Assembly (NCBI GenBank): GCA_013816585.1
Contig: JACDEE010000002.1
Location: 1-64,000 of the forward strand
Direction: 5' to 3'
DNA: 64,000 nucleotides
Origin: Sphingosinicella sp.
Lineage (GTDB): Bacteria > Pseudomonadota > Alphaproteobacteria > Sphingomonadales > Sphingomonadaceae
Shown one piece after another: positions 1 through 64,000 of the stretch; position 1 is the stretch's first letter; the number at the start of each line of letters is the position of its first letter. The position numbers were made by a program, and so were the translations under genes. Below the pieces are notes generated by a model. That model was not told where the DNA came from. It was given only the letters and a program-made list of their open reading frames with translations, and searched no databases.

Positions 1-65
1 AACGGGTCCTTTACCAACTGTCTCCATAAGCACGTTCGGCAGCTTCTCGCAGGCGACAAGGGCAT
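1..65. other. Upstream edge, no assignable gene
   Basis: The 65 bases before cheA hold no complete gene. One forward frame stays open from the window edge and ends at a TGA at 76-78, inside the cheA start region, so the tail of an upstream gene is possible. The fragment is too short to recognise. An AAGGG element lies just before the cheA ATG and can serve as its ribosome binding site. Confidence 0.4.
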
Positions 66-2414
66 ATGGACGATCTGATTCAGGAATTCATCGCGGAGAC
101 CCGCGAAATGCTGGAGGCCTTGGGCGGCGAAATCGTTGCCTGGGAAGCCGCGCCGGGCGACCGTGCGCGCCTCGACGAGATTTTCCGCTTCGTCCACACC
201 GTGAAGGGCAATTGCGGCTTCTTCGACCTGCCGCGCCTCGAAAGCCTCAGCCACGCGGCCGAGGATGTGCTGGCGGATGTTCGTGCTGGACGACGCACGG
301 CCGATCACCGGCTGGTGAGCGCCGTGCTTGCGGTGATCGACCGCATCGGTGAGCTGGTCCATGCGCTCGAAACAGGCGAGGCCGTCGGCAGCGAGGATGA
401 CGAGCAACTGATCCACGCGCTCAGCGAGGCGTGCAACGATCCCTCGCCCGACCTGAGCGTGCCCGGCACGGGGCCGCAGGAAACGAGAAAGAGCCTGCGA
501 AGCATCCGCCTTTCGGTCGACCTGCTCGACCGGATGATGAGCGGCGTTTCGGATATGGTGCTGGCACGCAACGAGCTTTCGCGCCGGCTTCGCGAGTCCG
601 AACATGACGTCGCGGTCGAAACCGCGTTCGAGCGTGTTTCCGCCTGCATCGCCGAGATGCGCGATTCCATAACCCGTACGCGCATGCAGCGGATCGAAAA
701 TTTATTCCTCAGCCTGCCGCGTCTTGTCCGTGACCTTTCCGGCGACCTCGGCAAGCAGGTCGCGCTCGAAATCGACGGCGGCGACGTCGAACTGGATCGC
801 GAAATGATCGAGATGATCCGAGATCCGCTGATCCATATCGTCCGCAACGCGATCGACCACGGCATCGAAAGCCCGGCGGATCGCGTAATGGTGGGCAAGC
901 CGGTCATAGGCACGCTTCGAGTCTCGGCCCGTCAGTCCGGTAACCAGATATTGATCGAGGTGGGCGACGACGGACGCGGCATCGACGGCGACAAACTGGT
1001 CAAGAAGGCGATCGCGAACAACATTCTCACCAAGGGCCAGGCCGAACAGCTTTCCCGTGCCCAGCGCACCGCTTTGATGTTCGAGGCCGGTCTTTCCACG
1101 GCCAAGCACGTTACCGCCATATCCGGCCGCGGCGTCGGGATGGATGTGGTCCGCGCCAATATCGAACGGATCGGCGGTATCGTCGATGTCGAAAGCAAGC
1201 TTGGCATGGGCCTGAGGCTCACGCTTCGCGTTCCCCTGACGCTCACCATCATTCCAGCGTTGACGGTAAGCGTGGGCGGGCAGAATTATGCGATCCCGCG
1301 CTCCGCGATCGACGAGATCGTTCGCAACCGCGGCAATTCGATCCGGATCGAAAGCCTGGGTGGATCAAAGATAGCCAGCATACGCGGCAGGCGTATCCCC
1401 CTTATCTCGCTGGCCGACGTGCTCCGCGTTACCGAGGAGGCGGAAGAAAATACGCAGCATATGATCGTGCTGAAGCCCGCGGGCGGCGATCTGTACGCGC
1501 TCGCGGTCGATGCGGTGCACGATCATGAGGAACTGGTCGTGAAACCGGCAGCCCCCGCGGTAATGGCGACCGGGCTCTATGCAGGGACCACCCTGGCCGA
1601 TGACGGCAGCCCGATCCTGCTGCTCGATCCTTCGGGCATCGCCGCCAGCGCGGGCGTCGTGCTGGACCAGAATGACATCGAAAAACGCACCGCCAAGGCG
1701 GAGCCGGCCGCGAAGGCAAGCGGCGAGGCCCCCGCCTTGCTGTTCCGGACGCTGGACGGCTCGCGCCGCGCGGTACGCCTCGCAGTGGTCGAGCGGATCG
1801 AGGATGTGAAAAGCGACGCCATCCAGAGGAGCGCCGGCCGCATGCGTGTCGCCATCGACGGCCGCATCCTCGCACTGGCGGGCTGCGATGCCGGAAAACC
1901 CGAGGGCGACCTGCGGCTGTTCCGTCTGACCGATGGCGTGGCCGAAATTGCTTATGGCTTTAGGGAAGTGATAGACATCATTTCCATGGGGCCGGAAATG
2001 CAGCCCGCGACCCACCCGGGCGAGGTTTGCGGGGTTACGCTCGTCAACGGCGAACAGGTCGAACTGCTCGATCCCTATTGGCTGTTCGAAAACTATGGCG
2101 ATGGCGCTCCGGTCGCTACCGCACGGCCGGTTTGCGCGCTGCCGGCGGGCGACGCCTGGATGGACAATATGCTGAAACCGATTGTCGAAAGCGCCGGTTA
2201 CCGCGTGGTGCGCGTAGGCGATGCCGATGCCGGCGAGATCGATGTGATGATCGCCAGCGCCGAAAATGAAACGCCCAAAAGCGCTCCGGGCCGTCTGCTC
2301 AGGATTCGATCGCGACCCGAATCTTCGGGGGACAAGGACGACAGCATCTATCGCTATGACCGCGCGGCGTTGCTGGTTGCCTTGAGCCAGACGGCGCCGA
2401 GGAAGAAAGCATGA
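66..2414 (+). CDS. cheA: Chemotaxis histidine kinase CheA
   Basis: CheA takes signals from methyl-accepting receptors through CheW and passes phosphate to CheY and CheB. The protein has 782 residues. An N-terminal Hpt domain carries the phospho-accepting His44 in FVHTVKGNCGFF. The dimerisation domain starts at about residue 145, followed by a HATPase with HIVRNAIDHGIE (N box), VGDDGRGID (G1) and GRGVGMDVV (G2). A CheW-like domain follows at about 395-535. The linker after Hpt is too short for the CheY-docking P2 domain found in E. coli CheA, so that domain appears to be missing. Residues from about 560 onward look like a second, degenerate CheW-like or receiver-like unit. The stop overlaps the cheW start by ATGA, indicating translational coupling. 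Family assignment is secure; the C-terminal extension is interpretation. Confidence 0.96.
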   Translation: MDDLIQEFIAETREMLEALGGEIVAWEAAPGDRARLDEIFRFVHTVKGNCGFFDLPRLESLSHAAEDVLADVRAGRRTADHRLVSAVLAVIDRIGELVHALETGEAVGSEDDEQLIHALSEACNDPSPDLSVPGTGPQETRKSLRSIRLSVDLLDRMMSGVSDMVLARNELSRRLRESEHDVAVETAFERVSACIAEMRDSITRTRMQRIENLFLSLPRLVRDLSGDLGKQVALEIDGGDVELDREMIEMIRDPLIHIVRNAIDHGIESPADRVMVGKPVIGTLRVSARQSGNQILIEVGDDGRGIDGDKLVKKAIANNILTKGQAEQLSRAQRTALMFEAGLSTAKHVTAISGRGVGMDVVRANIERIGGIVDVESKLGMGLRLTLRVPLTLTIIPALTVSVGGQNYAIPRSAIDEIVRNRGNSIRIESLGGSKIASIRGRRIPLISLADVLRVTEEAEENTQHMIVLKPAGGDLYALAVDAVHDHEELVVKPAAPAVMATGLYAGTTLADDGSPILLLDPSGIAASAGVVLDQNDIEKRTAKAEPAAKASGEAPALLFRTLDGSRRAVRLAVVERIEDVKSDAIQRSAGRMRVAIDGRILALAGCDAGKPEGDLRLFRLTDGVAEIAYGFREVIDIISMGPEMQPATHPGEVCGVTLVNGEQVELLDPYWLFENYGDGAPVATARPVCALPAGDAWMDNMLKPIVESAGYRVVRVGDADAGEIDVMIASAENETPKSAPGRLLRIRSRPESSGDKDDSIYRYDRAALLVALSQTAPRKKA

Positions 2415-2851
2415 GTATGAACGATTTGCTGCTGATCGTGAATATCGCCGGGGAGCGGGTTGCGATCGCCGCTTCCGATGTTGAATCGGTGGTGGAACTG
2501 GAAGGTCTCACTCCCGTGCCGCGCGCCGCCCGTCATGTAGCGGGTCTTTCGGCTCTGCGCAGCCGCGTGCTGACGGTAATCGATTGCTTCGCGTCCCTTG
2601 AAATGGGCAAGGCACCGTCCAAGCCGTTGCAAGAGGCGATCGTTGTTCAGACGGACGGGCATCCCTATGCTCTGATCGTCGATAGCGTCGAGGATGTGGT
2701 TGAAACCAACGGCGAGATAAAGCCAGTCCGGACTTCGCTGGCTGGGGGTTGGCGGCGCGTCGCCAGGGGAATGGTGGAGGCAGAAGGGGACTTGCTGCTT
2801 CTGATCGATACCCAGGCCTTGCTCGCGGGCCCGGCGGCGCAAGCGGCCTGA
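2411..2851 (+). CDS. cheW: Chemotaxis coupling protein CheW
   Basis: CheW is the adaptor that links CheA to the tips of chemoreceptors at the inner membrane. The 146-residue protein is a single CheW-like domain: an N-terminal strand segment (LLIVNIAGERVAIAASDV), the LTPVPRAARHVAGLSALRSRVLTVID region typical of the family in shorter pieces, and a C-terminal VDSVEDVVE stretch. Length is normal for CheW. The ATG overlaps the cheA stop by four bases, so the two are probably made from one message in matched amounts. About 130 bases separate its stop from the start of cheY, the largest gap in the operon. Confidence 0.93.
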   Translation: MSMNDLLLIVNIAGERVAIAASDVESVVELEGLTPVPRAARHVAGLSALRSRVLTVIDCFASLEMGKAPSKPLQEAIVVQTDGHPYALIVDSVEDVVETNGEIKPVRTSLAGGWRRVARGMVEAEGDLLLLIDTQALLAGPAAQAA

Positions 2852-2978
2852 TTGTGCCCGGCGCGGCCAGACCGCCTGGCATTTTCCTGCTCCGCCGCGA
2901 AAACCCGGGCGTGCTTAAGATAGTCATTACCAATTGGCCTTATATTGCCTCCTGTGGTCGAGCAAAGTGAGTATTAGG

Positions 2979-3344
2979 ATGAAGAGCTGTCTGGTCGTCG
3001 ACGATTCAAAAGTGATCCGCAAAGTGGCGCGACACATCCTGGAAACACTGGATTTTTCGGTCGACGAGGCGGAGGACGGCCGTGAAGCGCTCGACCGCTG
3101 CCAGGTTGCCATGCCCGACGTCATCTTGCTCGACTGGAACATGCCTGTCATGACGGGCATGGAATTCCTGAAGCACCTCCGCAAGACGGAGAATGGCGGC
3201 CAGCCAAAGGTGGTTTTCTGCACCACCGAGAATGACGCGGCCCATATCAGGGCAGCGATCGAGGCTGGTGCCGACGAATATGTGATGAAACCGTTCGACC
3301 GCGAGACCCTGCAAAGCAAGCTCCAGATCGTCGGCGTCGCGTGA
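2979..3344 (+). CDS. cheY: Chemotaxis response regulator CheY
   Basis: This is a single-domain receiver of 121 residues that accepts phosphate from CheA and acts on the flagellar switch. It begins MKSCLVVDDSKVIRKVARH with the acidic pair DD, has the phospho-accepting Asp52 in ILLDWNMPVMTGMEFL, the conserved Thr in FCTTEND and the conserved Lys in YVMKPF. The frame is open further upstream to 2934, but the ATG at 2979 starts directly at the first beta strand and is the better choice. The stop overlaps the GTG start of cheB. No CheZ phosphatase is seen nearby, so dephosphorylation must rest on another route. Confidence 0.93.
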   Translation: MKSCLVVDDSKVIRKVARHILETLDFSVDEAEDGREALDRCQVAMPDVILLDWNMPVMTGMEFLKHLRKTENGGQPKVVFCTTENDAAHIRAAIEAGADEYVMKPFDRETLQSKLQIVGVA

Positions 3345-4459
3345 CCAGCATCGCGGCGGCCCCAGGCCGGTCCGCGCCAGCCGCCGGCAAGGCCGCGCCG
3401 GACGATTCCCCAATCCGATTGATGATCGTCGACGATTCGTCGATCGCCCGGGCCGTTCTTTCGCGCATGATCCTGTCGCATAAGGGCTTCGACATCGTTG
3501 CCACCGCAGGCAATGCCGGTGAGGCACTGGACGCGTTGAAGACCATTCGGGTGGACATAGTCCTGCTCGATGTCGAAATGCCCGGCACCAGCGGGCTTGA
3601 AGCCTTGCCTGACATATTGCGGGCCGGCGGTGGCGCCCGCGTGCTGATCGTCTCCTCGCTCGCCGATGACGGAGCCGAAGCATCCGTCCGCGCACTGGCG
3701 CTTGGCGCCGCCGATACCTTGCCGAAGCCCGGCACCGGAACATTCGGCGGCCGCTTTTCGCAAATCCTGGCCGACAAACTCCGTTCGATCGGGCGAGTGA
3801 CGCGCCAGGGCCAGCCAGCGGCCATTCCTGCGCCGGTATATGAAAGCACGATCAAGCTTCGCGCCATGCCCGATTATCGCCTCGGCTGCCTCGCTTTGTG
3901 CGCCTCCACCGGAGGGCTGCACGCCTTGAGCGAATTCCTGCGCGCCTTGCCATCTGAAATCGGAGCGCCGATCCTCATTACCCAGCATCTGCCGCCCGTG
4001 TTCATGCCCTTCTTCGCCCGACAGATCGAAGCGGCGTCGGGCCGCCTGACGCGTGTCGCCGAGGAAGGCCTTCCGCTTCTCGCCGAGCGAATCCTGATCG
4101 CCCCGGGCGATGCTCATATCCAGCTTCATCGCCATGGCAGCGCCGTCACTGTCCGGCTTAGCCGCAATCCGGTCAGCTCCGGCTGCAAGCCCTCGGCCGA
4201 TCCGATGCTCTGGGCGACGGGTGAGGCTTATGGGATGAGCGGCCTCGGCGTGGTGTTCAGCGGAATGGGCCGCGACGGCCTCGTGGGAAGTGCCCGGCTG
4301 ATCGAGAGCGGCGGCGCCGTCATCGTGCAGGACGAGCAAAGCTCGGCCGTCTGGGGGATGCCCCGCGCGGTTGCCGAAGCCGGGCTCGCGTCCGCGATCC
4401 TTTCGCCGGCCGGCCTGGCCGCCCGGGTCACCGCCCGCGCCGGGGCCTTCAGAACATGA
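3341..4459 (+). CDS. cheB: Chemotaxis protein-glutamate methylesterase CheB
   Basis: CheB removes methyl groups from (and deamidates) chemoreceptors and opposes CheR during adaptation. The 372-residue protein has an N-terminal receiver (about 25-145, phospho-Asp in IVLLDVEMPGTSGLEAL) and a C-terminal methylesterase. The catalytic triad is visible: Ser in LCASTGGLHAL, His in ILITQHLPP, Asp in FSGMGRDGLVGS. A GTG start overlaps the cheY stop (GTGA), and its own stop overlaps the cheR ATG. A Pro/Ala-rich leader of about 25 residues precedes the receiver. Confidence 0.94.
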   Translation: MTSIAAAPGRSAPAAGKAAPDDSPIRLMIVDDSSIARAVLSRMILSHKGFDIVATAGNAGEALDALKTIRVDIVLLDVEMPGTSGLEALPDILRAGGGARVLIVSSLADDGAEASVRALALGAADTLPKPGTGTFGGRFSQILADKLRSIGRVTRQGQPAAIPAPVYESTIKLRAMPDYRLGCLALCASTGGLHALSEFLRALPSEIGAPILITQHLPPVFMPFFARQIEAASGRLTRVAEEGLPLLAERILIAPGDAHIQLHRHGSAVTVRLSRNPVSSGCKPSADPMLWATGEAYGMSGLGVVFSGMGRDGLVGSARLIESGGAVIVQDEQSSAVWGMPRAVAEAGLASAILSPAGLAARVTARAGAFRT

Positions 4460-5310
4460 ACGACGTTTCCAGCCGCATCCTGGCCTCCTTGCTCGAAACG
4501 CGCACCGGTCAGCAGCTGACGATGAGCCGGCGCTGGCGGATCGAGACGGCGCTGAAGGGATTGCTGCGCGAGCGCGGCTTCACCGAGCTGGATCAGCTTA
4601 TCACAGCGATCGTAGGCGGCCGCGAGCCGACGCTCGCCGCGCAAGTGGTCGAAGCGCTTTTGAACAACGAAACCTATTTTTTCCGTGATCGCACTCCGTT
4701 CGAGCTGCTGCTTGGGCGACCGCTTGACCGGCTTGCGGAGGCGAGGGCGAAGGAAAGACGGATCAGCATCTGGTGCGCCGGCTGTTCGACCGGCCAGGAA
4801 GTCTATTCGCTGGCGATGAGTTTCACCGAGCAGGCGTCGCGCTGGGTGGGCTGGCGGATCGAGATATTGGGTACGGACGTCTCGCGTTCCGCGATCGACC
4901 GAGCGAAGCAGGGGCTTTACTCGCAATTCGAGGTCCAGCGCGGCCTGCCCGTGAAGCAGATGATCCGCTGGTTCGACGAGCGGGAAGGCCAGCAATGGCA
5001 GGTCTCCGACAAGCTACGCCGGGCGGTACGCTTTCAGACGCACAATCTCACCGAACGGCCGCCACAGCCCGCCAGGTTCGACATCATCCTGTGCCGCAAT
5101 GTGCTCCTCTATTTCGCCAACCCCACGCGCCGCGCGGTCTTTGCTCGCCTGGCCGAGGCCAGCCGGCCGGACACGATGCTGATGCTGGGGGCCGGGGAGA
5201 CGGTGATCGGCCAGACTGAGGAGTTCATTTCCGACGTCAGCAACCGGGGGCTCTATGTCAGGGCGGCTTCGGCCCAGCAACCGGCGCCACTTCGGTACCA
5301 AGTCGGCTGA
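4456..5310 (+). CDS. cheR: Chemotaxis protein methyltransferase CheR
   Basis: CheR uses S-adenosylmethionine to methylate glutamates on chemoreceptors. The 284-residue protein has the usual small helical N-terminal domain and a Rossmann methyltransferase domain with IWCAGCSTGQEVYSLAM (SAM-binding motif) and FDIILCRNVLLYF. Length fits the family. It is the last gene of the five-gene chemotaxis operon, joined to cheB by an ATGA overlap. No receptor (MCP), cheD or cheZ gene is seen in the window. Confidence 0.94.
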   Translation: MNDVSSRILASLLETRTGQQLTMSRRWRIETALKGLLRERGFTELDQLITAIVGGREPTLAAQVVEALLNNETYFFRDRTPFELLLGRPLDRLAEARAKERRISIWCAGCSTGQEVYSLAMSFTEQASRWVGWRIEILGTDVSRSAIDRAKQGLYSQFEVQRGLPVKQMIRWFDEREGQQWQVSDKLRRAVRFQTHNLTERPPQPARFDIILCRNVLLYFANPTRRAVFARLAEASRPDTMLMLGAGETVIGQTEEFISDVSNRGLYVRAASAQQPAPLRYQVG

Positions 5311-5383
5311 GCATATCGGGTGAGGCGTGTCGATTGGCCGCTGGCGGCTTGACGCATCGCCCCATTTATTGCGCAAGGATGGT

Positions 5384-6079
5384 ATGATGGAGTTCATCGA
5401 CAGCCCCTCGCCCAATTTCGACGAGCGAGATCAGCCGATCTCGATGATCGTGCTTCATTATACCGGAATGGAGGATGCGCCTTCGGCAATTGCGCGTCTG
5501 CGCGATCCGGAGGCGAAGGTTTCCTGCCATTATCTGGTCGCGGAAGACGGGCAGGTGCTTCTTATGGTCCCGGAGGAAAAGCGTGCCTGGCATGCCGGCC
5601 GCTCTTATTGGCGCGGGATCCATGGCATCAATTCGGCAAGCATCGGTATCGAGATCGTCAATCCGGGCCATGAATTCGGTTATCGTCCCTTCACCGAAGA
5701 GCAGATGGATGCACTGATCCCGCTCGTCGCCGGCATCGTGAAAAGATACGATATCGCGCCGGCCAATGTCGTCGGCCATTCCGACATAGCGCCTGACCGC
5801 AAGGTCGATCCGGGCGAATTGTTCGATTGGGCCCGGCTCGCCAAAGTCGGCCTGGCGCTGGCGCGGCCCACCCGGAATCTGATGGACCCGCACTGGACCG
5901 ATGGCGGCTTCCTGCTCGCGCTCGAACGGTTCGGTTATGACGTCCGCGACCGCAAGGCCGCCGTCGCCGCATTCCAGCGCCGTTTTCGCCCCGAGCTGAT
6001 CGATGGGCAGATAGAAGGGGAGTGCCGATCGATCCTTTTGTCGCTGCTCTTGGATCGAGAGCGCGGACACGCTAGATAG
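5384..6079 (+). CDS. N-acetylmuramoyl-L-alanine amidase (AmpD/AmiD type)
   Basis: This enzyme cleaves the bond between N-acetylmuramic acid and the stem peptide in peptidoglycan fragments. The 231-residue protein has an Amidase_2 domain with zinc-ligand motifs LHYTGM (first His), VVGHSDIAPDRKVDPG (second His and Asp) and the GIEIVNPG strand, followed by a C-terminal region of about 60 residues resembling a PG-binding domain. No signal peptide is visible, which points to a cytoplasmic AmpD-like role in recycling rather than an exported enzyme. The start at 5384 (or 5387) follows an AAGGA element; the frame is open to 5327 but that leader has no homology-like content. The amgK/murU pair elsewhere in the window belongs to the same recycling theme. 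Confidence 0.88.
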   Translation: MMEFIDSPSPNFDERDQPISMIVLHYTGMEDAPSAIARLRDPEAKVSCHYLVAEDGQVLLMVPEEKRAWHAGRSYWRGIHGINSASIGIEIVNPGHEFGYRPFTEEQMDALIPLVAGIVKRYDIAPANVVGHSDIAPDRKVDPGELFDWARLAKVGLALARPTRNLMDPHWTDGGFLLALERFGYDVRDRKAAVAAFQRRFRPELIDGQIEGECRSILLSLLLDRERGHAR

Positions 6080-6082
6080 ACG

Positions 6083-6453
6083 GGGTCAGAGGGTTGGGCG
6101 GCCGCGGCCTGGAGTAAAATCCAGGGCGAGGAAAGTCCGGGCTCCACGGAACGAAGGTGCCGGGTAACGCCCGGCGGGGGCAACCCCAGGGACAGTGCAA
6201 CAGAAAGCAAACCGCCGGTCTTTGGGCCGGCAAGGTCGAAAGGGTGCGGTAAGAGCGCACCGCGTCCCCGGCAACGGAAGGCGGCACGGTAAACCCCACC
6301 TGGAGCAAAACCGAATAGGGGCGGCATATGGGCCTTGTTCCGGCTCGTCGCCCGGGTTGGTTGCTTGAGGGGCGGAGCAATCCGTCTCCTAGACGAATGG
6401 CCGCACAGGCGGGGTAACCCGCCGGACAGAACCCGGCTTACAGACCCTCTGAC
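6083..6453 (+). ncRNA. rnpB: RNase P RNA, bacterial class A
   Basis: This is the catalytic RNA of RNase P, which trims the 5' ends of tRNA precursors. The 5' end GTCAGAGGGT (6085-6094) pairs with ACCCTCTGAC (6444-6453), forming helix P1. Conserved core elements are present in order: GAGGAAAGTCCGGGCTCC near 6128, ACAGTGCAACAGAAA near 6191, and the distal ACAGAACCCGGCTTA near 6426 just before the closing P1 strand. The length of about 370 nucleotides suits class A. A short T-run directly follows the P1 strand. Exact ends are estimates within a few bases. Confidence 0.95.
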
Positions 6454-6521
6454 ATTTTTCTTGGCCGTCGCGGCGCTTAAGGGTGGCCGCGGGGCGCCAC
6501 GCACTCTATCTCGCAGGACCT

Positions 6522-7055
6522 ATGGCCAAACAGACGCGTTCGAACGATTGGGGATTTCCACGCTGGCGCGCTTATGGCGGCGAACGCGCGGCTACCGAAG
6601 TGCGCCTGTGCGATCGGCACGGTTGTACCGAGCCTGGGGACCGGCCCGCGCCCAAGGCGCCGAACAAGCCTGAGCGCTGGTATTTTTGCGAGCGGCACGC
6701 GTCGGAATATAATCGCAACTGGAATTATTTCGAAGGTCTGAGCGCCGAAGATGCCGCCAACCGCGAGGCGGGCGAACGGCGCGATGCGAACGGGTATCAA
6801 AGCGCCAGCCATTATGGCTGGGGCGGGCCCGGCGACGGGACACACAGCGCCGACGAGATGCGGGCGCTGGAGGTCCTGGAGCTGGAAGGCGACCCGGATT
6901 TCGAGGAAGTGAAGAACGCCTATCGACGGCTCGCCAAGGCCAATCACCCCGATGTTGCCAAGGATGCGGACGCAGCAATCCGGTTCCAGGCGGTCCAGGC
7001 GGCCTATGAAGTATTGCGCAGGGCCGACGAGCGGCGGGGGGTGCTTTCACCTTAG
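6522..7055 (+). CDS. J-domain protein with N-terminal Cys/His motif
   Basis: This 177-residue protein ends in a J domain (about residues 110-175) with the diagnostic HPD in AKANHPDVAK; J domains stimulate the ATPase of DnaK-type Hsp70 chaperones. Unlike classical DnaJ, the J domain is C-terminal. The N-terminal part carries a CxxHxC and a later CxxH spacing (LCDRHGC and YFCERHASEYN), which could bind a metal, though this is inference. The ATG at 6522 follows a GCAGGA element; an upstream in-frame ATG at 6483 lies too close to rnpB to be preferred. Its stop overlaps the stop of the convergent thioesterase. The cellular client is unknown. Confidence 0.82.
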   Translation: MAKQTRSNDWGFPRWRAYGGERAATEVRLCDRHGCTEPGDRPAPKAPNKPERWYFCERHASEYNRNWNYFEGLSAEDAANREAGERRDANGYQSASHYGWGGPGDGTHSADEMRALEVLELEGDPDFEEVKNAYRRLAKANHPDVAKDADAAIRFQAVQAAYEVLRRADERRGVLSP

Positions 7056-7492
7056 TCTTCGGTAAACATGAAGGAGGCCGCGACGTGCGCGATGGGATCC
7101 AGCGGATCGCCGTCATGCGCCAGGCCCCGGACAAAACCCACATTCCTGGTCGTCGCATAACATTCGCCGCGCCCGAATATCGTCTTTCCAGGCGTTGCGG
7201 GCCGCAGATAATCGACCCGCATGTCCAGGGTCGCCTGGTGGCGGAACCGTCCCAGCCGGACCCAGATGGCCAGACTCGTCGCCACATCCATAAGGCTGAT
7301 GATCGGACCCGACGCGATGATCCCGGTTTTGGGCATCCCAACCAGTTTCTCATGATAAGGCAGCTCCAGCTCCACCCAGTGGGGCCCGTGGGCGCAATAG
7401 GCGATACCGATCGCGCCAATATGTCCGATGCCGCGGACAAAGGCCATGAATTTTGCTGGATCGAAGCCGGCCGCGCTATCCGGAGCGCTCAT
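7052..7492 (-). CDS. PaaI-family hotdog thioesterase
   Basis: This 146-residue hotdog-fold protein probably hydrolyses an acyl-CoA thioester. The GIIASGPIISLMDVATSLA helix segment with its catalytic-type acidic residue, and the later DMRVDYLRPA strand, are typical of the PaaI/YbgC-like group. Length is normal. The start overlaps the sufE stop, so it is probably cotranscribed behind sufE, at the far end of the psp gene run. The substrate cannot be deduced. Confidence 0.82.
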   Translation of the reverse strand: MSAPDSAAGFDPAKFMAFVRGIGHIGAIGIAYCAHGPHWVELELPYHEKLVGMPKTGIIASGPIISLMDVATSLAIWVRLGRFRHQATLDMRVDYLRPATPGKTIFGRGECYATTRNVGFVRGLAHDGDPLDPIAHVAASFMFTED

Positions 7493-7899
7493 TGCGATAG
7501 TCTTTCAGCCGTTTGCCGGATGAGCGCGATCATGTTCGGAATGCCCTGGGTCCGGTTGGAACTGAGCTGGTTACCGAGATCGAAGGGAACCAGCGCGCCT
7601 TCGATGTCCGCGGCAAGGATTCCTGTCGCGCTTTCGTCCTGAACAGTGGCCAGGACCAGGGCGATAATGCCCTTGGTGATTGCGGCATTGCTGTCGGCCA
7701 GGAAATGGAGCCTGTCGGCGCCTCCTGTCGGATAGACCCAGACGGAGGCGGAACAGCCCCGCACCAGGGTGGCGTCGGTCTTCAGCGCGTCGGGCATCGG
7801 TTCCAGCGCGCGGCCAAGATCGATCAGCAGACGATAGCGGTCGTCGGCTTCGAGCAACTCATAGTCGCTGAGTATTTCGTCGATTGATTGAGCCGTCAT
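7489..7899 (-). CDS. sufE: Cysteine desulfuration protein SufE
   Basis: SufE accepts sulfur from the cysteine desulfurase SufS on a conserved cysteine and boosts its activity for iron-sulfur cluster assembly. The 136-residue protein has the active-site Cys in VRGCSASVWV and the family hallmarks DRYRLLIDLGR and NRTQGIPNMIALI. No other suf gene lies in the window, so SufE acts here as a detached gene. It follows the psp genes by about 45 bases on the same strand and may be read from their message or from its own promoter. Confidence 0.92.
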   Translation of the reverse strand: MTAQSIDEILSDYELLEADDRYRLLIDLGRALEPMPDALKTDATLVRGCSASVWVYPTGGADRLHFLADSNAAITKGIIALVLATVQDESATGILAADIEGALVPFDLGNQLSSNRTQGIPNMIALIRQTAERLSQ

Positions 7900-7943
7900 G
7901 TCCCGCCGCTACCAGAGCCAGCGGCGCGCCGAAAGCCCGCTTG

Positions 7944-8174
7944 CTATTCGATCCCGCTGGCTATCGCCTCCAGCCTGCGGATCCGTTCCTTTAGGTCTGC
8001 GACTTCGATGCGTGCCGCCGACGGGTAGACCGGCTCGGGTCTTTGCGAGCTGATCTCGGCCCGCTTCAGATCCAGCCAGCCGCGCCAGCCCTTGAGCGCC
8101 GCCAGGATGGTAATGCCGAGGCCCAGGAGTGAAAAGAGGGCCACCGCGATCAGCAAAAGCGGGTCCTGAATCAT
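7944..8174 (-). CDS. Short membrane/coiled-coil protein of psp operon (76 aa)
   Basis: This 76-residue protein has one N-terminal transmembrane helix (LLLIAVALFSLLGLGITIL) and a C-terminal amphipathic stretch ending LKERIRRLEAIASG. The architecture matches PspB, and the C-terminal motif is a shortened version of that in the neighbouring genes. It is the last of a leftward series of small genes after pspA-pspB-pspC. A role in envelope stress sensing with PspA/PspC is inferred from position and shape only. A spaced GGAGGCAGG-type ribosome binding site precedes the ATG on the minus strand. Confidence 0.72.
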   Translation of the reverse strand: MIQDPLLLIAVALFSLLGLGITILAALKGWRGWLDLKRAEISSQRPEPVYPSAARIEVADLKERIRRLEAIASGIE

Positions 8175-8183
8175 CCCTGCCTC

Positions 8184-8426
8184 CTACCGGTCCCGCAATT
8201 GTTCGATTTCGCGTTCGAGCGAGTTTTCCTTTTCGATCGTGATCCGCTCGATCACCGCTAGCCGTTCCTTCAGCGCTTTGACTTCGTCGCGGAGCCGGTC
8301 ATTTTCCTTATTGTCAGCAAAATGCTCATTGCCATGCTTGTCGCGGCGGACGCCATATTTGAGGCGCGCGATGCTCGCAACGGCGGTGATCGCGACGATG
8401 ATGACTACCATTTCAAAAGGATTCAT
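8184..8426 (-). CDS. PspB-like membrane/coiled-coil protein (80 aa)
   Basis: This 80-residue protein starts with a transmembrane helix (MVVIIVAITAVASIARL) followed by a charged coiled coil ending in LKERLAVIERI and a terminal EREIEQLRDR. The last 35 residues closely resemble the C-termini of the 109-residue neighbour and of PspC. Ten bases separate it from the next gene, consistent with one transcript. It appears to be a diverged PspB paralogue; function in the phage-shock response is inference. Confidence 0.74.
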   Translation of the reverse strand: MNPFEMVVIIVAITAVASIARLKYGVRRDKHGNEHFADNKENDRLRDEVKALKERLAVIERITIEKENSLEREIEQLRDR

Positions 8427-8470
8427 TCGGATTTCCCTGTCCTAAACGTCAAATTCAAATGTGCCCGCAT

Positions 8471-8800
8471 TCAGTTGCGCGGTATGCGTAGGTTTTCGAT
8501 CTCCTGGTTGAGACTATGGCTTTCATCAGTCACGATCCGCTCCACAGTGGCGAGGCGATCCTTGATCGAGCCCAGTTCCGCCTTTAATTGCGCATTCTCG
8601 GTGCTGAGCAACTTTACCCGTTCGATCGTCTCGTCGCTATTCTTGGGATAGACGGCCTGTCCCCAGGCGCCATCCAGCGGATAGCCGTTCTTGATCCGAA
8701 GCCACGTGGTCAGCACCCATCCCCCGACCGACACGCTGACGATGATCGCGATGAATGGGAATAGTTGCGAAACGAAGGCCAGTTTTTCGATATTTTCCAT
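8471..8800 (-). CDS. PspB-like membrane/coiled-coil protein (109 aa)
   Basis: This 109-residue protein has an N-terminal membrane helix (FIAIIVSVSVGGWVLTTWL), a middle loop (DGAWGQAVYP) and a C-terminal coiled coil with IKDRLATVERIVTDESHSL then NQEIENLR. That C-terminal block recurs in the flanking genes. It is transcribed with pspA-B-C. I do not recognise a named family beyond a general likeness to PspB; it probably takes part in sensing or damping membrane stress. Confidence 0.74.
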   Translation of the reverse strand: MENIEKLAFVSQLFPFIAIIVSVSVGGWVLTTWLRIKNGYPLDGAWGQAVYPKNSDETIERVKLLSTENAQLKAELGSIKDRLATVERIVTDESHSLNQEIENLRIPRN

Positions 8801-8822
8801 ATTACTCCCCTTGGCGCCCCCT

Positions 8823-9206
8823 TCAGCGCAATTGTTCGATTTCGCGTGACAGCTGATTGTTCGAACTGGTCACGTAAGTTTCGACATCCGCCAGGCGACG
8901 GTCGATCTCGCGGAATTTCGATCGGACGTCGCGGACGGTGCGCGCTGGCGCGGCGCGGACGCCCTGCCAGAATTTGGCGTCGTCCGGACGCTCATAATCC
9001 AGTTCTTTCGGCTTGGGCGGTGCGATGAAGCCGGCCGCCAGATAGACCAGAAGCGGGGCACCGCTACCCATAAACATCGCGACCACCATGCCAATCCGAA
9101 TGACCGTGACATCGATGCCGGTATAATCTGCGATACCGGCGCAAACGCCCAAGCATTTGCCATTCTGCTTATCCCGGTAGAATTTGGTGCGGCGCGGTTC
9201 CGTCAC
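8823..9206 (-). CDS. pspC: Phage-shock protein C (PspC domain)
   Basis: PspC is an inner-membrane protein that helps relieve PspA inhibition of PspF during membrane stress. The 127-residue product opens with a PspC domain: KFYRDKQNGKCLGVCAGIAD, a hydrophobic helix (VIRIGMVVAMFMGSG) and the following LLVYLAAGFIAPP. The C-terminal third is a coiled coil ending QLSREIEQLR, shared with its small neighbours. A GTG start at 9206 overlaps the pspB stop (GTGA); a longer upstream frame is out of keeping with the family. Confidence 0.88.
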   Translation of the reverse strand: MTEPRRTKFYRDKQNGKCLGVCAGIADYTGIDVTVIRIGMVVAMFMGSGAPLLVYLAAGFIAPPKPKELDYERPDDAKFWQGVRAAPARTVRDVRSKFREIDRRLADVETYVTSSNNQLSREIEQLR

Positions 9207-9490
9207 AGCTTGATCCTCCGCATATTTTGGATCTGATCTTCGATGCCGATGTCGGCGGGATCGCAGGCGATCGCCCGCCAATTGGGGTTTTCAACGGTCA
9301 TGATCCGTTCGATCGAACACATCCGGTCGTCCAGGCGGCGCGCCAGCTCGTGCAGCTCGTCGAGCAGATTTTCATCTTCCTTGGTGAGCGTCGCTTGGCT
9401 TTTCCACTTGGTAATGTAGTGAAAAATTATCCAGGGGAGGGCCACGAAGAGAGTAGGTACTACGACGAGCGCGATCATTGCATCTTCCAT
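9203..9490 (-). CDS. pspB: Phage-shock protein B
   Basis: PspB is a small membrane partner of PspC. The 95-residue protein has an N-terminal transmembrane helix (MIALVVVPTLFVALPWIIF), the YITKWKSQ segment, and a coiled coil with LLDELHELARRLDDRMCSIE, matching the PspB pattern. It is about 20 residues longer than E. coli PspB, with the extra at the C-terminus. The ATG follows an AGGAAGG element and lies four bases after the pspA stop. Confidence 0.87.
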   Translation of the reverse strand: MEDAMIALVVVPTLFVALPWIIFHYITKWKSQATLTKEDENLLDELHELARRLDDRMCSIERIMTVENPNWRAIACDPADIGIEDQIQNMRRIKL

Positions 9491-9494
9491 CGGA

Positions 9495-10172
9495 TCAGCC
9501 TTCCTGTGAGCTCTTGCCGCGAGCGGCCTTCATGGCGGCCAATTCGGCATCGATTTTTTCCGAACTTTGCAGCTCGGCAATTTCTTCTTCCAGCGTCTTG
9601 CCAGGCGCGCCGAGGCTCAGGGCATCGGCCTGGCCTTCGGCATAATCGACGCGCCGTTCGAGTACATCGAAACGCGAAAAGGCCTCATCGACCTTAGTGC
9701 CAGCATACATTTCCCGCATACGAAACCGATTCTGGGCGCTTTCCAGCCGGCTAACGATTGCATTCTGCCGGGTGCGGGCTTCACGAAGCTTGCCTTGCAG
9801 TTTGGCGATGTCCGCCTCGGCAGCGCGCAGACCGTCATCCAGCAGGGCGATTTCGGACCGAAGGCTTTCGGCCATGTCGCCGGCTTTCTGTTTTTCGACC
9901 AACGCCGCCTTGGCGAGATCTTCGCGATCCTTGCTGAGCGCCAGTTCGGCCTTTTCGGTCCAGCTCTCCTGCAGCTTGTCCAATTTGGCGACCTGCCGGC
10001 GCATTTCCTTCTGGTCGGCGATCGAACGCGCAGCCGACGCGCGGACTTCGATCAGGGTCTCCTCCATTTCCATGATGATCATCCGGATCATCTTGGCGGG
10101 ATCCTCGGCCTTATCGAGAAGGTCGGTGAAATTGGCGGCAATGATATCGCGCGTCCGCGAAAAAATACCCAT
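9495..10172 (-). CDS. pspA: Phage-shock protein A (PspA/IM30)
   Basis: PspA is a peripheral membrane coiled-coil protein that oligomerises on stressed inner membrane and, when free, restrains the activator PspF. The 225-residue form starts MGIFSRTRDIIAANFTDLLD and is coiled coil for most of its length (EDPAKMIRMIIMEMEETL, then KLDKLQESWTEKAELALSK). An AAGGAG element precedes the ATG at 10172. The frame continues upstream to another ATG at 10310, itself behind an AGGAGG at ideal spacing, which would add 46 Pro/Arg-rich residues. Which start is used is unclear; family homology begins at 10172. Confidence 0.93.
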   Translation of the reverse strand: MGIFSRTRDIIAANFTDLLDKAEDPAKMIRMIIMEMEETLIEVRASAARSIADQKEMRRQVAKLDKLQESWTEKAELALSKDREDLAKAALVEKQKAGDMAESLRSEIALLDDGLRAAEADIAKLQGKLREARTRQNAIVSRLESAQNRFRMREMYAGTKVDEAFSRFDVLERRVDYAEGQADALSLGAPGKTLEEEIAELQSSEKIDAELAAMKAARGKSSQEG

Positions 10173-10324
10173 GGGTAACAACTCCTTGATTGAAATTGGC
10201 GGCCAGGCCGGATCTTGCCGGTGTCCGCCGGGGCGGGGGCCCCGAGGCGCGGAGGTTGGGCGGGGAGGAATTCGCTCCCCATCCGGTCCGAAAATCTCGA
10301 ATTCGGCCATTCTGCCTCCTAAGC

Positions 10325-10468
10325 TCAGGCCTGAACGTAAACCGCAGGAGCGGTCTCGATCGCGCGGGCCGGCGCAACCGCGGCGCCCACGAAAGTGGTT
10401 GTGAGGATCAGCGCTCCCAATGCGGCTACCGCAATACGCTGAATGTCGCTGGTGGCGAACTTGAACAT
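10325..10468 (-). CDS. Short secreted or membrane protein preceding pspA (47 aa)
   Basis: This 47-residue reading frame begins MFKFATSDIQRIAVAALGAL, contains a hydrophobic helix and an Ala-rich signal-like end (VGAAVAPARA), leaving a very short tail after possible cleavage. It is the first gene after the sigma-54-like promoter and precedes pspA on the same strand. The predicted ribosome binding site (CAGGGAGAC) is well placed. I do not recognise a functional family. It could be an exported stress peptide or act by being translated ahead of pspA. Confidence 0.7.
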   Translation of the reverse strand: MFKFATSDIQRIAVAALGALILTTTFVGAAVAPARAIETAPAVYVQA

Positions 10469-10522
10469 GATAGTCTCCCTGAACCTTGATTGCCCCGCGG
10501 CTCGCGGTGTTGCTATCTCCTT

Positions 10523-10538
10523 TTCAAGTTGCGTGCCA
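10523..10538 (-). promoter_or_regulatory. Sigma-54-type promoter for the psp operon
   Basis: On the minus strand the site reads TTGGCACGCAACTTGA. It has the -24 element TGGCACG and, after the required spacing (GG, ten bases, then GA where GC is usual), a -12 element TTGA. The match and its position between the pspF and psp operon starts fit the arrangement known for PspF-controlled promoters. Transcription would start about 40 bases before the 47-residue gene. Confidence 0.75.
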
Positions 10539-10639
10539 ATATGGGGGATCCGCAGAAAACAAGGAAAAGCGCCCACTTTCAAACCTTGGCCGAGACATTA
10601 TTCTTGCCAAGAGATAGGAGATTGTACCAAGAATTGGGA

Positions 10640-11698
10640 ATGGAGCGGAACACCCAATTGGTCGGCCAGGCCTCGTCCTTTCTGGACGCGGTCGAACGTG
10701 CCAGCCGGGCCGCCGCGCTCGACCGTCCGGTTCTGGTAATCGGCGAGCGCGGCACCGGCAAGGAATTGATTGCGGAACGCCTGCACCACTTGTCCACCCG
10801 ATGGGACGCTCCCTTGGTCGTCATGAATTGCGCCGCGCTTCCCGAGACTTTGATCGAGGCCGAATTGTTCGGTCACGAAGCCGGCGCCTTTACCGGCGCG
10901 ACCAAGTCGCGCGCCGGTCGATTCGAGGAAGCTGATGGCGGCACCTTGTTCCTTGATGAACTGGCTACTTTGTCCTCGCCCGCGCAGGACCGGTTGCTGC
11001 GCGCGGTCGAATATGGCGAAATCACCCGGATCGGTTCCAGCCGTCCGACCCAGGTCGACGTGCGCATCGTCGCGGCGACCAACGAACATCTGCCGAAGCT
11101 GGTCGACGAAGGCCGGTTCCGCGCCGATCTGCTCGACCGGCTTTGCTTTGAAGTCATCACCCTGCCGCCGCTCCGTCACCGGATCAGCGACATTCCCGTC
11201 CTCGCCGACCACTTCGCCCGGCGCATGGCGCTGGAACTTGAATGGCCGAGCTGGCCGGGGTTCAGCAGCGCTGCGGCCAACCGGTTATTATCCTATGACT
11301 GGCCCGGCAACGTGCGCGAATTGCGTAACGTGATCGAGCGCGCCGTCTATCGCTGGGAAGATACGGAGAGCCTGGTCGACTCGATCCAGTTCGACCCGTT
11401 CGAGTCCCCATGGCGGCCGATGGAAGCTAGCGACGGCAGGGTTTCGGAGCAGCCTCGCCGGGTTGAACCTGATGAAATCCTTCCGTTCGGCATGACCGGC
11501 TATGACCCTTCAGGTTGCGCGGATTTTCGGTTGGCGGTGGCCGAATATGAGAAGGCGATACTGGCGGCCGCGCTGGAGAAATGCCGGTGGAACCAGCGTG
11601 CGGCGGCGAGCGCGCTCCAACTCAGCTACGACCAACTTCGGCACGCCTTGAAACGGCATGACCTGATGGAAGGCAAAGGCCAGAGCATAGCTTCCTGA
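10640..11698 (+). CDS. pspF: Sigma-54-dependent activator PspF
   Basis: PspF is the bacterial enhancer-binding protein that switches on psp genes. The 352-residue protein lacks an N-terminal sensor domain, as usual for PspF, and starts almost at the AAA+ domain: VLVIGERGTGKELIAERL (Walker A), ELFGHEAGAFTGATK (GAFTGA loop contacting sigma-54), GGTLFLDELATL (Walker B). A Fis-type helix-turn-helix lies at the C-terminus (NQRAAASALQLSYDQLRHAL). The ATG at 10640 gives MERNTQLVGQASSFLDAVE, which matches the PspF N-terminus; upstream in-frame starts exist but are less likely. It is divergent from the psp operon. Confidence 0.93.
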   Translation: MERNTQLVGQASSFLDAVERASRAAALDRPVLVIGERGTGKELIAERLHHLSTRWDAPLVVMNCAALPETLIEAELFGHEAGAFTGATKSRAGRFEEADGGTLFLDELATLSSPAQDRLLRAVEYGEITRIGSSRPTQVDVRIVAATNEHLPKLVDEGRFRADLLDRLCFEVITLPPLRHRISDIPVLADHFARRMALELEWPSWPGFSSAAANRLLSYDWPGNVRELRNVIERAVYRWEDTESLVDSIQFDPFESPWRPMEASDGRVSEQPRRVEPDEILPFGMTGYDPSGCADFRLAVAEYEKAILAAALEKCRWNQRAAASALQLSYDQLRHALKRHDLMEGKGQSIAS

Positions 11699-11959
11699 TC
11701 GAATCGGCCCCAGGATGGGGGGATCTGGGACAGGCCCAGGAAGTATTCCAAATCGGGCTATCTCGGATTGCGCCGTTCCAGCGAGAGGGAGCCGATGGTC
11801 CCAGCCGCGCCAGCAACTGGCGCGTTTCATCGCGGAACAGCACTAAGACACTGAATTCGCGTCTTATCGAAAGGCCCGCCACAACTTATCGATAAAAAGC
11901 ATGATCCGCTTCTCCAGGCCGAGCGTTATCGGGGCATTCCCGACGCTCAGGAGTTTTTG

Positions 11960-12586
11960 ATGCCTTTCACGCTTCCCGATCTGCCTTTCCCCAAGTCCGC
12001 GCTCGGCGACTATATGTCGCAGGAAACGCTCGATTATCACCATGGCAAGCACCACAAGGCCTATGTCGACAAGACCAATGGCATGCTGTCTGACAAGGGA
12101 CTGTCCGGCGCGTCGCTTGCTCAGGTGATCCGCGCCGCGCGCGAGAAAGGCGACAATCCCCTGTTCAACAACAGCGCGCAGATCTGGAACCATAGTTTCT
12201 ATTGGAATTGCCTGGCGCCGCCGGAGGGGCAGCAACCATCGGGTAAGTTAGCCGAACTGATAGCGGAGGAGTTCGGATCGACGGACCAACTGCTTGCCAA
12301 ACTAAAGGAGGAAGCGGTGGGCCATTTCTCCAACGGCTGGGCATGGCTGGTCCTGGATCGCGACCGGCTCAGTATCACCTCGCTCCGCGATGCCGACACT
12401 CCGCTGGTTCATGAAGGGATGAAGCCGTTGCTCACACTCGATGTATGGGAGCATGCTTATTATATCGATTATCGTAACGCTCGGCCCGATTTCGCGGAAA
12501 AGGTCCTTGGCAATATCGTCAACTGGGACTTTGTCGGCCAAAATCTGGACGGCAAGGGAGAGGCCCGCGCCGACCAGCAAGGATAA
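11960..12586 (+). CDS. sodB: Superoxide dismutase (Fe/Mn type)
   Basis: This enzyme converts superoxide to oxygen and hydrogen peroxide in the cytoplasm. The 208-residue protein shows all four metal-ligand motifs: YHHGKHHKAYVD, NHSFYWNCL, and DVWEHAYYIDYRN (Asp and His). The GWAWLV segment and the iron-type features favour an Fe enzyme, but cambialistic use is possible. The ATG at 11960 follows CAGGAG; a TTG directly before it adds only one residue. About 260 bases separate it from pspF, with no other gene visible in that gap. Confidence 0.95.
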   Translation: MPFTLPDLPFPKSALGDYMSQETLDYHHGKHHKAYVDKTNGMLSDKGLSGASLAQVIRAAREKGDNPLFNNSAQIWNHSFYWNCLAPPEGQQPSGKLAELIAEEFGSTDQLLAKLKEEAVGHFSNGWAWLVLDRDRLSITSLRDADTPLVHEGMKPLLTLDVWEHAYYIDYRNARPDFAEKVLGNIVNWDFVGQNLDGKGEARADQQG

Positions 12587-12630
12587 GTCCGGGCAGGGGA
12601 AGCGACCGATGGCTCAGGCCGGTCCTTGCT

Positions 12631-13239
12631 TCACTGGACGGGAGGGACCGGCGGCTCTTCCTTGGCCTTTTCCAGCTCCATTCCATGCCGCATCAACATC
12701 GGGATGTGCGCCATCGCGAACAGGAAGGTCGCGGGCATGAATCCCCAGATTTTGAAACCGATCCAGAAATCCGTGCTGCTGTTGCGCCACACGATTTCGT
12801 TCAGCGCCGCCATGACCAGGAAGAAACCCGCCCAATTGCGGGTGAGTATCTGCCACCCTTTTTCTGACAGGCCCGGATAGGCGGCACCCAGTACGACTTT
12901 CAAAAGGTTACGGCGCGTCACGAGGCCGAACAGCAGGATCGAGGCGACCATCAAATAATAGATGGTCGGCTTGATCTTGATGAAGGTCTCGTCATGCAGC
13001 CAGATCGTGAGCCCGCCCAGCACCAGAACCATCACGCCCGAAAACCACAGCATCGGCGAGATGTGCCGATATTTGAACTTCGAGATCAGCATGGCGGCAG
13101 TGATCGCGACCATGAAGGCGATCGTCGCTTCCATGATATCGCCGCGAATGAAGTTCACCGCGAAGAAGACGAGCAGGGGGCCCAGGTCGATCGCCAGGCG
13201 CGCTCCGGTGCTGGGTGCTTCAGGCGCGTTGTCGGTCAA
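12631..13239 (-). CDS. yciB: Inner-membrane septation protein YciB (IspZ/IspA family)
   Basis: YciB is a polytopic inner-membrane protein implicated in envelope and septum integrity. The 202-residue protein has five or so hydrophobic segments and family signatures DLGPLLVFFAVNF, IKPTIYYLMVASILLFGL and RNWAGFFLVMAALNEIVWR. It starts with TTG at 13239, overlapping the ftsY stop as TTGA. It is the last gene of the dapF-mtaB-ftsY-yciB run. Confidence 0.92.
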   Translation of the reverse strand: MTDNAPEAPSTGARLAIDLGPLLVFFAVNFIRGDIMEATIAFMVAITAAMLISKFKYRHISPMLWFSGVMVLVLGGLTIWLHDETFIKIKPTIYYLMVASILLFGLVTRRNLLKVVLGAAYPGLSEKGWQILTRNWAGFFLVMAALNEIVWRNSSTDFWIGFKIWGFMPATFLFAMAHIPMLMRHGMELEKAKEEPPVPPVQ

Positions 13240-14171
13240 ATTGATTCTCCGGTGGCGCCGGCGATCGCGCGGGCCGCTTCATTGGCATCGAAAGGGCGAA
13301 GATCGTTTATTCCCTCACCCACGCCGATGGCATGGATCGGAATACCGAATTGTTCCGCGGCGGCCACCAGGACTCCGCCGCGCGCGGTGCCGTCCAGCTT
13401 CGTCATGATCAGGCCGGTGACACCCGATACCTCCTTGAACACTTCGATCTGGCTCAGCGCACTCTGGCCGGTCGTTGCATCCAGTACCAAGGCGACATTG
13501 TGCGGCGCTTCGGGGTTGAGCCGGCCAAGCACGCGCCTGATCTTGGCGAGCTCGTCCATCAGGCCCTTCTTGTTCTGAAGGCGGCCGGCCGTGTCGACGA
13601 TCAACACGTCTATGCCTTCGGCGGTCGCCTTTTTCACACCGTCGAATACGACGGCTGATGGGTCGCCACCCTCCGGGCCGGCGATGATTGGCACGCCGAC
13701 CCTGTCAGCCCAGATTTTGAGTTGGCCGATGGCCGCGGCGCGGAAAGTGTCGCCGGCGGCGAGTAACACGCTATAATCCTGTTCCAGGAACAAATGCGCC
13801 AACTTCGCGATGGTGGTGGTCTTGCCGGAGCCGTTGACACCGACCACCAAAATCACCTGCGGACGAGGGAAGGCGTCAATCTCCAGGGGCACGGCGACAG
13901 GCGCCAGGATCTTGGCCAGTTCTTCAGCTGCTATCTCGCGTACCGCCGCTTCGGACAGGCCCTTTTCGAACCGCTCTGTTGAAAGCCGCGCACGCACCTT
14001 GGCTGCCGTGGATGGACCAAGGTCTGACGCGATCAGCGCTTCCTCGATCTCGTCCAGAGTTGCGTCATCCAGATTGGCCTTGGTGAAAAGCCCGGTGAGA
14101 TTTTCACCCAGCCGGTCTGACGTTTTCTTGAACCCGCCGCGCAGCCGCTCGAGCCAGGGAGTGTCGCTCAA
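13236..14171 (-). CDS. ftsY: Signal recognition particle receptor FtsY
   Basis: FtsY is the membrane-associated GTPase that receives ribosome-nascent chain complexes from Ffh. The 311-residue protein lacks the long acidic A domain of E. coli FtsY, which is common in alphaproteobacteria. It has the helical N domain (LERLRGGFKKTSDRLGENL) and the NG GTPase core: VVGVNGSGKTTTIAKLA (G1), DTFRAAAIGQL, DVLIVDTAGRLQNKKGLM (G3), MTKLDGTARGG (G4). The start is TTG at 14171, overlapping the mtaB stop and preceded by GGAGAAGAAG. The longer open frame upstream encodes mtaB in another frame and was excluded. Ffh, its partner, is encoded at 18112. Confidence 0.94.
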   Translation of the reverse strand: MSDTPWLERLRGGFKKTSDRLGENLTGLFTKANLDDATLDEIEEALIASDLGPSTAAKVRARLSTERFEKGLSEAAVREIAAEELAKILAPVAVPLEIDAFPRPQVILVVGVNGSGKTTTIAKLAHLFLEQDYSVLLAAGDTFRAAAIGQLKIWADRVGVPIIAGPEGGDPSAVVFDGVKKATAEGIDVLIVDTAGRLQNKKGLMDELAKIRRVLGRLNPEAPHNVALVLDATTGQSALSQIEVFKEVSGVTGLIMTKLDGTARGGVLVAAAEQFGIPIHAIGVGEGINDLRPFDANEAARAIAGATGESI

Positions 14172-15400
14172 GCTTCTTCTCCGGTCAGGATGTCGTTTTC
14201 CAGGCCAGTGATCGTCACGTCGCGTATCTCTCCCACCGCGGCTCCCATGATGCGTATGGGGGCGAAACTTTCCGAATGGCCGAAATTGCCGCGCTCCACC
14301 AACATCGTCTGACGGGTCCCGACCATCGTCCGGAGCCAGTTTTTGCGGCGGCTCGCAGAAGCTTCGCGCAGGCGTCTGGCCCGTTCCTTGATCGCCGAAT
14401 GGTCGACCTGCGGCATCAGGGCCGCAGGCGTTCCCCGGCGCGGCGAATAAGGGAATATGTGGCCGAAAACCACGTCGCAATCGTCGATCAGGCGCAGGCT
14501 GTTTTCCGCCATCTCGTCGGTTTCTGTGGGAAAACCCGCGATCAGGTCGGCGCCGATCGCGATTTCCGGACGCTTTTGTTTGAGGCGTGCGACCAGATCC
14601 ACCGATTGCTGGCGGCAATGGCGGCGCTTCATCCGCTTCAGGATCATGTCGTCCCCCGCCTGAAACGACATATGGAGGTGCGGCATGAAGCGCGGTTCGC
14701 CGGTGATGATCTCTTCCAGCCTCGCATCGATTTCGACGCTGTCGAGCGACGAAAGGCGAAGGCGCGGAAGGTCCGGCACGTGGCGTAAGATCCGTTCGAC
14801 CAGCTGGCCGAGGGTTGGCGAACCGGGAAGGTCGGGGCCGTAGCTGGTGACATCCACGCCGGTCAGCACGATTTCCCGATATCCGTCACCTACCAGGCGT
14901 TTGATCTTCTCTACGATTTGCCCTGCTGGGACGGACCGGCTGTTCCCGCGGCCATAAGGGATGATGCAGAAGGTGCAGCGATGGTCGCAGCCATTCTGCA
15001 CTTCGACAAAAGCGCGCGTATGTTCGGCAAAGCCGGTGACGAGATGCGGCGCCTTTTCCTGCACCGCCATGATATCGGCGACGCGCACATCCTCCTCGCC
15101 CGCAAGGAAATTCTGCGCCATGAATTTCTCGCGATTGCCGAGGACGCGGCTGACCTCCGGCATGGCGGCGAAGGTCCCGGGTTCGATCTGCGCGGCGCAT
15201 CCGGTCACTATCACCCGCGCGTCGGGGCGAAGGCGCTTGGCCTTGCGGATAGCCTGGCGCGTCTGGCGGACCGCTTCGCCGGTCACGGCGCAGCTATTGA
15301 CGATCACGAGGTCGTCCTGATCAGCCGCCAGCAGGCGCATCGCCTCGCTCTCGGCGGCATTCAAGCGGCAGCCCATGGTAATGAGTTCGGGGCCGATCAC
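14168..15400 (-). CDS. mtaB: tRNA t6A37 methylthiotransferase MtaB
   Basis: MtaB is a radical-SAM enzyme that adds a methylthio group to t6A at position 37 of some tRNAs. The 410-residue protein has the N-terminal UPF0004 domain with cysteines in TMGCRLN, IVNSCAVT and VTGCAAQ, and the radical-SAM cluster motif CDHRCTFCIIPYGRG. A TRAM-like C-terminus follows. The start is GTG at 15400, overlapping the dapF stop (GTGA). TsaE, needed for making the t6A substrate, is also encoded in this window. Confidence 0.93.
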   Translation of the reverse strand: MIGPELITMGCRLNAAESEAMRLLAADQDDLVIVNSCAVTGEAVRQTRQAIRKAKRLRPDARVIVTGCAAQIEPGTFAAMPEVSRVLGNREKFMAQNFLAGEEDVRVADIMAVQEKAPHLVTGFAEHTRAFVEVQNGCDHRCTFCIIPYGRGNSRSVPAGQIVEKIKRLVGDGYREIVLTGVDVTSYGPDLPGSPTLGQLVERILRHVPDLPRLRLSSLDSVEIDARLEEIITGEPRFMPHLHMSFQAGDDMILKRMKRRHCRQQSVDLVARLKQKRPEIAIGADLIAGFPTETDEMAENSLRLIDDCDVVFGHIFPYSPRRGTPAALMPQVDHSAIKERARRLREASASRRKNWLRTMVGTRQTMLVERGNFGHSESFAPIRIMGAAVGEIRDVTITGLENDILTGEEA

Positions 15401-16182
15401 AGATCGATCTCGCCGCTAAAGACGTGGGTACAGGGGCCGCTCATCCGAACGGAGCCGCCGCGTTCCCAGTCGATGGTCAGGTGTCCGCCGGGAAGGAATA
15501 TCCGCACGGGGCCCTTGGCGAGACCCTTGCTGACCGCTGCGACGGCGGTCGCGCACGCACCCGTTCCGCACGCCAGCGTCAGTCCAGCTCCGCGCTCCCA
15601 GGTGCGTAGCTTGATCCCCGTCTCTTCGATCGAGGCGGCGTTGACGTTTACGCGCTCGGGAAACAGCGGATCGCTTTCGATTTCAGGACCGAGCGTCGCT
15701 AGATCGACGCGGTCTGCATCTTCGACGAAAAAGACGACATGGGGATTGCCCACATTGACCGCGAATGGGCTCTGCAGTTCCTTCCAGCCAACCGGCATCG
15801 AGCTGGTTTCCATGGCGTAGCCCAGCGGGATATCCTGCCAGTCGAAGCGCGGCTGCCCCATATCGACGGTCGCAACCCCGCCTTCGACCGAACCGGCGAT
15901 GATACCGCCCATCGTCTCGATGCTGCCGCCGCCGATCAGCAGCGCCACGCAGCGAGATGCATTGCCGCAGGCTTCGACTTCGCTTCCGTCCGGATTCCAG
16001 ATCCGCATCCGAATGTCGGCGGCATAAGAGGGTTCGAGCAGGATCAGCTGGTCGCAGCCGATCCCCATCTTGCGATCGGCGATAAAACGCGCGCGCGCGT
16101 CGTCGATTTCTACCGGCGCTTCGCGGGCGTCTAATATAACGAAATCGTTGCCGAGTCCGTGCATTTTGTGAAACCGCGCCAT
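15397..16182 (-). CDS. dapF: Diaminopimelate epimerase
   Basis: DapF interconverts LL- and meso-diaminopimelate, supplying peptidoglycan crosslinks and lysine. The 261-residue protein starts FHKMHGLGNDFVILDAR and carries both catalytic cysteines, in EACGNASRC and LACGTGACATA. Length and motifs are typical. It is the first gene of a tightly overlapped run with mtaB, ftsY and yciB. Confidence 0.95.
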   Translation of the reverse strand: MARFHKMHGLGNDFVILDAREAPVEIDDARARFIADRKMGIGCDQLILLEPSYAADIRMRIWNPDGSEVEACGNASRCVALLIGGGSIETMGGIIAGSVEGGVATVDMGQPRFDWQDIPLGYAMETSSMPVGWKELQSPFAVNVGNPHVVFFVEDADRVDLATLGPEIESDPLFPERVNVNAASIEETGIKLRTWERGAGLTLACGTGACATAVAAVSKGLAKGPVRIFLPGGHLTIDWERGGSVRMSGPCTHVFSGEIDL

Positions 16183-16234
16183 TGCGCCCGCGATCTAGGC
16201 AGGGAAGGGGCGCAAGTCTACCTTTGGCAAAGGG

Positions 16235-17893
16235 TCAACTGTTAGCACGCCGCCCTTTTTCGTCAGTTCTGCGAGGCCTTGCGGGCTCGGGTCGATAGCT
16301 CCGGCGCGCGGGCAGCAATCCTTTGCCGGCCAGAAGCGCCCGTACGTCCTCGACCTGCATCGGTTTGCCGAACAGCCAGCCCTGGCCATGATAGGTGCCG
16401 ATCGAGCGAAGGCGCGCCTCGATCAGGTCATCCTCGATACCTTCCGCGGTGACCGCGAGATTGAGGCTGTCGGCCAGGCGGGTGATGGCCGTGACGATCG
16501 CGGCGCTTTCGGGATTCTCATTGATCGATGAAATAAAGCTGCGGTCGATCTTGATGCGATCGAACGGCAAGGCGCGCAAATGGGCAAGCGAGGAATAGCC
16601 GGTGCCGAAATCATCAAGCGCCAGCCTGATACCCTGGTTCTTGAGGCTGCTGACGATGGCCTGGGCAAGTCCCAGATTTTCGAACAGCGAGCTTTCGGTG
16701 ATTTCGACTTCCAGCCGCTCGGCGGGATAGCCCGTCTCGCTCAGCAGCTTGGCGATCTTCTGCGCCAGCCAGGGGTCCTTCAGCTGGACCGGTGAGATGT
16801 TGACTGAAAGCATCAGCGAACTGTCCCAGCCGCGCGCTTCGGCCAGGGCCTGGCGCATCACCGACATGGAAAGGTCGCCGATCAGGCCGCATTCTTCGGC
16901 GATCGGAATGAATTCGTCCGGCATCACGAGGCCCGTGTCCGCCCGCACCCAGCGTGCGAGCATTTCGAAGCCGCACAGATTGCCGCTTACCAGGTCGATC
17001 TGCTGTTCGAAATACGGAACGACTTCGCCTGCCGGGATTCCCTTGCGCAGACCGGTTTCCAGCTCGTTTCGAGTCTGCAGCTCGCGCTGCATGCTGGCGT
17101 CGAACCAGGCCCAACGGCCCCGGCCCAGCTTCTTGGCCGCGTGCATCGCAATGTCGGCGCGCCGCATCAGCGAATCCACCGAGACGCATTGGGCGTCGGA
17201 CCGGGCGACCCCGACCGAGGCGCTGACATGGGTATGAACGCCGGCAAGGTCGAAAGGCTTGCCCAGACGATCGACAATGGCCGCGACCACGCGGTCGACC
17301 AGCGCATGATTATTGGGCTCGAATGCGAAAGCGGCGGCGAATTCGTCGCCGCCCAGCCTGGCCGTGGCGGCGTCATAAGGAAGGGCGCGCCGGATAACCT
17401 CCGCGGTCATGCGGAGGAGGTTGTCGCCCGTATGGTGACCGTGAAGGTCGTTCACGGTCTTGAAGCCGTCAATATCGACCACCAGCATCGCCACCGCATG
17501 CCGTCGCCGGGCAGCGCTCATCAAAAGGCTTTCGACCCCTTCGTTCATCGAACGGCGGTTCAGGAATCCGGTCAGCGGGTCCGTCGATGCGAGAGACTGC
17601 GCCCTTTTTTCGGCCGCCGACCGCTCGCGCACCTCGCGCTCGGCGATCCGGTAGCGTCTCCAGCCGAAGAAGGCGACCGCGACATTGGTCGCGATCAGCG
17701 AGATGATGACACCCGCGGCGCTGAAACCCAGGTCCGCGAACTCGCGTGCGATCGCTTCGAAATAATAATTGCCGATGCCCGCGATGACCAGCAGGGCGGC
17801 AAGCCCACTGCCGATGACCACGACGTCATAGCTTTCGCTCGCCCGGTAATCATCAAGGGCCTGTATGCCCTGTGGTCTAACTTCATCGCTCAT
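16235..17893 (-). CDS. Membrane GGDEF-EAL c-di-GMP signalling protein
   Basis: This 552-residue protein joins a diguanylate cyclase domain to a c-di-GMP phosphodiesterase domain. Two hydrophobic segments (VVVIGSGLAALLVIAGIG and AAGVIISLIATNVAVAFFG) place it in the inner membrane with little periplasmic sensor. The GGDEF domain (about 105-265) has an intact RLGGDEFA and no RxxD inhibitory site at the usual spacing. The EAL domain (about 280-530) reads EMLARW in place of EALxRW, keeps the Glu, and has DDFGTGYSSLAHL and IDRSFI. Both activities look possible; which dominates cannot be told from sequence. Confidence 0.9.
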   Translation of the reverse strand: MSDEVRPQGIQALDDYRASESYDVVVIGSGLAALLVIAGIGNYYFEAIAREFADLGFSAAGVIISLIATNVAVAFFGWRRYRIAEREVRERSAAEKRAQSLASTDPLTGFLNRRSMNEGVESLLMSAARRRHAVAMLVVDIDGFKTVNDLHGHHTGDNLLRMTAEVIRRALPYDAATARLGGDEFAAAFAFEPNNHALVDRVVAAIVDRLGKPFDLAGVHTHVSASVGVARSDAQCVSVDSLMRRADIAMHAAKKLGRGRWAWFDASMQRELQTRNELETGLRKGIPAGEVVPYFEQQIDLVSGNLCGFEMLARWVRADTGLVMPDEFIPIAEECGLIGDLSMSVMRQALAEARGWDSSLMLSVNISPVQLKDPWLAQKIAKLLSETGYPAERLEVEITESSLFENLGLAQAIVSSLKNQGIRLALDDFGTGYSSLAHLRALPFDRIKIDRSFISSINENPESAAIVTAITRLADSLNLAVTAEGIEDDLIEARLRSIGTYHGQGWLFGKPMQVEDVRALLAGKGLLPARRSYRPEPARPRRTDEKGRRANS

Positions 17894-17963
17894 TGCTCGG
17901 GATGGTTAGCGCGGACAGAGTGAAAATCGGGTTAAGCTTCAAGGCTGTTTGTGGCGGCGGAAC

Positions 17964-17992
17964 TTGACCCTTGGCACCGGCTGCGGCTATGC
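17964..17992 (+). promoter_or_regulatory. Probable housekeeping promoter of ffh
   Basis: A TTGACC element (17964-17969) is followed after 17 bases by CTATGC (17987-17992), a fair match to sphingomonad housekeeping promoters. It lies in the 218-base gap between the divergent GGDEF-EAL gene and ffh, about 120 bases before the ffh ATG. Nothing else is recognised in that gap. Confidence 0.45.
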
Positions 17993-18111
17993 GCGCCCTC
18001 ATCGTAATCGTGCGATAGGGATTTTTGGCGCGTTCATGGACGCACGCTGGCCGGCGAGGTTTCGTCCGCCGGCGCTTTTGCGTTTGAACGTAGGTGCAAG
18101 GAGCGACAGGC

Positions 18112-19575
18112 ATGTTTGACAGTCTGAGCGACCGCCTGAGCGGCGTGTTCGATCGTCTGCGCGGCCGTGGTGCGCTGAACGAGGCCGATGTGCGCGCCGC
18201 GATGCGCGAAGTCCGCATCGCCTTGCTGGAGGCAGACGTCGCCCTGCCGGTAGTCCGCGAATTCGTCGACAAGGCGACCGAACAGGCCGTCGGGCAACAG
18301 GTTCTGAAATCGATCACTCCCGGCCAGCAAGTCGTCAAGATCGTCCATGACGCCCTGGTCGAGATGCTCGGGTCTGACGCTTCGGAACTGCATGTCGATG
18401 GGACACCACCGGCGGTGATGATGATGGTTGGCCTGCAAGGCTCGGGCAAGACGACCACGACCGCCAAGCTCGCCAAGCGGCTGACCGACAAGAACCGCAA
18501 GAAGGTGATGATGGCGTCGCTCGACGTCGCCCGCCCCGCGGCCCAGGAGCAATTGGCCGTGCTCGGCACTCAAGCCGGAGTAGCGACTCTACCGATCGTC
18601 GCCGGGCAACAACCGGTCGATATCGCCCGGCGCGCGCTTCAATCGGCCAAGCTGCAGGGCTTTGACGTCCTGCTGCTCGACACAGCCGGGCGTTTGCACG
18701 TCGATCAGGCCCTGATGGACGAAATGCAGGCTGTTGCCGCGGTTTCGACCCCACAGGAAATACTGCTCGTGGTCGACGCGCTGACCGGCCAGGACGCGGT
18801 CAACGTTGCCAAGAGCTTTTCCGAACAGGTCGATCTTACCGGCGTCGTCCTTACCCGAATGGACGGCGATGCCCGTGGGGGCGCGGCCCTGTCGATGCGC
18901 GCCGTCACCGGCAAGCCGATCAAGTTCGCCGGTGTAGGGGAGGGGATCGACAAGCTCGAAGCCTTCCACCCCGATCGCGTCGCGGGCCGCATTCTGGGCA
19001 TGGGCGACGTAGTCAGCCTGGTCGAGCGCGCGGGCGAGACGATCCAGCAGGAAGAGGCCGAAGCCCTCGCCAGGAAGATGGCGAAGGGCCAGTTCGATCT
19101 CGACGATCTCAGAAACCAGCTTCGCCAGATGCAGCGTATGGGCGGCCTTGGGGCGCTCGCCGGCATGCTTCCGGGCATGAAGAAGGTCCAGAACGCGATG
19201 GATAATGGCGGCATGGACAACAAGGTCCTGGTGCACATGGACGCGATGATCGGCTCCATGACGCAGCGGGAGCGTTCCAAACCCGAATTGATGAACGCCA
19301 AGCGCAAGATACGCGTCGCCAAGGGATCAGGGACGACGGTGCAGGACGTCAACCGCCTGTTGAAGATGCACCAGGAAATGGCGAATGCGATGAAGAAGAT
19401 CAGGAAGATGGGGGGGCTGGGCAAGCTGGGGGCGATGTTCGGTGCCGGTGGTGGCCTTGGCGGAATGCTAGGCGGCGGGGCAGGCGGGCCGCCAGCCGGT
19501 CTCCCGGGGCTTCCGGGATCAGGCGGACAGGGTTTCAATCTCCCTCCCGGCTTCAATAAATTTAATAAGAAATAG
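18112..19575 (+). CDS. ffh: Signal recognition particle protein Ffh
   Basis: Ffh binds signal sequences of nascent membrane proteins together with the SRP RNA and docks at FtsY. The 487-residue protein has an N domain ([16 protein letters not shown]), a GTPase domain with [42 protein letters not shown] and [11 protein letters not shown], and a methionine-rich M domain ending in a Gly-rich tail. The ATG at 18112 follows AAGGAG. It opens a rightward cluster with rpsP and rimM. The SRP RNA gene was not found in this window. Confidence 0.96.
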
Positions 19576-19603
19576 TCGTAAATATCAAAGAAGGAATGAT
19601 AAA

Positions 19604-20269
19604 ATGGCAGTGGCAATCAGGCTCGCACGCGGTGGTGCGAAGAAGCGTCCTTATTACAAGATCGTCGTCACCGACGCCCGCAATTCGCGCGACGGCAAGT
19701 TCATCGAACGGATCGGCAGCTACAATCCTTTGCTCCCCAAGGATAGCGAAGAGCGCGTCAAGATCGACGCCGAGCGCGCCAAGCATTGGCTCTCGGTCGG
19801 CGCGCAGCCTTCCGACCGCGTTCTCCGCTTCTTCGATCAGGCCGGCCTGATGGAGCGTGCGGCACGCAACAATCCGAAGAAGGGCGAGCCTGGCGAGAAG
19901 GCCAAGGAGCGCGCCGAGGAACGCGCTACCAAGGAAACCGAAGCTGCTGCAGCCGCAGCTGCCCCCGCTGAAGAAGCGCCCGCCGAGGAAGCGGCCGCCG
20001 AAGCTGCCGATGCTCCGGCGGAAGCAGTTGCCGCAGAGGAAGCTCCCGCTGCTGAGGAAGCCGCTCCCGCGGAACATGCCGCTGAAGAAGCTGCTGCTGA
20101 AGAAGCTGCCACCGAGGAAGCTCCCGCCGAAGAGGCTCAGGCCGAACAGGCTGCCGACGAAGCGACCCCGGCTGCCGAAGCGACCAACGAGGGCGAGTCC
20201 AATTCCGAGCCTGCTGAAGGTTCGGACGAGGCCGTTCCTGCCGAAGGCGCGGAAAAAGCCGAAGGTTGA
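19604..20269 (+). CDS. rpsP: 30S ribosomal protein S16 with long Ala/Glu tail
   Basis: S16 is a small-subunit protein needed for 30S assembly. Residues 1 to about 80 are canonical S16 ([20 protein letters not shown], then [20 protein letters not shown]). The remaining 140 residues are a low-complexity tail built of Ala, Glu and Pro ([20 protein letters not shown] and similar). Typical S16 has 80-90 residues, so this is an extension, not a fusion to a known domain. The DNA of the tail is made of repeated GAAGAAGCTGCT-type units. It lies 28 bases after ffh with a good ribosome binding site (AAGGAATG). Confidence 0.95.
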
Positions 20270-20347
20270 ACCTGAATTGATATTGCGGGGGTGCGGCGAC
20301 GACGGCTTTGCCGCCCCCTCCCAATATCCGATTGAAGGATCGGCTCA

Positions 20348-20833
20348 ATGCCTGACGAGCGCGTCACCCTGGCCGCCATCATCGGCGCGCACGGTTTAAA
20401 TGGCGAGGTGCGCCTGAAGCTTTTCGCCGAGACCGTCGAAAGCCTTTCGTGGCATCAAATGATCCTCGCCGGCGACCGAGAATTGACGTTGAAATCGGTC
20501 AAAGCAGCCGGAGGCACGCCGATCGCCCGCTTTGCGGAAATCAACGACAGAAACCAGGCGGAAGCCCTTCGCGGCACGGCGCTTAGCATTCCCCGCTCGT
20601 CGCTTCCGCCTTTGAAAGACGGCGAATATTATCATGCCGACCTGATTGGACTCCCCTGTCAGGACGCCTCCGGCGGGCCGCTTGGCTCCGTTATAGCCGT
20701 GGAGAATTTCGGGGCGGGGGATATCATCGAGATCGAAAAACCCGACGGCAAAAAATCCATGGTGCCGTTCCGCCCGGGAATTGCAGATTTCGCCGGGAAG
20801 ATCATCATCGTCGATCCGGCGTTTCTGGTCTGA
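20348..20833 (+). CDS. rimM: Ribosome maturation factor RimM
   Basis: RimM helps mature the 3' domain of 16S rRNA in the 30S subunit and contacts S19. The 161-residue protein has the N-terminal RimM domain (IIGAHGLNGEVRLKLFAE) and a C-terminal PRC-barrel (YYHADLIGLPCQDASG, KSMVPFRPGIA). It follows rpsP by 78 bases on the same strand. In many bacteria trmD comes next, but here two unrelated genes intervene. Confidence 0.93.
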   Translation: MPDERVTLAAIIGAHGLNGEVRLKLFAETVESLSWHQMILAGDRELTLKSVKAAGGTPIARFAEINDRNQAEALRGTALSIPRSSLPPLKDGEYYHADLIGLPCQDASGGPLGSVIAVENFGAGDIIEIEKPDGKKSMVPFRPGIADFAGKIIIVDPAFLV

Positions 20834-20857
20834 ATCCAATTCCGCCAACGATCGGTC

Positions 20858-21778
20858 TCAGCGTTTGATTGGTTTTTCCTTGGCCAAATCGTTGCGGATC
20901 GTGGTCGCTGCGACTCCCCCTTCGCCCATGGCGTGGCTGATCTGGTCCAGCCCCAGGACCACGTCGCCGGCGGCGTAGAGGCCGGGGATGCTGGTGCGCT
21001 GATGATCGTCGACGACGATGCACCCGCTCTCGCCCGAAATGACCGCATCGACCATCTTGGCAAGGTCTGCCTGTATGTCCGATCCCAAAGCGGGATAGAC
21101 GCTGTCAAAGGCGTAATGGCCTTCCGCGGTATCGACGACAATGCACTGGCCATCGGCAGCTACCGCCTGGCAAGGCCCGTTCACCGCCTCGATCCCATAT
21201 TCTTTCAGCCGTCCTCGATCGGCGTCGCTCAACGACAGCGCCTTGTCGGGGGCGATCAGGGTCACATCCGCGGTATAGCCCCTCAGAAAGATCGCCTCGG
21301 CCACACCGTGCGGGCCGTCGCCTATCACTCCGACCTTTTTGTCGGTGACTTCAAAGCCATCGCAAATCGGGCAATATCGTATCCGCCCTTCGGCAAGCGC
21401 CTTGTCGTGCAAATCCTCGTCCATCGGCGGGCGCCGGTTCTTGACCCCCGTGGCCAGCAAAACGGTGGATGCCTTGACGGGGCCGCTTCCCCATTCGGCC
21501 TCGAAGCCCCCGTCTACCACCTCCAGCCGGGTCACTCGCCCCGTCTCGATCGACGCGCCATATTTCTGGGCTTGCTGCGTCATCCGGTCGATCAGTTCCT
21601 GCCCTGATATGCCGTCGGGATAACCGGCATGATTGCGGGTGCAGGGGATCATGCTGGCGCGCCCCTTGCCGGCATCGACGAGTTTCAGCCGAAGGTGGAA
21701 GCGCGCAAGATAGATGGCGGCCGTTAGTCCCGCAGGACCTCCGCCGATCACCAGACAGTCAAATTGGGATTCGCTCAT
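20858..21778 (-). CDS. Thioredoxin-reductase-like FAD/NAD(P) oxidoreductase
   Basis: This 306-residue flavoprotein has an N-terminal FAD-binding GGGPAGLTAAIYLAR, a central redox CxxC in CPICDG, an NAD(P)-binding VGVIGDGPHGVAEA and the C-terminal YAAGDVVLGLDQ motif. It belongs to the thioredoxin reductase-like group, but the redox site is CPICDG rather than the CATC of true thioredoxin reductase, so the partner is uncertain. It is antisense to its neighbours and sits between rimM and trmD, which are usually adjacent. Confidence 0.82.
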   Translation of the reverse strand: MSESQFDCLVIGGGPAGLTAAIYLARFHLRLKLVDAGKGRASMIPCTRNHAGYPDGISGQELIDRMTQQAQKYGASIETGRVTRLEVVDGGFEAEWGSGPVKASTVLLATGVKNRRPPMDEDLHDKALAEGRIRYCPICDGFEVTDKKVGVIGDGPHGVAEAIFLRGYTADVTLIAPDKALSLSDADRGRLKEYGIEAVNGPCQAVAADGQCIVVDTAEGHYAFDSVYPALGSDIQADLAKMVDAVISGESGCIVVDDHQRTSIPGLYAAGDVVLGLDQISHAMGEGGVAATTIRNDLAKEKPIKR

Positions 21779-21874
21779 GCGCGCTTAGCGTCGCCGGATG
21801 CGGTTGGTTCCGGCCCGTCTGGAAATGGCCATGGCGAACGGCTACCGTCTCCGGGAGCAATAGGGGATGGGCCG

Positions 21875-23401
21875 ATGGGAAGATTGATGCTGCTCGCCGT
21901 GGCATTCGTGGCGCAAGGCTTTGCGGTGCCCACACAGGCGTCGGCAGCTTCTACAGCGGCGGTCCCACGACAGACCATTGACCAGATTATCCCGGAGATC
22001 GACCGTGGCTTCACCGCCTTCGCGCGGGGCGCTCATATACCGGGGATCACCTGGGGAATCTTGAAGGACGGCCGTCTGCTGCATATCGGCGCATCGGGTG
22101 TCCAGGATGTCGATCAGCGTCGGCCGGTCACGCCGGAGTCGCTGTTCCGCATCGCCTCGATGTCCAAGGCGTTCACGGCGCTGGCCATATTGAAGCTGCG
22201 CGACGAAGGTCGGCTGACGCTCGACACGACGGCCGAAACCTTTGTACCGGAAATGCGCACCTGGCGCTATCCGACCAGTGATTCCCCCCGCATCCGGGTC
22301 CGCGACCTGCTCAGCCATGCCGGCGGCTTCGTCACCGACGATCCCTGGGGCGACCGGCAGCAGGTGCTGTCGGAAGGCGATTTCACCGCCATGCTGCGCC
22401 AAAGCGTGCCTTTCACCCGCGCGCCGCAGATCGCGCATGAATATTCCAATTTCGGCTATGCGTTGCTCGGTCGGATCGTCACCAACGTATCGGGCCGCCC
22501 CTTTAAGGATTATATCGAGCAGGAGATCATGCGCCCGCTCGGCATGACCTCGACCGGCTACGACATCTTCGCGGCTCCGCAGGAGCGCCGTGCGATCGGC
22601 TATCGTTGGGAGAATGAGGCCTGGGCGCGGGAGCCGGACATGCGCCACGGCACTTTCGGGGCGATGGGCGGCGTTCAGACCAGCGCCAACGATTATGCCC
22701 GATGGGTAGCCTATTTGCTTTCGGCCTGGCCCCCACGCGATGGTCCCGAGGAAGGGCCGGTGCGGCGATCCAGCGTTCGCGAGATGGCGCAGGGGCTGAA
22801 TTTCGTTCGACTGAGCCCGCGGCCCGGAATCGACGCCGGGGCCTGTCAGCAAGCGGTGGCCTACGGCATGGGAATGCGAGCCGTCACCGATTGCGATGTC
22901 GGCCTCGCTCTGGTTCATGGCGGTGGCTATCCAGGTTATGGCTCCTATATCCTCCTGCTGCCCGAGCGCGGTATCGGCATCTTCGCCTTGTCGAACCGGA
23001 CCTATGCGGGGCCTTCGGGGCCTGTCTGGGATGCGGCGATGCTTCTGCATAAAACGGGATGGCCGGCCAAAGGGCAGATGCGGGTGAGTGGAGCGCTTGC
23101 CGCCGCCTATCGCTCGGCAGGCGCCCTCTATCGCGCGGGCAATATCGAGCCGGCGCGAAATCAGATCTCGATGAACTTTTTGATGGACCGTTCGGCCGAA
23201 AATTGGTCGGGGGAGCTGCAACGGCTGAAAAGCGAGACCGGCGAATGCCGGACGGATGCGCCAATCGTTGCGACCGGTGCGCTCAGCGGCAACTTCACCT
23301 GGAATTGTGAACGCGCCAAGCTGGAAGGCCAATTGCTTCTCGCTCCAACCAGCCCGCCCACCATTCAGGCGCTGCGTTTGCAAAGCGTTCCCGGCCTATG
23401 A
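21875..23401 (+). CDS. Exported serine hydrolase, beta-lactamase/class C family
   Basis: This 508-residue protein has a signal peptide ([18 protein letters not shown], cleavage near ASA) and a class C beta-lactamase/DD-peptidase-like domain. The active Ser and Lys lie in [12 protein letters not shown] (SxxK), the Tyr in [12 protein letters not shown] (YxN), and [10 protein letters not shown] replaces the KTG motif. Such proteins range from esterases to peptidases; resistance is not implied. Its ATG follows AGGGGAT; its stop overlaps the trmD start (ATGA), so trmD translation may depend on it. A C-terminal domain of about 120 residues is unassigned. Confidence 0.86.
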
Positions 23402-24135
23402 GCTGGAACGCCACCGTGCTTACCCTTTACCCCGAGATGTTTCCGGGGCCGCTGGGCGTCAGCCTGGCTGGACGCGCGCTCGGCGAGGGCCTTTGGGCGT
23501 TGGAGACGGTGCAGATACGCGATTTTGCCACGGACAAGCACCGATCGGTCGATGATACCCCGGCGGGTGGCGGGGCAGGGATGGTCATGCGGGCGGACGT
23601 GCTTGCCGCGGCGGTGGACGATGTCCTGCAGCGGAGGCCTGAAGCTCCGATGCTGGCGATGACGCCCCGTGGGACGACGCTGACGCAGACGCTGGTACGC
23701 GATCTCGCAACCGGGCCTGGGCTCTCGGTGCTGTGCGGGCGCTTCGAAGGAATAGACGAACGTCTTTTCGAAGCCCGGCCGATCATTCCCGTATCGATCG
23801 GTGATTATGTCCTGTCCGGCGGCGAAACGGCGGCAATTACCTTGTTGGACGCTTGCATTCGCCTGCTTCCCGGCGTAATGGGCGCGCCTTCGAGCGGTGA
23901 AGAGGAAAGCTTTGAAGCCGACCTCCTCGAATACCCTCATTATACCCGACCTTATGAATGGGAAGGGCGCACGATCCCTGAAGTGCTGCGGTCGGGGGAT
24001 CATGCGAAGATCGCCGCCTGGCGTAAAGCCCGGGCGGAGGCGGATACACGGTCACGGCGGCCGGACCTGATGGAGCGTCATGGTGACGCACCCAGGCAGT
24101 CGCCCTCTGGCGCGCGGCAAGAGAACGAAGGTTAG
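23398..24135 (+). CDS. trmD: tRNA (guanine37-N1)-methyltransferase TrmD
   Basis: TrmD methylates G37 of tRNAs with a G at position 36 and prevents +1 frameshifting. The 245-residue SPOUT enzyme has the knot and active-site motifs [41 protein letters not shown] and [10 protein letters not shown], plus the C-terminal YTRPYEW and [14 protein letters not shown]. It is joined upstream by ATGA overlap to the serine hydrolase and followed six bases later by rplS. Confidence 0.96.
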
Positions 24136-24141
24136 ACTGAA

Positions 24142-24579
24142 ATGAACCTCATCCAGACGCTCGAGGCCGAGGCTATCGAGCAATTCAATTCGACCAAGGT
24201 CATCCCCGAATTCCGTCCGGGCGACACCGTCCGCGTCGGCGTCCGCGTGGTTGAAGGCGACCGTACTCGCGTCCAGAATTATGAAGGCGTCTGCATCGCC
24301 CGCGCCAATCGCGGCATGGGATCGTCTTTCACCGTCCGAAAGATCAGCTTCGGCGAAGGTGTCGAGCGCGTCTTCCCGCTTTATTCGCCGAACATCGATT
24401 CGATCGAAGTCGTTCGCCGCGGCGCCGTGCGTCGTGCCAAGCTTTACTATCTGCGTGGCCGCACCGGTAAGGCTGCGCGCATCGCCGAACGCCGCGACAT
24501 TCGCGGTGACAAGGTGGTACCGGCCAAGGCGGCCGCTCCGGAAGCGGCTGCTCCTGAAACGGAAACTGCCGAGAGCTGA
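24142..24579 (+). CDS. rplS: 50S ribosomal protein L19
   Basis: L19 lies at the 30S-50S interface. The 145-residue protein is canonical in its first 115 residues ([20 protein letters not shown], then [18 protein letters not shown] and RAKLYYLRG) and ends in an Ala/Glu-rich tail of about 30 residues, a milder version of the S16 extension. A strong terminator follows directly. Confidence 0.96.
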
Positions 24580-24598
24580 GCCTTTCGACCAGAATATC

Positions 24599-24637
24599 AA
24601 AAAAGCGGGGAGGGCAGAGCTTTCCCCGCTTTTTCTT
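24599..24637 (+). terminator. Rho-independent terminator after rplS
   Basis: An 11-bp perfect stem AAAAGCGGGGA (24601-24611) pairs with TCCCCGCTTTT (24623-24633) and continues into a T-rich tail. It closes the ffh-to-rplS cluster and, being A-rich on its left arm, may also stop the convergent M28 peptidase transcript. Confidence 0.88.
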
Positions 24638-24664
24638 TGCGTGCCTTTTCAAGCCAAAACGGGC

Positions 24665-26920
24665 TCAGATCCTCGCCCGCCTGAACCCGATTGTCGAATC
24701 GGGCGCATATTGCGGGGCCGCGTGGGACGGCCGGGCCTTGACCAGGGCGCCTGCCGCGGCGGGAAGGCCAAAGCGGGTGCCGAGCACTATCAGCTGGACG
24801 GGCTTGTTTCCCCTGATCAGTATCCGGACCGTCTGCCCGTCGCAGCTTCGTCCGTGGCATCTCAGATAATATGGATCCTTGGGCGCTCCTTTCCCGAACG
24901 TCCGGGTGGACCCGCTCATGCTCGCCGCAAGCAAGGATGCGTCCGGCGGAGCATGCAGGGTGACGGAATCGGCGCCGTGCGCCTCGATCCGAAGCGTGAC
25001 GACACGTCCCTTTGAGGTGGTTCGATCTTCGAGCTTCCGAACGCCGACGTCCGGGACGCTTTCTTGCGGAAGGGATGGACCAGGCGCGGCCCAGCGCTTG
25101 CGGATCGAATAAGGAACTTTCTGATCCTTCTTGAAGCCGGCGAACCCGGCCGGGAGCTCCAGGCCGTCATTGGCAATCAGCCATTGCGCCTGCTTTTTGT
25201 CATGATCCCAGACATAGTCGATTCCGAAGGCTTGCTTGCGGTCTTCCGAATAAGCAGGGATGAGCGCCGTTGCGATCCAGGCAAAAACAAAGGCCGCCCC
25301 GAGGCCGATGAGCGATGGCTTCAGGGGAACAGCCGCCAACCGGGACCGCAACTCCACCAGGAAGGGCAAAACGATCAAGGCGGCGACCGGAGCGAAGACA
25401 GAAGCTGCCCCATGATCAAGCAGCATTTCCGACAAGTGGAGCAGCGGCGCCCAGGTCAGGAACAGCAGGACGGCGCCGGCTAAGGACCCGGCTCGCTCCG
25501 CGCCGGGCAGGCGGCGTTCCAGGGCCGTCCCGGCAAGCGCCACCAGGGAAGGCAGCAGGAAAAAGATCGAACCACCGGGCGCGATCAGTGCAAGGGCAAT
25601 GCCCAGCAGTAGGAATACAAGCCAGAAGGCGATGCGCAGGCGATCACTTCCTGCCTTCCGGCCGAGCCAGGCTAGCATCGCTACGGACGCCAGGAGGGCC
25701 GTGGCGCTGGTGGCGAAGCTGATCATCGCCGGAAATCCGCGCCAATACTCGCCTGATCGGAAGATCCCGATTATCGACTGTGCGACGAATGCCCCGGCAC
25801 CCGAACCCGCAATCGCCGTCAGGATCGTTCCGACCGCCACTGCCATGCCCGGCCGCCGCCGCCAGGCGAGGAGCAGGAAAGCCAAGGAAAGGAGGCCGAG
25901 GGCCGCCAGTGCGGCATTCAGGGGAAGCACAATGAAGGTCCGGCCCAGCAAATCGGCATAGACTTTGGTTCCCGATGCTTCCGTCCGGCCCCCCGCCATG
26001 TCCTTTGAGGCGGCAAGGACCTGATCGCCCATATGCTGGACGCTCCTCCGGTCGAGCGCCGCCAGCGTGTCGCCGGCACTATGGTAGCGGGTTTCATTGC
26101 CGATGATGGCGAAGTTGAGGATCGCCCAATCTTTTGCCTTGAACACTTCCACATCGGTCGAATTGGGGATGAGTTTGGCGAAATCGGAATTGAGTGAATT
26201 GGCCGATGGGATGGGGACGCTTCGCGCGAAGTGGGTCAGTACGGCACCATTGGGGCTGCTGGTCTCGAACATGACCGCTGGGCCGTTTACGCCGCGTGCC
26301 TCGACGTTGATCAGGCTATCGACGCGGGATGCCAGCGCATCGTGATCGAGGAAGGCCCGGGCGCCCAGCAGTCCGCTTTCCTCGCCGTCGGTGAAGAGTA
26401 GAGTAACCGGCCTGGTAGGCGGCCCCCGGACCAGATGAGCTGCCGTTTCCAGCATTACCGCGACACCGATCCCGTCATCGGCGGCTCCGGGGCCCACCGT
26501 CGAAGAATCATAATGGGCGGAGAGCAGCAAATGCGGACCTTCGCGCTCTCCGATCGTGGCGTGCACATTGCGGACCCGCGCACAGGAAACGACCTTGCTC
26601 CGCTTGTTGCTATTGCAGGCCACTTGGTCGGTGACCTGGGGATCGACGCCCAGTCCGCGCAACTCGGCGATCAGCCGGCCGCGCACCGCGTCATTCGAAC
26701 CGGTATCAACCGGATGCGGTCGCTGATCCCCCAGGATCCGTTCCAGCCGACCGATGGCACGCCCGGTGTCGAACGCCCCGGCCGCCGGGATTTCGCGAAC
26801 CGGCGGGACGCGGACCAGCTCGCCCTTCAAAGCCATGGCGGCGAGCAGCAAGGTCAGCACAGCTGCAATCGGCCACGACGATGTTTTCACGATCTTTCCC
26901 CCGAAGTCCCGCATCCCCAT
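24665..26920 (-). CDS. M28-family metallopeptidase with C-terminal membrane domain
   Basis: This 751-residue protein has an N-terminal signal-anchor (SWPIAAVLTLLLAAMAL) and an M28 aminopeptidase-like domain at about 60-310. The zinc ligands are visible in LLSAHYDSS, GAADDGIGVAVML, TDGEESGLLGAR and YHSAGDTL. The middle section holds about eight hydrophobic helices (from VLPLNAALAALGLLSLAFLL onward), and a soluble C-terminal domain follows. The layout resembles membrane-bound M28 peptidases such as the fungal vacuolar type. It is probably anchored in the inner membrane with the active site outside; the substrate is unknown. Confidence 0.86.
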   Translation of the reverse strand: MGMRDFGGKIVKTSSWPIAAVLTLLLAAMALKGELVRVPPVREIPAAGAFDTGRAIGRLERILGDQRPHPVDTGSNDAVRGRLIAELRGLGVDPQVTDQVACNSNKRSKVVSCARVRNVHATIGEREGPHLLLSAHYDSSTVGPGAADDGIGVAVMLETAAHLVRGPPTRPVTLLFTDGEESGLLGARAFLDHDALASRVDSLINVEARGVNGPAVMFETSSPNGAVLTHFARSVPIPSANSLNSDFAKLIPNSTDVEVFKAKDWAILNFAIIGNETRYHSAGDTLAALDRRSVQHMGDQVLAASKDMAGGRTEASGTKVYADLLGRTFIVLPLNAALAALGLLSLAFLLLAWRRRPGMAVAVGTILTAIAGSGAGAFVAQSIIGIFRSGEYWRGFPAMISFATSATALLASVAMLAWLGRKAGSDRLRIAFWLVFLLLGIALALIAPGGSIFFLLPSLVALAGTALERRLPGAERAGSLAGAVLLFLTWAPLLHLSEMLLDHGAASVFAPVAALIVLPFLVELRSRLAAVPLKPSLIGLGAAFVFAWIATALIPAYSEDRKQAFGIDYVWDHDKKQAQWLIANDGLELPAGFAGFKKDQKVPYSIRKRWAAPGPSLPQESVPDVGVRKLEDRTTSKGRVVTLRIEAHGADSVTLHAPPDASLLAASMSGSTRTFGKGAPKDPYYLRCHGRSCDGQTVRILIRGNKPVQLIVLGTRFGLPAAAGALVKARPSHAAPQYAPDSTIGFRRARI

Positions 26921-27002
26921 ATCGATTTTACCGGCGCCATGCGATAGCAGGCGCCACGCGGCACGCGCCCGGCATATTGGCGGCCATATTGGAGAGTTTT
27001 AC

Positions 27003-28031
27003 ATGGGTTATCGGATCGTCGTCGTAGGAGCGACGGGCAATGTCGGGCGGGAGATGCTGAACATCCTCGCCGAACGCGAATTCCCCGCCGACGAGATAGC
27101 GGCCGTTGCGTCGGCGCGTTCCACCGGTACCGAAATCGATTTTGGTGACAGCGGCAAGATGCTGAAGGTCCGCAATATCGAGCATTTTGACTTCGCTGGC
27201 TGGGACATGGCCCTGTTCGCCGCCGGATCGGAGGTCTCGAAACTCCATGCGCCGCGCGCGGCAGCTGCCGGCTGCACCGTTATCGACAATAGCTCGCTCT
27301 ACCGGATGGACCCCGATGTTCCCTTGATCGTGCCGGAAGTGAATGCCGAGGCCATCGCTGGCTACACCCGCAAGAACATCATCGCCAACCCCAATTGCTC
27401 GACCGCGCAAATGGTCGTCGCGCTGAAGCCGCTGCACGATTTTGCGAAGATCAAGCGGGTAGTCGTCGCGACTTATCAGTCGGTGTCGGGCGCCGGAAAG
27501 GCCGGAATGGACGAATTGTTCGAGCAGAGCCGCAACATTTTCGTCGGGGATTCCAACGAGCCGGTCAAATTCACCAAGCAGATCGCCTTCAACGTCATTC
27601 CGCATATCGATGACTTCCTGGACGACGGATCGACCAAGGAGGAATGGAAGATGGTGGTCGAGACCAAGAAAATCCTCGATCCAAAGATCAAGGTGACGGC
27701 GACCTGCGTACGCGTGCCCGTATTCGTCGGCCATTCCGAAGCGATCAATATCGAGTTCGAAAATGAGATCAGCGCTAACGACGCCCAGCGCATTCTACGC
27801 GAGGCCCCCGGGGTGATGCTGGTCGATAAGCGCGAAGATGGAGGCTATGTGACTCCGGTAGAATGCGTCGGCGAATATGCGACTTATGTGAGCCGCGTCC
27901 GGGAGGATTCGACGGTCGACAACGGCTTGTCGCTTTGGTGCGTATCCGACAATCTGCGCAAGGGCGCTGCCTTGAATGCGGTCCAGATCGCCGAGCTGCT
28001 TGGCCGCAAGCATCTGAAGAAGGCGGCGTAG
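27003..28031 (+). CDS. asd: Aspartate-semialdehyde dehydrogenase
   Basis: Asd makes aspartate semialdehyde for lysine/diaminopimelate, threonine and methionine synthesis. The 342-residue protein has the NADP-binding VVGATGNVGREMLNIL, the catalytic Cys in NPNCSTAQMV, TYQSVSGAGKAGMDEL, and the active-site His in RVPVFVGHSEAINIEF. The ATG at 27003 follows GGAGAG and starts at the Rossmann strand; a longer frame to 26754 overlaps the divergent M28 gene and is rejected. Confidence 0.96.
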   Translation: MGYRIVVVGATGNVGREMLNILAEREFPADEIAAVASARSTGTEIDFGDSGKMLKVRNIEHFDFAGWDMALFAAGSEVSKLHAPRAAAAGCTVIDNSSLYRMDPDVPLIVPEVNAEAIAGYTRKNIIANPNCSTAQMVVALKPLHDFAKIKRVVVATYQSVSGAGKAGMDELFEQSRNIFVGDSNEPVKFTKQIAFNVIPHIDDFLDDGSTKEEWKMVVETKKILDPKIKVTATCVRVPVFVGHSEAINIEFENEISANDAQRILREAPGVMLVDKREDGGYVTPVECVGEYATYVSRVREDSTVDNGLSLWCVSDNLRKGAALNAVQIAELLGRKHLKKAA

Positions 28032-28045
28032 GCCAGACGACCGGC

Positions 28046-28807
28046 ATGTCCGCAACCGCTCCAACGAAGCACAGCTTCAAAGCGCCAGATGGCGTGGACC
28101 TTGCCTGGCATGAGCAGGGGGAGGGAAGACCAGTCATTCTCCTCCATGGCCTGTTTTCGGACGCTGAAACCAATTGGCTGAAGTTCGGCCATGCCGCTTT
28201 GATCGCCGCGCGAGGCTTTAGGGTCATCATGCCCGACCTTCGGGCACACGGGCATAGCAGCAAGCCGCACGATGCGGCTGCCTATCCGCCGGATATATTG
28301 GCGCAGGACGGGCTCGCGCTAATCGAGCATCTAGAACTTCGCGACTATGATTTGGGCGGATATTCGCTTGGCGCCCGGACCGCGGTTCGAATAGTTGTGA
28401 TGGGGGCGACTCCTGGCAAGCTGATCGTCAGCGGAATGGGTCTTCGGGGGCTGCTCGATACCGGCCGCCGGTCCGCACATTTCAAGACGATCCTGACCGG
28501 CCTCGGTACGCACGAGCGGGGCTCTCCCGAGTGGCTGGCCGAGGCGTTCCTCAAAACGCAGGGCGGCGATCCCAAGGCGCTGCTGCCGCTGCTCGACAGT
28601 TTCGTGGATACGAGTGAGGCCGAACTTCGCGCGATCTCAATACCCGTCCTGGTCCCCAGCGGGATCGACGATCATGACAATGGTTCGTCGGAAGATCTGG
28701 CCAAATTACTCCAGGACGGGTGCTATGCGGAAGTTCCGGGCAATCATATGAGCGCGGTGACCAAGCCCGATCTTGGCCGCGTCATCGCCGATTTCCTGGA
28801 GACTTGA
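28046..28807 (+). CDS. Alpha/beta-fold hydrolase
   Basis: This 253-residue alpha/beta hydrolase shows VILLHGLFSDAETNW (oxyanion region), the nucleophile elbow GGYSLGARTA, and a C-terminal catalytic His in PGNHMSAV. A mid-chain Asp in IPVLVPSGIDDHDNG is the likely acid. No signal peptide is present. The substrate is unknown; esterase-type chemistry is expected from the fold. It starts 14 bases after asd and may share its transcript. Confidence 0.85.
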   Translation: MSATAPTKHSFKAPDGVDLAWHEQGEGRPVILLHGLFSDAETNWLKFGHAALIAARGFRVIMPDLRAHGHSSKPHDAAAYPPDILAQDGLALIEHLELRDYDLGGYSLGARTAVRIVVMGATPGKLIVSGMGLRGLLDTGRRSAHFKTILTGLGTHERGSPEWLAEAFLKTQGGDPKALLPLLDSFVDTSEAELRAISIPVLVPSGIDDHDNGSSEDLAKLLQDGCYAEVPGNHMSAVTKPDLGRVIADFLET

Positions 28808-28872
28808 CCAGGAGCTGTCCAGCGGCGCAGATTGTGAAGCAATCCAACACGATAAAAGCCGAAGGATGCTTC

Positions 28873-30729
28873 ATGAAAGCCAGCGTTTCATTTTTCGCCA
28901 TCGCTACCTTGCTTGCCGCAGGCGGCGCCGCCGTCGCACATAGCCAGAGCCCGGCCGCCGCGACGCAGGCGCCTCGACAGGGCAATCCCACCGTGGCCGA
29001 GGCCGAGGCCTTCGTGGCGGCCGCGGAAAAGGAACTCGCCGAATTCTCGGTCCGCAACAGCCAGGCCCAATGGGTCAACAATACCTATATCACCGAGGAT
29101 ACCGACGCGCTCGCCGCATATTTCGGCACGATCGGCACCGAAATGTCGGTCCGGCTTGCCAATGGCGCCGCCCGATATGCCAATGTGAAGGGCCTGAGCT
29201 ACGACACCAAGCGCAAGCTGGACACTTTGCGCGGGAGCATCGTCCTGCCGGCGCCGACCACAGCGGGTGCGGCCGCGGAATTGAACGAAATCGCCACCAG
29301 GCTCAATTCGACCTATGGCAAGGGCAAGGGCACGCTCAAGGGCCAGCCGATCGGCGGCAGCGACATTGAAGAGGCCATGGGCACCAACCGTAATCCGGCT
29401 GAGCTGCAGGAAATGTGGACGAGCTGGCACACCAATGTCGGGGCGCCGATGCGCAAGGATTATCAGCGCCTGGTGGAAATCGCCAACCAGGGATCCAAGG
29501 ATCTGGGCTACAAGGATGTCGGCGCGATGTGGCGTTCGGGCTACGACATGCCTGCAGACGAATTTGCCGCGCTCACGGACAAGATGTGGAACCAGGTCAA
29601 GCCGCTGTACGACGATCTGCATTGCTACACGCGCGCCGAGCTCAACAAGGAATATGGCGACAAGGTGCAGGCGAAGACCGGACCGATCCGCGCCGACCTG
29701 CTCGGCAATATGTGGGCCCAGGAATGGGGCAATATCTATGACGTCGTGGCCCCGGCAGGTGCCGGCGACATCGGTTACGATTTGACCGATCTGCTGGTCG
29801 CCAAGAAATACGACGCGACAAAGATCGTGAAAACCGGTGAGGGCTTCTTCAGCTCGCTTGGTTTCGCGCCGCTTCCCGAAACCTTCTGGACCCGGTCGAT
29901 GATCACCAAACCGGCCGATCGCGAAGTCGTCTGCCATGCCTCGGCCTGGGATCTCGACAATGTCGAGGATTTGCGGATCAAGATGTGCACCAAGGTGAAT
30001 GGGGACGATTTCATCACCGTCCATCACGAGCTTGGCCACAATTATTACCAGCGGGCTTATAACAAGCAGCCTTACCTATATTTGAACAGCGCCAATGACG
30101 GTTTCCACGAGGCGATCGGCGACATGATCGCTTTGTCGGTGACTCCGGAATATCTGGTGCAAACCGGTTTGCTCGACCCCGGCAAGGTGCCGTCGGCGGA
30201 CAAGGATATCGGGCTGTTGCTTCGTCAGGCGATGGACAAAGTCGCCTTCCTGCCGTTCGGCCTGCTGGTCGACAAATGGCGCTGGGGTGTCTTCAACGGC
30301 ACCATCTCGCCGGCCAATTACAATAAGGGTTGGAACGATCTTCGCCTGCAATATCAGGGTATCGTTCCGCCGGTCGCGCGGACCGAGGCACAATTCGATG
30401 CGGGTGCCAAATATCACATCCCGGGAAACACGCCTTACACGCGCTATTTCCTCGCCCGGATCCTGCAATTCCAATTCTACAAGGCGGCTTGCGATCAGGC
30501 CGGATGGAAGGGCCCCCTGCACCGCTGCTCCTTCTACAATAACAAGGAAGTCGGCCGGCGGCTGAACGCCATGCTGGAAATGGGTGCGTCAAAGCCTTGG
30601 CCGGACGCTCTGGAGGCCTTTACCGGCACCCGTGAGATGTCGGGCGACGCCCTGGTGGAATATTTCCGCCCGTTGCAGAGCTGGCTCAAGCAGCAGAATA
30701 AGGGGCGGCATTGCGGCTGGAAGGCCTGA
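28873..30729 (+). CDS. M2-family (ACE-like) zinc metallopeptidase
   Basis: This 618-residue exported peptidase belongs to the family of angiotensin-converting enzyme. It has a signal peptide (MKASVSFFAIATLLAAGGAA), the zinc motif HHELGH in TVHHELGHNYYQRAY and the downstream zinc Glu in GFHEAIGDMIAL. Conserved M2 surroundings (FWTRSMITKPADREVVCHAS, PFGLLVDKWRWGVFNG) are present. It should act as a peptidyl-dipeptidase in the periplasm or outside. The ATG at 28873 follows GAAGGATG; upstream sequence in frame is part of the preceding hydrolase gene region and is rejected. Confidence 0.92.
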   Translation: MKASVSFFAIATLLAAGGAAVAHSQSPAAATQAPRQGNPTVAEAEAFVAAAEKELAEFSVRNSQAQWVNNTYITEDTDALAAYFGTIGTEMSVRLANGAARYANVKGLSYDTKRKLDTLRGSIVLPAPTTAGAAAELNEIATRLNSTYGKGKGTLKGQPIGGSDIEEAMGTNRNPAELQEMWTSWHTNVGAPMRKDYQRLVEIANQGSKDLGYKDVGAMWRSGYDMPADEFAALTDKMWNQVKPLYDDLHCYTRAELNKEYGDKVQAKTGPIRADLLGNMWAQEWGNIYDVVAPAGAGDIGYDLTDLLVAKKYDATKIVKTGEGFFSSLGFAPLPETFWTRSMITKPADREVVCHASAWDLDNVEDLRIKMCTKVNGDDFITVHHELGHNYYQRAYNKQPYLYLNSANDGFHEAIGDMIALSVTPEYLVQTGLLDPGKVPSADKDIGLLLRQAMDKVAFLPFGLLVDKWRWGVFNGTISPANYNKGWNDLRLQYQGIVPPVARTEAQFDAGAKYHIPGNTPYTRYFLARILQFQFYKAACDQAGWKGPLHRCSFYNNKEVGRRLNAMLEMGASKPWPDALEAFTGTREMSGDALVEYFRPLQSWLKQQNKGRHCGWKA

Positions 30730-30825
30730 TGCGCTAAGTTGCCGCGATTTTACCGGTGAACCGACTGTAAGCGCGGGGAGGGGCATTGCGCCCCGTCCCC
30801 CGCTTGAGCCATGAGGAGCCGTAAT

Positions 30826-31356
30826 ATGAAGACGGCCTTTTTCATTTTGACGTTTATGGCGATCGCGGCACCTGCCGCCAGCGCACCGGGGCGCTGGAAC
30901 CCCAAGGCGCCTGAAAACAACCAGCTGCTGCCCGCCTTCAACCAGGCCAATGTCGAAGCGGTGCTGAACGCGATTGGCGCGCGTTCCCAGCGCACGAGCG
31001 GGGGAGAGAAGCCCGCGCTCGCCATAACCTTCCCCAACGGCCGAAAGGCGCGTGTCTCGCTGGGTGCCTGCAATGCGGACGGGTCGGCCTGCAAGTCGCT
31101 TAGCATCCAATCCAACTGGACCAGGATCGCCAATTCGCCCCCGGACCGGGTGACTGCAGCGGTCCAGCGCTTCAATCAGCGCTATTCTTTCGGAAAGGCC
31201 TATCTGACCGAAGATGGGCGACCGGGGATGCAGCGTTACCTCACCGCCGATTATGGGTTCATTCGGGGTAACCTGGCGGTCAATCTGGTCGTTTTTTCGA
31301 ACCAGGTGGACCGCTTCGCCCGTGAAGTGCTGCAGCCGCTGGAAGGGAAGAAGTAG
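30826..31356 (+). CDS. Exported YbjN-like protein
   Basis: This 176-residue protein has a signal peptide (MKTAFFILTFMAIAAPAASA) and a mature part that resembles the YbjN fold (VEAVLNAIGARS at the start, NQRYSFGKAYLTEDG in the middle, LNxNxxVFS-type strand in LAVNLVVFSNQ). The function of YbjN proteins is not settled. The ATG at 30826 has a GAGGA element eight bases before it; an in-frame ATG at 30811 overlaps that element. It converges on the next gene with only three bases between stops. Confidence 0.65.
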   Translation: MKTAFFILTFMAIAAPAASAPGRWNPKAPENNQLLPAFNQANVEAVLNAIGARSQRTSGGEKPALAITFPNGRKARVSLGACNADGSACKSLSIQSNWTRIANSPPDRVTAAVQRFNQRYSFGKAYLTEDGRPGMQRYLTADYGFIRGNLAVNLVVFSNQVDRFAREVLQPLEGKK

Positions 31357-31359
31357 CTT

Positions 31360-31644
31360 CTAGAAGCGCGTTCCCTTCGGAATATCGGTCTCTGCGCTCC
31401 CATAGGATTCCGGCGGCTGCTTGTCATGCGCCAGGTCGCAGGCGGTGATCGCGGTCGCCATCACCGAATTAATCGGCCGCCCATTCTGTTCGCGATTGCG
31501 GCGAGCAAGGGCGCGGGTTCCAAAATAGGCTCCGGCCGCGGCGGCCATCGTGCCGCCGAACAAAGCGGCGGCGGCGACCGGGGCGAGACGCGGTTGCTTG
31601 TTTGCGCGGGTCTCCGTTTTTTCAGGAGCAGCAAAGTCGGCCAT
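31360..31644 (-). CDS. Small Ala-rich membrane protein (94 aa)
   Basis: This 94-residue protein begins MADFAAPEKTETRANKQ and has one hydrophobic glycine/alanine-rich helix (AAAALFGGTMAAAAGAYFG) followed by a charged tail. No family is recognised. The ATG at 31644 follows AAGGACTTCCC on the minus strand. It lies downstream of the peroxiredoxin gene on the same strand, with a hairpin between them. Confidence 0.62.
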   Translation of the reverse strand: MADFAAPEKTETRANKQPRLAPVAAAALFGGTMAAAAGAYFGTRALARRNREQNGRPINSVMATAITACDLAHDKQPPESYGSAETDIPKGTRF

Positions 31645-31733
31645 GGGAAGTCCTTGATGAACAGGATGAACCCGAACGATGCGCCTGGAGGCCAATTGTT
31701 GCCACCTACCTTCGGTGAAGGGAGGCAGGGAAG

Positions 31734-31757
31734 GGGCGGGGCACACCTGCCCCGCCC
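31734..31757 (-). terminator. Possible terminator hairpin after the peroxiredoxin gene
   Basis: GGGCGGGGC (31734-31742) and GCCCCGCCC (31749-31757) form a perfect 9-bp stem with a 6-base loop, just past the stop of the peroxiredoxin gene. There is no clear T-run on the minus strand, so it may be a Rho-assisted or partial terminator. Confidence 0.4.
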
Positions 31758-31764
31758 GAAGGGA

Positions 31765-32247
31765 TCAGAGGCGTTCCAGCATATAATCGGCGCTGCTGAC
31801 GTTGAACGCGCCGGGTTCCTCGACATTGAGCTGCTTCACGACGCCGTCATCGACCAGCATCGAATAACGCTGGCCTCGCGTGCCCATACCGAATTTGGAT
31901 CCGTCCATAGTGAGGCCGACCGCCTTGGCGAAATCGCCATTGCCGTCGGCGAGCATGGTCACCTTGTCACCGGCGGAGCCACTATCGCCCCAGGCGCCCA
32001 TCACGAACGCGTCATTGACCGCGGTGCAGGCGATTTCGTCGACGCCCTTGGCCTTGAACTCATCCGATTTCTCGACATAGCCGGGCAAGTGCCGCGCCGA
32101 ACAAGTGGGCGTGAAGGCGCCGGGCACGGAGAACAGGGCGACCTTGCGGCCCTGGAAAAAGCTATCGCTATCCACCGGCTGCGGACCGTCCGGAGTTGCC
32201 TTGATGAAGGTGGTTGCGGGAATCTTGTCGCCGATTTGAATGGTCAT
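31765..32247 (-). CDS. Peroxiredoxin (Prx5 type)
   Basis: This 160-residue thiol peroxidase reduces hydrogen peroxide and organic peroxides. The catalytic Cys is in PGAFTPTCSARHLPGY, the signature of the Prx5/AhpC-TSA group that often uses glutaredoxin or glutathione. The start IQIGDKIPATTF and later TMDGSKFGMGTRGQRYSML also fit. The ATG at 32247 follows a GGAAAGGAC element. Exact electron donor cannot be told from sequence. Confidence 0.92.
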   Translation of the reverse strand: MTIQIGDKIPATTFIKATPDGPQPVDSDSFFQGRKVALFSVPGAFTPTCSARHLPGYVEKSDEFKAKGVDEIACTAVNDAFVMGAWGDSGSAGDKVTMLADGNGDFAKAVGLTMDGSKFGMGTRGQRYSMLVDDGVVKQLNVEEPGAFNVSSADYMLERL

Positions 32248-32359
32248 GGCTCGTCCTTTCCAGGGCTTTGAGGTTGCCCGGCGCTCTAGCAAGGCTTCCC
32301 ATCCCGCACCAGCGGCTTGCCGATTGAAGGGGCGCGTTTCGTTTGCTTATAGCGGGCCG

Positions 32360-32920
32360 ATGGAACAACCACGCTTTCTTACCGGCCAATTGCTGCTGGC
32401 CATGCCCGGGATCGGCGACCCGCGTTTTGAAAAAGCGGTAATCGCGATGTGCGTGCATGACGAGGCGGGAGCACTCGGCATCGGCCTTGGCCGCCTGGTT
32501 CCCCGGATCGGGCTCCATTCGCTTCTGAACCAACTTGATATAGCGCCTGGACTGGCGCCGGACGTGCCGATCCATCTTGGCGGCCCGGTCGAACCGCAGC
32601 GCGGCTTCATCCTTCACTCGCTTGATTGGGGCGGGCAGGACAGCGTCCAGGTTTCCGACCGCTGGACGCTGAGTGCCACGCTCGACATCCTGCGGGCGAT
32701 TGCCGAAGGGAAGGGCCCCTCGCGCTGGGTGGTCGCCCTTGGCTATGCCGGATGGGGCGCGGGACAGCTGGAACAGGAAATGTGCGGCAATGGCTGGTTC
32801 GCCACCCCGGGCAGCGAGGCCTTGCTCTATGATTGCGATGTCGATTCCCGCTGGGCTACCGCCTTCCAGGGCGCAGGGGTGGATACGCGACTGCTCACCG
32901 CCGATTTCGGGACCGCCTAA
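32360..32920 (+). CDS. YqgE/AlgH-family protein
   Basis: This 186-residue protein belongs to the UPF0301 (YqgE/AlgH) family, found across proteobacteria and of unclear biochemical role. Signatures are FLTGQLLLAMPGIGDPRFEK, GALGIGLGRL, HLGGPVEPQRGFILHS and LGYAGWGAGQLEQE. Length is usual. The frame is open upstream to 32240 but homology starts at the ATG at 32360. It is divergent from the peroxiredoxin gene. Confidence 0.92.
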   Translation: MEQPRFLTGQLLLAMPGIGDPRFEKAVIAMCVHDEAGALGIGLGRLVPRIGLHSLLNQLDIAPGLAPDVPIHLGGPVEPQRGFILHSLDWGGQDSVQVSDRWTLSATLDILRAIAEGKGPSRWVVALGYAGWGAGQLEQEMCGNGWFATPGSEALLYDCDVDSRWATAFQGAGVDTRLLTADFGTA

Positions 32921-32960
32921 GCGCGCTCGCGCGAACCTTCGGAGCTTCTGAACAGGTCAC

Positions 32961-32980
32961 ATATAAAGATATCTTTATAT
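32961..32980. promoter_or_regulatory. Perfect 20-bp palindrome, probable SahR-like operator
   Basis: ATATAAAGATATCTTTATAT is a perfect inverted repeat about 80 bases before the ahcY start. The AT-rich core AAAGATATCTTT resembles the operators reported for ArsR-family regulators of S-adenosylhomocysteine/methionine genes (SahR and relatives). The match is from memory of that motif; the regulator gene is not in this window. Confidence 0.7.
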
Positions 32981-33058
32981 TTGAATTTCACTCTCGCGCA
33001 GGCTAAGGGGGCCGCAATCAAGCCCATCGCTAACAATCACTCATCCAAGGAGCATACC

Positions 33059-34471
33059 GTGGCTACACAGGCCCAGTCCTCGTTCAATGACTATGTCGTC
33101 GCCGACCTTGATCTCGCCGGTTTCGGCCGCAAGGAGATCGAGATTGCGGAAACCGAAATGCCGGGCCTGATGGCGCTCCGTTCCGAATATGGCGCGGCCA
33201 AGCCGCTGACCGGCGCCCGCATCACCGGGTCGCTGCACATGACGATCCAGACCGCCGTTCTGATCGAAACCTTGACCGCGCTCGGTGCGCAAGTTCGCTG
33301 GGCTTCGTGCAACATCTACTCGACGCAGGATCATGCCGCGGCGGCGATTGCTGCTACCGGCGTTCCCGTATTCGCCGTCAAGGGTGAAACGCTCGAGGAA
33401 TATTGGGGCTATGCGATCCGCATCTTCGATTGGGGCCAGGACCAGACCTGCAACATGATCCTCGACGATGGCGGCGACGCCACCATGTTCGCGCTTTGGG
33501 GCGCGCGGGTCGAAGCCGGCGAAACCCTGTTCACGCCGACCAACGAGGAAGAAGAGATTTTCGCGGCGACGCTGAAGCGTTTCATCGACGAGCGCCCAGG
33601 CTATCTCACCAAGACCGTTCAGACCATCAAGGGCGTGTCGGAAGAAACCACGACGGGCGTTCACCGCCTGTATGAGCTTGCCAAGCAGGGCAAGCTTCCG
33701 TTCCCGGCGATCAACGTCAATGACAGTGTGACCAAGTCGAAGTTCGATAATCTTTACGGCTGCAAGGAGTCACTGGTCGACGCGATCCGCCGCGCCACCG
33801 ACGTGATGCTGGCCGGCAAGGTCGCCTGCGTCGCCGGTTTCGGCGATGTCGGCAAGGGCAGCGCCCAATCGCTTCGCAACGGCGGCGCCCGCGTCCTGGT
33901 GACCGAAGTCGATCCGATCTGCGCGCTGCAGGCCGCGATGGAGGGTTTCGAAGTCATCACCATGGAAGAGGCCGTCACCCGCGCGGATATCTTCGTGACC
34001 GCGACCGGCAATGCCGACGTGATTACGCTCGATCATATGCGCGTGATGAAGAATATGGCGATCGTCTGCAATATCGGCCATTTCGACAGCGAGATTCAGA
34101 TCGGCGCGCTCAGCAACATGAAGTGGACCGAGATCAAGCCGCAGGTCGACGAAGTCGAATTCCCGGACGGCAAGAAGATCATTGTCCTGTCCAAAGGTCG
34201 CCTGGTGAACCTCGGCAACGCCACGGGCCATCCGAGCTTCGTGATGTCTTCCTCCTTCACCAACCAGGTTCTGGCCCAGCTCGAAATCTGGGAAGGCGGC
34301 GATAAATATAAGAACGACGTCTACGTGCTCCCCAAGCATCTCGACGAGAAAGTGGCCTTGCTTCACCTCGACAAACTGGGCGTGAAGCTCACCAAGCTTA
34401 CCGACAAGCAGGCGGGCTATATCGGTGTGCCCGTCGAAGGACCGTTCAAGCCGGACCATTATCGCTATTGA
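33059..34471 (+). CDS. ahcY: Adenosylhomocysteinase
   Basis: AhcY splits S-adenosylhomocysteine into adenosine and homocysteine, relieving inhibition of methyltransferases. The 470-residue protein carries the NAD-binding [18 protein letters not shown], the active-site region [19 protein letters not shown] and [11 protein letters not shown], and ends KPDHYRY, the usual C-terminus. The start is GTG at 33059 after AAGGAG; the longer frame to 32981 begins inside the promoter region. It also carries the roughly 40-residue insert common in proteobacterial enzymes. Confidence 0.96.
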
Positions 34472-34482
34472 TTTAACGCCTG

Positions 34483-36303
34483 TTAGAGGTTGGCAGGTAC
34501 GGCAGGATACCGATGAAGGACGTCCCCGAGGGCGTCCTTCATCGGCGTCAGCCGCTGTTCAAACTGCCGCCATTGATCAATGCCTTCACGATTGATCGGG
34601 CGGCGCACTTGCTCCGAACTTGAGGTACGGACTGCTCGTCGGTTTTCGTGAAAGCGCAGGCACGCCTCGTCGAACGGCAGATCGAGATAGTCCAGTAGCC
34701 GGCGTACTTCGGCTTCCGAATTTTCCACCAAATCTTCATAGATAACGCGATGAATTCGACCTGGAACGATCGTGTCGAAATGCTTCATCATCCGAACATA
34801 GTCGACATAGAAGGATCCTATGTCCTTCATGTTATAGGTGAACGCCTGGCCACGCGCGAAATGCTGTTTAAAATTGGAGAGCCCGCACGCGAGGGGGTGG
34901 CGTCGTGCGTCGATAATCTTGCAGTTGGGCAGCGCCGACAGGACCAATCCAAGATGAAGCCAATTATTGGGCATCTTATCGATGAACCGGGGGCGCGATG
35001 TCCGGCGCCTGAGCCCTGTGCTCCAGATGAAGCTTTGCCCGAGCTTGCGTAACTCGTCTCCGCCAAGCGCCGACAGCCTTTCAAGGTAGGCGCTATCCTC
35101 AAAGCCCGCATGCTTCCCGTCGCCCAGCCATTTGGCCAGAGTTCCCATGTCGGGCAACTCCATCGTCCCTTCGACCTGCGGATGGCTAGCCAGGATCTGC
35201 TCGATCAGCGTTGATCCGGAACGCGGCATTCCGACGATGAAAATGGGGTCTTGCGAAGGATATCCCTGTCCGGCGCGAGTCATGAAAAAATCACTGTCGA
35301 AAACTCGAATAGATTGATCAACATGACGGGACACGGCATCCCGATCATGCCCGACAGATTTTGCACGTAAACTGTTGCCGGCGGAATAATGGTCAAAAGC
35401 GATTTCGGTGAGGTCTCGCTGCTCGAGGGCCTTGCCCAGCGAAAAATGGATTCCCACACGATCGGTCTCATCCGCCGCTGGGTCATCAACCAGGCTCAAC
35501 ATGGCGTCTATATCGGCCTGATTGAAATTCTCCGTCTTGAGATCGGCCAGCGCCCACCATGCCTCGCCGAATATTGGCCGGATTACGATTGCATGGCGAT
35601 AGGCGGCGATTGCGTCCTCGCGGCGGCCGACGGTGCGCAGGACATGGCCATAGCTGACCCAATTATGCGGACTATCCGGAAACTCACGCACCGTCTCCTC
35701 GTAAAGCTCCAGCGCTTCGCGATAGTCGCTGACCGCGTCATTTTCTGACTCGTCCTCAAGCATATTTTCCACCGGCAAAGCACCACGAGCGCCGTCAGGG
35801 GAGGCCGCATCTGTCTGCGCCATTCTTGCCCGCAAACGCCGCGTCGCCTTGAGGAGCGCGTGCGCGGACGAATAATCGGGCGCTAGATTAAGCGCCCGCT
35901 CCAGCAATTCTTCGGCCGCATCGAAATGACCGGTCCGAGCCCCGATTTCCGCGAGGAGCCGCAACGCCGCCGGGTCTTCCGGGTTCTCGTGGATATAGGG
36001 CCGGAGCAATTGTTCGGCGGCGTCCAGGCGATTTTCGGACAAGGACATGATAGCTTGAAACATTAACGGCTGGTGCGACGAGAGCTGGATCGCCCTGTCC
36101 TCTGCTCGCCGCGCCTCGTCTAGTTCGCCTACCTGGCGAAGGGCTCTCCCAAGAAGATGATGGGCCTCGTGACAGCGCGGATCGACGCGAATGATTTCGC
36201 GCGACTGTTCGATCGAGCTGGCAGGGTCAGACACGATCAACCGGCGGGCGTTCGCTAATGCATGGCCCTTGGTGCCGAACCCGTCCCGGTGTTGATCGCT
36301 CAT
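34483..36303 (-). CDS. TPR-containing sulfotransferase family protein
   Basis: This 606-residue protein has an N-terminal run of tetratricopeptide repeats (about 15-320; for example HHLLGRALRQVGELDEARRA and AAEELLERALNLAPDYSSAH) and a C-terminal sulfotransferase domain. The latter shows the PAPS-binding loop IFIVGMPRSGSTLIEQILAS and a later DARRHPLACGLSNF segment. It would transfer sulfate from PAPS to an unknown acceptor; TPR-sulfotransferases of this kind resemble protein tyrosine sulfotransferases in layout. No signal peptide is seen. The ATG at 36303 follows AGGAAT. It lies downstream of, and on the same strand as, a TonB-dependent receptor, beyond a terminator. Confidence 0.87.
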   Translation of the reverse strand: MSDQHRDGFGTKGHALANARRLIVSDPASSIEQSREIIRVDPRCHEAHHLLGRALRQVGELDEARRAEDRAIQLSSHQPLMFQAIMSLSENRLDAAEQLLRPYIHENPEDPAALRLLAEIGARTGHFDAAEELLERALNLAPDYSSAHALLKATRRLRARMAQTDAASPDGARGALPVENMLEDESENDAVSDYREALELYEETVREFPDSPHNWVSYGHVLRTVGRREDAIAAYRHAIVIRPIFGEAWWALADLKTENFNQADIDAMLSLVDDPAADETDRVGIHFSLGKALEQRDLTEIAFDHYSAGNSLRAKSVGHDRDAVSRHVDQSIRVFDSDFFMTRAGQGYPSQDPIFIVGMPRSGSTLIEQILASHPQVEGTMELPDMGTLAKWLGDGKHAGFEDSAYLERLSALGGDELRKLGQSFIWSTGLRRRTSRPRFIDKMPNNWLHLGLVLSALPNCKIIDARRHPLACGLSNFKQHFARGQAFTYNMKDIGSFYVDYVRMMKHFDTIVPGRIHRVIYEDLVENSEAEVRRLLDYLDLPFDEACLRFHENRRAVRTSSSEQVRRPINREGIDQWRQFEQRLTPMKDALGDVLHRYPAVPANL

Positions 36304-36424
36304 CTTAATTCCTGAAAAGACTGGGAGGACCGCGCAAGGCTGCGATATGCCGTCTGATAGTTCAAGCGTCGGGTCGAAAAATTGGGTGAACTGCGGTGGC
36401 TGACCGAACGTGTTCAATTTTTTC

Positions 36425-36461
36425 AAAAAAAGGCCAGGACAAACGTCCCGGCCCCTTTTTT
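36425..36461 (-). terminator. Rho-independent terminator after TonB receptor 1
   Basis: GGCCAGGAC (36432-36440) pairs with GTCCCGGCC (36445-36453) with one G-U pair and a 4-base loop. On the minus strand it is followed by a T-run (A-run 36425-36431 on the plus strand). It lies just past the stop of the leftward receptor gene and separates it from the sulfotransferase gene. Confidence 0.82.
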
Positions 36462-36475
36462 ACGTAGCAATTAAA

Positions 36476-39400
36476 TCAGAATTTGGCGACTGCGCCGGCA
36501 TAGAAGAACCGGCCGATATTGCGGTAGATACCGCTTCCACCGCCAATACCAGACTGCCCGAAGGGCGGTTTGCGATTGGTGACATCATCGACGCCGAAAT
36601 ACATGTTGAAACGTTTGTTCACATCAACCCCAAGGCGAATGTCGTGGTAGAAGACCGAGGGATAGAACGGACGTTCCGCCCAATCCGAGTTGGTGGGCGC
36701 GCGACCCTGTTTCTCGAAGAAGAATTCATACTCGGCCGTATTGAGCAACATCTTACCCAAGTAACGCATTTCGTAGCCGATGGTGAAGGGGCCGGATTTC
36801 AGTTCCGTACTCCAGTTGAACGCATCCTTGGGATCGCCCAGTTCGAGCAAATTCTGATCCGCCAGCGTTGGGTCCGTCGGATCGAGGAACTGGTCGTTCT
36901 GCAGAGCGCGGGTGTAGACGAACCGGGTGTTGAACTGTCCGACCCCGTTGATGGCGCGGCGATAGGATGCGTCAACGTCGATGCCGCGAACCTTCAACTT
37001 GGCGTAGTTTAGCGGTGTAAGCTGAAGGCTGTTTTCCAGAATACGTCCGCGAATTTCACCGCGCGGACCGCCTCCGACACCGGCACGCTGAAATTGCGTA
37101 CAAAACTGGTTGTTGATATTGGCCAAGTCATAGCAAGCGTTGACGAGAGCCTGCGCCGATGGCGACGTAATCACGTCGTCAACGGTTATGCTGTAATAAT
37201 CGACCGAAAGGGCGAACCCGGGCAGGAACCGCGGCTGAAGCACTCCGCCGATGGTGATCGAGTCCGATGTTTCCGGCTTCAGATCTTCATTGCCTCCCGA
37301 CAGGAAGCCCAACGATGCCGTGTAATTATAGTCGAATCCAGCTGGCACGCCGGCGGCAGCGCAGTTTGCCGCGCGATTTGCCGAGCCCGCCCCGATCTGG
37401 TCGTTATCACACGGATCGGTGAAGCCTGGCGCGAAATTCTGCCCGAGCGGGGTAAATGCATCGGCCAGGCTCGGTGCTCGCACGGCTCTCGATAGATTGG
37501 CGCGAAAGCGCAGGTCGCGGACCGGAGCCAGGATCGCGCCCACGTTATAGGCGTAAGCCGTGCCTGATCCCTTATAGTCTGCGACCCGGCCTGCGCCGGA
37601 AATCGTAAACTCTTCTATGAAATCGTTGGCAATGATCGGCAGACGAAGTTCGCCGAACGCTTCCTTCACCTCGAATTTGGGCGGCGCAAAGCGGGGAATG
37701 GCATTGTAGAACGTCAGGCCATTGGCCGTTGTGGAATCCTGTTCATAGAGAACGTCGTAGGTGCGATATTCTGCACCTACGGCGAACCCGACGGGACCGC
37801 CTGGAAGGTTGAGAAACTCGCTGGTATCGCCCGAAAGGAAGGCGTTGAGGACGAGTTCCTTGATGTTTCCCTTGGCAACGGAATCTTCGAGAATATAGTC
37901 CCGCGCGGCCTGCGTGATATTGCCTTCACCGAAGAAATTGACGGGGACGCATTGTGCCACGTCATTGGCAAGCTGTGCGCGAGCCGCGGCCTCGTCGAGC
38001 GCGAATTCAAAGGGAAGTCTGGCCGACGGATCGATCGAAGCACGGCAGACGATATTGCCGTTGGCTGGATTGCGAACCGCATCGATCGACAGCAGATAGC
38101 GTTGCAGATTAACGTTGCCCAGGATGTTGGTGCGTTCCTTGAGCTTGCCGTAATTGGCGGACACTTCGTACGACCAGTCGTCGTTAAATTCGCCGCGAAC
38201 GCCCCCGACGATGCGGAAGGTATCACGCCGGCCTTCTTCCTCTCGATTGCTGAGTTCAACGACGTTGCGGAACATATAGAAATAGGTGTCGTCCGTCGCT
38301 GGATCGAGACCATATTCGCCCAGGATCGTGTTCCGTGCCTGGGCCGAAAGGTAAGGATTGTCCGTGAAGAAGATTTCGCGGGGCGAACCAGTGGCAGGCG
38401 TAAAGAACGGCCCGGAGGCGTTGCCCAGCGAGTCAGTCCGCACGAATTTGGCTTCGATAAAGGGCTCAAAAGCCTCGCTGACCGTGAAGTGGGCCAATAG
38501 GTTGGCGCTGTAGCGATCAAGCTTTGGAGACAGGCCAAACTGCGTCCCGTCGCGGAAATTGTCACCGTCGCCGCCCAGGAACGAACCGAACGGGCTTATG
38601 CCTACACGCTGGCCAGTGAACGGAGTAAGCGTCCCGTTAGGCTGAAAAGCGTAAGGGATCGTGAAATTGCCGGATCCGCCTACCAGGGGATCAGCTGGAT
38701 TGATGAAGTTGCAGCATGAATAGAAAGCGCCTCCATTTCTGTAGAGCGCGCTGCGAATATCCCTCAGAAAGACCCGGTCGGGCTGGTTGTCGCTGGGAGC
38801 ACTCGCGGGGTCGGTATCGACCACGACGAATCCATCCGTTTGGCGCAAGTTCGGACGGCCCGCACCATAAAAATCCTGCTGACGGGCATATTCCAGATTG
38901 ACCGCCACGTTGCCGCGACCATCGCTGAAGTTCCTACCGGCAAGCACGCTGCCATAATATTGACCGGCGTCGCCATACTTGCTCACGCCGGCCTGACCGC
39001 GGACCTGCAGTCCTTCGAAGTCGCGCTTCAGAACGAAGTTCACTACGCCCGCAATTGCATCCGATCCATAGATCGCGGAATTGCCGCCGGTGACCACGTC
39101 GACCCGCTCGATGAGGTCGGTCGGCATCGTGTTGGTGTCCACCTCAACGGCGTTGCCGAGAATATTCGAGGCGACGTGGCGGCGGCCGTTCTGCAGTACA
39201 AGGGTGCGGTTCGTGCCAAGCCCGCGAAGATCGAGATTGTTGAGACCGGAAGTGCCCAGGAAACGAGTCGAGTTCGCTTGGCTCATCGTGCTGCGAAGTG
39301 CAGGAAGCTCGTTCAGCGTATCACCGACCGAAGTCTGGCCGGTCTGAAAGAATTCCTCACCTCCGACTGAGGTGATAGGCACAGCGGAATCCAGATTGGG

Positions 39401-39610
39401 CCTGCGGATGCGGGAGCCTGTAACCACGATCGCGTCATCCGACGTGGCGCTCTCACCCGATTCGATTTCAACCTCGCTCTGCAGGGTCGCAGGCGGATCC
39501 TTTTCTTCCGCCACTTCCTGGGCGACAGCGCTGGTAGCAAAGCACAGCGTAGCGCCAAGGAAGGCCGCAGAGCGGAGTGCACTGGTGCCGAGTAGGTTTA
39601 AACTTTTCAT
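36476..39610 (-). CDS. TonB-dependent outer-membrane receptor 1
   Basis: This 1044-residue outer-membrane receptor has a signal peptide (SAAFLGATLCFATSAVAQ), a linker rich in Glu/Ser, a TonB-box-like DDAIVVTGSRI, a plug domain (RTLVLQNGRRHVASN, SAIYGSDAIAGVVNFVLKRD) and a long beta-barrel ending in the aromatic signal FYAGAVAKF. The substrate is unknown; size and Caulobacter/sphingomonad-type plug suggest large carbohydrates, peptides or cofactors. The ATG at 39610 follows GAGGGATC. It is a close paralogue of the receptor at 39953 and is divergent from it. Confidence 0.93.
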   Translation of the reverse strand: MKSLNLLGTSALRSAAFLGATLCFATSAVAQEVAEEKDPPATLQSEVEIESGESATSDDAIVVTGSRIRRPNLDSAVPITSVGGEEFFQTGQTSVGDTLNELPALRSTMSQANSTRFLGTSGLNNLDLRGLGTNRTLVLQNGRRHVASNILGNAVEVDTNTMPTDLIERVDVVTGGNSAIYGSDAIAGVVNFVLKRDFEGLQVRGQAGVSKYGDAGQYYGSVLAGRNFSDGRGNVAVNLEYARQQDFYGAGRPNLRQTDGFVVVDTDPASAPSDNQPDRVFLRDIRSALYRNGGAFYSCCNFINPADPLVGGSGNFTIPYAFQPNGTLTPFTGQRVGISPFGSFLGGDGDNFRDGTQFGLSPKLDRYSANLLAHFTVSEAFEPFIEAKFVRTDSLGNASGPFFTPATGSPREIFFTDNPYLSAQARNTILGEYGLDPATDDTYFYMFRNVVELSNREEEGRRDTFRIVGGVRGEFNDDWSYEVSANYGKLKERTNILGNVNLQRYLLSIDAVRNPANGNIVCRASIDPSARLPFEFALDEAAARAQLANDVAQCVPVNFFGEGNITQAARDYILEDSVAKGNIKELVLNAFLSGDTSEFLNLPGGPVGFAVGAEYRTYDVLYEQDSTTANGLTFYNAIPRFAPPKFEVKEAFGELRLPIIANDFIEEFTISGAGRVADYKGSGTAYAYNVGAILAPVRDLRFRANLSRAVRAPSLADAFTPLGQNFAPGFTDPCDNDQIGAGSANRAANCAAAGVPAGFDYNYTASLGFLSGGNEDLKPETSDSITIGGVLQPRFLPGFALSVDYYSITVDDVITSPSAQALVNACYDLANINNQFCTQFQRAGVGGGPRGEIRGRILENSLQLTPLNYAKLKVRGIDVDASYRRAINGVGQFNTRFVYTRALQNDQFLDPTDPTLADQNLLELGDPKDAFNWSTELKSGPFTIGYEMRYLGKMLLNTAEYEFFFEKQGRAPTNSDWAERPFYPSVFYHDIRLGVDVNKRFNMYFGVDDVTNRKPPFGQSGIGGGSGIYRNIGRFFYAGAVAKF

Positions 39611-39952
39611 GTGATCCCTCATGACGATGCGTCGATGCAGACGGTTAGACTCTCAAATTCCCTAAGAAACTGATCGGATTTCTTAATCCGCACAATATGC
39701 TAGTTCAAATTCCCCTGAGCTGTCGCAAAAGTATCACATGGCAAGGAGGGGCTCGACAGCCCCCAGAATAGCCCAGTGCCCCGGATTTCCGCGGTCACGA
39801 AGATGAATGTGATATTAATGTGACACCGGTGAACCTTTCAATCGGCGGTGACGTGCGGGCGTTTTCTTTTGGGGGCGGATGCGCGACAATGGCCGTCAGC
39901 TTCAAATTTCTCAGTCAAAATTATCAAAATCAATGTGAAGAGGGATATATCG
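39611..39952. promoter_or_regulatory. Divergent control region between two TonB receptors
   Basis: This 342-base gap is less GC-rich than the flanks and must hold the promoters of both receptors. It contains the direct repeat AATGTGA at 39806-39812 and 39817-39823, an 11-base (one helical turn) spacing, plus a TATCACAT at about 39731. These could be binding sites of one regulator shared by the two genes. I cannot name it. Confidence 0.5.
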
Positions 39953-42900
39953 ATGCGTCTCCTAAGCACCTCGAAGGGCCTGGCCGCTACTGCTTCCGTG
40001 CTGGCAATTGCGCTCGCAATGGGTAATCCGGCCTACGCGCAGGAGACGACAGGCGAGGACGACCCCGCAACGTTGCAGAGCGAAGTCGAAGCCGAGTCGG
40101 GGGAAAATGCGACGACTGATGAGGCCATCGTCGTCACGGGATCGCGAATTCGCCGTCCGAATCTGGAATCTGCTATCCCGATCAGCTCGCTTGGCGGCGA
40201 GGAGTTTTTCGAAACTGGGGAAATTGCCGTCGGCGAAGAGCTGAATGATCTCCCGCAGCTCCGCAGCTCGATGGGCCAACAGAATGCTGCGGGCCAAAGC
40301 CTGGCCCTTGCTGGTCTCAATTTGCTCGACCTTCGCGGCCTTGGCACGGCGCGCACGCTAGTGCTCGTCAACGGCCGGCGTCACGTGGGCTCAGACATTA
40401 TCAACAACGCAGTCTCCCCGGACGTCAATACTTTCCCGACTGCACTTATCCAGCGCGTGGATATCGTCACAGGCGGAAACTCGGCCATTTACGGTTCCGA
40501 TGCCATTGCCGGCGTCGTGAACTTCGTTCTCAAGCGTGATTTCGAAGGTGTTGAAGCCCGCGGGCAGGCCGGGATCAGCCACTATGGTGACGCGGGAGCT
40601 TACTTTGCCAGCCTTACCGCCGGCCAGAACTTTGGCGATGGCCGTGGTAACGTCGCCATCAGCGCCGAATATGCGCGGCAAGATCAATATTTCGGAGCTG
40701 GCCGGCCGTTCATCGAAAGCCAAGATGGGTTTCTGGTTGTTGACACGGACATCAGGTGCACGGGCAGCAACGCCGCAACTTGCGACCCGAACGTAAACGC
40801 GACGAATAGCGACGGGAATCCCGATCGAATATTCTTCCGGAATATTCGCAGTGGCACGATCAGCAATACCGGCGTGATCCAGTTCGGGTCCACGCAAGCG
40901 GCCGGTCTTAGCGCCGCCAACAATTGCGGAACAGATGCAGTTGGCGGCCGGTTCAACTGTCCGTTTATCTTCCAGCAGGACGGAACGCTCGTCCCGATCA
41001 GTGGCGCCCGTGTGGGCATCGGTCCCGCCGGATCCTTCATTGGTGGAAATGGCGAAGATTTCCGGGGCGGAGAGGAGTTCCAGCTCGCCGCGAACCTGGA
41101 TCGTTACGTGGTGAACCTTCTTGGTCACTATACCTTCAGCGACGCTTTCGAGCTATTCGGCGAAGCCAAATACGCTAGAACGGATTCAATTGGCGCCGCC
41201 GGCACAGGCCCCGGTTTCATTGTCAGCGCGGGGTTAGGCGGCGACGCTCGGCAAGCCTTCCGGATCGACAATCCGTTTCTGACTGATCAGGCCCGCGGAG
41301 TGGTTATTCAGCAGCTCAACCGGTTTGGAGTGGATCTCAATACGGGCGCCCCGCTGACTACCGCTCAGCGGGCTCAAATTGCCGCAGGGACATTTCGGGT
41401 TCGTTTCCAGGAGAGCTTCCTGAACCTGGGCAAGCGCGAAACTCAGATCAAGCGTGAAACCTACCGGGCTGTCGTCGGCGCGCGCGGAACGTTCAACGAC
41501 GACTGGACGTTCGAAGCCTCCGCCAATTATGGCGAGTTCAAGGAATTCAACTTTCAGGCCGGGGCACTTGGGCGGCAGCGGCTTCTCCTCGCGCTGGACG
41601 CCGGACGCGATCCGGCGACTGGACAAATTCGTTGCCGCTCGCAGTTCGATCCGGCAGCCCGAGTGGGCTCGCCTACCGCCACAGGAACCGCCGCGCAAAT
41701 CGCTGCCACGCTCAACGCGGACGTTGCCGCTTGCGTCCCCATTAACCCATTTGGCGGCCAATTCACGCAGCAGCAGCGGGATTATCTGCTTTTCCCCTCC
41801 ACGGCGGAAGGGAAGATCACGCAGTTCGTCGCCAACGCCTTCATCTCGGGCGACTCCAGCGAGCAGTTTGAGTTGCCCGGTGGTCCGGTCGGATTCGCCA
41901 TGGGCCTCGAATGGCGGCGTGAGAAGAACTTCTTCGAAGTAGATGAGAACACCCGTCGCAACCTGACGTTCTTTAATCCAACGAGCACCTTCCGCGCTCC
42001 GGCGTTGGATGTGAAGGAGGTTTTCGGAGAAATCCGAGCGCCACTCCTAAAGGATGTGCCGTTCTTCCACGAACTCACGCTGAACGCTGCTGCGCGGTAC
42101 GCGCTTTATAGCGGTGCAGCCGATGCGACTGGCGGCGTTCTCGCCTACAATGCCGGCGTCGAATGGGCTCCGGTAAGGGATTTGCGGCTGCGAGGGAACT
42201 ATTCCCGGGCAGTCCGCTCTCCGAACCTTTCGGAGCTCTTCACTGCGGAGACCGCCGGTTTCGCTACCATCGGCGCAAACGACCCGTGCGCTGTTCGCAA
42301 TCGTAGCGCGGGCGCCTCCACTCGAGCGGCAAACTGCGCCGCGCTGGGCGTGCCGGACAGTTTCGACTTCGTATACCCTGGTTCGCTTACCATCAGGTTC
42401 GGCGGCAACCCGAACCTCCGTGCGGAAACGTCGAAATCGTTGACGCTTGGCGGGGTCCTTCAGCCACGCATTCTCCCTGGCTTTTCCCTTTCCGTCGACT
42501 ATTTCGACATCAAGGTGGAAGACGTTATTACCAGTGTCGGGTCGCTGACCATTCTCCAGCAGTGCGTCGACCAGCCAACGATCGATAATCCGTTCTGCGC
42601 CCTCTTTCAGCGTAATCGGGGGCCTGGGCTTGGTCCTGCCGGCGAAATTCCTGGCCGCGTCCTCGAGGGGAGCCTGCTTCAGTCGACACTGAACTTTGCA
42701 AGCCGCCGTGCCCGCGGTGTCGATGCGGAGCTTACACTCCGGAGGGACATTCCTGGCCTGGGTCGCCTGGATCTGCGCGGCATCTACACGCATACTTTCG
42801 AGCGCTCGAACTTCGAAAATCCAGCTAATCCGAAATTTGAGAACGTCCTTCTCAAAGAACTGGGAGATCCCGCGGATGAGTTTGCAATTCGGGCTAACCT

Positions 42901-43219
42901 TAAGACTGGACCCGTCACATTTGGTTACAACCTGCGGTTTATCGGAAAGCAGTATCTCAACACGTTTGAGGACTACAATTCAGTGAATGACCTGCCTCCC
43001 CAAAACGCTGATTATGCCAACGTAAAATACTATCCTGAGGTTGCTTATCATAACTTCCGCGTAGGCTTCGAGGTTGGAGATGCCAATGAGTTCTATGTGG
43101 GCGTGGACAACGCGTTCAACAAAGAGCCGCCCCTTGGTCTAACCGGCATCGGAGCAGGAAGCGGCATTTACGACAATCGCGGCCGCTTCTACTATTCGGG
43201 ATTCAAAGCGCGCTTCTAG
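39953..43219 (+). CDS. TonB-dependent outer-membrane receptor 2
   Basis: This 1088-residue receptor shares the signal-linker-plug layout of receptor 1: signal peptide (LAATASVLAIALAMGNPAYA), TonB-box-like DEAIVVTGSRI, plug with RTLVLVNGRRHVGSD and SAIYGSDAIAGVVNFVLKRD, and a barrel closing FYYSGFKARF. Much of the plug is nearly identical to receptor 1, while the surface-loop regions of the barrel differ, which suggests related but distinct ligands. The ATG at 39953 follows GAAGAGGGA. Its codon use is less GC-biased than that of the core genes around it. Confidence 0.93.
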   Translation: MRLLSTSKGLAATASVLAIALAMGNPAYAQETTGEDDPATLQSEVEAESGENATTDEAIVVTGSRIRRPNLESAIPISSLGGEEFFETGEIAVGEELNDLPQLRSSMGQQNAAGQSLALAGLNLLDLRGLGTARTLVLVNGRRHVGSDIINNAVSPDVNTFPTALIQRVDIVTGGNSAIYGSDAIAGVVNFVLKRDFEGVEARGQAGISHYGDAGAYFASLTAGQNFGDGRGNVAISAEYARQDQYFGAGRPFIESQDGFLVVDTDIRCTGSNAATCDPNVNATNSDGNPDRIFFRNIRSGTISNTGVIQFGSTQAAGLSAANNCGTDAVGGRFNCPFIFQQDGTLVPISGARVGIGPAGSFIGGNGEDFRGGEEFQLAANLDRYVVNLLGHYTFSDAFELFGEAKYARTDSIGAAGTGPGFIVSAGLGGDARQAFRIDNPFLTDQARGVVIQQLNRFGVDLNTGAPLTTAQRAQIAAGTFRVRFQESFLNLGKRETQIKRETYRAVVGARGTFNDDWTFEASANYGEFKEFNFQAGALGRQRLLLALDAGRDPATGQIRCRSQFDPAARVGSPTATGTAAQIAATLNADVAACVPINPFGGQFTQQQRDYLLFPSTAEGKITQFVANAFISGDSSEQFELPGGPVGFAMGLEWRREKNFFEVDENTRRNLTFFNPTSTFRAPALDVKEVFGEIRAPLLKDVPFFHELTLNAAARYALYSGAADATGGVLAYNAGVEWAPVRDLRLRGNYSRAVRSPNLSELFTAETAGFATIGANDPCAVRNRSAGASTRAANCAALGVPDSFDFVYPGSLTIRFGGNPNLRAETSKSLTLGGVLQPRILPGFSLSVDYFDIKVEDVITSVGSLTILQQCVDQPTIDNPFCALFQRNRGPGLGPAGEIPGRVLEGSLLQSTLNFASRRARGVDAELTLRRDIPGLGRLDLRGIYTHTFERSNFENPANPKFENVLLKELGDPADEFAIRANLKTGPVTFGYNLRFIGKQYLNTFEDYNSVNDLPPQNADYANVKYYPEVAYHNFRVGFEVGDANEFYVGVDNAFNKEPPLGLTGIGAGSGIYDNRGRFYYSGFKARF

Positions 43220-43245
43220 AGGCTATTCGCAAACTCAACGAACGG

Positions 43246-43275
43246 GGGCCGGAACATCGTTCCGGCCCTTTTTTC
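43246..43275 (+). terminator. Rho-independent terminator after TonB receptor 2
   Basis: GGGCCGGAAC (43246-43255) and GTTCCGGCCC (43259-43268) form a perfect 10-bp stem with a 3-base loop, followed by six T. It ends the receptor 2 transcript before the oxygenase gene, which must therefore have its own promoter or depend on read-through. Confidence 0.9.
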
Positions 43276-43317
43276 TTTGCGCTGGCAATTTGAGCATCGG
43301 ATGGCGATGTTAAGCAC

Positions 43318-44301
43318 ATGACGTTCCACGCTCTCGCAGGTCGCACCGAAGATCTCGCTTTATCCGGGAAAGGAGGTGAAGCGCTGGAAATGCTTGAAAA
43401 GGCGGCGTCGCAGAACGATCCCGAAGCTCTATTCGTCCTTGCTCAATGGTGTCTTTCCGGCAGGTTCGTCGCCCGCGACTTGTCTCTGTCGCGCGATTTC
43501 TTTCGGCGAGCGGCGGAAGCCGGCAATCTGGAGGCGGGGCCGGTTTATCGGGCGTTTGTCGCCAACGGCACAGGCGGTCCGCCGGACTGGCAAGGCGCTT
43601 TGCGTCTCCTGAAATCCGCTTCCCCACGCGAACCGCAGGCCCGGCGGCAATTGGACCTTGTCAGGAAAATGGGCCTGACAGCGAGTGGTGATCCGCTGGC
43701 TATTCCCCAACCTGAAGATTTAAGTGAATCGCCTCAGGTGAAATTATTTCCCTCGCTGTTCACGAGCGCGGAATGCGATTTCATCGTCCAGAATGCCGAG
43801 CCCTTATTCTCCCCTTCGGTGGTCGTGGATCCCGATACCGGGCGCGATATCCCCAACCCCATACGGACGTCGGAAGGGGCAGCCTTTCCGCTGGCCCTTG
43901 AAAATCCAGCGCTTCATGCTCTTAATCGGCGACTGGCCCTGGCGAGCGGCACGCTTTCGGAACAGGGAGAGCCACTGCAGGTCCTGAAATATCGACCGGG
44001 TCAGGAATATAAAGCGCATCTCGACGCTCTTCCGGGTGTGGACAATCAGCGTCTATTCACCATTCTGGTCTATCTCAACGAGGATTATGAAGGAGGTGAG
44101 ACCTGCTTTCTGATGAGTGATCTGCGGGTCAGAGGACGCAAAGGCGACGCCTTGCTGTTCGCCAATTCGGATTTCTACGGGAGGACGGATCAGCGTTCGC
44201 GTCATGCGGGGCTGCCGGTTATCAAGGGAGTGAAGCTTCTTGCCTCGCGATGGATTCGGGCCCGGCCGCTCGATCTTTCGGGACGAAGTCCCCGGAACTG
44301 A
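43318..44301 (+). CDS. Sel1-repeat 2OG-Fe(II) oxygenase
   Basis: This 327-residue protein begins with Sel1/TPR-like helical repeats (ALFVLAQWCLSGRFVARDLS, AAEAGNLEAGPVYRAFVANG) and ends in a prolyl-4-hydroxylase-type dioxygenase domain. Iron ligands are visible as HLD in EYKAHLDALPG and the distal His in SRHAGLPVIKG, whose Lys would bind 2-oxoglutarate. It has no signal peptide and is probably cytoplasmic. The substrate is unknown; peptidyl hydroxylation is the usual role. Together with the TPR-sulfotransferase it flanks the pair of TonB receptors. Confidence 0.87.
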   Translation: MTFHALAGRTEDLALSGKGGEALEMLEKAASQNDPEALFVLAQWCLSGRFVARDLSLSRDFFRRAAEAGNLEAGPVYRAFVANGTGGPPDWQGALRLLKSASPREPQARRQLDLVRKMGLTASGDPLAIPQPEDLSESPQVKLFPSLFTSAECDFIVQNAEPLFSPSVVVDPDTGRDIPNPIRTSEGAAFPLALENPALHALNRRLALASGTLSEQGEPLQVLKYRPGQEYKAHLDALPGVDNQRLFTILVYLNEDYEGGETCFLMSDLRVRGRKGDALLFANSDFYGRTDQRSRHAGLPVIKGVKLLASRWIRARPLDLSGRSPRN

Positions 44302-44383
44302 TAAAGATGCCTCAGGCGAGGCTTCCTAAGATCGGCGCGCGCCTTTAGGGTCCGGCCTGTATGCAGGGCAGACCCGTCAATCC

Positions 44384-46729
44384 ATGATTGAACTTCCACC
44401 GACAGCCATTGCGGCACTTGGATTGATGGCCGGCCTCTGGCTGGTGATCGCCGTCGTCGCCGTGGTATCCGGTTTGCGGCGGGAAAAGGCGGCGAGAGGG
44501 ATCAGCGACGAAGCGGCGGCCGCGACCGCGCTTCTTGCGGCCTCTTCATCGATCCCGTTGGTGGTTGAGCCCGGCGGCCTGCTGGATCCTGCGGGAAGGT
44601 TGAGATCGTGGCTCGACATGAGCGCCCCGACTGCCCGCACATTTTCCGATATTCCTTCCCTGCCGCCGGAGGTGGGCGCCAATCTCGACAGGAATGTCGC
44701 CAGGACATCTTCCACCGGAGAATGTTTCGAGCAGAGTTTTCGAGTGAGTTCATCGTCGCACATCCTGAAGGTTTGGGGCGGGCCCGCGCCGCCCGCGTTC
44801 AAACAGGGCAGCGTCCTCCTCTGGTTCACTGACGCCACCGAAGCGGAGCAGCAGATGGATGGCCTGCGCAGCGAGGTTGGCCGCCTCGCCACCGCGCTGG
44901 ACGCGCTCACCGGGTTGCTGGAGGCAGCTCCATTTCCGATGTGGCATCGCGGTCCCGATTTGCGCCTTGCCCTGGTCAACAGCGCTTATGTGCGGGCGGT
45001 CGAGTCCGACAGCGCAATCGCAGTGATCAAGTCCGGCATTGAGCTGGTCGATGAAAGCGAGGGCCGAAACGCGCTGAGCCAGGCAGCCGCGGTCCTGCAA
45101 AGCGGGGAGGCGCTATCGCGCACGCTTCCTGCCACCATCGCCGGCGAGCGGCGCACCATGCAGGTGGTCGAGGTTCCGCTGGGGGAAGGGGTCGCCGGCT
45201 ATGCTATCGATGTCGAAGATCGCGAACAGGCCCACGCCGAATTGTCGCGCTTCGTGCGCGCGCAACGCGACATGCTCGATCGGCTATCCGCGGGAGTCGC
45301 TCAATTTTCCCGCGACCGGAGCCTCATCTTTTTCAATCAGCCCTTCTGCCGGCTGTTCGCGCTGGCCAGCGACTTCCTGGCGGACGAGCCCGAATTCGAT
45401 CGGGTGATCGAAGCGATGCGGGAAAGCGGAAACCTGCCGGAGGTGCGCGATTTCCCGGAATGGAAAGAGGAAAGGCGCGGATGGTTCACCTCCGGCCTCG
45501 CAGCGGATGAGGAGGATTGGCTGCTCCCGGGGGGAAAACATCTCCGTGTAGTCGCGCAGCCTCTCCCGGACGGAGGTCTGGTGGTCATTTTCGAAGACAG
45601 GACCGAACAGATCCAGCTGGCGAGCGCTCGCGACACCTTGCTTCGGGTGCGAACGGCGACATTCGACAATCTGTTCGAGGCAATCGGCGTCTTCGCATCG
45701 GATGGACGGCTCCATTTGTGGAACAACCGTTTCAAGGAGCTTTGGCAATTCGACGAAGAACAGCTTTCCGCCCATCCGCGCATCGATGCCATGGTCCCGC
45801 ATATTGCCGGCAAATTGAAGCGTCCAAATCATGCCTCCCTGGTGCGTGAACTGGTGCGCAGCGCAACGGTCGAGCGGAAGCAGCGCAACGGCCGGGTCGC
45901 GTTGACCGACGGGCGCGATTTCGAATTTGCCGCGGTCCCGCTACCTGACGGAAATGCGCTTTTCACGATGCTCGACATCACCGACAGCCGGATGATCGAA
46001 GCGGCATTGCGCGACAAGAACGAGGCGCTTGAGGATGCCGACCGGCTGAAGACGGCTTTCGTTTCGAATATGAGTTATGAATTGCGCACGCCGCTCACCT
46101 CGATCGGGGGCTTCGCGGAAATGCTGGCCGGCGGATATGCAGGGGACCTGCCCCCCATAGCCGCCGAATATGTGGCAGCGATCAATGATAGCGTCACGCG
46201 CCTCAGCGCCCTGATCGACGACGTCCTCGATCTCACCCAAAGCGATACCGGCAGCCTGTTGCTCGCTGAAGATCAGGTGGATCTGCAGGCTTTGTGCCGG
46301 GAGGCCGCCGACCGCGCCAGTGAAGCGGCCAGGAAGAAGAATATCGAGATCGTCGCAGACCTCGATCCTTCGGTCGGCGAGCTGACCGGCGACCGCCGGC
46401 GCCTTCGCCAGGTGATCGACAATATCCTCAAGAATGCGGTGGCCTATACGGACGAGGGAGGAGGCGTCCTGCTCCACGCCACCGGAAGCGCGCGTGCAGC
46501 GGAAATCACCATCTCTGACAATGGGCGGGGCATATCCCCAGCCGATCAGGCGCGGGTGTTCGACCGCTTCCACCGAAATGCCGGTCCTGGCAGGGGCGAC
46601 GATTCCGCCCTGGGCCTGGGTCTTCCGCTCGCAAAGCAATTCATCGAGGCGCATGGCGGATCGGTGAAGCTCCAGTCGACCGTCGGCACCGGCACTAGCG
46701 TTGCCTTGTTTCTGCCCCGGCGGTCCTGA
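44384..46729 (+). CDS. divL: Cell-cycle pseudokinase DivL
   Basis: DivL regulates the CckA-CtrA cell-cycle pathway in alphaproteobacteria by interacting with DivK and CckA. The 781-residue protein has an N-terminal membrane helix (LGLMAGLWLVIAVVAVVSG), PAS-like domains, and a HisKA-HATPase module (DNGRGISPADQARVF, GLGLPLAKQFIEAHGG). The decisive feature is the H-box: SNMSYELRTPL, with Tyr565 (TAT at 46076-46078) where ordinary kinases have His. This substitution is the hallmark of DivL. The order divL-tsaE-amgK-murU-addB also matches its known alphaproteobacterial context. Confidence 0.92.
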   Translation: MIELPPTAIAALGLMAGLWLVIAVVAVVSGLRREKAARGISDEAAAATALLAASSSIPLVVEPGGLLDPAGRLRSWLDMSAPTARTFSDIPSLPPEVGANLDRNVARTSSTGECFEQSFRVSSSSHILKVWGGPAPPAFKQGSVLLWFTDATEAEQQMDGLRSEVGRLATALDALTGLLEAAPFPMWHRGPDLRLALVNSAYVRAVESDSAIAVIKSGIELVDESEGRNALSQAAAVLQSGEALSRTLPATIAGERRTMQVVEVPLGEGVAGYAIDVEDREQAHAELSRFVRAQRDMLDRLSAGVAQFSRDRSLIFFNQPFCRLFALASDFLADEPEFDRVIEAMRESGNLPEVRDFPEWKEERRGWFTSGLAADEEDWLLPGGKHLRVVAQPLPDGGLVVIFEDRTEQIQLASARDTLLRVRTATFDNLFEAIGVFASDGRLHLWNNRFKELWQFDEEQLSAHPRIDAMVPHIAGKLKRPNHASLVRELVRSATVERKQRNGRVALTDGRDFEFAAVPLPDGNALFTMLDITDSRMIEAALRDKNEALEDADRLKTAFVSNMSYELRTPLTSIGGFAEMLAGGYAGDLPPIAAEYVAAINDSVTRLSALIDDVLDLTQSDTGSLLLAEDQVDLQALCREAADRASEAARKKNIEIVADLDPSVGELTGDRRRLRQVIDNILKNAVAYTDEGGGVLLHATGSARAAEITISDNGRGISPADQARVFDRFHRNAGPGRGDDSALGLGLPLAKQFIEAHGGSVKLQSTVGTGTSVALFLPRRS

Positions 46730-47169
46730 TGCTGCTTGCCGGAGAAGAGGCAACGGAAGGACTGGGGCATGCCTTGGGCGAGCAACTCCGTGTGGGGGAC
46801 GTGATCGCCCTGTTTGGCGATCTTGGCGCCGGCAAGACGACCTTCAGCCGTGGAGTGCTTAGCGCGCTCGGCTTCCAAGGCGAGGTCACGAGCCCCACTT
46901 TTCCGATCGTTCAGCCTTATGAGGTGGCGGGCATGCGACTGCCGCTCTGGCACGTCGACCTATATCGTTTGGAGGAAGCCGAGGATATCGAACAGCTTGC
47001 GCTGGACGAGGCGCGCATGGACGCGGCTTTGGTGATCGAATGGCCGGGGCGGATGGGCGCCGCTTTGTGGTCAGACGCCCTGCGCCTCACCCTGTCGGTC
47101 GCAGGAGAGGGCGTTCGCTCCTTGACAGCCGAGGTGCCTCCCGCTTGGGAGGGCCGATGGCCACTATGA
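46729..47169 (+). CDS. tsaE: tRNA t6A synthesis ATPase TsaE
   Basis: TsaE is the ATPase of the TsaBDE complex that makes t6A37 on ANN-decoding tRNAs. The 146-residue protein has Walker A GDLGAGKTTFSRGVL and the family features VTSPTFPIVQPYE and LWHVDLYRLEEAEDIEQLAL. The ATG overlaps the divL stop by one base. TsaB/TsaD genes are not in this window. Confidence 0.94.
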   Translation: MLLAGEEATEGLGHALGEQLRVGDVIALFGDLGAGKTTFSRGVLSALGFQGEVTSPTFPIVQPYEVAGMRLPLWHVDLYRLEEAEDIEQLALDEARMDAALVIEWPGRMGAALWSDALRLTLSVAGEGVRSLTAEVPPAWEGRWPL

Positions 47170-48158
47170 TTCCGCCCGCCGCCGCGCCGGCCTTTCTCGC
47201 CGCAAACGGCTGGGAGGGGGCGGAAATTCGTCCGCTCGCAGGCGACGCGTCATTCCGACGCTATTTCCGGGTACATCGCGAAGGCGAGAGCGCCGTATTG
47301 ATGGACGCTCCGCCCGAATATGAGGATATAAGCCATTTCCTGCGGGTCTGCGGCCATTTGCTGGATCGCGGATTCCTTCCGCCGCGCCCACTCGCCATCG
47401 ACCGGGAGCAAGGACTTTTGCTGCTGGAGGATTTCGGAGACGATAGGGTCGGGCCCCTGTTGCAGCATGAGCCCGCACGCGAGCGTGAAATCTATGAAAG
47501 CGCGGTCGATACCCTCGCCGAAATGGCGCGCGAACCCGCCCCGGCGGACATCGGCCATTATGACGATAGGGCCATGACTCGCGAAGTCGCCTTATTCCCT
47601 GATTGGTATGCCCCCGCCGTTTCGATCCAGGTCGAGGAGGAGGGTTATTACGGCGCGTGGCGCGAAAGTTGGGCCGATGTGATCGCGGAAGTGGAGCGCG
47701 AGGCGGTGATGGTACTTCGCGACTATCATGCCGATAACCTCATGGTGCTTCCGGGACGCCGCGAACTGGGCCTGCTGGATTTCCAGGACGCGCTCGCCGG
47801 CCATCCCGCTTATGATCTGGTTTCGCTGCTCCAGGACGCGCGGCGCGACGTTCCGCCCGCCTTGGAGGAGGATATGCTGGCCCGCTATGCTTCCACCCTG
47901 GGGATCAGCGACGTCGAGCGCTTCCGTGCCCATTATGAAGTGCTGGGTGCGCAGCGTAACACCAAGATCCTGGGTATTTTTACGCGCCTTTGGAAACGCG
48001 ACGGAAAGCCGCATTATCTGGCGCTCCAGCCCCGCGTGTGGGGCTATCTGGAGCGAAACCTCGCCCATCCGGCGCTTGGACCAGTCTGTGCCTGGTTCGA
48101 CGCCAACGTCCCGGCGGCGAAGCGGGCCGCGGCCTGGGCCGACAGCGAAGCTGGATGA
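47157..48158 (+). CDS. amgK: Anomeric MurNAc/GlcNAc kinase AmgK
   Basis: AmgK phosphorylates the anomeric carbon of N-acetylmuramic acid released from cell-wall turnover, the first step of the AmgK-MurU shortcut to UDP-MurNAc. The 333-residue protein is an aminoglycoside-phosphotransferase fold with ILDF-like LLDFQDALAGHPAYDLVSLL and catalytic LRDYHADNLMVL. The next gene is murU, which fixes this assignment over a drug-modifying enzyme. The ATG at 47157 is near GGGAGGG; a second ATG at 47166 overlaps the tsaE stop and is an alternative start. Confidence 0.88.
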   Translation: MATMIPPAAAPAFLAANGWEGAEIRPLAGDASFRRYFRVHREGESAVLMDAPPEYEDISHFLRVCGHLLDRGFLPPRPLAIDREQGLLLLEDFGDDRVGPLLQHEPAREREIYESAVDTLAEMAREPAPADIGHYDDRAMTREVALFPDWYAPAVSIQVEEEGYYGAWRESWADVIAEVEREAVMVLRDYHADNLMVLPGRRELGLLDFQDALAGHPAYDLVSLLQDARRDVPPALEEDMLARYASTLGISDVERFRAHYEVLGAQRNTKILGIFTRLWKRDGKPHYLALQPRVWGYLERNLAHPALGPVCAWFDANVPAAKRAAAWADSEAG

Positions 48159-48919
48159 GCAAGCATAGGAAACCGCTCGCATTGCGGCCCGCCCCGACCG
48201 GCAAGGTGCCGGAAAGTGCGATGGTAATGGCTGCGGGTCTGGGCAAAAGAATGCGGCCGCTGACCGCCAGCCGGCCGAAACCGTTGATAGAAGTGGCAGG
48301 GCAGACCTTGCTCGACCACAGCCTCGAACATCTGAAAACCGCGGGCGTGAAGCGGGCGGTCGTCAATGTCCACTATCTGGCCGATGCACTCGAAGCACAT
48401 CTTAAGAATAATGTACAAGATATTGAAATCATTGTTTCAGATGAGCGGGATCAATTGCTGGAAACGGGGGGTGGCCTGGTCCGGGCCTTACCACTGATCG
48501 ATGCCGATCCGTTCCTGGTGATCAATTCTGACAATCTCTGGATTGACGGTCCAATCGACTCGCTGCGCCTGCTGGCGTCCGATTGGGACGATCAGCGGAT
48601 GGATGCATTATTGCTGCTGGTTCCGCTCGCGCGGGCCACGGGCCATAGTGGCCAGGGCGACTTCCATTTGAGCGCAACCGGGGAAATTCGCCGCCGCAAG
48701 CGCGGCGTTGTCGCACCGTTCGTCTATACGGGCATCCAGATGGTGTCGAAGCGGCTGCTTGAAGGCGAGGTGCCGGAGGGCCCCTTTTCCACCAATCTCC
48801 TTTGGGATCGGGCGATCAGCGCCGGACGCTGTTTCGGGGCCGTGCACCAGGGCCTCTGGTTCGATGTCGGCACCCCGCAAAACGTCAAGAAGACCGAGGC
48901 TTTCCTCAGCTACGCTTGA
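48155..48919 (+). CDS. murU: MurNAc-1-phosphate uridylyltransferase MurU
   Basis: MurU turns MurNAc-1-phosphate and UTP into UDP-MurNAc, feeding recycled sugar back to peptidoglycan synthesis. The 254-residue nucleotidyltransferase has the signature MVMAAGLGKRMRPLTASRPK and VINSDNLWIDG, and a late WFDVGTPQN motif. The ATG overlaps the amgK stop (ATGA), tying the two steps together. This pathway bypasses MurA and so bypasses fosfomycin's target in organisms that use it. Confidence 0.9.
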   Translation: MSKHRKPLALRPAPTGKVPESAMVMAAGLGKRMRPLTASRPKPLIEVAGQTLLDHSLEHLKTAGVKRAVVNVHYLADALEAHLKNNVQDIEIIVSDERDQLLETGGGLVRALPLIDADPFLVINSDNLWIDGPIDSLRLLASDWDDQRMDALLLLVPLARATGHSGQGDFHLSATGEIRRRKRGVVAPFVYTGIQMVSKRLLEGEVPEGPFSTNLLWDRAISAGRCFGAVHQGLWFDVGTPQNVKKTEAFLSYA

Positions 48920-48964
48920 AGCCGCCTCTCGACTTGGCTTCGGGGGAGTGGTTAGGATTGCTAC

Positions 48965-51928
48965 GTGGTCTCCAGCGCGCATCCTTCGATCTTCACCATA
49001 TCGCCGCATCGCGCCTTTGCCGATGCGCTCGCCGCCGGTCTCCTCGCACGCTTCGGCCAGACCCCGATCGGGCTTGCACAGGGGTTGATCCTGGTCCCGA
49101 ACAACAGGGCGGCGCGATCGATCACGGAGGCGTTCGTTCGCCGTTCCGACGGGGGCCTGCTCCTCCCGCGCCTCGTACCGGTCGGCGACCCGGAATTGGA
49201 CGAGCGCATCGGCGGCGCGCTCGAACCTCTAGAGGAAGGGGAGGATATTCCACCCGAAATCCCTCCGGTCGAGCGGTTGATGCTGCTTGCCGCTTTGGTT
49301 CAGAAACAAATGGGCGACATAGATGCCGCGGAGGCGGTGCGCCTTGCGCGCGACCTTGCCCGAACGCTCGACCAGCTCCTGATTGAACGTATCGACCCTG
49401 CGCGGCTCGGCGACTTCGCGGCCGATTTTCCCGATCTGTCAGCTCATTGGCAGAAATCGCTCGACCGGCTGCAGGTCATATTGTCCGAATGGCCCCAATT
49501 GCTGAAGGCGCGAGGCCGGATCGACCTTACCGAACGCCGCAACCGGCTGCTGGCGGCGGTGAGTTCGCGTTGGCGTGGAAAGCCCCCTACCGGTTTCGTA
49601 GTGGCGGCCGGTATTACCACCAGCGCGCCTGCAATTGCCGGATTGCTGCGCATTGTGGCGGGCCTCCCAGCAGGAATGGTCGTTCTTCCCGCGCTCGATA
49701 TTCAAATGCCGCAGGATGAATGGGACGCGCTTGGTCCGCATGAACCGGATCTCGTCACCGGTTACCGGCGAGCGTCGATCGAAACCCACCCACAATATCA
49801 TATGAAGCTACTGCTCGATCGAATGGGGGTGGCACGTGACGAGGTCGAAAATTGGCGCTGGGGCGGAGGCCGGAATGCGCCGGCAGTGAGGAGCCGCGCC
49901 ATCGCCAATGCCATGACGCCGGCGACGTTCACATCCAAATGGCGCGACCTGAAACCCGCCGAGCGGCGCCTGAGCGGCGTCCGCGCTCTTGAACTAGCCG
50001 ATCCGGCGGAGGAAGCGCAGGCGATCGCTATCGCGCTTCGCGAAGCCCTGGAAACACCGGAACGAACCGCGGCTTTGGTGACCCCGGATCGGGGTCTCGC
50101 CCGCCGTGTTTCGGTGCTTTTGCGGCGCTGGGGGATCGAGGCCGACGACAGCGCCGGCCGTCCGCTTGCCGAGACTCCGCCCGGCACCTTGTTGCACGCG
50201 CTGGCGACAGCAGCGGCGGAGAATTTCGCGCCGGTGGCATTGCTCGCTCTGCTCAAACACCCATTGGTGATGAAGGGGGAGGGGCGCGCCGCCTGGCTGG
50301 ACGGAGCGCGCTCGCTCGATCTCGCCTTGCGCGGGCCGCGTCCGCCCGTGGGCCTTCAGGGCATGACCGATTATCTTTCCGATCGCAAAGGCCGCGACGG
50401 CAAGGCTAGGGATCGGGCGGCTTCATGGTGGGCGAATGCCCGCGCGAAGCTCGACCCACTTGAGACGGCATTCAACTCCGCCAGGCCGAGCCTCGCCAGT
50501 CTTCTGGCTGCACTTCGGGAGACAGCTTCCTCACTTACCGGCGACGAGGCCTGGGCGGGCGCGGCGGGCCGCGAAGCCGCTAATCTGTTCGCCGCGCTGG
50601 AGCCCGCGTCGGAGAGCGGCCCCGGGCGCCTTGCACCCGCCAATCTCCTACCATTGCTGGACCAGATGATGCGTGAGGTCGCGGTGCGCCCGCCTTATGG
50701 CCAGCATCCGCGCATTTTCATCTGGGGTTTGCTCGAGGCGCGGCTCCAGCATGCCGACCTCATGATCCTTGGCGGCCTGAACGAAGGGGGCTGGCCGGCG
50801 CTTCCCACTCCGGATCCCTGGCTCGCGCCGCGACTTCGTGCGGAGCTTGGCTTGCCGGGTCTCGAACGGCAGATCGGACTTTCCGCGCACGACCTTGCGG
50901 GCGCTTTGGGGGCGCGCGAGGTGCTGGTAACACGGGCGCGCCGAGATGCCCGCGCGCCAGCAATCGCCTCGCGTTTCTGGTTGAGGCTGGAGGCAATGAC
51001 CGGTGGTCTGACCCGTTCCGCACATCACCGCCGCTGGGCGCGAGAGCTTGATCGGCCCGCTTCGCATAGGCCAGCGTCACAACCGGCACCCTCACCGGCG
51101 ACGGCGCTCCGTCCAAGCACAATATCGGTAACTGAAGTGGATCGGCTGAAGGCCGATCCGTTCGCTTTCTATGCCCGCAAGATGCTGCGCCTTTCGGCGC
51201 TCGATGCGATCGACGCCGATCCGAGTCCGGCTTGGCGGGGAAGCGCGGTCCATGAAGTGCTCGAAGCCTGGATGAAGGAGGATGATTGCGATTCTTCCAA
51301 ACTTCATCCGCGCGCCGAAGCGTTCCTTGCGGGAGCTTCTGCTCACCCGCTGATGCGAGCTTTATGGCAGCCGCGCCTCATGGAGGCGGTGGACTGGATT
51401 GCGAGCGAGGTGGCCAGGAACAAGGCGAAGGGGCGGCGCCCGATCGCGGCCGAAGCGGAGGGCGAGATCGAAATTGCGGGCATAAGGCTGAAGGGCGTGG
51501 CAGATCGTATCGACCGTGCCGCCGACAACAGCCTGATCGTCGTGGACTACAAGACCGGAACGCCGCCCGGTCCGAAGGCGGTAGCGGATGGCTTTTCGAT
51601 GCAATTGGGCCTGCTGGGCCTGATTGCCGAGCAGGGCGGCTTCGACGAAATAGAAGGAATACCGGCCTGCTTCGAATATTGGTCGCTTGCCAAGAAAGCG
51701 GGCGCGCTTGGTTTCGTTGCAAGCCCCGTCGGAGGCAGGAACGGGATCGATGCCGACGATTTCACCAACATCGCCGCGCGCAACTTCATTGCCGCAGCGC
51801 AGAAATGGCTGACGGGCGCTGAGCCCTTCACCGCGAAGCTCCACCCGGAATATGCGCCTTATGGCGATTACGATCAGCTTATGCGCGTGGACGAATGGTA
51901 TGGGCGCGAAAAGCGTCCGACGCCCTGA
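48965..51928 (+). CDS. addB: Double-strand break repair nuclease subunit AddB
   Basis: AddB is the second subunit of AddAB, which processes broken DNA ends for RecA-based repair. The 987-residue protein has an inactive helicase-like N-terminus (LAQGLILVPNNRAARSITE) and a C-terminal PD-(D/E)xK nuclease domain with LIVVDYKTG and the upstream WRGSAVHEVLEAWM. The start is GTG at 48965, near a GGTTAGGATT element. AddA, which normally follows, starts at about 61419, about 9.5 kb away. Confidence 0.93.
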   Translation: MVSSAHPSIFTISPHRAFADALAAGLLARFGQTPIGLAQGLILVPNNRAARSITEAFVRRSDGGLLLPRLVPVGDPELDERIGGALEPLEEGEDIPPEIPPVERLMLLAALVQKQMGDIDAAEAVRLARDLARTLDQLLIERIDPARLGDFAADFPDLSAHWQKSLDRLQVILSEWPQLLKARGRIDLTERRNRLLAAVSSRWRGKPPTGFVVAAGITTSAPAIAGLLRIVAGLPAGMVVLPALDIQMPQDEWDALGPHEPDLVTGYRRASIETHPQYHMKLLLDRMGVARDEVENWRWGGGRNAPAVRSRAIANAMTPATFTSKWRDLKPAERRLSGVRALELADPAEEAQAIAIALREALETPERTAALVTPDRGLARRVSVLLRRWGIEADDSAGRPLAETPPGTLLHALATAAAENFAPVALLALLKHPLVMKGEGRAAWLDGARSLDLALRGPRPPVGLQGMTDYLSDRKGRDGKARDRAASWWANARAKLDPLETAFNSARPSLASLLAALRETASSLTGDEAWAGAAGREAANLFAALEPASESGPGRLAPANLLPLLDQMMREVAVRPPYGQHPRIFIWGLLEARLQHADLMILGGLNEGGWPALPTPDPWLAPRLRAELGLPGLERQIGLSAHDLAGALGAREVLVTRARRDARAPAIASRFWLRLEAMTGGLTRSAHHRRWARELDRPASHRPASQPAPSPATALRPSTISVTEVDRLKADPFAFYARKMLRLSALDAIDADPSPAWRGSAVHEVLEAWMKEDDCDSSKLHPRAEAFLAGASAHPLMRALWQPRLMEAVDWIASEVARNKAKGRRPIAAEAEGEIEIAGIRLKGVADRIDRAADNSLIVVDYKTGTPPGPKAVADGFSMQLGLLGLIAEQGGFDEIEGIPACFEYWSLAKKAGALGFVASPVGGRNGIDADDFTNIAARNFIAAAQKWLTGAEPFTAKLHPEYAPYGDYDQLMRVDEWYGREKRPTP

Positions 51929-51940
51929 GGGCAGCGCGAT

Positions 51941-52330
51941 TCAATTGCCTTGCCCGGTCACGCCCCGCTCATAAAGCTGGATGCAATTGTCATCGCCGGG
52001 GCCCGGATCGCAAGCAGGATATCCAGTGCGCCCTTCGATCGGCCCACCAAGGGCTTCGTTGACCGTTGCTGGATGCTCCATCAATTCGTCGTGCGCGGTT
52101 AAAAGCGAATTCGCCTCGGTGACCCGTTCGTAGGAGCCGCCGTCCGACGGCATGGTTCCGTCGAAGGTGGAATCGGCCCCAATCGGGCGCTCGGGAAGCT
52201 GTATGCAATTTTCCGCGCCGGGCGAGGAACAGGGAGCGTCGTTTCGGGCGGGCGGTTCGGTGGCAGGGTCTTGCGCCAATAGCGGGGTGCCAACCCCCAG
52301 AGCGGCGGTCACCATCAAAAACCTGTTCAT
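51941..52330 (-). CDS. Small secreted protein with paired CIQL motifs
   Basis: This 129-residue protein has a signal peptide (MNRFLMVTAALGVGTPLLAQ) and a mature part with two related short motifs, PGAENCIQLPERP and GPGDDNCIQLYERG, each with a Cys before it (PCSSPG and ACDPGP), so four cysteines could pair. No known family is recognised. It is convergent with addB and lies downstream of the kinase genes on the same strand. Periplasmic location is inferred from the signal. Confidence 0.7.
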   Translation of the reverse strand: MNRFLMVTAALGVGTPLLAQDPATEPPARNDAPCSSPGAENCIQLPERPIGADSTFDGTMPSDGGSYERVTEANSLLTAHDELMEHPATVNEALGGPIEGRTGYPACDPGPGDDNCIQLYERGVTGQGN

Positions 52331-52486
52331 GTCCGCCTCCTCTGGGCGCGGCCAGAGCCGCGACCGTCAACTGCCGTCAGTCATAGAACGAAGTGCGCGC
52401 GCCTTTTCTCCGCCCGAGCGAGACAGCCGATGCCAGCCGCCTCAATCTTGCGACGGCCTACTCACAGCGGTTCGAGTGGGTCGGCT

Positions 52487-54607
52487 TCAGCTGTTGACCG
52501 CTTTGGACTGCGGTGCCTCGCCGGTCGCGTTCGCGGCCTTCATGTGAACGATCTGGACCGCGTTGCTTAGCTGGTCCGGCGTGAAAGGCTTGGCGAGGAC
52601 CAGTACGTCCCCGGGGCGGTTGGCAATCGACGCCGTATCGGCATAACCAGTGATGATGATCCCGGGCAGGCCCGGCCTCAATGCGCGGGCGCGGCGCACG
52701 ACTTCCACTCCCGACAGCCCCGGCATCGCATAATCGCTTACGATCACGTCGCAGCAATCGGGCTCATTCTCCATGATCGCGAAAACTTCGCTGCCGCCGG
52801 CCGCCTGGATCACCGAATGGCCCACATCCTGGAGCATCGCTGCGGTTGTGGCGCGAACACCCGGATGGTCGTCGGCCAGCAGAATGCGCAGCGCCGGCTG
52901 ATCGGGCCGTTTTCCATTGGGTTTTCCAGGCGTGCGAACCTCTTTCCTGCCGACGGCGCCTTCCGGAGCCCGCGGTAGCCATATCTCTACTCCGGTGCCT
53001 TCTCCGACCCGACTCTCGATCCGGATCGCGCCTCCCGATTGTTTGGCGAAACCATAGACCATGCTGAGCCCAAGACCCGTGCCCTTGCCCACTTCCTTGG
53101 TTGTGAAGAAAGGTTCGAGCACGCGTTCAGCATGTTCCGGTTCGATGCCGCAACCCGTGTCGGCCACGGTCAGGACCAGATAGTCTCCCACACCAAGCGC
53201 AAGTTCGTTTTCGAGCGGTAGCGCGCGGTTCTCGCCGGTTACCTTGATCGTCCCACCCTCGGGCATCGCGTCGCGCGCGTTGATGATCAGGTTCATCAGC
53301 GCCAGTTCGAGCTGCGCTTCGTCAGCAAAAGCAGGCCAGAGGCCGTCGTCGGTATTCCATTCCAGATCTACAAGGCCGCCCAACGTGTGTGCAAGCAAGG
53401 CGCCGACTGCCGCCGACAGCTTGTTGATTTCGATCGGGGCCGGCTCCAGCTGCTGCCGGCGGGCGAAGGCGAGCAGGCGCTTCACCAATTCCGTGCCTTG
53501 TTCGGCGGCGTGGCGGGTCATTTCCAGGATCTTCTGTTGCTGCTCGTCCAGCTCGACCCGTTTCTCGATCATCCCCAGCCCGCCGAGAACGGCAGCCAAA
53601 AGGTTGTTGAAATCATGGGCGATGCCTCCGGTGAGCTTCCCGACGGCATCCATCTTTTGCGAATGAACAAGCTGGGTTTCCAAAAGCTTGCGGTCGGTCA
53701 CGTCCATCAACGTGCCGGCAAACTCCAGCGGGTTGCCATTCGTGTCCCGCAGCAGCACGCTCTGGTCCAGGAAATGCTTGTATCCTCCATCGGCGCATTG
53801 CCAGCGATATTCGACTGAGAATTGGGAAGTTTGCCGACGGTCCTGAAGCGCGGCCGTAACGCGGGCATGGTCATCTGGATGAAGTCGTTCTTCCCATAAA
53901 TTGGGATTGTCTTTGACGAAATCGAAGTCGTAGCCGGTCACCGCTTCGAAATTTCCGCTAACGAACCCGGGCCGGCGCGGCAAAGCTTGCAGCGGTTCCA
54001 GGTACAGGACAATGGGCAGCGATTCGATGATTGCCTGCTGCCTTTGCTGGGCGAGCCGGAGCTCCTTTTCGATCCTGAGGCGCTCGGTATTGGCCTTCAG
54101 ATTGGCGTCGAGCAATTGCTGCTCTTGCCGGGCCTTGCGCTGGATCTCGCGGGTCTTCGCAAATAGATCGACGAACACTGCAACCTTGGATCGAAGTACA
54201 ACCGGTTCGACCGGTTTGAAGACATAATCGACCGCGCCCATTTCATAGCCCCGCAAGAGATGGGCGCTTTCCTTGTTGACCGCGGAAAGAAACACGATCG
54301 GAATACGCTTGGTCTGCTCGCGTTCCCGGATGATCTTCGCCGTCTCATAGCCGTCGATGCCCGGCATGAAGACGTCGAGGAGGATAACTGCGAACTCCCC
54401 CTTCAGCAGATGTCGCAAAGCCTCCTCTCCGGACGGGGCGGTTACGACATCGGCTACGTCCTCTACGACCGTCTTGAGAGCCAGCAGATTGCGTTCGTCA
54501 TCGTCGACAATCAGCACGCGCGGCCTGTCGACCGCTTCTTCCTCGACCATTTTGCCGGTCCGCAACATTGCGGGCCGCCTCGGCCTCACTCGCTTCTCGG
54601 CAGTCAT
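52487..54607 (-). CDS. Hybrid sensor histidine kinase (REC-PAS-HK-REC)
   Basis: This 706-residue cytoplasmic protein begins with a receiver domain (VLIVDDDERNLLALKTVVED, phospho-Asp in VILLDVFMPGIDGYE), then a coiled coil, a PAS domain (YLEPLQALPRRPGFVSGNFE), a HisKA domain with the His331 site GGIAHDFNNLLAAVLG, an HATPase ([32 protein letters not shown]) and a C-terminal receiver (ILLADDHPGVRATT, VIVSDYAMPGLSGVEVV). It starts three bases after the stop of the giant poly-HAMP kinase, so both are probably in one operon and may form a phosphorelay. No membrane segment is visible. Confidence 0.9.
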   Translation of the reverse strand: MTAEKRVRPRRPAMLRTGKMVEEEAVDRPRVLIVDDDERNLLALKTVVEDVADVVTAPSGEEALRHLLKGEFAVILLDVFMPGIDGYETAKIIREREQTKRIPIVFLSAVNKESAHLLRGYEMGAVDYVFKPVEPVVLRSKVAVFVDLFAKTREIQRKARQEQQLLDANLKANTERLRIEKELRLAQQRQQAIIESLPIVLYLEPLQALPRRPGFVSGNFEAVTGYDFDFVKDNPNLWEERLHPDDHARVTAALQDRRQTSQFSVEYRWQCADGGYKHFLDQSVLLRDTNGNPLEFAGTLMDVTDRKLLETQLVHSQKMDAVGKLTGGIAHDFNNLLAAVLGGLGMIEKRVELDEQQQKILEMTRHAAEQGTELVKRLLAFARRQQLEPAPIEINKLSAAVGALLAHTLGGLVDLEWNTDDGLWPAFADEAQLELALMNLIINARDAMPEGGTIKVTGENRALPLENELALGVGDYLVLTVADTGCGIEPEHAERVLEPFFTTKEVGKGTGLGLSMVYGFAKQSGGAIRIESRVGEGTGVEIWLPRAPEGAVGRKEVRTPGKPNGKRPDQPALRILLADDHPGVRATTAAMLQDVGHSVIQAAGGSEVFAIMENEPDCCDVIVSDYAMPGLSGVEVVRRARALRPGLPGIIITGYADTASIANRPGDVLVLAKPFTPDQLSNAVQIVHMKAANATGEAPQSKAVNS

Positions 54608-54610
54608 CTA

Positions 54611-57600
54611 TTATTCCGCCGCCTTCTGGGTGGCTCGCGGCCTGCTTTCGGCGGTTGCGGCCTTGTCCCGGGCGCGACCGATCCACACGCGCAGCAAGGC
54701 GAGCAACAAATCCATATCGACCGGTTTGGCGATATAGTCGGAGGCGCCCGCATCAAGGCATTTCTGCCGATCGCCTTTCATCGCCTTTGCGGTAACGGCG
54801 ATCAGCGGTACGTCGGCCAGTTCGTCGCGCGAGCGAATCTGCCGCATCGTTTCATAACCGTCCATTTCGGGCATCATGATGTCGATCAGCGCCACATCGA
54901 TCGCGGGATTGTCTTCCAATATTTCGATACCTATCCGACCGCGCTCCGCATGGAGAACTGTGGCGTCATAGGTCTCTAGCACGCTGGTGAGCGAGTAAAT
55001 ATTTCTGATGTCGTCGTCGACCACGAGGATCGTGGCGCCGGCAAGCTCCGGAACACCCCGCACCGAGCCGTCCTGCCGAGCCGCCGTTGCCTTGCCCCGG
55101 CGAACCGTCATGGAAACGATCGTCTCAAGCTCCTCGCGGCTGCGCGAAACGATGATGTCCCATGTCGCCGAGAGGCGATTCAGCACGACATTTACCTCAT
55201 TATGGACTTCGCCATCGCCGGCAACGATCACTGGAACGGTCGCTGAATCTGCGCCCAGGGCATCGAGTTCCGCAGCGACGGTCACCGCCCGATCTTCAGC
55301 CACGACCACAGCATTGAAGGCGGCAATTCCGCCACGCGCTATACCTTTGACGAGCGAAACCGCCCCTTCGACATTTATGCCCTGATCGGCGAAGCGCTTC
55401 GCCAGCGCCTTGCGCGCCTTGGCATCGCTTCCGATTACCAAAACTTTCTTTTCTCGACGGGCGACATGTTTGTGCAGGGTGTCGAAAACTTTGACCAGTT
55501 CGTCGTGCGAGGCCGGTTTCTCGGTGACCCCGAGCGCGCCCAGCACCAGTGCGCCCGCCGCCTCTTCCTTGCCTGAAATGACATGGACCGGGATATGCTG
55601 CGTATCGGGGTCGTGCTTGAGCAGGTCGAGCAGGACCGACCCGTCTATATCGGCAAGGCCGAGATCAAGTGTGATCGCGTCGGGCTGCATTTTGCGCGCC
55701 ATGGCCAGTGTCCCGGCTCCGGCGCCCGAAAGTACCCCCTTGAGGCCCGATTCATGCGCGATATCGAGCAGGATCGAAGCGAAGGTCGGGTCATCCTCGA
55801 CAATCAGGACGAACGGCTCTTCACCCAGGCTGTCGCGGTCATCGCCAATATCATCGGGGGTGATCTTGACGTTGGCGAGCGCCATTTCGTCTTCCCCAAG
55901 CAATGCCGGAGCGGGCAGGGACACCTGCTCGATCGAATCCTGGGGAACGAACAAAGTGAAGGTCGATCCTTCTCCGGGCTTCGATGAAACCTGCAACTCG
56001 CCGCCCAGCAGCCTCGCAATCTCGCGGCTGATCGACAGGCCAAGGCCGGTTCCGCCATAACGACGGCTGGTGGTCCCGTCGGCTTGCTGGAACGCTTCGA
56101 AGATCAGGCGTTGCTTGTCTTCGGGAATGCCGATGCCAGTGTCGGTAACCGAAATGGCGATGACGCTGTCCGCCTTGTTCAGGACAGGGTGGTCGGCGCT
56201 CCAGCCTTCGTCGACGCAATGGATCGCCATGGTGACGCCGCCATGTGCGGTGAATTTGAAGGCATTGGACAGGAGGTTGAGCACCACCTGCTGCAACCTC
56301 TTTTCGTCGGTCCGGATCGACAGCGGCAGTCGAGAGTCGAATTCGACCTTGAAATCCAGCGACTTGTCGGCCGCGAGCTGACGAAAGGTGCGTTCGGCAT
56401 TCTGCCGCAGGCTTTTCAGTTGGACGTCGCCCACCTCGATCGAGACCGTTCCGGATTCGATCTTGGACAGATCGAGGATGTCGTTGATCAGGCTTAAAAG
56501 GTCCGAACCTGCCGAGTTGATCGTACGCGCGAATTCGGTTTGCTTTTCGCTCAAGTTTCCCTGCGGGTTGTCCGCCAGCAACTTCGATAGGATGAGGAGC
56601 GAATTGAGCGGCGTCCGAAGTTCGTGCGACATGTTGGCGAGGAATTCGGATTTGTATTTGGAGGTGAGCGCGAGCTGTTCGGCTTTCTCTTCGATGGCGC
56701 GGCGCGCCATATCGATTTCGAGGTTCTTGGCCTCGACCTGCTTCTTTTCATATTCGAGCAGCAGCGCCTTTTCCTGAAGCTCCTCGTTGGTGGCGTGCAG
56801 CTCTTCCTGCTTGGTGGTGAGCTCTGTCTGGCGCGCCTGCAGCTCCTGCGTCAGAAGCTGCGATTGCTTGAGCAGACCCTCGGTACGCATGGTCGCGGCG
56901 ATCGTGTTGAGCACGATACCGATCGATTCCATCAGCTGGTCGAGGAAGCTTTGATGAGTTTCGTTGAATTCGCTGAACGAGGCGAGCTCGATCACAGCCT
57001 TCACATCGTCTTCGAACAAGGCCGGCAGGATGTTGACGTTGGCCGGACTGGCATGGCCGAGGCCCGAACCGATCCGAACGAAGTCGCCTGGCACATTTTC
57101 CAGCAGGATGCTTCGTTTGTCCGCGGCGGCCTGACCGATCAGGCCCTCACGCAGCTTGAAGTGCGGCTTCAGCTCTCCGACATTTTCGGCGCCATAGCTT
57201 GCCGCCAGTTCCAGCACCGTTTCGTCGGCTTCGCGCTTGGTCACATAGAAAACGCCATATTGGGCGTTCACCAGCGGCGCGAGCTCCGACATGATCAGGT
57301 TCGAAACGGTGGTGAGATCGCGCTCGCCTTGAAGCATGCGGCTGAAGCGGGCGAGGTTGGTCTTGAGCCAATCCTGCTCGGCATTCTTCAGCGTCTGATC
57401 CTTCAGGTTGCGGATCATTTCGTTGATATTGTCCTTGAGCGAGGCCATTTCGCCCGACGCCTCCACCGCGATCGATCGGGTAAGGTCGCCCTTGGTAACG
57501 GCGGTCGCCACGTCGGCGATCGACCGAACCTGGTTGGTGAGGTTCGCCGCCAGCTGGTTGACGTTGTCGGTAAGGTCGCGCCACAGGCCGGCCGCTCCCG

Positions 57601-60337
57601 GAACCGAGGCCTGACCGCCCAATCGGCCTTCGATGCCGACTTCGCGCGCCATGTTGGTCACCTGGTCGCCGAAGGTCGACAGGGTATCGATCATGCCGTT
57701 GATGGTGTCGGCGAGCGCCGCGATTTCGCCGCGCGCTTCCACCGCCAGCTTGCGCTTCAGATTGCCCTGCGCCACCGCGGTCACGACGTCGGCAATACCG
57801 CGCACCTGGTTGGTGAGATTGTTTGCCATCAGATTGACGTTGTCGGTCAGATCCTTCCACGTTCCGCCGACGCCCGGCACCTGCGCCTGGCCGCCGAGGC
57901 GCCCCTCGGTGCCGACCTCGCGGGCCACGCGGGTCACTTCCGAGGCGAAGGAGTTGAGCTGATCGACCATGGTGTTGATGGTGTTTTTGAGCTCCAGAAT
58001 TTCGCCCTTCACGTCCACGGTGATCTTTTTGGACAGATCGCCCTTGGCCACGGCGGTGGTCACTTCGGCGATGTTTCGGACCTGACCGGTCAGATTGTCG
58101 CCCATCAGGTTCACGTTGTCGGTCAAATCCTTCCAGGTACCAGCGACGCCCCGTACCTGCGCGCGTCCGCCGAGCTTGCCTTCGGTACCGACTTCGCGCG
58201 CCACGCGGGTCACTTCCGACGCGAAGGAGTTGAGCTGATCGACCATGGTGTTGATGGTGTTCTTGAGCTCGAGAATTTCGCCCTTCACGTCCACGGTGAT
58301 CTTCTTGGATAGATCGCCCAGCGCCACGGCGGTGGTCACTTCGGCGATGTTACGCACCTGGCCGGTGAGGTTGGCGGCCATGGCGTTCACATTGTCGGTC
58401 AGATCTTTCCACGTGCCGCCGACGCCCTCGACCTGTGCCTGGCCGCCGAGCTTTCCTTCGGTACCGACTTCGCGCGCCACGCGGGTCACTTCCGATGCGA
58501 AGGAATTGAGCTGATCGACCATGGTATTGATCGTGTCTTTCAGCTCCAGGATTTCGCCGCGGACGTCGACGGTGATCTTCTTGGATAGATCGCCCCTGGC
58601 CACGGCGGTGGTCACTTCCGCGATGTTACGCACCTGGCCAGTCAGATTGCCGGCCATCAGGTTCACGTTATCGGTCAGATCGGCCCAGGTGCCAGCGACG
58701 CCTTCCACCTGCGCCTGACCGCCCAATTTACCTTCCGAACCCACTTCGCGCGCCACGCGGGTCACTTCCGATGCGAAGGAGTTGAGCTGATCCACCATGG
58801 TGTTGATGGTGTTTTTGAGCTCGAGAATTTCACCCTTCACATCCACCGTGATCTTCTTGGAAAGATCGCCCCTGGCCACGGCGGTGGTAACTTCGGCGAT
58901 GTTACGCACCTGGCCGGTCAGGTTGCCGGCCATGAGGTTCACGTTGTCGGTCAGATCGGCCCAGGTGCCGGCGACGCCTTCCACCTGCGCTTGCCCGCCC
59001 AGTTTACCTTCCGAACCCACTTCGCGCGCCACACGGGTCACTTCCGAAGCGAATGAATTGAGCTGATCGACCATGGTGTTGATGGTGTTTTTGAGCTCCA
59101 GAATTTCGCCCTTCACGTCCACGGTAATTTTCTTGGACAGATCGCCCAAAGCCACAGCGGTCGTCACTTCGGCGATGTTACGCACCTGGCCAGTCAGATT
59201 GTCGGCCATCAAATTCACGTTGTCGGTCAGATCCTTCCACGTACCGCCGACGCCCGGCACCTGCGCCTGGCCGCCCAATTTTCCTTCGGTGCCGACCTCT
59301 CGGGCCACGCGGGTCACTTCCGAGGCGAAACCGTTCAGCTGATCGACCATGGTATTGATGGTGTTCTTGAGCTCGAGAATTTCGCCCTTCACGTCCACCG
59401 TGATCTTCTTGGAAAGATCGCCCAGAGCCACAGCAGTCGTCACTTCGGCAATGTTTCGCACCTGGCCGGTCAAGTTGCCGGCCATGGCGTTCACATTGTC
59501 GGTCAGATCCTTCCACGTTCCGCCGACGCCGGGCACCTGGGCCTGGCCGCCGAGGCGTCCCTCGGTGCCGACCTCGCGCGCCACACGCGTAACTTCCGAT
59601 GCGAACGAGTTAAGCTGATCGACCATGGTGTTGATGGTGTTCTTGAGCTCAAGGATCTCGCCCTTCACCTCCACCGTGATCTTCTTTGACAAGTCGCCGG
59701 AAGCGACGGCGGTGGTGACTTCTGCGATGTTACGGACCTGGCCGGTAAGGTTGGTCGCCATGGCGTTCACATTGTCGGTCAGATCCTTCCAGGTGCCGGC
59801 AACGCCCTGCACCTTGGCCTGGCCGCCCAATTTACCTTCCGTGCCCACTTCTCGCGCCACGCGCGTCACTTCCGAGGCGAAGGAGGCGAGCTGCTCCACC
59901 ATCGTATTCACGACCTTACCGATGCGCAGAAATTCACCGCGAAGGGCGCGGCCGTCAATCTCTACGGCCATCGCCTGGCTGAGATCGCCTTTCGCCACGG
60001 CGCCGATCACGCGCGCGACCTCGGCGGTCGGCTGCACCATGTCCTCGATCAGTTCGTTGACCGACTGGATGGCCTGTTCCCACCCGCCGCGGCTGCCCTT
60101 GATCCGGCCACGCTGGTTGATCTTCCCTTCCTTGCCGACGACCTTGGAGAGCCGCTTCACCTCGTTGGTCATGTCGTCGTTCAGGGCGACGATTTCATTG
60201 AAGAGGGAGGCGATGTCGCCGTCCATTCCCGGCTGATCTTCGGGGAGCCTTACGGAAAAGTCGCCACGCCGGAAGGCGCGGAGGGCATTCAATAATTGGC
60301 GACGATCAAAGCCCTCAACCCGCGTTTCGATATTCAC
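54611..60337 (-). CDS. Giant poly-HAMP hybrid histidine kinase (1908 aa)
   Basis: This very large cytoplasmic kinase has about eleven consecutive HAMP-type units in its first 990 residues, seven of them nearly identical 92-residue repeats (each with [16 protein letters not shown] and [14 protein letters not shown]). A GAF domain (about 1000-1150), a coiled coil, HisKA with His1238 in [15 protein letters not shown], an HATPase ([38 protein letters not shown]) and three receivers follow; the middle receiver is degenerate, the last has [16 protein letters not shown]. No transmembrane segment is present. The plan resembles fungal group III (Nik1-type) poly-HAMP osmosensing kinases. A divergent EcfG-like promoter lies just upstream. 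Confidence 0.92.
57690..59900 (-). repeat. Tandem 276-bp coding repeats (HAMP units)
   Basis: A 276-base unit recurs at least seven times with phase marks at 57961, 58237, 58513, 58789, 59065, 59341 and 59617 (the GATCGACCATGGT-type segment). Copies differ mainly at silent positions. The unit encodes 92 residues, two HAMP-like blocks. Flanking units at about 57685 and 59893 are more diverged. High DNA similarity makes copy-number change by recombination, and assembly error, possible. Confidence 0.92.
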
Positions 60338-60394
60338 GTGGAACTCCTGCTGCCGCTCGCCCCCGAGACCCCCCCGAAAGCGCAGCGATTATAT

Positions 60395-60421
60395 GGAACG
60401 AAAACCTAAGAAAAACGTTCC
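60395..60421. promoter_or_regulatory. Two-way EcfG-type (general stress) promoter
   Basis: On the plus strand GGAAC (60395-60399), 16 bases, then CGTT (60416-60419). The minus strand reads the same: GGAAC (60421-60417), 16 bases, CGTT (60400-60397). Both fit the EcfG consensus GGAAC-N16/17-CGTT because the ends form the inverted repeat GGAACG/CGTTCC. The leftward promoter would start transcription about 50 bases before the poly-HAMP kinase. Confidence 0.78.
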
Positions 60422-60697
60422 GCGCCGCCCGCAATTACAGGGGGTTGCCCCAGATTGGACGGGGGCCAGGAGCGCGTCAACGGGCAAACGCCTGATCAAG
60501 GATATTCCTACCAGGGGAATTTGGGAGGATGGTACGCCAGACAGTCCGGAACCATTTCCTTCGTACGGGACAGCTTTCGTTCCGTCCGCGCGCTTGAACT
60601 CCGGCTGGCAGCGACTCGGTGGCCCGGCAAAGCGTCGATTCGCTGATGGCTAGCGGAGTGGTACTGGTTGAGGAGGGCAATCGAGGGGCGCAGAAGC
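60422..60697. other. Intergenic region, possible short transcript
   Basis: From the two-way promoter to the next leftward gene no convincing protein gene is seen; the open frames have no ribosome binding site or protein-like pattern. The rightward arm of the promoter would transcribe into this region, so a small RNA is possible, but there is no sequence evidence beyond position. Confidence 0.35.
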
Positions 60698-60904
60698 TTA
60701 TTTGTCGTTTCGGCGCGACCGGTTTGCGTAAAGCAGGGCGGCCACGATCGCTGCCGATCCGATGCCGACGGCGACACCGGCGCGGACCAGATTCTTCTTC
60801 CGGTTCGGATCCACGCTCTTGGCGCTGGCAGCCGATTCAGCGGCTTGCGAGACGATCGCCCCCTCGACCGGTGCGTCGTCGGGATAGGAAGGCTTGCGGG
60901 ACAT
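60698..60904 (-). CDS. Small membrane protein (68 aa)
   Basis: This 68-residue protein starts MSRKPSYPDDAPVEGAIV, has a hydrophobic helix (LVRAGVAVGIGSAAIVAALL) and ends in a short basic tail. No family is recognised. It is oriented toward the poly-HAMP kinase and lies upstream of it on the same strand, separated by the EcfG-type promoter. The ribosome binding site (CCGGAGCCAGAGCC) is plausible. Confidence 0.6.
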   Translation of the reverse strand: MSRKPSYPDDAPVEGAIVSQAAESAASAKSVDPNRKKNLVRAGVAVGIGSAAIVAALLYANRSRRNDK

Positions 60905-61004
60905 GGCTCTGGCTCCGGTAGACGAACGAACGGCCTGCGCTCATAATCGGAATCACCCGGCTTAGGCTAGGGCGAATGGGCTATCACCTCGAAAGGACAG
61001 GAAG

Positions 61005-61085
61005 ATGGATTTCATCAGGAATATGCAGTCCAAGGATTGGATCGTGGCCGCGGTGGCCTTCGTCGCCGGAGCGTTCATCTTCTAG
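61005..61085 (+). CDS. 26-residue membrane peptide
   Basis: A short frame starts ATG at 61005 after the strong GGACAGGAAG element and ends TAG at 61083. The peptide is MDFIRNMQSKDW followed by a 14-residue hydrophobic stretch of Ile, Val, Ala, Phe and Gly. The good ribosome binding site and clean membrane segment support a real small protein. No homologue is recalled. Confidence 0.5.
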   Translation: MDFIRNMQSKDWIVAAVAFVAGAFIF

Positions 61086-61418
61086 GCCGGCCCACCCGCT
61101 CGCCTCATGGGAGGGTGTATGTCCCGCCGGTTGGCTTCGGCAAAACCTCGATGCAAGGTGGAGGGTAAAGGCTCTTCGTCGAACGGCTAGGATATGAATT
61201 CGACTGCGCTGTCCCGATTCGCCTCCACGAGGTCGGCGGTCATCGCCGCACCGCTCTTGAGATTTTTCGAGCTGGACCCCGCCTGTCTCAGTGGTTTGAC
61301 CTGTGTTGGGAACAGCTCGCCGCCGGCTTCTCAGAGAACCTGAAGGCCGATCATCAAGCTTTCCGTGACGAACACGCAAACTCCTGTTTATACGGAACGA
61401 TGATCGGAACCGCCGGCC
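61086..61418. other. Intergenic region before addA
   Basis: The 333 bases between the small peptide gene and addA hold no gene I can support. A 49-codon frame from the ATG at 61193 has no recognisable pattern. No terminator or RNA gene was seen. Confidence 0.4.
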
Positions 61419-64000
61419 TTGCCTAGACGCCTCAAGCCCTTGTCGCGTCTTCAGGACGAGCAGCTCCGCGCTTCCGACCCGCGTGACCATGCAGCGCTTT
61501 CCGCCTCGGCGGGGACCGGGAAGACGCATGTATTGACCGCCCGGGTGCTGAGATTGCTCTTGTCCGGTGTCGATCCCAGTTCCATCCTGTGCCTGACCTT
61601 CACCAAAGCAGGCGCGGCGGAGATGGCCAGCCGAATCCATGAGCGTCTCGCTTATTGGGTACGGTTGAAAGATACCGAATTGGGGCTGGAGCTGAGGGCG
61701 CTGGGCGAAAATCCCGGCCCGGAGATGCGCGAGAGAGCCCGAACCCTATTCGCCGGGGTGCTCGATGCCAAAGGTGGCGGGCTTCGCATCCAGACCATCC
61801 ATGCCTTTGCCCAGTCCCTGCTGGCCGCGTTTCCGGCGGAGGCAGGGCTGGTGCCAGGCTTCCGGCCGCTCGAAGGACGCGAAGAGCAGTTGCTGGCCCG
61901 CCAGACTCTGGCCGGCTTGCTGGTGCGTGCGGAAAGCGGGGGCGACCTTCAACTGGTCCGCGATCTGCAGACGTTAAGCCACCGAATGGGGGAGGGCGGA
62001 GCCGAAGCCTTCTTGATGGCCGCCGCGCGCGCTCCAGCGGCCATGGATGAACTCGGCGCCCGCGAAGGTATCGAGGCCCGCCTTCGCCGGGCCTTCGACC
62101 TGCCGGCAGGCGACATCGAGGAAGCGATCGTCGCCGCCTGCCATGACGAGGTTTTCGACCTCGCCACCCTCGGCAAGATAAATGAGGCCAATCGGAGCTG
62201 GGCCACCACGACCGGATTGAATTACTGCGATATGATCGCCGCCTGGCAGGGGGGGGACGGAGCGCTGCGGAGTGCTACTCTCGCAGCGCTGGCCGACATC
62301 GTGCTCAAGAAGGATGGCGAGCCCCGGGCGATCACCGCCGGCCTGCTCAAGGCCGCGCCCGATTATGCCGAACATGCCGGAAAACTGGCCGAATGCTGTC
62401 GAAAGCTGCTCTCTATGCGCAAACTGGCGGCCCTGGTCGCCATCTTTGCCGCAGGCCTTCGATCAGGGCAAAGTTTCGCGCGCGCTTATTCAGACGCCAA
62501 GCGCGCCCAGGGTGTGGTCGATTTTGACGACCTCATCCGCTGGGCGGAGGAACTGCTGATCCAGAAGGATATGGCGGAATGGGTGCGTTACAAATTGGAC
62601 CAGCGCACCGATCATATATTGGTGGACGAGGCGCAGGACACCAACACCCGGCAATGGAATATCGTGCGGGCACTGGCCCTTGAATATTTCGCCGGCGAGG
62701 GAGCATCCAGCCGTCATCGAACCATCTTCACCGTTGGTGACTACAAGCAGGCCATCTTCGGCTTCCAGGGAACCGATCCTAAAAGCTTCGACACCGCTCG
62801 GGCCTGGTTCAGCCGGGGCGCCGAAGCGGTCGGCCGTGACTTTCTCGATCTGTCGATGGACCGCAGCTTCCGCTCCTCTCCGGCCATTCTGACCGTGGTC
62901 GACCGGGTGATCGACGACCTCGGCCACGAGGCAATCGGCTTGCCGGCCCCGCCAAATCTTCATGAAAGCTTCCATGCCGGCCGTCCCGGATCGGTCACGC
63001 TCTGGCGGCCGTTCACCGACGAAATTCCGGAGGAGGAGAATGCGGGGGAGGAGGGGTGGATCAGCGACACCACCCGGCGCTATGCGGCGCGGCTGGCGCG
63101 GCAGATCCGTCTTTGGCTGGACCATCCGTTCGAAATTGGCGGAGTGGGCAAGAAAAGGCCGGTCCGTCCCGAGGACATACTCATTCTGGTTCGCCGCCGC
63201 GGAGACCTTGCCTCGTTGATCGTCGCCCGGCTTCATGCGGAGAATGTCCCAGTGGCAGGCGTGGACCGCCTGCTCCTTTCGGCCCCGTTGGCGGTCCAGG
63301 ATCTACTTGCCGCTGCGCGCTTCGCGGTCCAGCCGCTGGATGACCTCAATCTCGCGTCGCTGCTGGTATCGCCCTTGTTCGGATGGAGCCAGGACGAGCT
63401 TTTTGCCGCCGCGCACGGCCGGAAGGGCGATTTGTGGACCAATGTGCGATCCGCGCCGGCCAGCCAGGCCGAAACCGTGGACGGGCTGCTCGCAATCCTC
63501 GCCATGGCGGATTACGCCACACCACACCAATTTTTCGAAACCATTCTCTCAGGAATGAAGGGCCATTCAGCAAGGAGCGGACGCTTTAATCTGCTTGAAA
63601 GACTTGGCCCGGAAGCTCGTGATCCTATTGAGGAATTACTGGCCAGCGCGCTTGAATTTGAAACCGGTACTAGCCCTTCGCTGCAGCGCTTTCTCGACTG
63701 GTTCGCTCGCGGCGACGTAGAGATCGTGCGCGACCCCTCGGCGCCGCAAGACGCGGTAAGGGTGATGACCGTGCACGGATCGAAGGGCCTTCAATCGCCG
63801 ATTGTCATACTCGCCGACGCTTGTGCGGATCCTGATCGCAAGGGCGGCTTCGGCGCAGGTTCTTCCAAGTTCCAGCTTCCAGATGACGGCCCGAAAATTC
63901 CACTCTTCCGACCCCGGAAGGACGAGCTTGCCGAGCCGTTGAAGAGCCAGATCGAAGCGCAGGACAGGGCCGATCGCGAGGAACATTGGCGCCTTCTCTA
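61419..64000 (+). CDS. addA: Double-strand break repair helicase AddA (partial)
   Basis: AddA is the UvrD-type helicase-nuclease subunit of AddAB. The frame runs open from 61401 to the window edge (about 860 residues seen, C-terminal nuclease missing). Motifs visible: Walker A in LSASAGTGKTHVLTARVL, CLTFTKAGAAEMASRI (Ia), RIQTIHAFAQSLLA, LVDEAQDTNTRQW (Walker B), TVGDYKQAIFGFQG (III), and MTVHGSKGLQSPIVILADA (V). The start is uncertain: an in-frame TGA at 61401 limits it, and TTG at 61419 or 61440 are the candidates that keep the usual N-terminus. It sits about 9.5 kb from addB with a two-kinase block between. Confidence 0.9.
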   Translation, partial: MPRRLKPLSRLQDEQLRASDPRDHAALSASAGTGKTHVLTARVLRLLLSGVDPSSILCLTFTKAGAAEMASRIHERLAYWVRLKDTELGLELRALGENPGPEMRERARTLFAGVLDAKGGGLRIQTIHAFAQSLLAAFPAEAGLVPGFRPLEGREEQLLARQTLAGLLVRAESGGDLQLVRDLQTLSHRMGEGGAEAFLMAAARAPAAMDELGAREGIEARLRRAFDLPAGDIEEAIVAACHDEVFDLATLGKINEANRSWATTTGLNYCDMIAAWQGGDGALRSATLAALADIVLKKDGEPRAITAGLLKAAPDYAEHAGKLAECCRKLLSMRKLAALVAIFAAGLRSGQSFARAYSDAKRAQGVVDFDDLIRWAEELLIQKDMAEWVRYKLDQRTDHILVDEAQDTNTRQWNIVRALALEYFAGEGASSRHRTIFTVGDYKQAIFGFQGTDPKSFDTARAWFSRGAEAVGRDFLDLSMDRSFRSSPAILTVVDRVIDDLGHEAIGLPAPPNLHESFHAGRPGSVTLWRPFTDEIPEEENAGEEGWISDTTRRYAARLARQIRLWLDHPFEIGGVGKKRPVRPEDILILVRRRGDLASLIVARLHAENVPVAGVDRLLLSAPLAVQDLLAAARFAVQPLDDLNLASLLVSPLFGWSQDELFAAAHGRKGDLWTNVRSAPASQAETVDGLLAILAMADYATPHQFFETILSGMKGHSARSGRFNLLERLGPEARDPIEELLASALEFETGTSPSLQRFLDWFARGDVEIVRDPSAPQDAVRVMTVHGSKGLQSPIVILADACADPDRKGGFGAGSSKFQLPDDGPKIPLFRPRKDELAEPLKSQIEAQDRADREEHWRLL

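Follow-up and report, generated by a model that had tools for sequence, protein, structure and literature searches.

We found that a locus in a 64,000-nucleotide stretch of the Sphingosinicella sp. genome (the window) encodes TonB-dependent receptors together with enzymes that probably modify these receptors before export; we put the probability of this reading at about two in three. The evolutionary evidence that the receptor is the substrate argues strongly in the case of the oxygenase and more weakly in the case of the sulfotransferase class. The features of the locus are as follows.

34483..36426, minus strand: SULT, a TPR-repeat and Sulfotransfer_3 protein of 647 residues counted from a TTG start (open reading frame and domain search)
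36476..39622, minus strand: TBDR1, a TonB-dependent receptor of 1048 residues, which precedes SULT on this strand and carries QNFAPGFTDPC
37409..37438, minus strand: the NFAPGFTDPC motif of TBDR1, in putative extracellular loop 7 (from sequence)
37427-37429, minus strand: the codon of Pro732 of TBDR1, the predicted hydroxylation site
39623..39847, no strand: the 225 bases that separate the two divergently oriented receptor genes (from coordinates), presumed to hold both receptor promoters
39848..43219, plus strand: TBDR2, a paralogous TonB-dependent receptor of 1123 residues counted from GTG
42257-42289, plus strand: GFATIGANDPC of TBDR2, in place of the proline motif (from sequence)
43318..44301, plus strand: P4H, a Sel1-repeat and 2OG-Fe(II) prolyl-4-hydroxylase-like protein of 327 residues (domain search and relatives)

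Domain search bore out the four genes of the initial annotation, at the same coordinates and with the same domains (TPR-Sulfotransfer_3, two TonB receptors, Sel1-2OG oxygenase), and the two receptors, which it took for paralogues, are 53% identical. Both contain the TonB-dependent receptor domains PF07715 (Plug) and PF00593 (barrel), and by eye we could read a TonB-box-like segment, IVVTGSRI, and a signal-peptide-like N-terminus in the receptors; the real start of TBDR2 is more likely the ATG at residue 36. The genes, separated by gaps of 49, 225 and 98 bases, form two divergent pairs, TBDR1 then SULT on the minus strand and TBDR2 then P4H on the plus strand. Their symmetric order had been read as a single four-gene unit; the two receptor-enzyme pairs, however, occur apart in other genomes, and this order did not recur in 80 neighbourhoods retrieved for comparison (27 of P4H and 53 of higher-scoring SULT).

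P4H consists of one Sel1 repeat and a 2OG-FeII_Oxy_3 domain, and its best matches in the PDB are solved prolyl-4-hydroxylases (2jig, E 2.7e-24; 3itq, 6.5e-20; 5hv0, 6.6e-20), from Chlamydomonas and Bacillus. His234, Asp236 and His296, which we take to be the HxD...H iron triad, and Lys306, which we take to bind 2OG, are invariant across 16 aligned relatives. The same four residues are present in 91 of 92 P4H sequences (five of these being repeats), the exception being that of L345, whose frame breaks before the last two. P4H resembles the solved enzymes in its catalytic domain, including H-D-H and Lys, and differs from them in the Sel1 repeat in front and in adjoining a TonB receptor with a covarying proline. 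In E. coli and Pseudomonas, PiuC/YbiX-type pairs (Fiu-YbiX, PiuA-PiuC) likewise join the gene of a TonB receptor to a neighbour with a 2OG-FeII_Oxy_3 domain. P4H, however, falls far below the cut-off of the PiuC/YbiX Fe2+-dependent dioxygenase family (19 bits against PRK05467, where the cut-off is 143), and it differs from these enzymes in its Sel1 repeat and in belonging to the P4H group.

The covarying residue is a proline, Pro732 of TBDR1, within the motif N[FY][AST]PxxxDPC. In the discovery set the proline was present in 13 of 14 P4H-linked receptors and in none of 17 others. The signature was then tested on new data, where all 51 long receptors lying at most 1.3 kb upstream of P4H had it (46 after removal of repeats). 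A scan of receptor columns, on a set that includes the discovery set, gave proline in 65/66 versus 0/7 receptors (Fisher 4.9e-9), the runner-up among 724 tests reaching 5.5e-4. When 17 receptors without an adjacent P4H and one from a P4H locus were added, receptors at P4H loci carried the proline in 66 of 67 cases, versus 2 of 24 for related receptors without such a locus. The sole receptor without it among the 67 is TBDR2, which lies directly upstream of P4H in the window. Pagel's test of correlated evolution between Pro732 and P4H, on a set that again includes the discovery set, gave LR 55.2 (p 3e-11), whereas the remaining 13 of the 14 best Fisher columns had LR of at most 19.7. On the receptor tree, P4H state changes about 14 times and proline state 13 times; receptors without P4H fall within the P4H clade at six or more different points, and almost none of them has the proline. 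This covariation, with an enzyme of the prolyl-hydroxylase family, is the basis on which we predict that P4H hydroxylates a peptidyl proline. As Pro732 comes and goes with the P4H gene, the receptor can be tested directly as the P4H substrate.

Individual genomes illustrate the pattern and its exceptions. In G574 the remains of a P4H gene adjoin a receptor with QNFAT, without the proline, and G053, of the same genus, has a frame-broken P4H with no receptor there. Exceptions are G648, G580, G657 and G668, four genomes among those of the 17 added receptors: a P4H match lies elsewhere in the genome, yet the unpaired receptors lack the proline. G732 has a receptor with the proline, yet no P4H in the genome at E 1e-50; in G640 a proline-bearing receptor with no P4H next to it accompanies a P4H-receptor pair elsewhere in the genome (the motif-bearing receptor of that pair is not in the tree). 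In L105, L288, L308 and L339 the receptor that flanks P4H on its opposite side falls outside the clade and has no motif; in L105 such a receptor is the only one adjoining P4H, and this locus, with P4H upstream of it, was left out. Sixteen out-of-clade receptors were dropped before counting, as was that of L238, which has a broken frame and reads QNFATVVDPC, without the proline; L373, where the proline is one place earlier (QTFPR), was scored as lacking it. Repeats of genomes already seen (L296, L297, L333, L344 and L353) were omitted from the column scan, the Pagel test, the DYx[DEY]Y count below and later trees, and are still inside the raw named-scan counts, the catalytic-residue count and one early tree.

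Both enzyme classes are linked to TonB receptors in many genomes. This genome has three Sulfotransfer_3 genes, each with a TonB receptor as its neighbour, in one case in tail-to-tail orientation, whereas less than 2% per gene is expected by chance (an estimate based on 23 Plug matches, 22 above the cut-off, in 2.82 Mb); the arrangement is more than chance. A receptor adjoins SULT in 54 of 59 cases, or 55 with L122, where P4H intervenes, and adjoins P4H in 14 of 27 cases of the family sample, or 15 with L107, where a hydroxylase intervenes. The random co-occurrence that the initial annotation named as refuting it is not borne out. In a scan of named genomes, which favours relatives of receptor-linked P4H because four of its five P4H queries were receptor-linked, a motif-bearing receptor of the clade was found at 54 of the 61 P4H loci for which 3 kb or more of upstream sequence was available (49 of 56 minus the five repeated genomes). 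Loci with less than 3 kb upstream (L293, L298, L307, L317 and L345) and distant matches (L354-L356) were set aside from this count. P4H genes without an adjoining receptor numbered 12 of 27 in the family sample and 7 of 61 among the named genomes. Enzymes of four different chemistries, all built as repeats plus catalytic domain, are encoded beside such receptors: sulfotransferase, P4H, TPR-Asp/Asn hydroxylase and TPR-PF13759 oxygenase.

SULT has the features of a PAPS-dependent sulfotransferase, namely a Sulfotransfer_3 domain (E 9.9e-47) and the segments PRSGSTL and RRHPLACGLS (RRHP-x5-S), which we take to be PAPS-binding motifs. A strict motif pattern matched 11 of 60 relatives, the other 49 being non-matches to that strict form. 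Homologues align only from about residue 50 onward, and translation may in fact begin at the ATG of residue 42 rather than at the TTG. Among solved structures, tyrosylprotein sulfotransferases (TPSTs) gave the best match to the domain (E 1.4e-7), with the polyketide enzyme CurM at E 8.5e-7.

The tyrosine cluster DYx[DEY]Y was found in 47 of 57 SULT-adjacent receptors versus 0 of 119 others, a contrast confounded by shared ancestry, as most of the SULT-paired receptors are related among themselves (three receptors of L257 and L122, with SULT 700-2000 bases off, were placed in neither group). Close unpaired controls are lacking for the SULT-type receptors of about 800 residues, since 35 of 38 control genomes had none at E 1e-40 and the remaining three gave only weak hits (28-31% identity); the control set comprised 37 of the 38 SULT-lacking genomes (G066 was left out) plus G070, which has a weak SULT match. 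The cluster is absent from TBDR1. Two SULT loci had hinted at a tyrosine beside the loop proline as the SULT site; we rejected this candidate, because the tyrosine also occurs without a nearby SULT (L336, L338, L347) and several SULT-paired receptors have Phe there. A column scan of 10 SULT-linked versus 80 other receptors of the window clade (L360, a weak SULT match, was omitted) gave V759, T724, L913 and others as candidates, in a set made up largely of one clade.

From these patterns we infer that Sel1-P4H is a cytoplasmic prolyl hydroxylase that would act on the receptor polypeptide prior to Sec export, at the single proline of N-[FY]-[AST]-P-x3-D-P-C. The hydroxylated proline would come to lie outside the cell, in a barrel loop that contains a cysteine, probably loop 7 as counted from the sequence. 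In the window the substrate would be TBDR1, the proline having apparently been lost in TBDR2. The TPR-sulfotransferase would modify its own partner receptor, most likely at tyrosine, with DYx[DEY]Y as the candidate site in most partner receptors of about 800-900 residues. The Sel1 and TPR repeats may hold the unfolded receptor, and the loop modifications may tune ligand binding or gating. A crude hydropathy test flagged 0 of 60 SULT and 1 of 82 P4H N-termini; it is insensitive, as it flagged 66 of 152 receptors and missed both TBDR1 and TBDR2, and so lends the cytoplasmic location of the enzymes weak backing.

The main rival to receptor modification is that the enzymes act on a ligand imported by the receptor. 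In that case the loop proline would serve to recognise the ligand and would change along with it; covariation with an enzyme could also mark a residue of this kind. Receptors at SULT loci are often accompanied by an amino-acid permease cluster (17 loci), a flavin oxidoreductase (14) or a BCCT transporter (7), so that with inner-membrane transporters and an oxidoreductase nearby these clusters look like uptake systems. The weak covariation of other receptor columns with P4H (LR up to 19.7) fits this rival too, as do the Fiu-YbiX and PiuA-PiuC pairs. We nevertheless consider it unlikely: a single column, that of a proline, stands far above the others tested; the enzymes have TPR or Sel1 repeats, domains that as a rule bind proteins; SULT is retained while receptors and transporters vary between groups; and four different modifying domains are found beside such receptors. 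The enzymes may instead act on unrelated small molecules.

The initial annotation had proposed that the cell modifies a peptide or protein, perhaps the receptor or a secreted ligand. Its receptor part is favoured by Pro732 and, more weakly, by DYx[DEY]Y. A secreted peptide, recognised by the receptor or exported, has precedents in plants, where P4H and tyrosine sulfotransferases act on secreted peptides (among them hormones), and in Xanthomonas, where RaxST modifies RaxX. The gaps in the window, however, leave little room for a precursor gene, none was found among clustered neighbours of at least 130 residues, and the signature sits in the receptor and explains the data without a precursor; this part of the proposal we regard as very improbable. 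Hardly better placed is the explanation that shared regulation or descent alone has kept the gene order and that the proline is a clade marker. Receptor-less P4H genes do exist, and common descent gives the receptors of a clade shared residues, but the nesting of P4H-lacking, mostly proline-less receptors inside the P4H clade and the tree-based test both argue against it.

A Pseudomonas prolyl hydroxylase is described as acting on EF-Tu, an instance of a bacterial 2OG oxygenase hydroxylating a cellular protein (PMC4682802); its substrate is a translation factor, whereas that proposed for P4H is the exported receptor of an adjacent gene. SULT resembles TPST1/2 in its domain, and most partner receptors have Asp-flanked tyrosine clusters; it differs from TPST1/2, and from RaxST-RaxX, in its TPR fusion, in adjoining a TonB receptor and in that no peptide substrate gene was found. 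In the parts of open papers brought up by receptor and enzyme terms we found no account of receptor hydroxylation or sulfation by such partners. If our reading is correct, sphingomonad outer-membrane receptors are hydroxylated or sulfated at defined residues, enzymes common in sphingomonads gain a substrate, and nutrient uptake gains a layer of control, with single-residue predictions for mass spectrometry.

More tentatively, and at somewhat less than even odds, sphingomonads may run a general receptor-decoration system, in which interchangeable enzymes of repeats plus catalytic domain, whose genes lie alone or in groups with those of their TonB receptors, would mark outer loops before export. 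The marks would be hydroxyproline, sulfotyrosine and others, made by prolyl hydroxylase, Asp/Asn hydroxylase, PF13759 oxygenase and tyrosine sulfotransferase. Such a system would be a bacterial counterpart of decoration in the eukaryotic secretory pathway and would make uptake depend on the cell's status in iron, oxygen, 2-oxoglutarate and sulfate. Eukaryotic AspH, which modifies exported proteins, has the same plan of TPR plus hydroxylase as the TPR-Asp_Arg_Hydrox enzymes, although these are bacterial and receptor-linked. The latter occur in the same gene runs as the receptor-linked enzymes, and in L122 a receptor, P4H and a sulfotransferase are found in one gene run.

The four genes lie in a genome of 2.82 Mb, whose relatives in our scan of named genomes are sphingomonads, and are laid out as two divergent receptor–enzyme pairs. 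They are flanked on the sulfotransferase side by a gene ending at 34471, which we take from its sequence to be ahcY, and on the oxygenase side by a histidine kinase gene:

34483-36426, minus strand: SULT, Pfam TPR and Sulfotransfer_3 domains
36476-39622, minus strand: TBDR1, receptor with Pfam Plug and barrel domains
39848-43219, plus strand: TBDR2, receptor with Pfam Plug and barrel domains
43318-44301, plus strand: P4H, Pfam Sel1 and 2OG-FeII_Oxy_3 domains
from 44384: histidine kinase (Pfam), flanking the four genes on the P4H side

These coordinates and domains bear out the initial annotation of a receptor pair flanked by a TPR-sulfotransferase and a Sel1/2OG oxygenase. Prolyl-4-hydroxylases are the closest relatives of P4H with solved structures, and SULT matches, in its sulfotransferase domain, both protein-tyrosine sulfotransferases and CurM, a polyketide enzyme.

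The enzymes and TonB receptors occur together across genomes more often than by chance, a co-occurrence that the initial annotation had proposed to search for, and their linkage is not fortuitous. In a family sample of 149 genomes, a SULT relative was present in 111 (E 1e-20), and Sel1-P4H matches of at least 181 bits were found at 29 places in 27 genomes. We retrieved 27 neighbourhoods for P4H and 53 for SULT, those of SULT being taken from its higher-scoring rows. Of 59 SULT hits, 54 had an adjoining receptor, as had 14 of 27 for P4H; with the loci L122 and L107, where another enzyme intervenes, the counts become 55 and 15, respectively. The window's own genome (23 Plug matches, 22 above the cut-off) has three Sulfotransfer_3 genes, all adjoined by a receptor: the one in the window and those at L030 and L031. 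At L031, sulfotransferase and receptor genes stand tail to tail. In L122, receptor, P4H and SULT form a single gene run, likewise between ahcY and the kinase. The symmetric four-gene order proposed as the unit is not supported; the window's arrangement was not met again among these 27 and 53 neighbourhoods.

Alignment of 14 P4H-paired receptors with 17 related ones lacking an adjacent P4H revealed a single outstanding column, a proline present in 13/14 and 0/17, respectively, within the motif N-[FY]-[AST]-P-x3-D-P-C. The exception is TBDR2 (GFATIGANDPC); its neighbour TBDR1 has QNFAPGFTDPC, with Pro732 as the motif proline. For a test on new data we scanned named genomes with five P4H sequences, obtaining 69 loci, mainly from Sphingomonas, Sphingosinicella, Sphingopyxis and Novosphingobium. 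All 51 receptors of at least 900 aa and at most 1.3 kb upstream of P4H (46 without repeats) had the proline. Among ten other long receptors in those stretches, five had it, all of the window's clade and from the same P4H loci, and five, outside the clade, lacked it. Over both sets, TBDR2 is the one receptor at most 1.6 kb upstream of P4H to lack the motif, which the other 66 (five of them repeats) carry; it is also missing from four receptors that lie to the opposite side of a P4H (L105, L288, L308 and L339). In the loci examined, the motif was present in 70 of 6731 ORFs, all 70 of them receptors. Counting strands by eye back from the C-terminus, for a 22-strand barrel with short periplasmic turns and long outer loops, places the motif between strands 13 and 14, probably in extracellular loop 7, in which two cysteines (C738 and C754) are invariant in 31 aligned receptors.

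The proline and the enzyme also change together. A column scan gave Pro in 65/66 versus 0/7, with the next of 724 tests five orders of magnitude behind. We added 17 receptors without adjacent P4H from other genomes, and 15 lacked the proline. It was kept in G640, a genome with a P4H–receptor pair elsewhere, and in G732, though no P4H was found in that genome. In a tree computed without the motif columns, P4H-less receptors fall at at least six points within the P4H clade. Of 91 receptors, 66 have both P4H and proline, one P4H only, two proline only and 22 neither; a dependent model of change beats an independent one (LR 55.2, p 3e-11), and of the 14 columns ranked best by Fisher test, none of the remaining 13 exceeds LR 19.7. 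Another four of the added genomes (G648, G580, G657 and G668) have an unpaired receptor without Pro despite a P4H match elsewhere, a pattern that fits a genome-wide effect less well than one enzyme serving one receptor. The G574 receptor, whose motif reads QNFAT, has no more than fragments of a P4H beside it. In G053, of the same genus, a frame-broken Sel1-P4H (overlapping out-of-frame fragments, L126, 9322-9940) adjoins ahcY and the kinase at the same place, and no receptor remains. At L345:2727-3760 the P4H reading frame breaks ahead of the last two catalytic residues, through either decay or sequencing error.

We consider it probable, at roughly two chances in three, that the enzymes of a locus modify their partner receptor before export. 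They require the cytoplasmic cosubstrates 2-oxoglutarate and PAPS and have no obvious signal peptide by a hydropathy test that is insensitive, flagging just 66 of 152 receptors. Before export, the repeats (Sel1 or TPR) would bind the receptor chain while the catalytic domain would hydroxylate Pro732 or add sulfate to a tyrosine, and the loop would go on to function at the cell surface in its modified form. Speculatively, since Fe(II), O2 and 2-oxoglutarate are cosubstrates, the mark could report the state of the cell.

Against receptor modification stand the loss of the proline from the receptor nearest the window's P4H, locus L105, and the existence of P4H genes without a receptor nearby (12/27 in the family sample, 7/61 in the named-genome set). 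The loop proline could instead recognize a ligand on which the enzymes act, an account that we regard as unlikely; a secreted peptide as their substrate appears very improbable, and clustering of neighbours, which took in those of at least 130 aa, gave no gene for one. Prolyl hydroxylases and tyrosine sulfotransferases are known enzymes, as are TonB receptors paired with PiuC-type oxygenases, a family to which the window's P4H does not belong by family comparison. Among the published open papers listed by full-text searches, none was found to describe hydroxylation or sulfation of receptors by paired enzymes. One known bacterial prolyl hydroxylase acts on EF-Tu (PMC4682802), and PMC10932419 treats other sulfotransferases.

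The corresponding case for a tyrosine cluster is weaker than that for the proline, because the receptors are inter-related and the genomes searched yielded no close relatives lacking SULT. An aligned cluster (SDYSDYAYFYD, TDYSYYTVAYD) is common to most SULT-paired receptors outside the window's clade; DYx[DEY]Y occurs in 47/57 SULT-adjacent receptors versus 0/119 without SULT within 2 kb, and four of the ten exceptions retain a Y-x-x-Y core. TBDR1 has no such cluster. Many SULT-paired receptors (L127-L157, L166-L179) have further neighbours, an amino-acid permease or a flavin oxidoreductase in one group and a BCCT transporter in the other, hinting at nitrogen-containing ligands.

Four kinds of enzyme stand beside such receptors: TPR-sulfotransferase, Sel1-P4H, TPR-Asp_Arg_Hydrox and TPR-PF13759 oxygenase, a repeat-plus-catalytic plan that would suit enzymes holding a protein substrate. 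L292 reads receptor, PF13759 enzyme, Asp/Asn hydroxylase, P4H; the order receptor, Asp/Asn hydroxylase, P4H occurs in L107, L299, L309, L313, L314 and L333 (L333 and L107 being one genome), the two enzyme genes overlapping or at most 6 bases apart in all but L299. L031 (G000:C32:56000-75999, the window's own genome) encodes, besides its TPR-sulfotransferase and a 1056-aa receptor, a TPR-Asp/Asn hydroxylase, a TauD oxygenase and an uncharacterized protein of 334 aa. It also has a PAPS_reduct-domain protein and, after it, a GTPase and APS kinase protein; read as CysD and CysNC, these two would supply PAPS, the sulfate donor, close to the sulfotransferase.

In the same genome, a 331-aa protein directly downstream of a large receptor (L033:5252-6247), with no Pfam match at E 0.001, is a candidate fifth partner enzyme. 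A methyltransferase-like gene beside the TPR-PF13759 oxygenase gene near a receptor in L252, L253 and L254 (Pfam search covered the L252 copies) perhaps provides another modifying step. Also recurrent beside such receptors (L031:12623-13141, L244:3663-4220, L252:11576-12130 and L257:11556-12167) is a small protein, ~170-200 aa long, that looks secreted and has an 'RLxCYD'-like stretch; the one copy searched weakly matched VasI.
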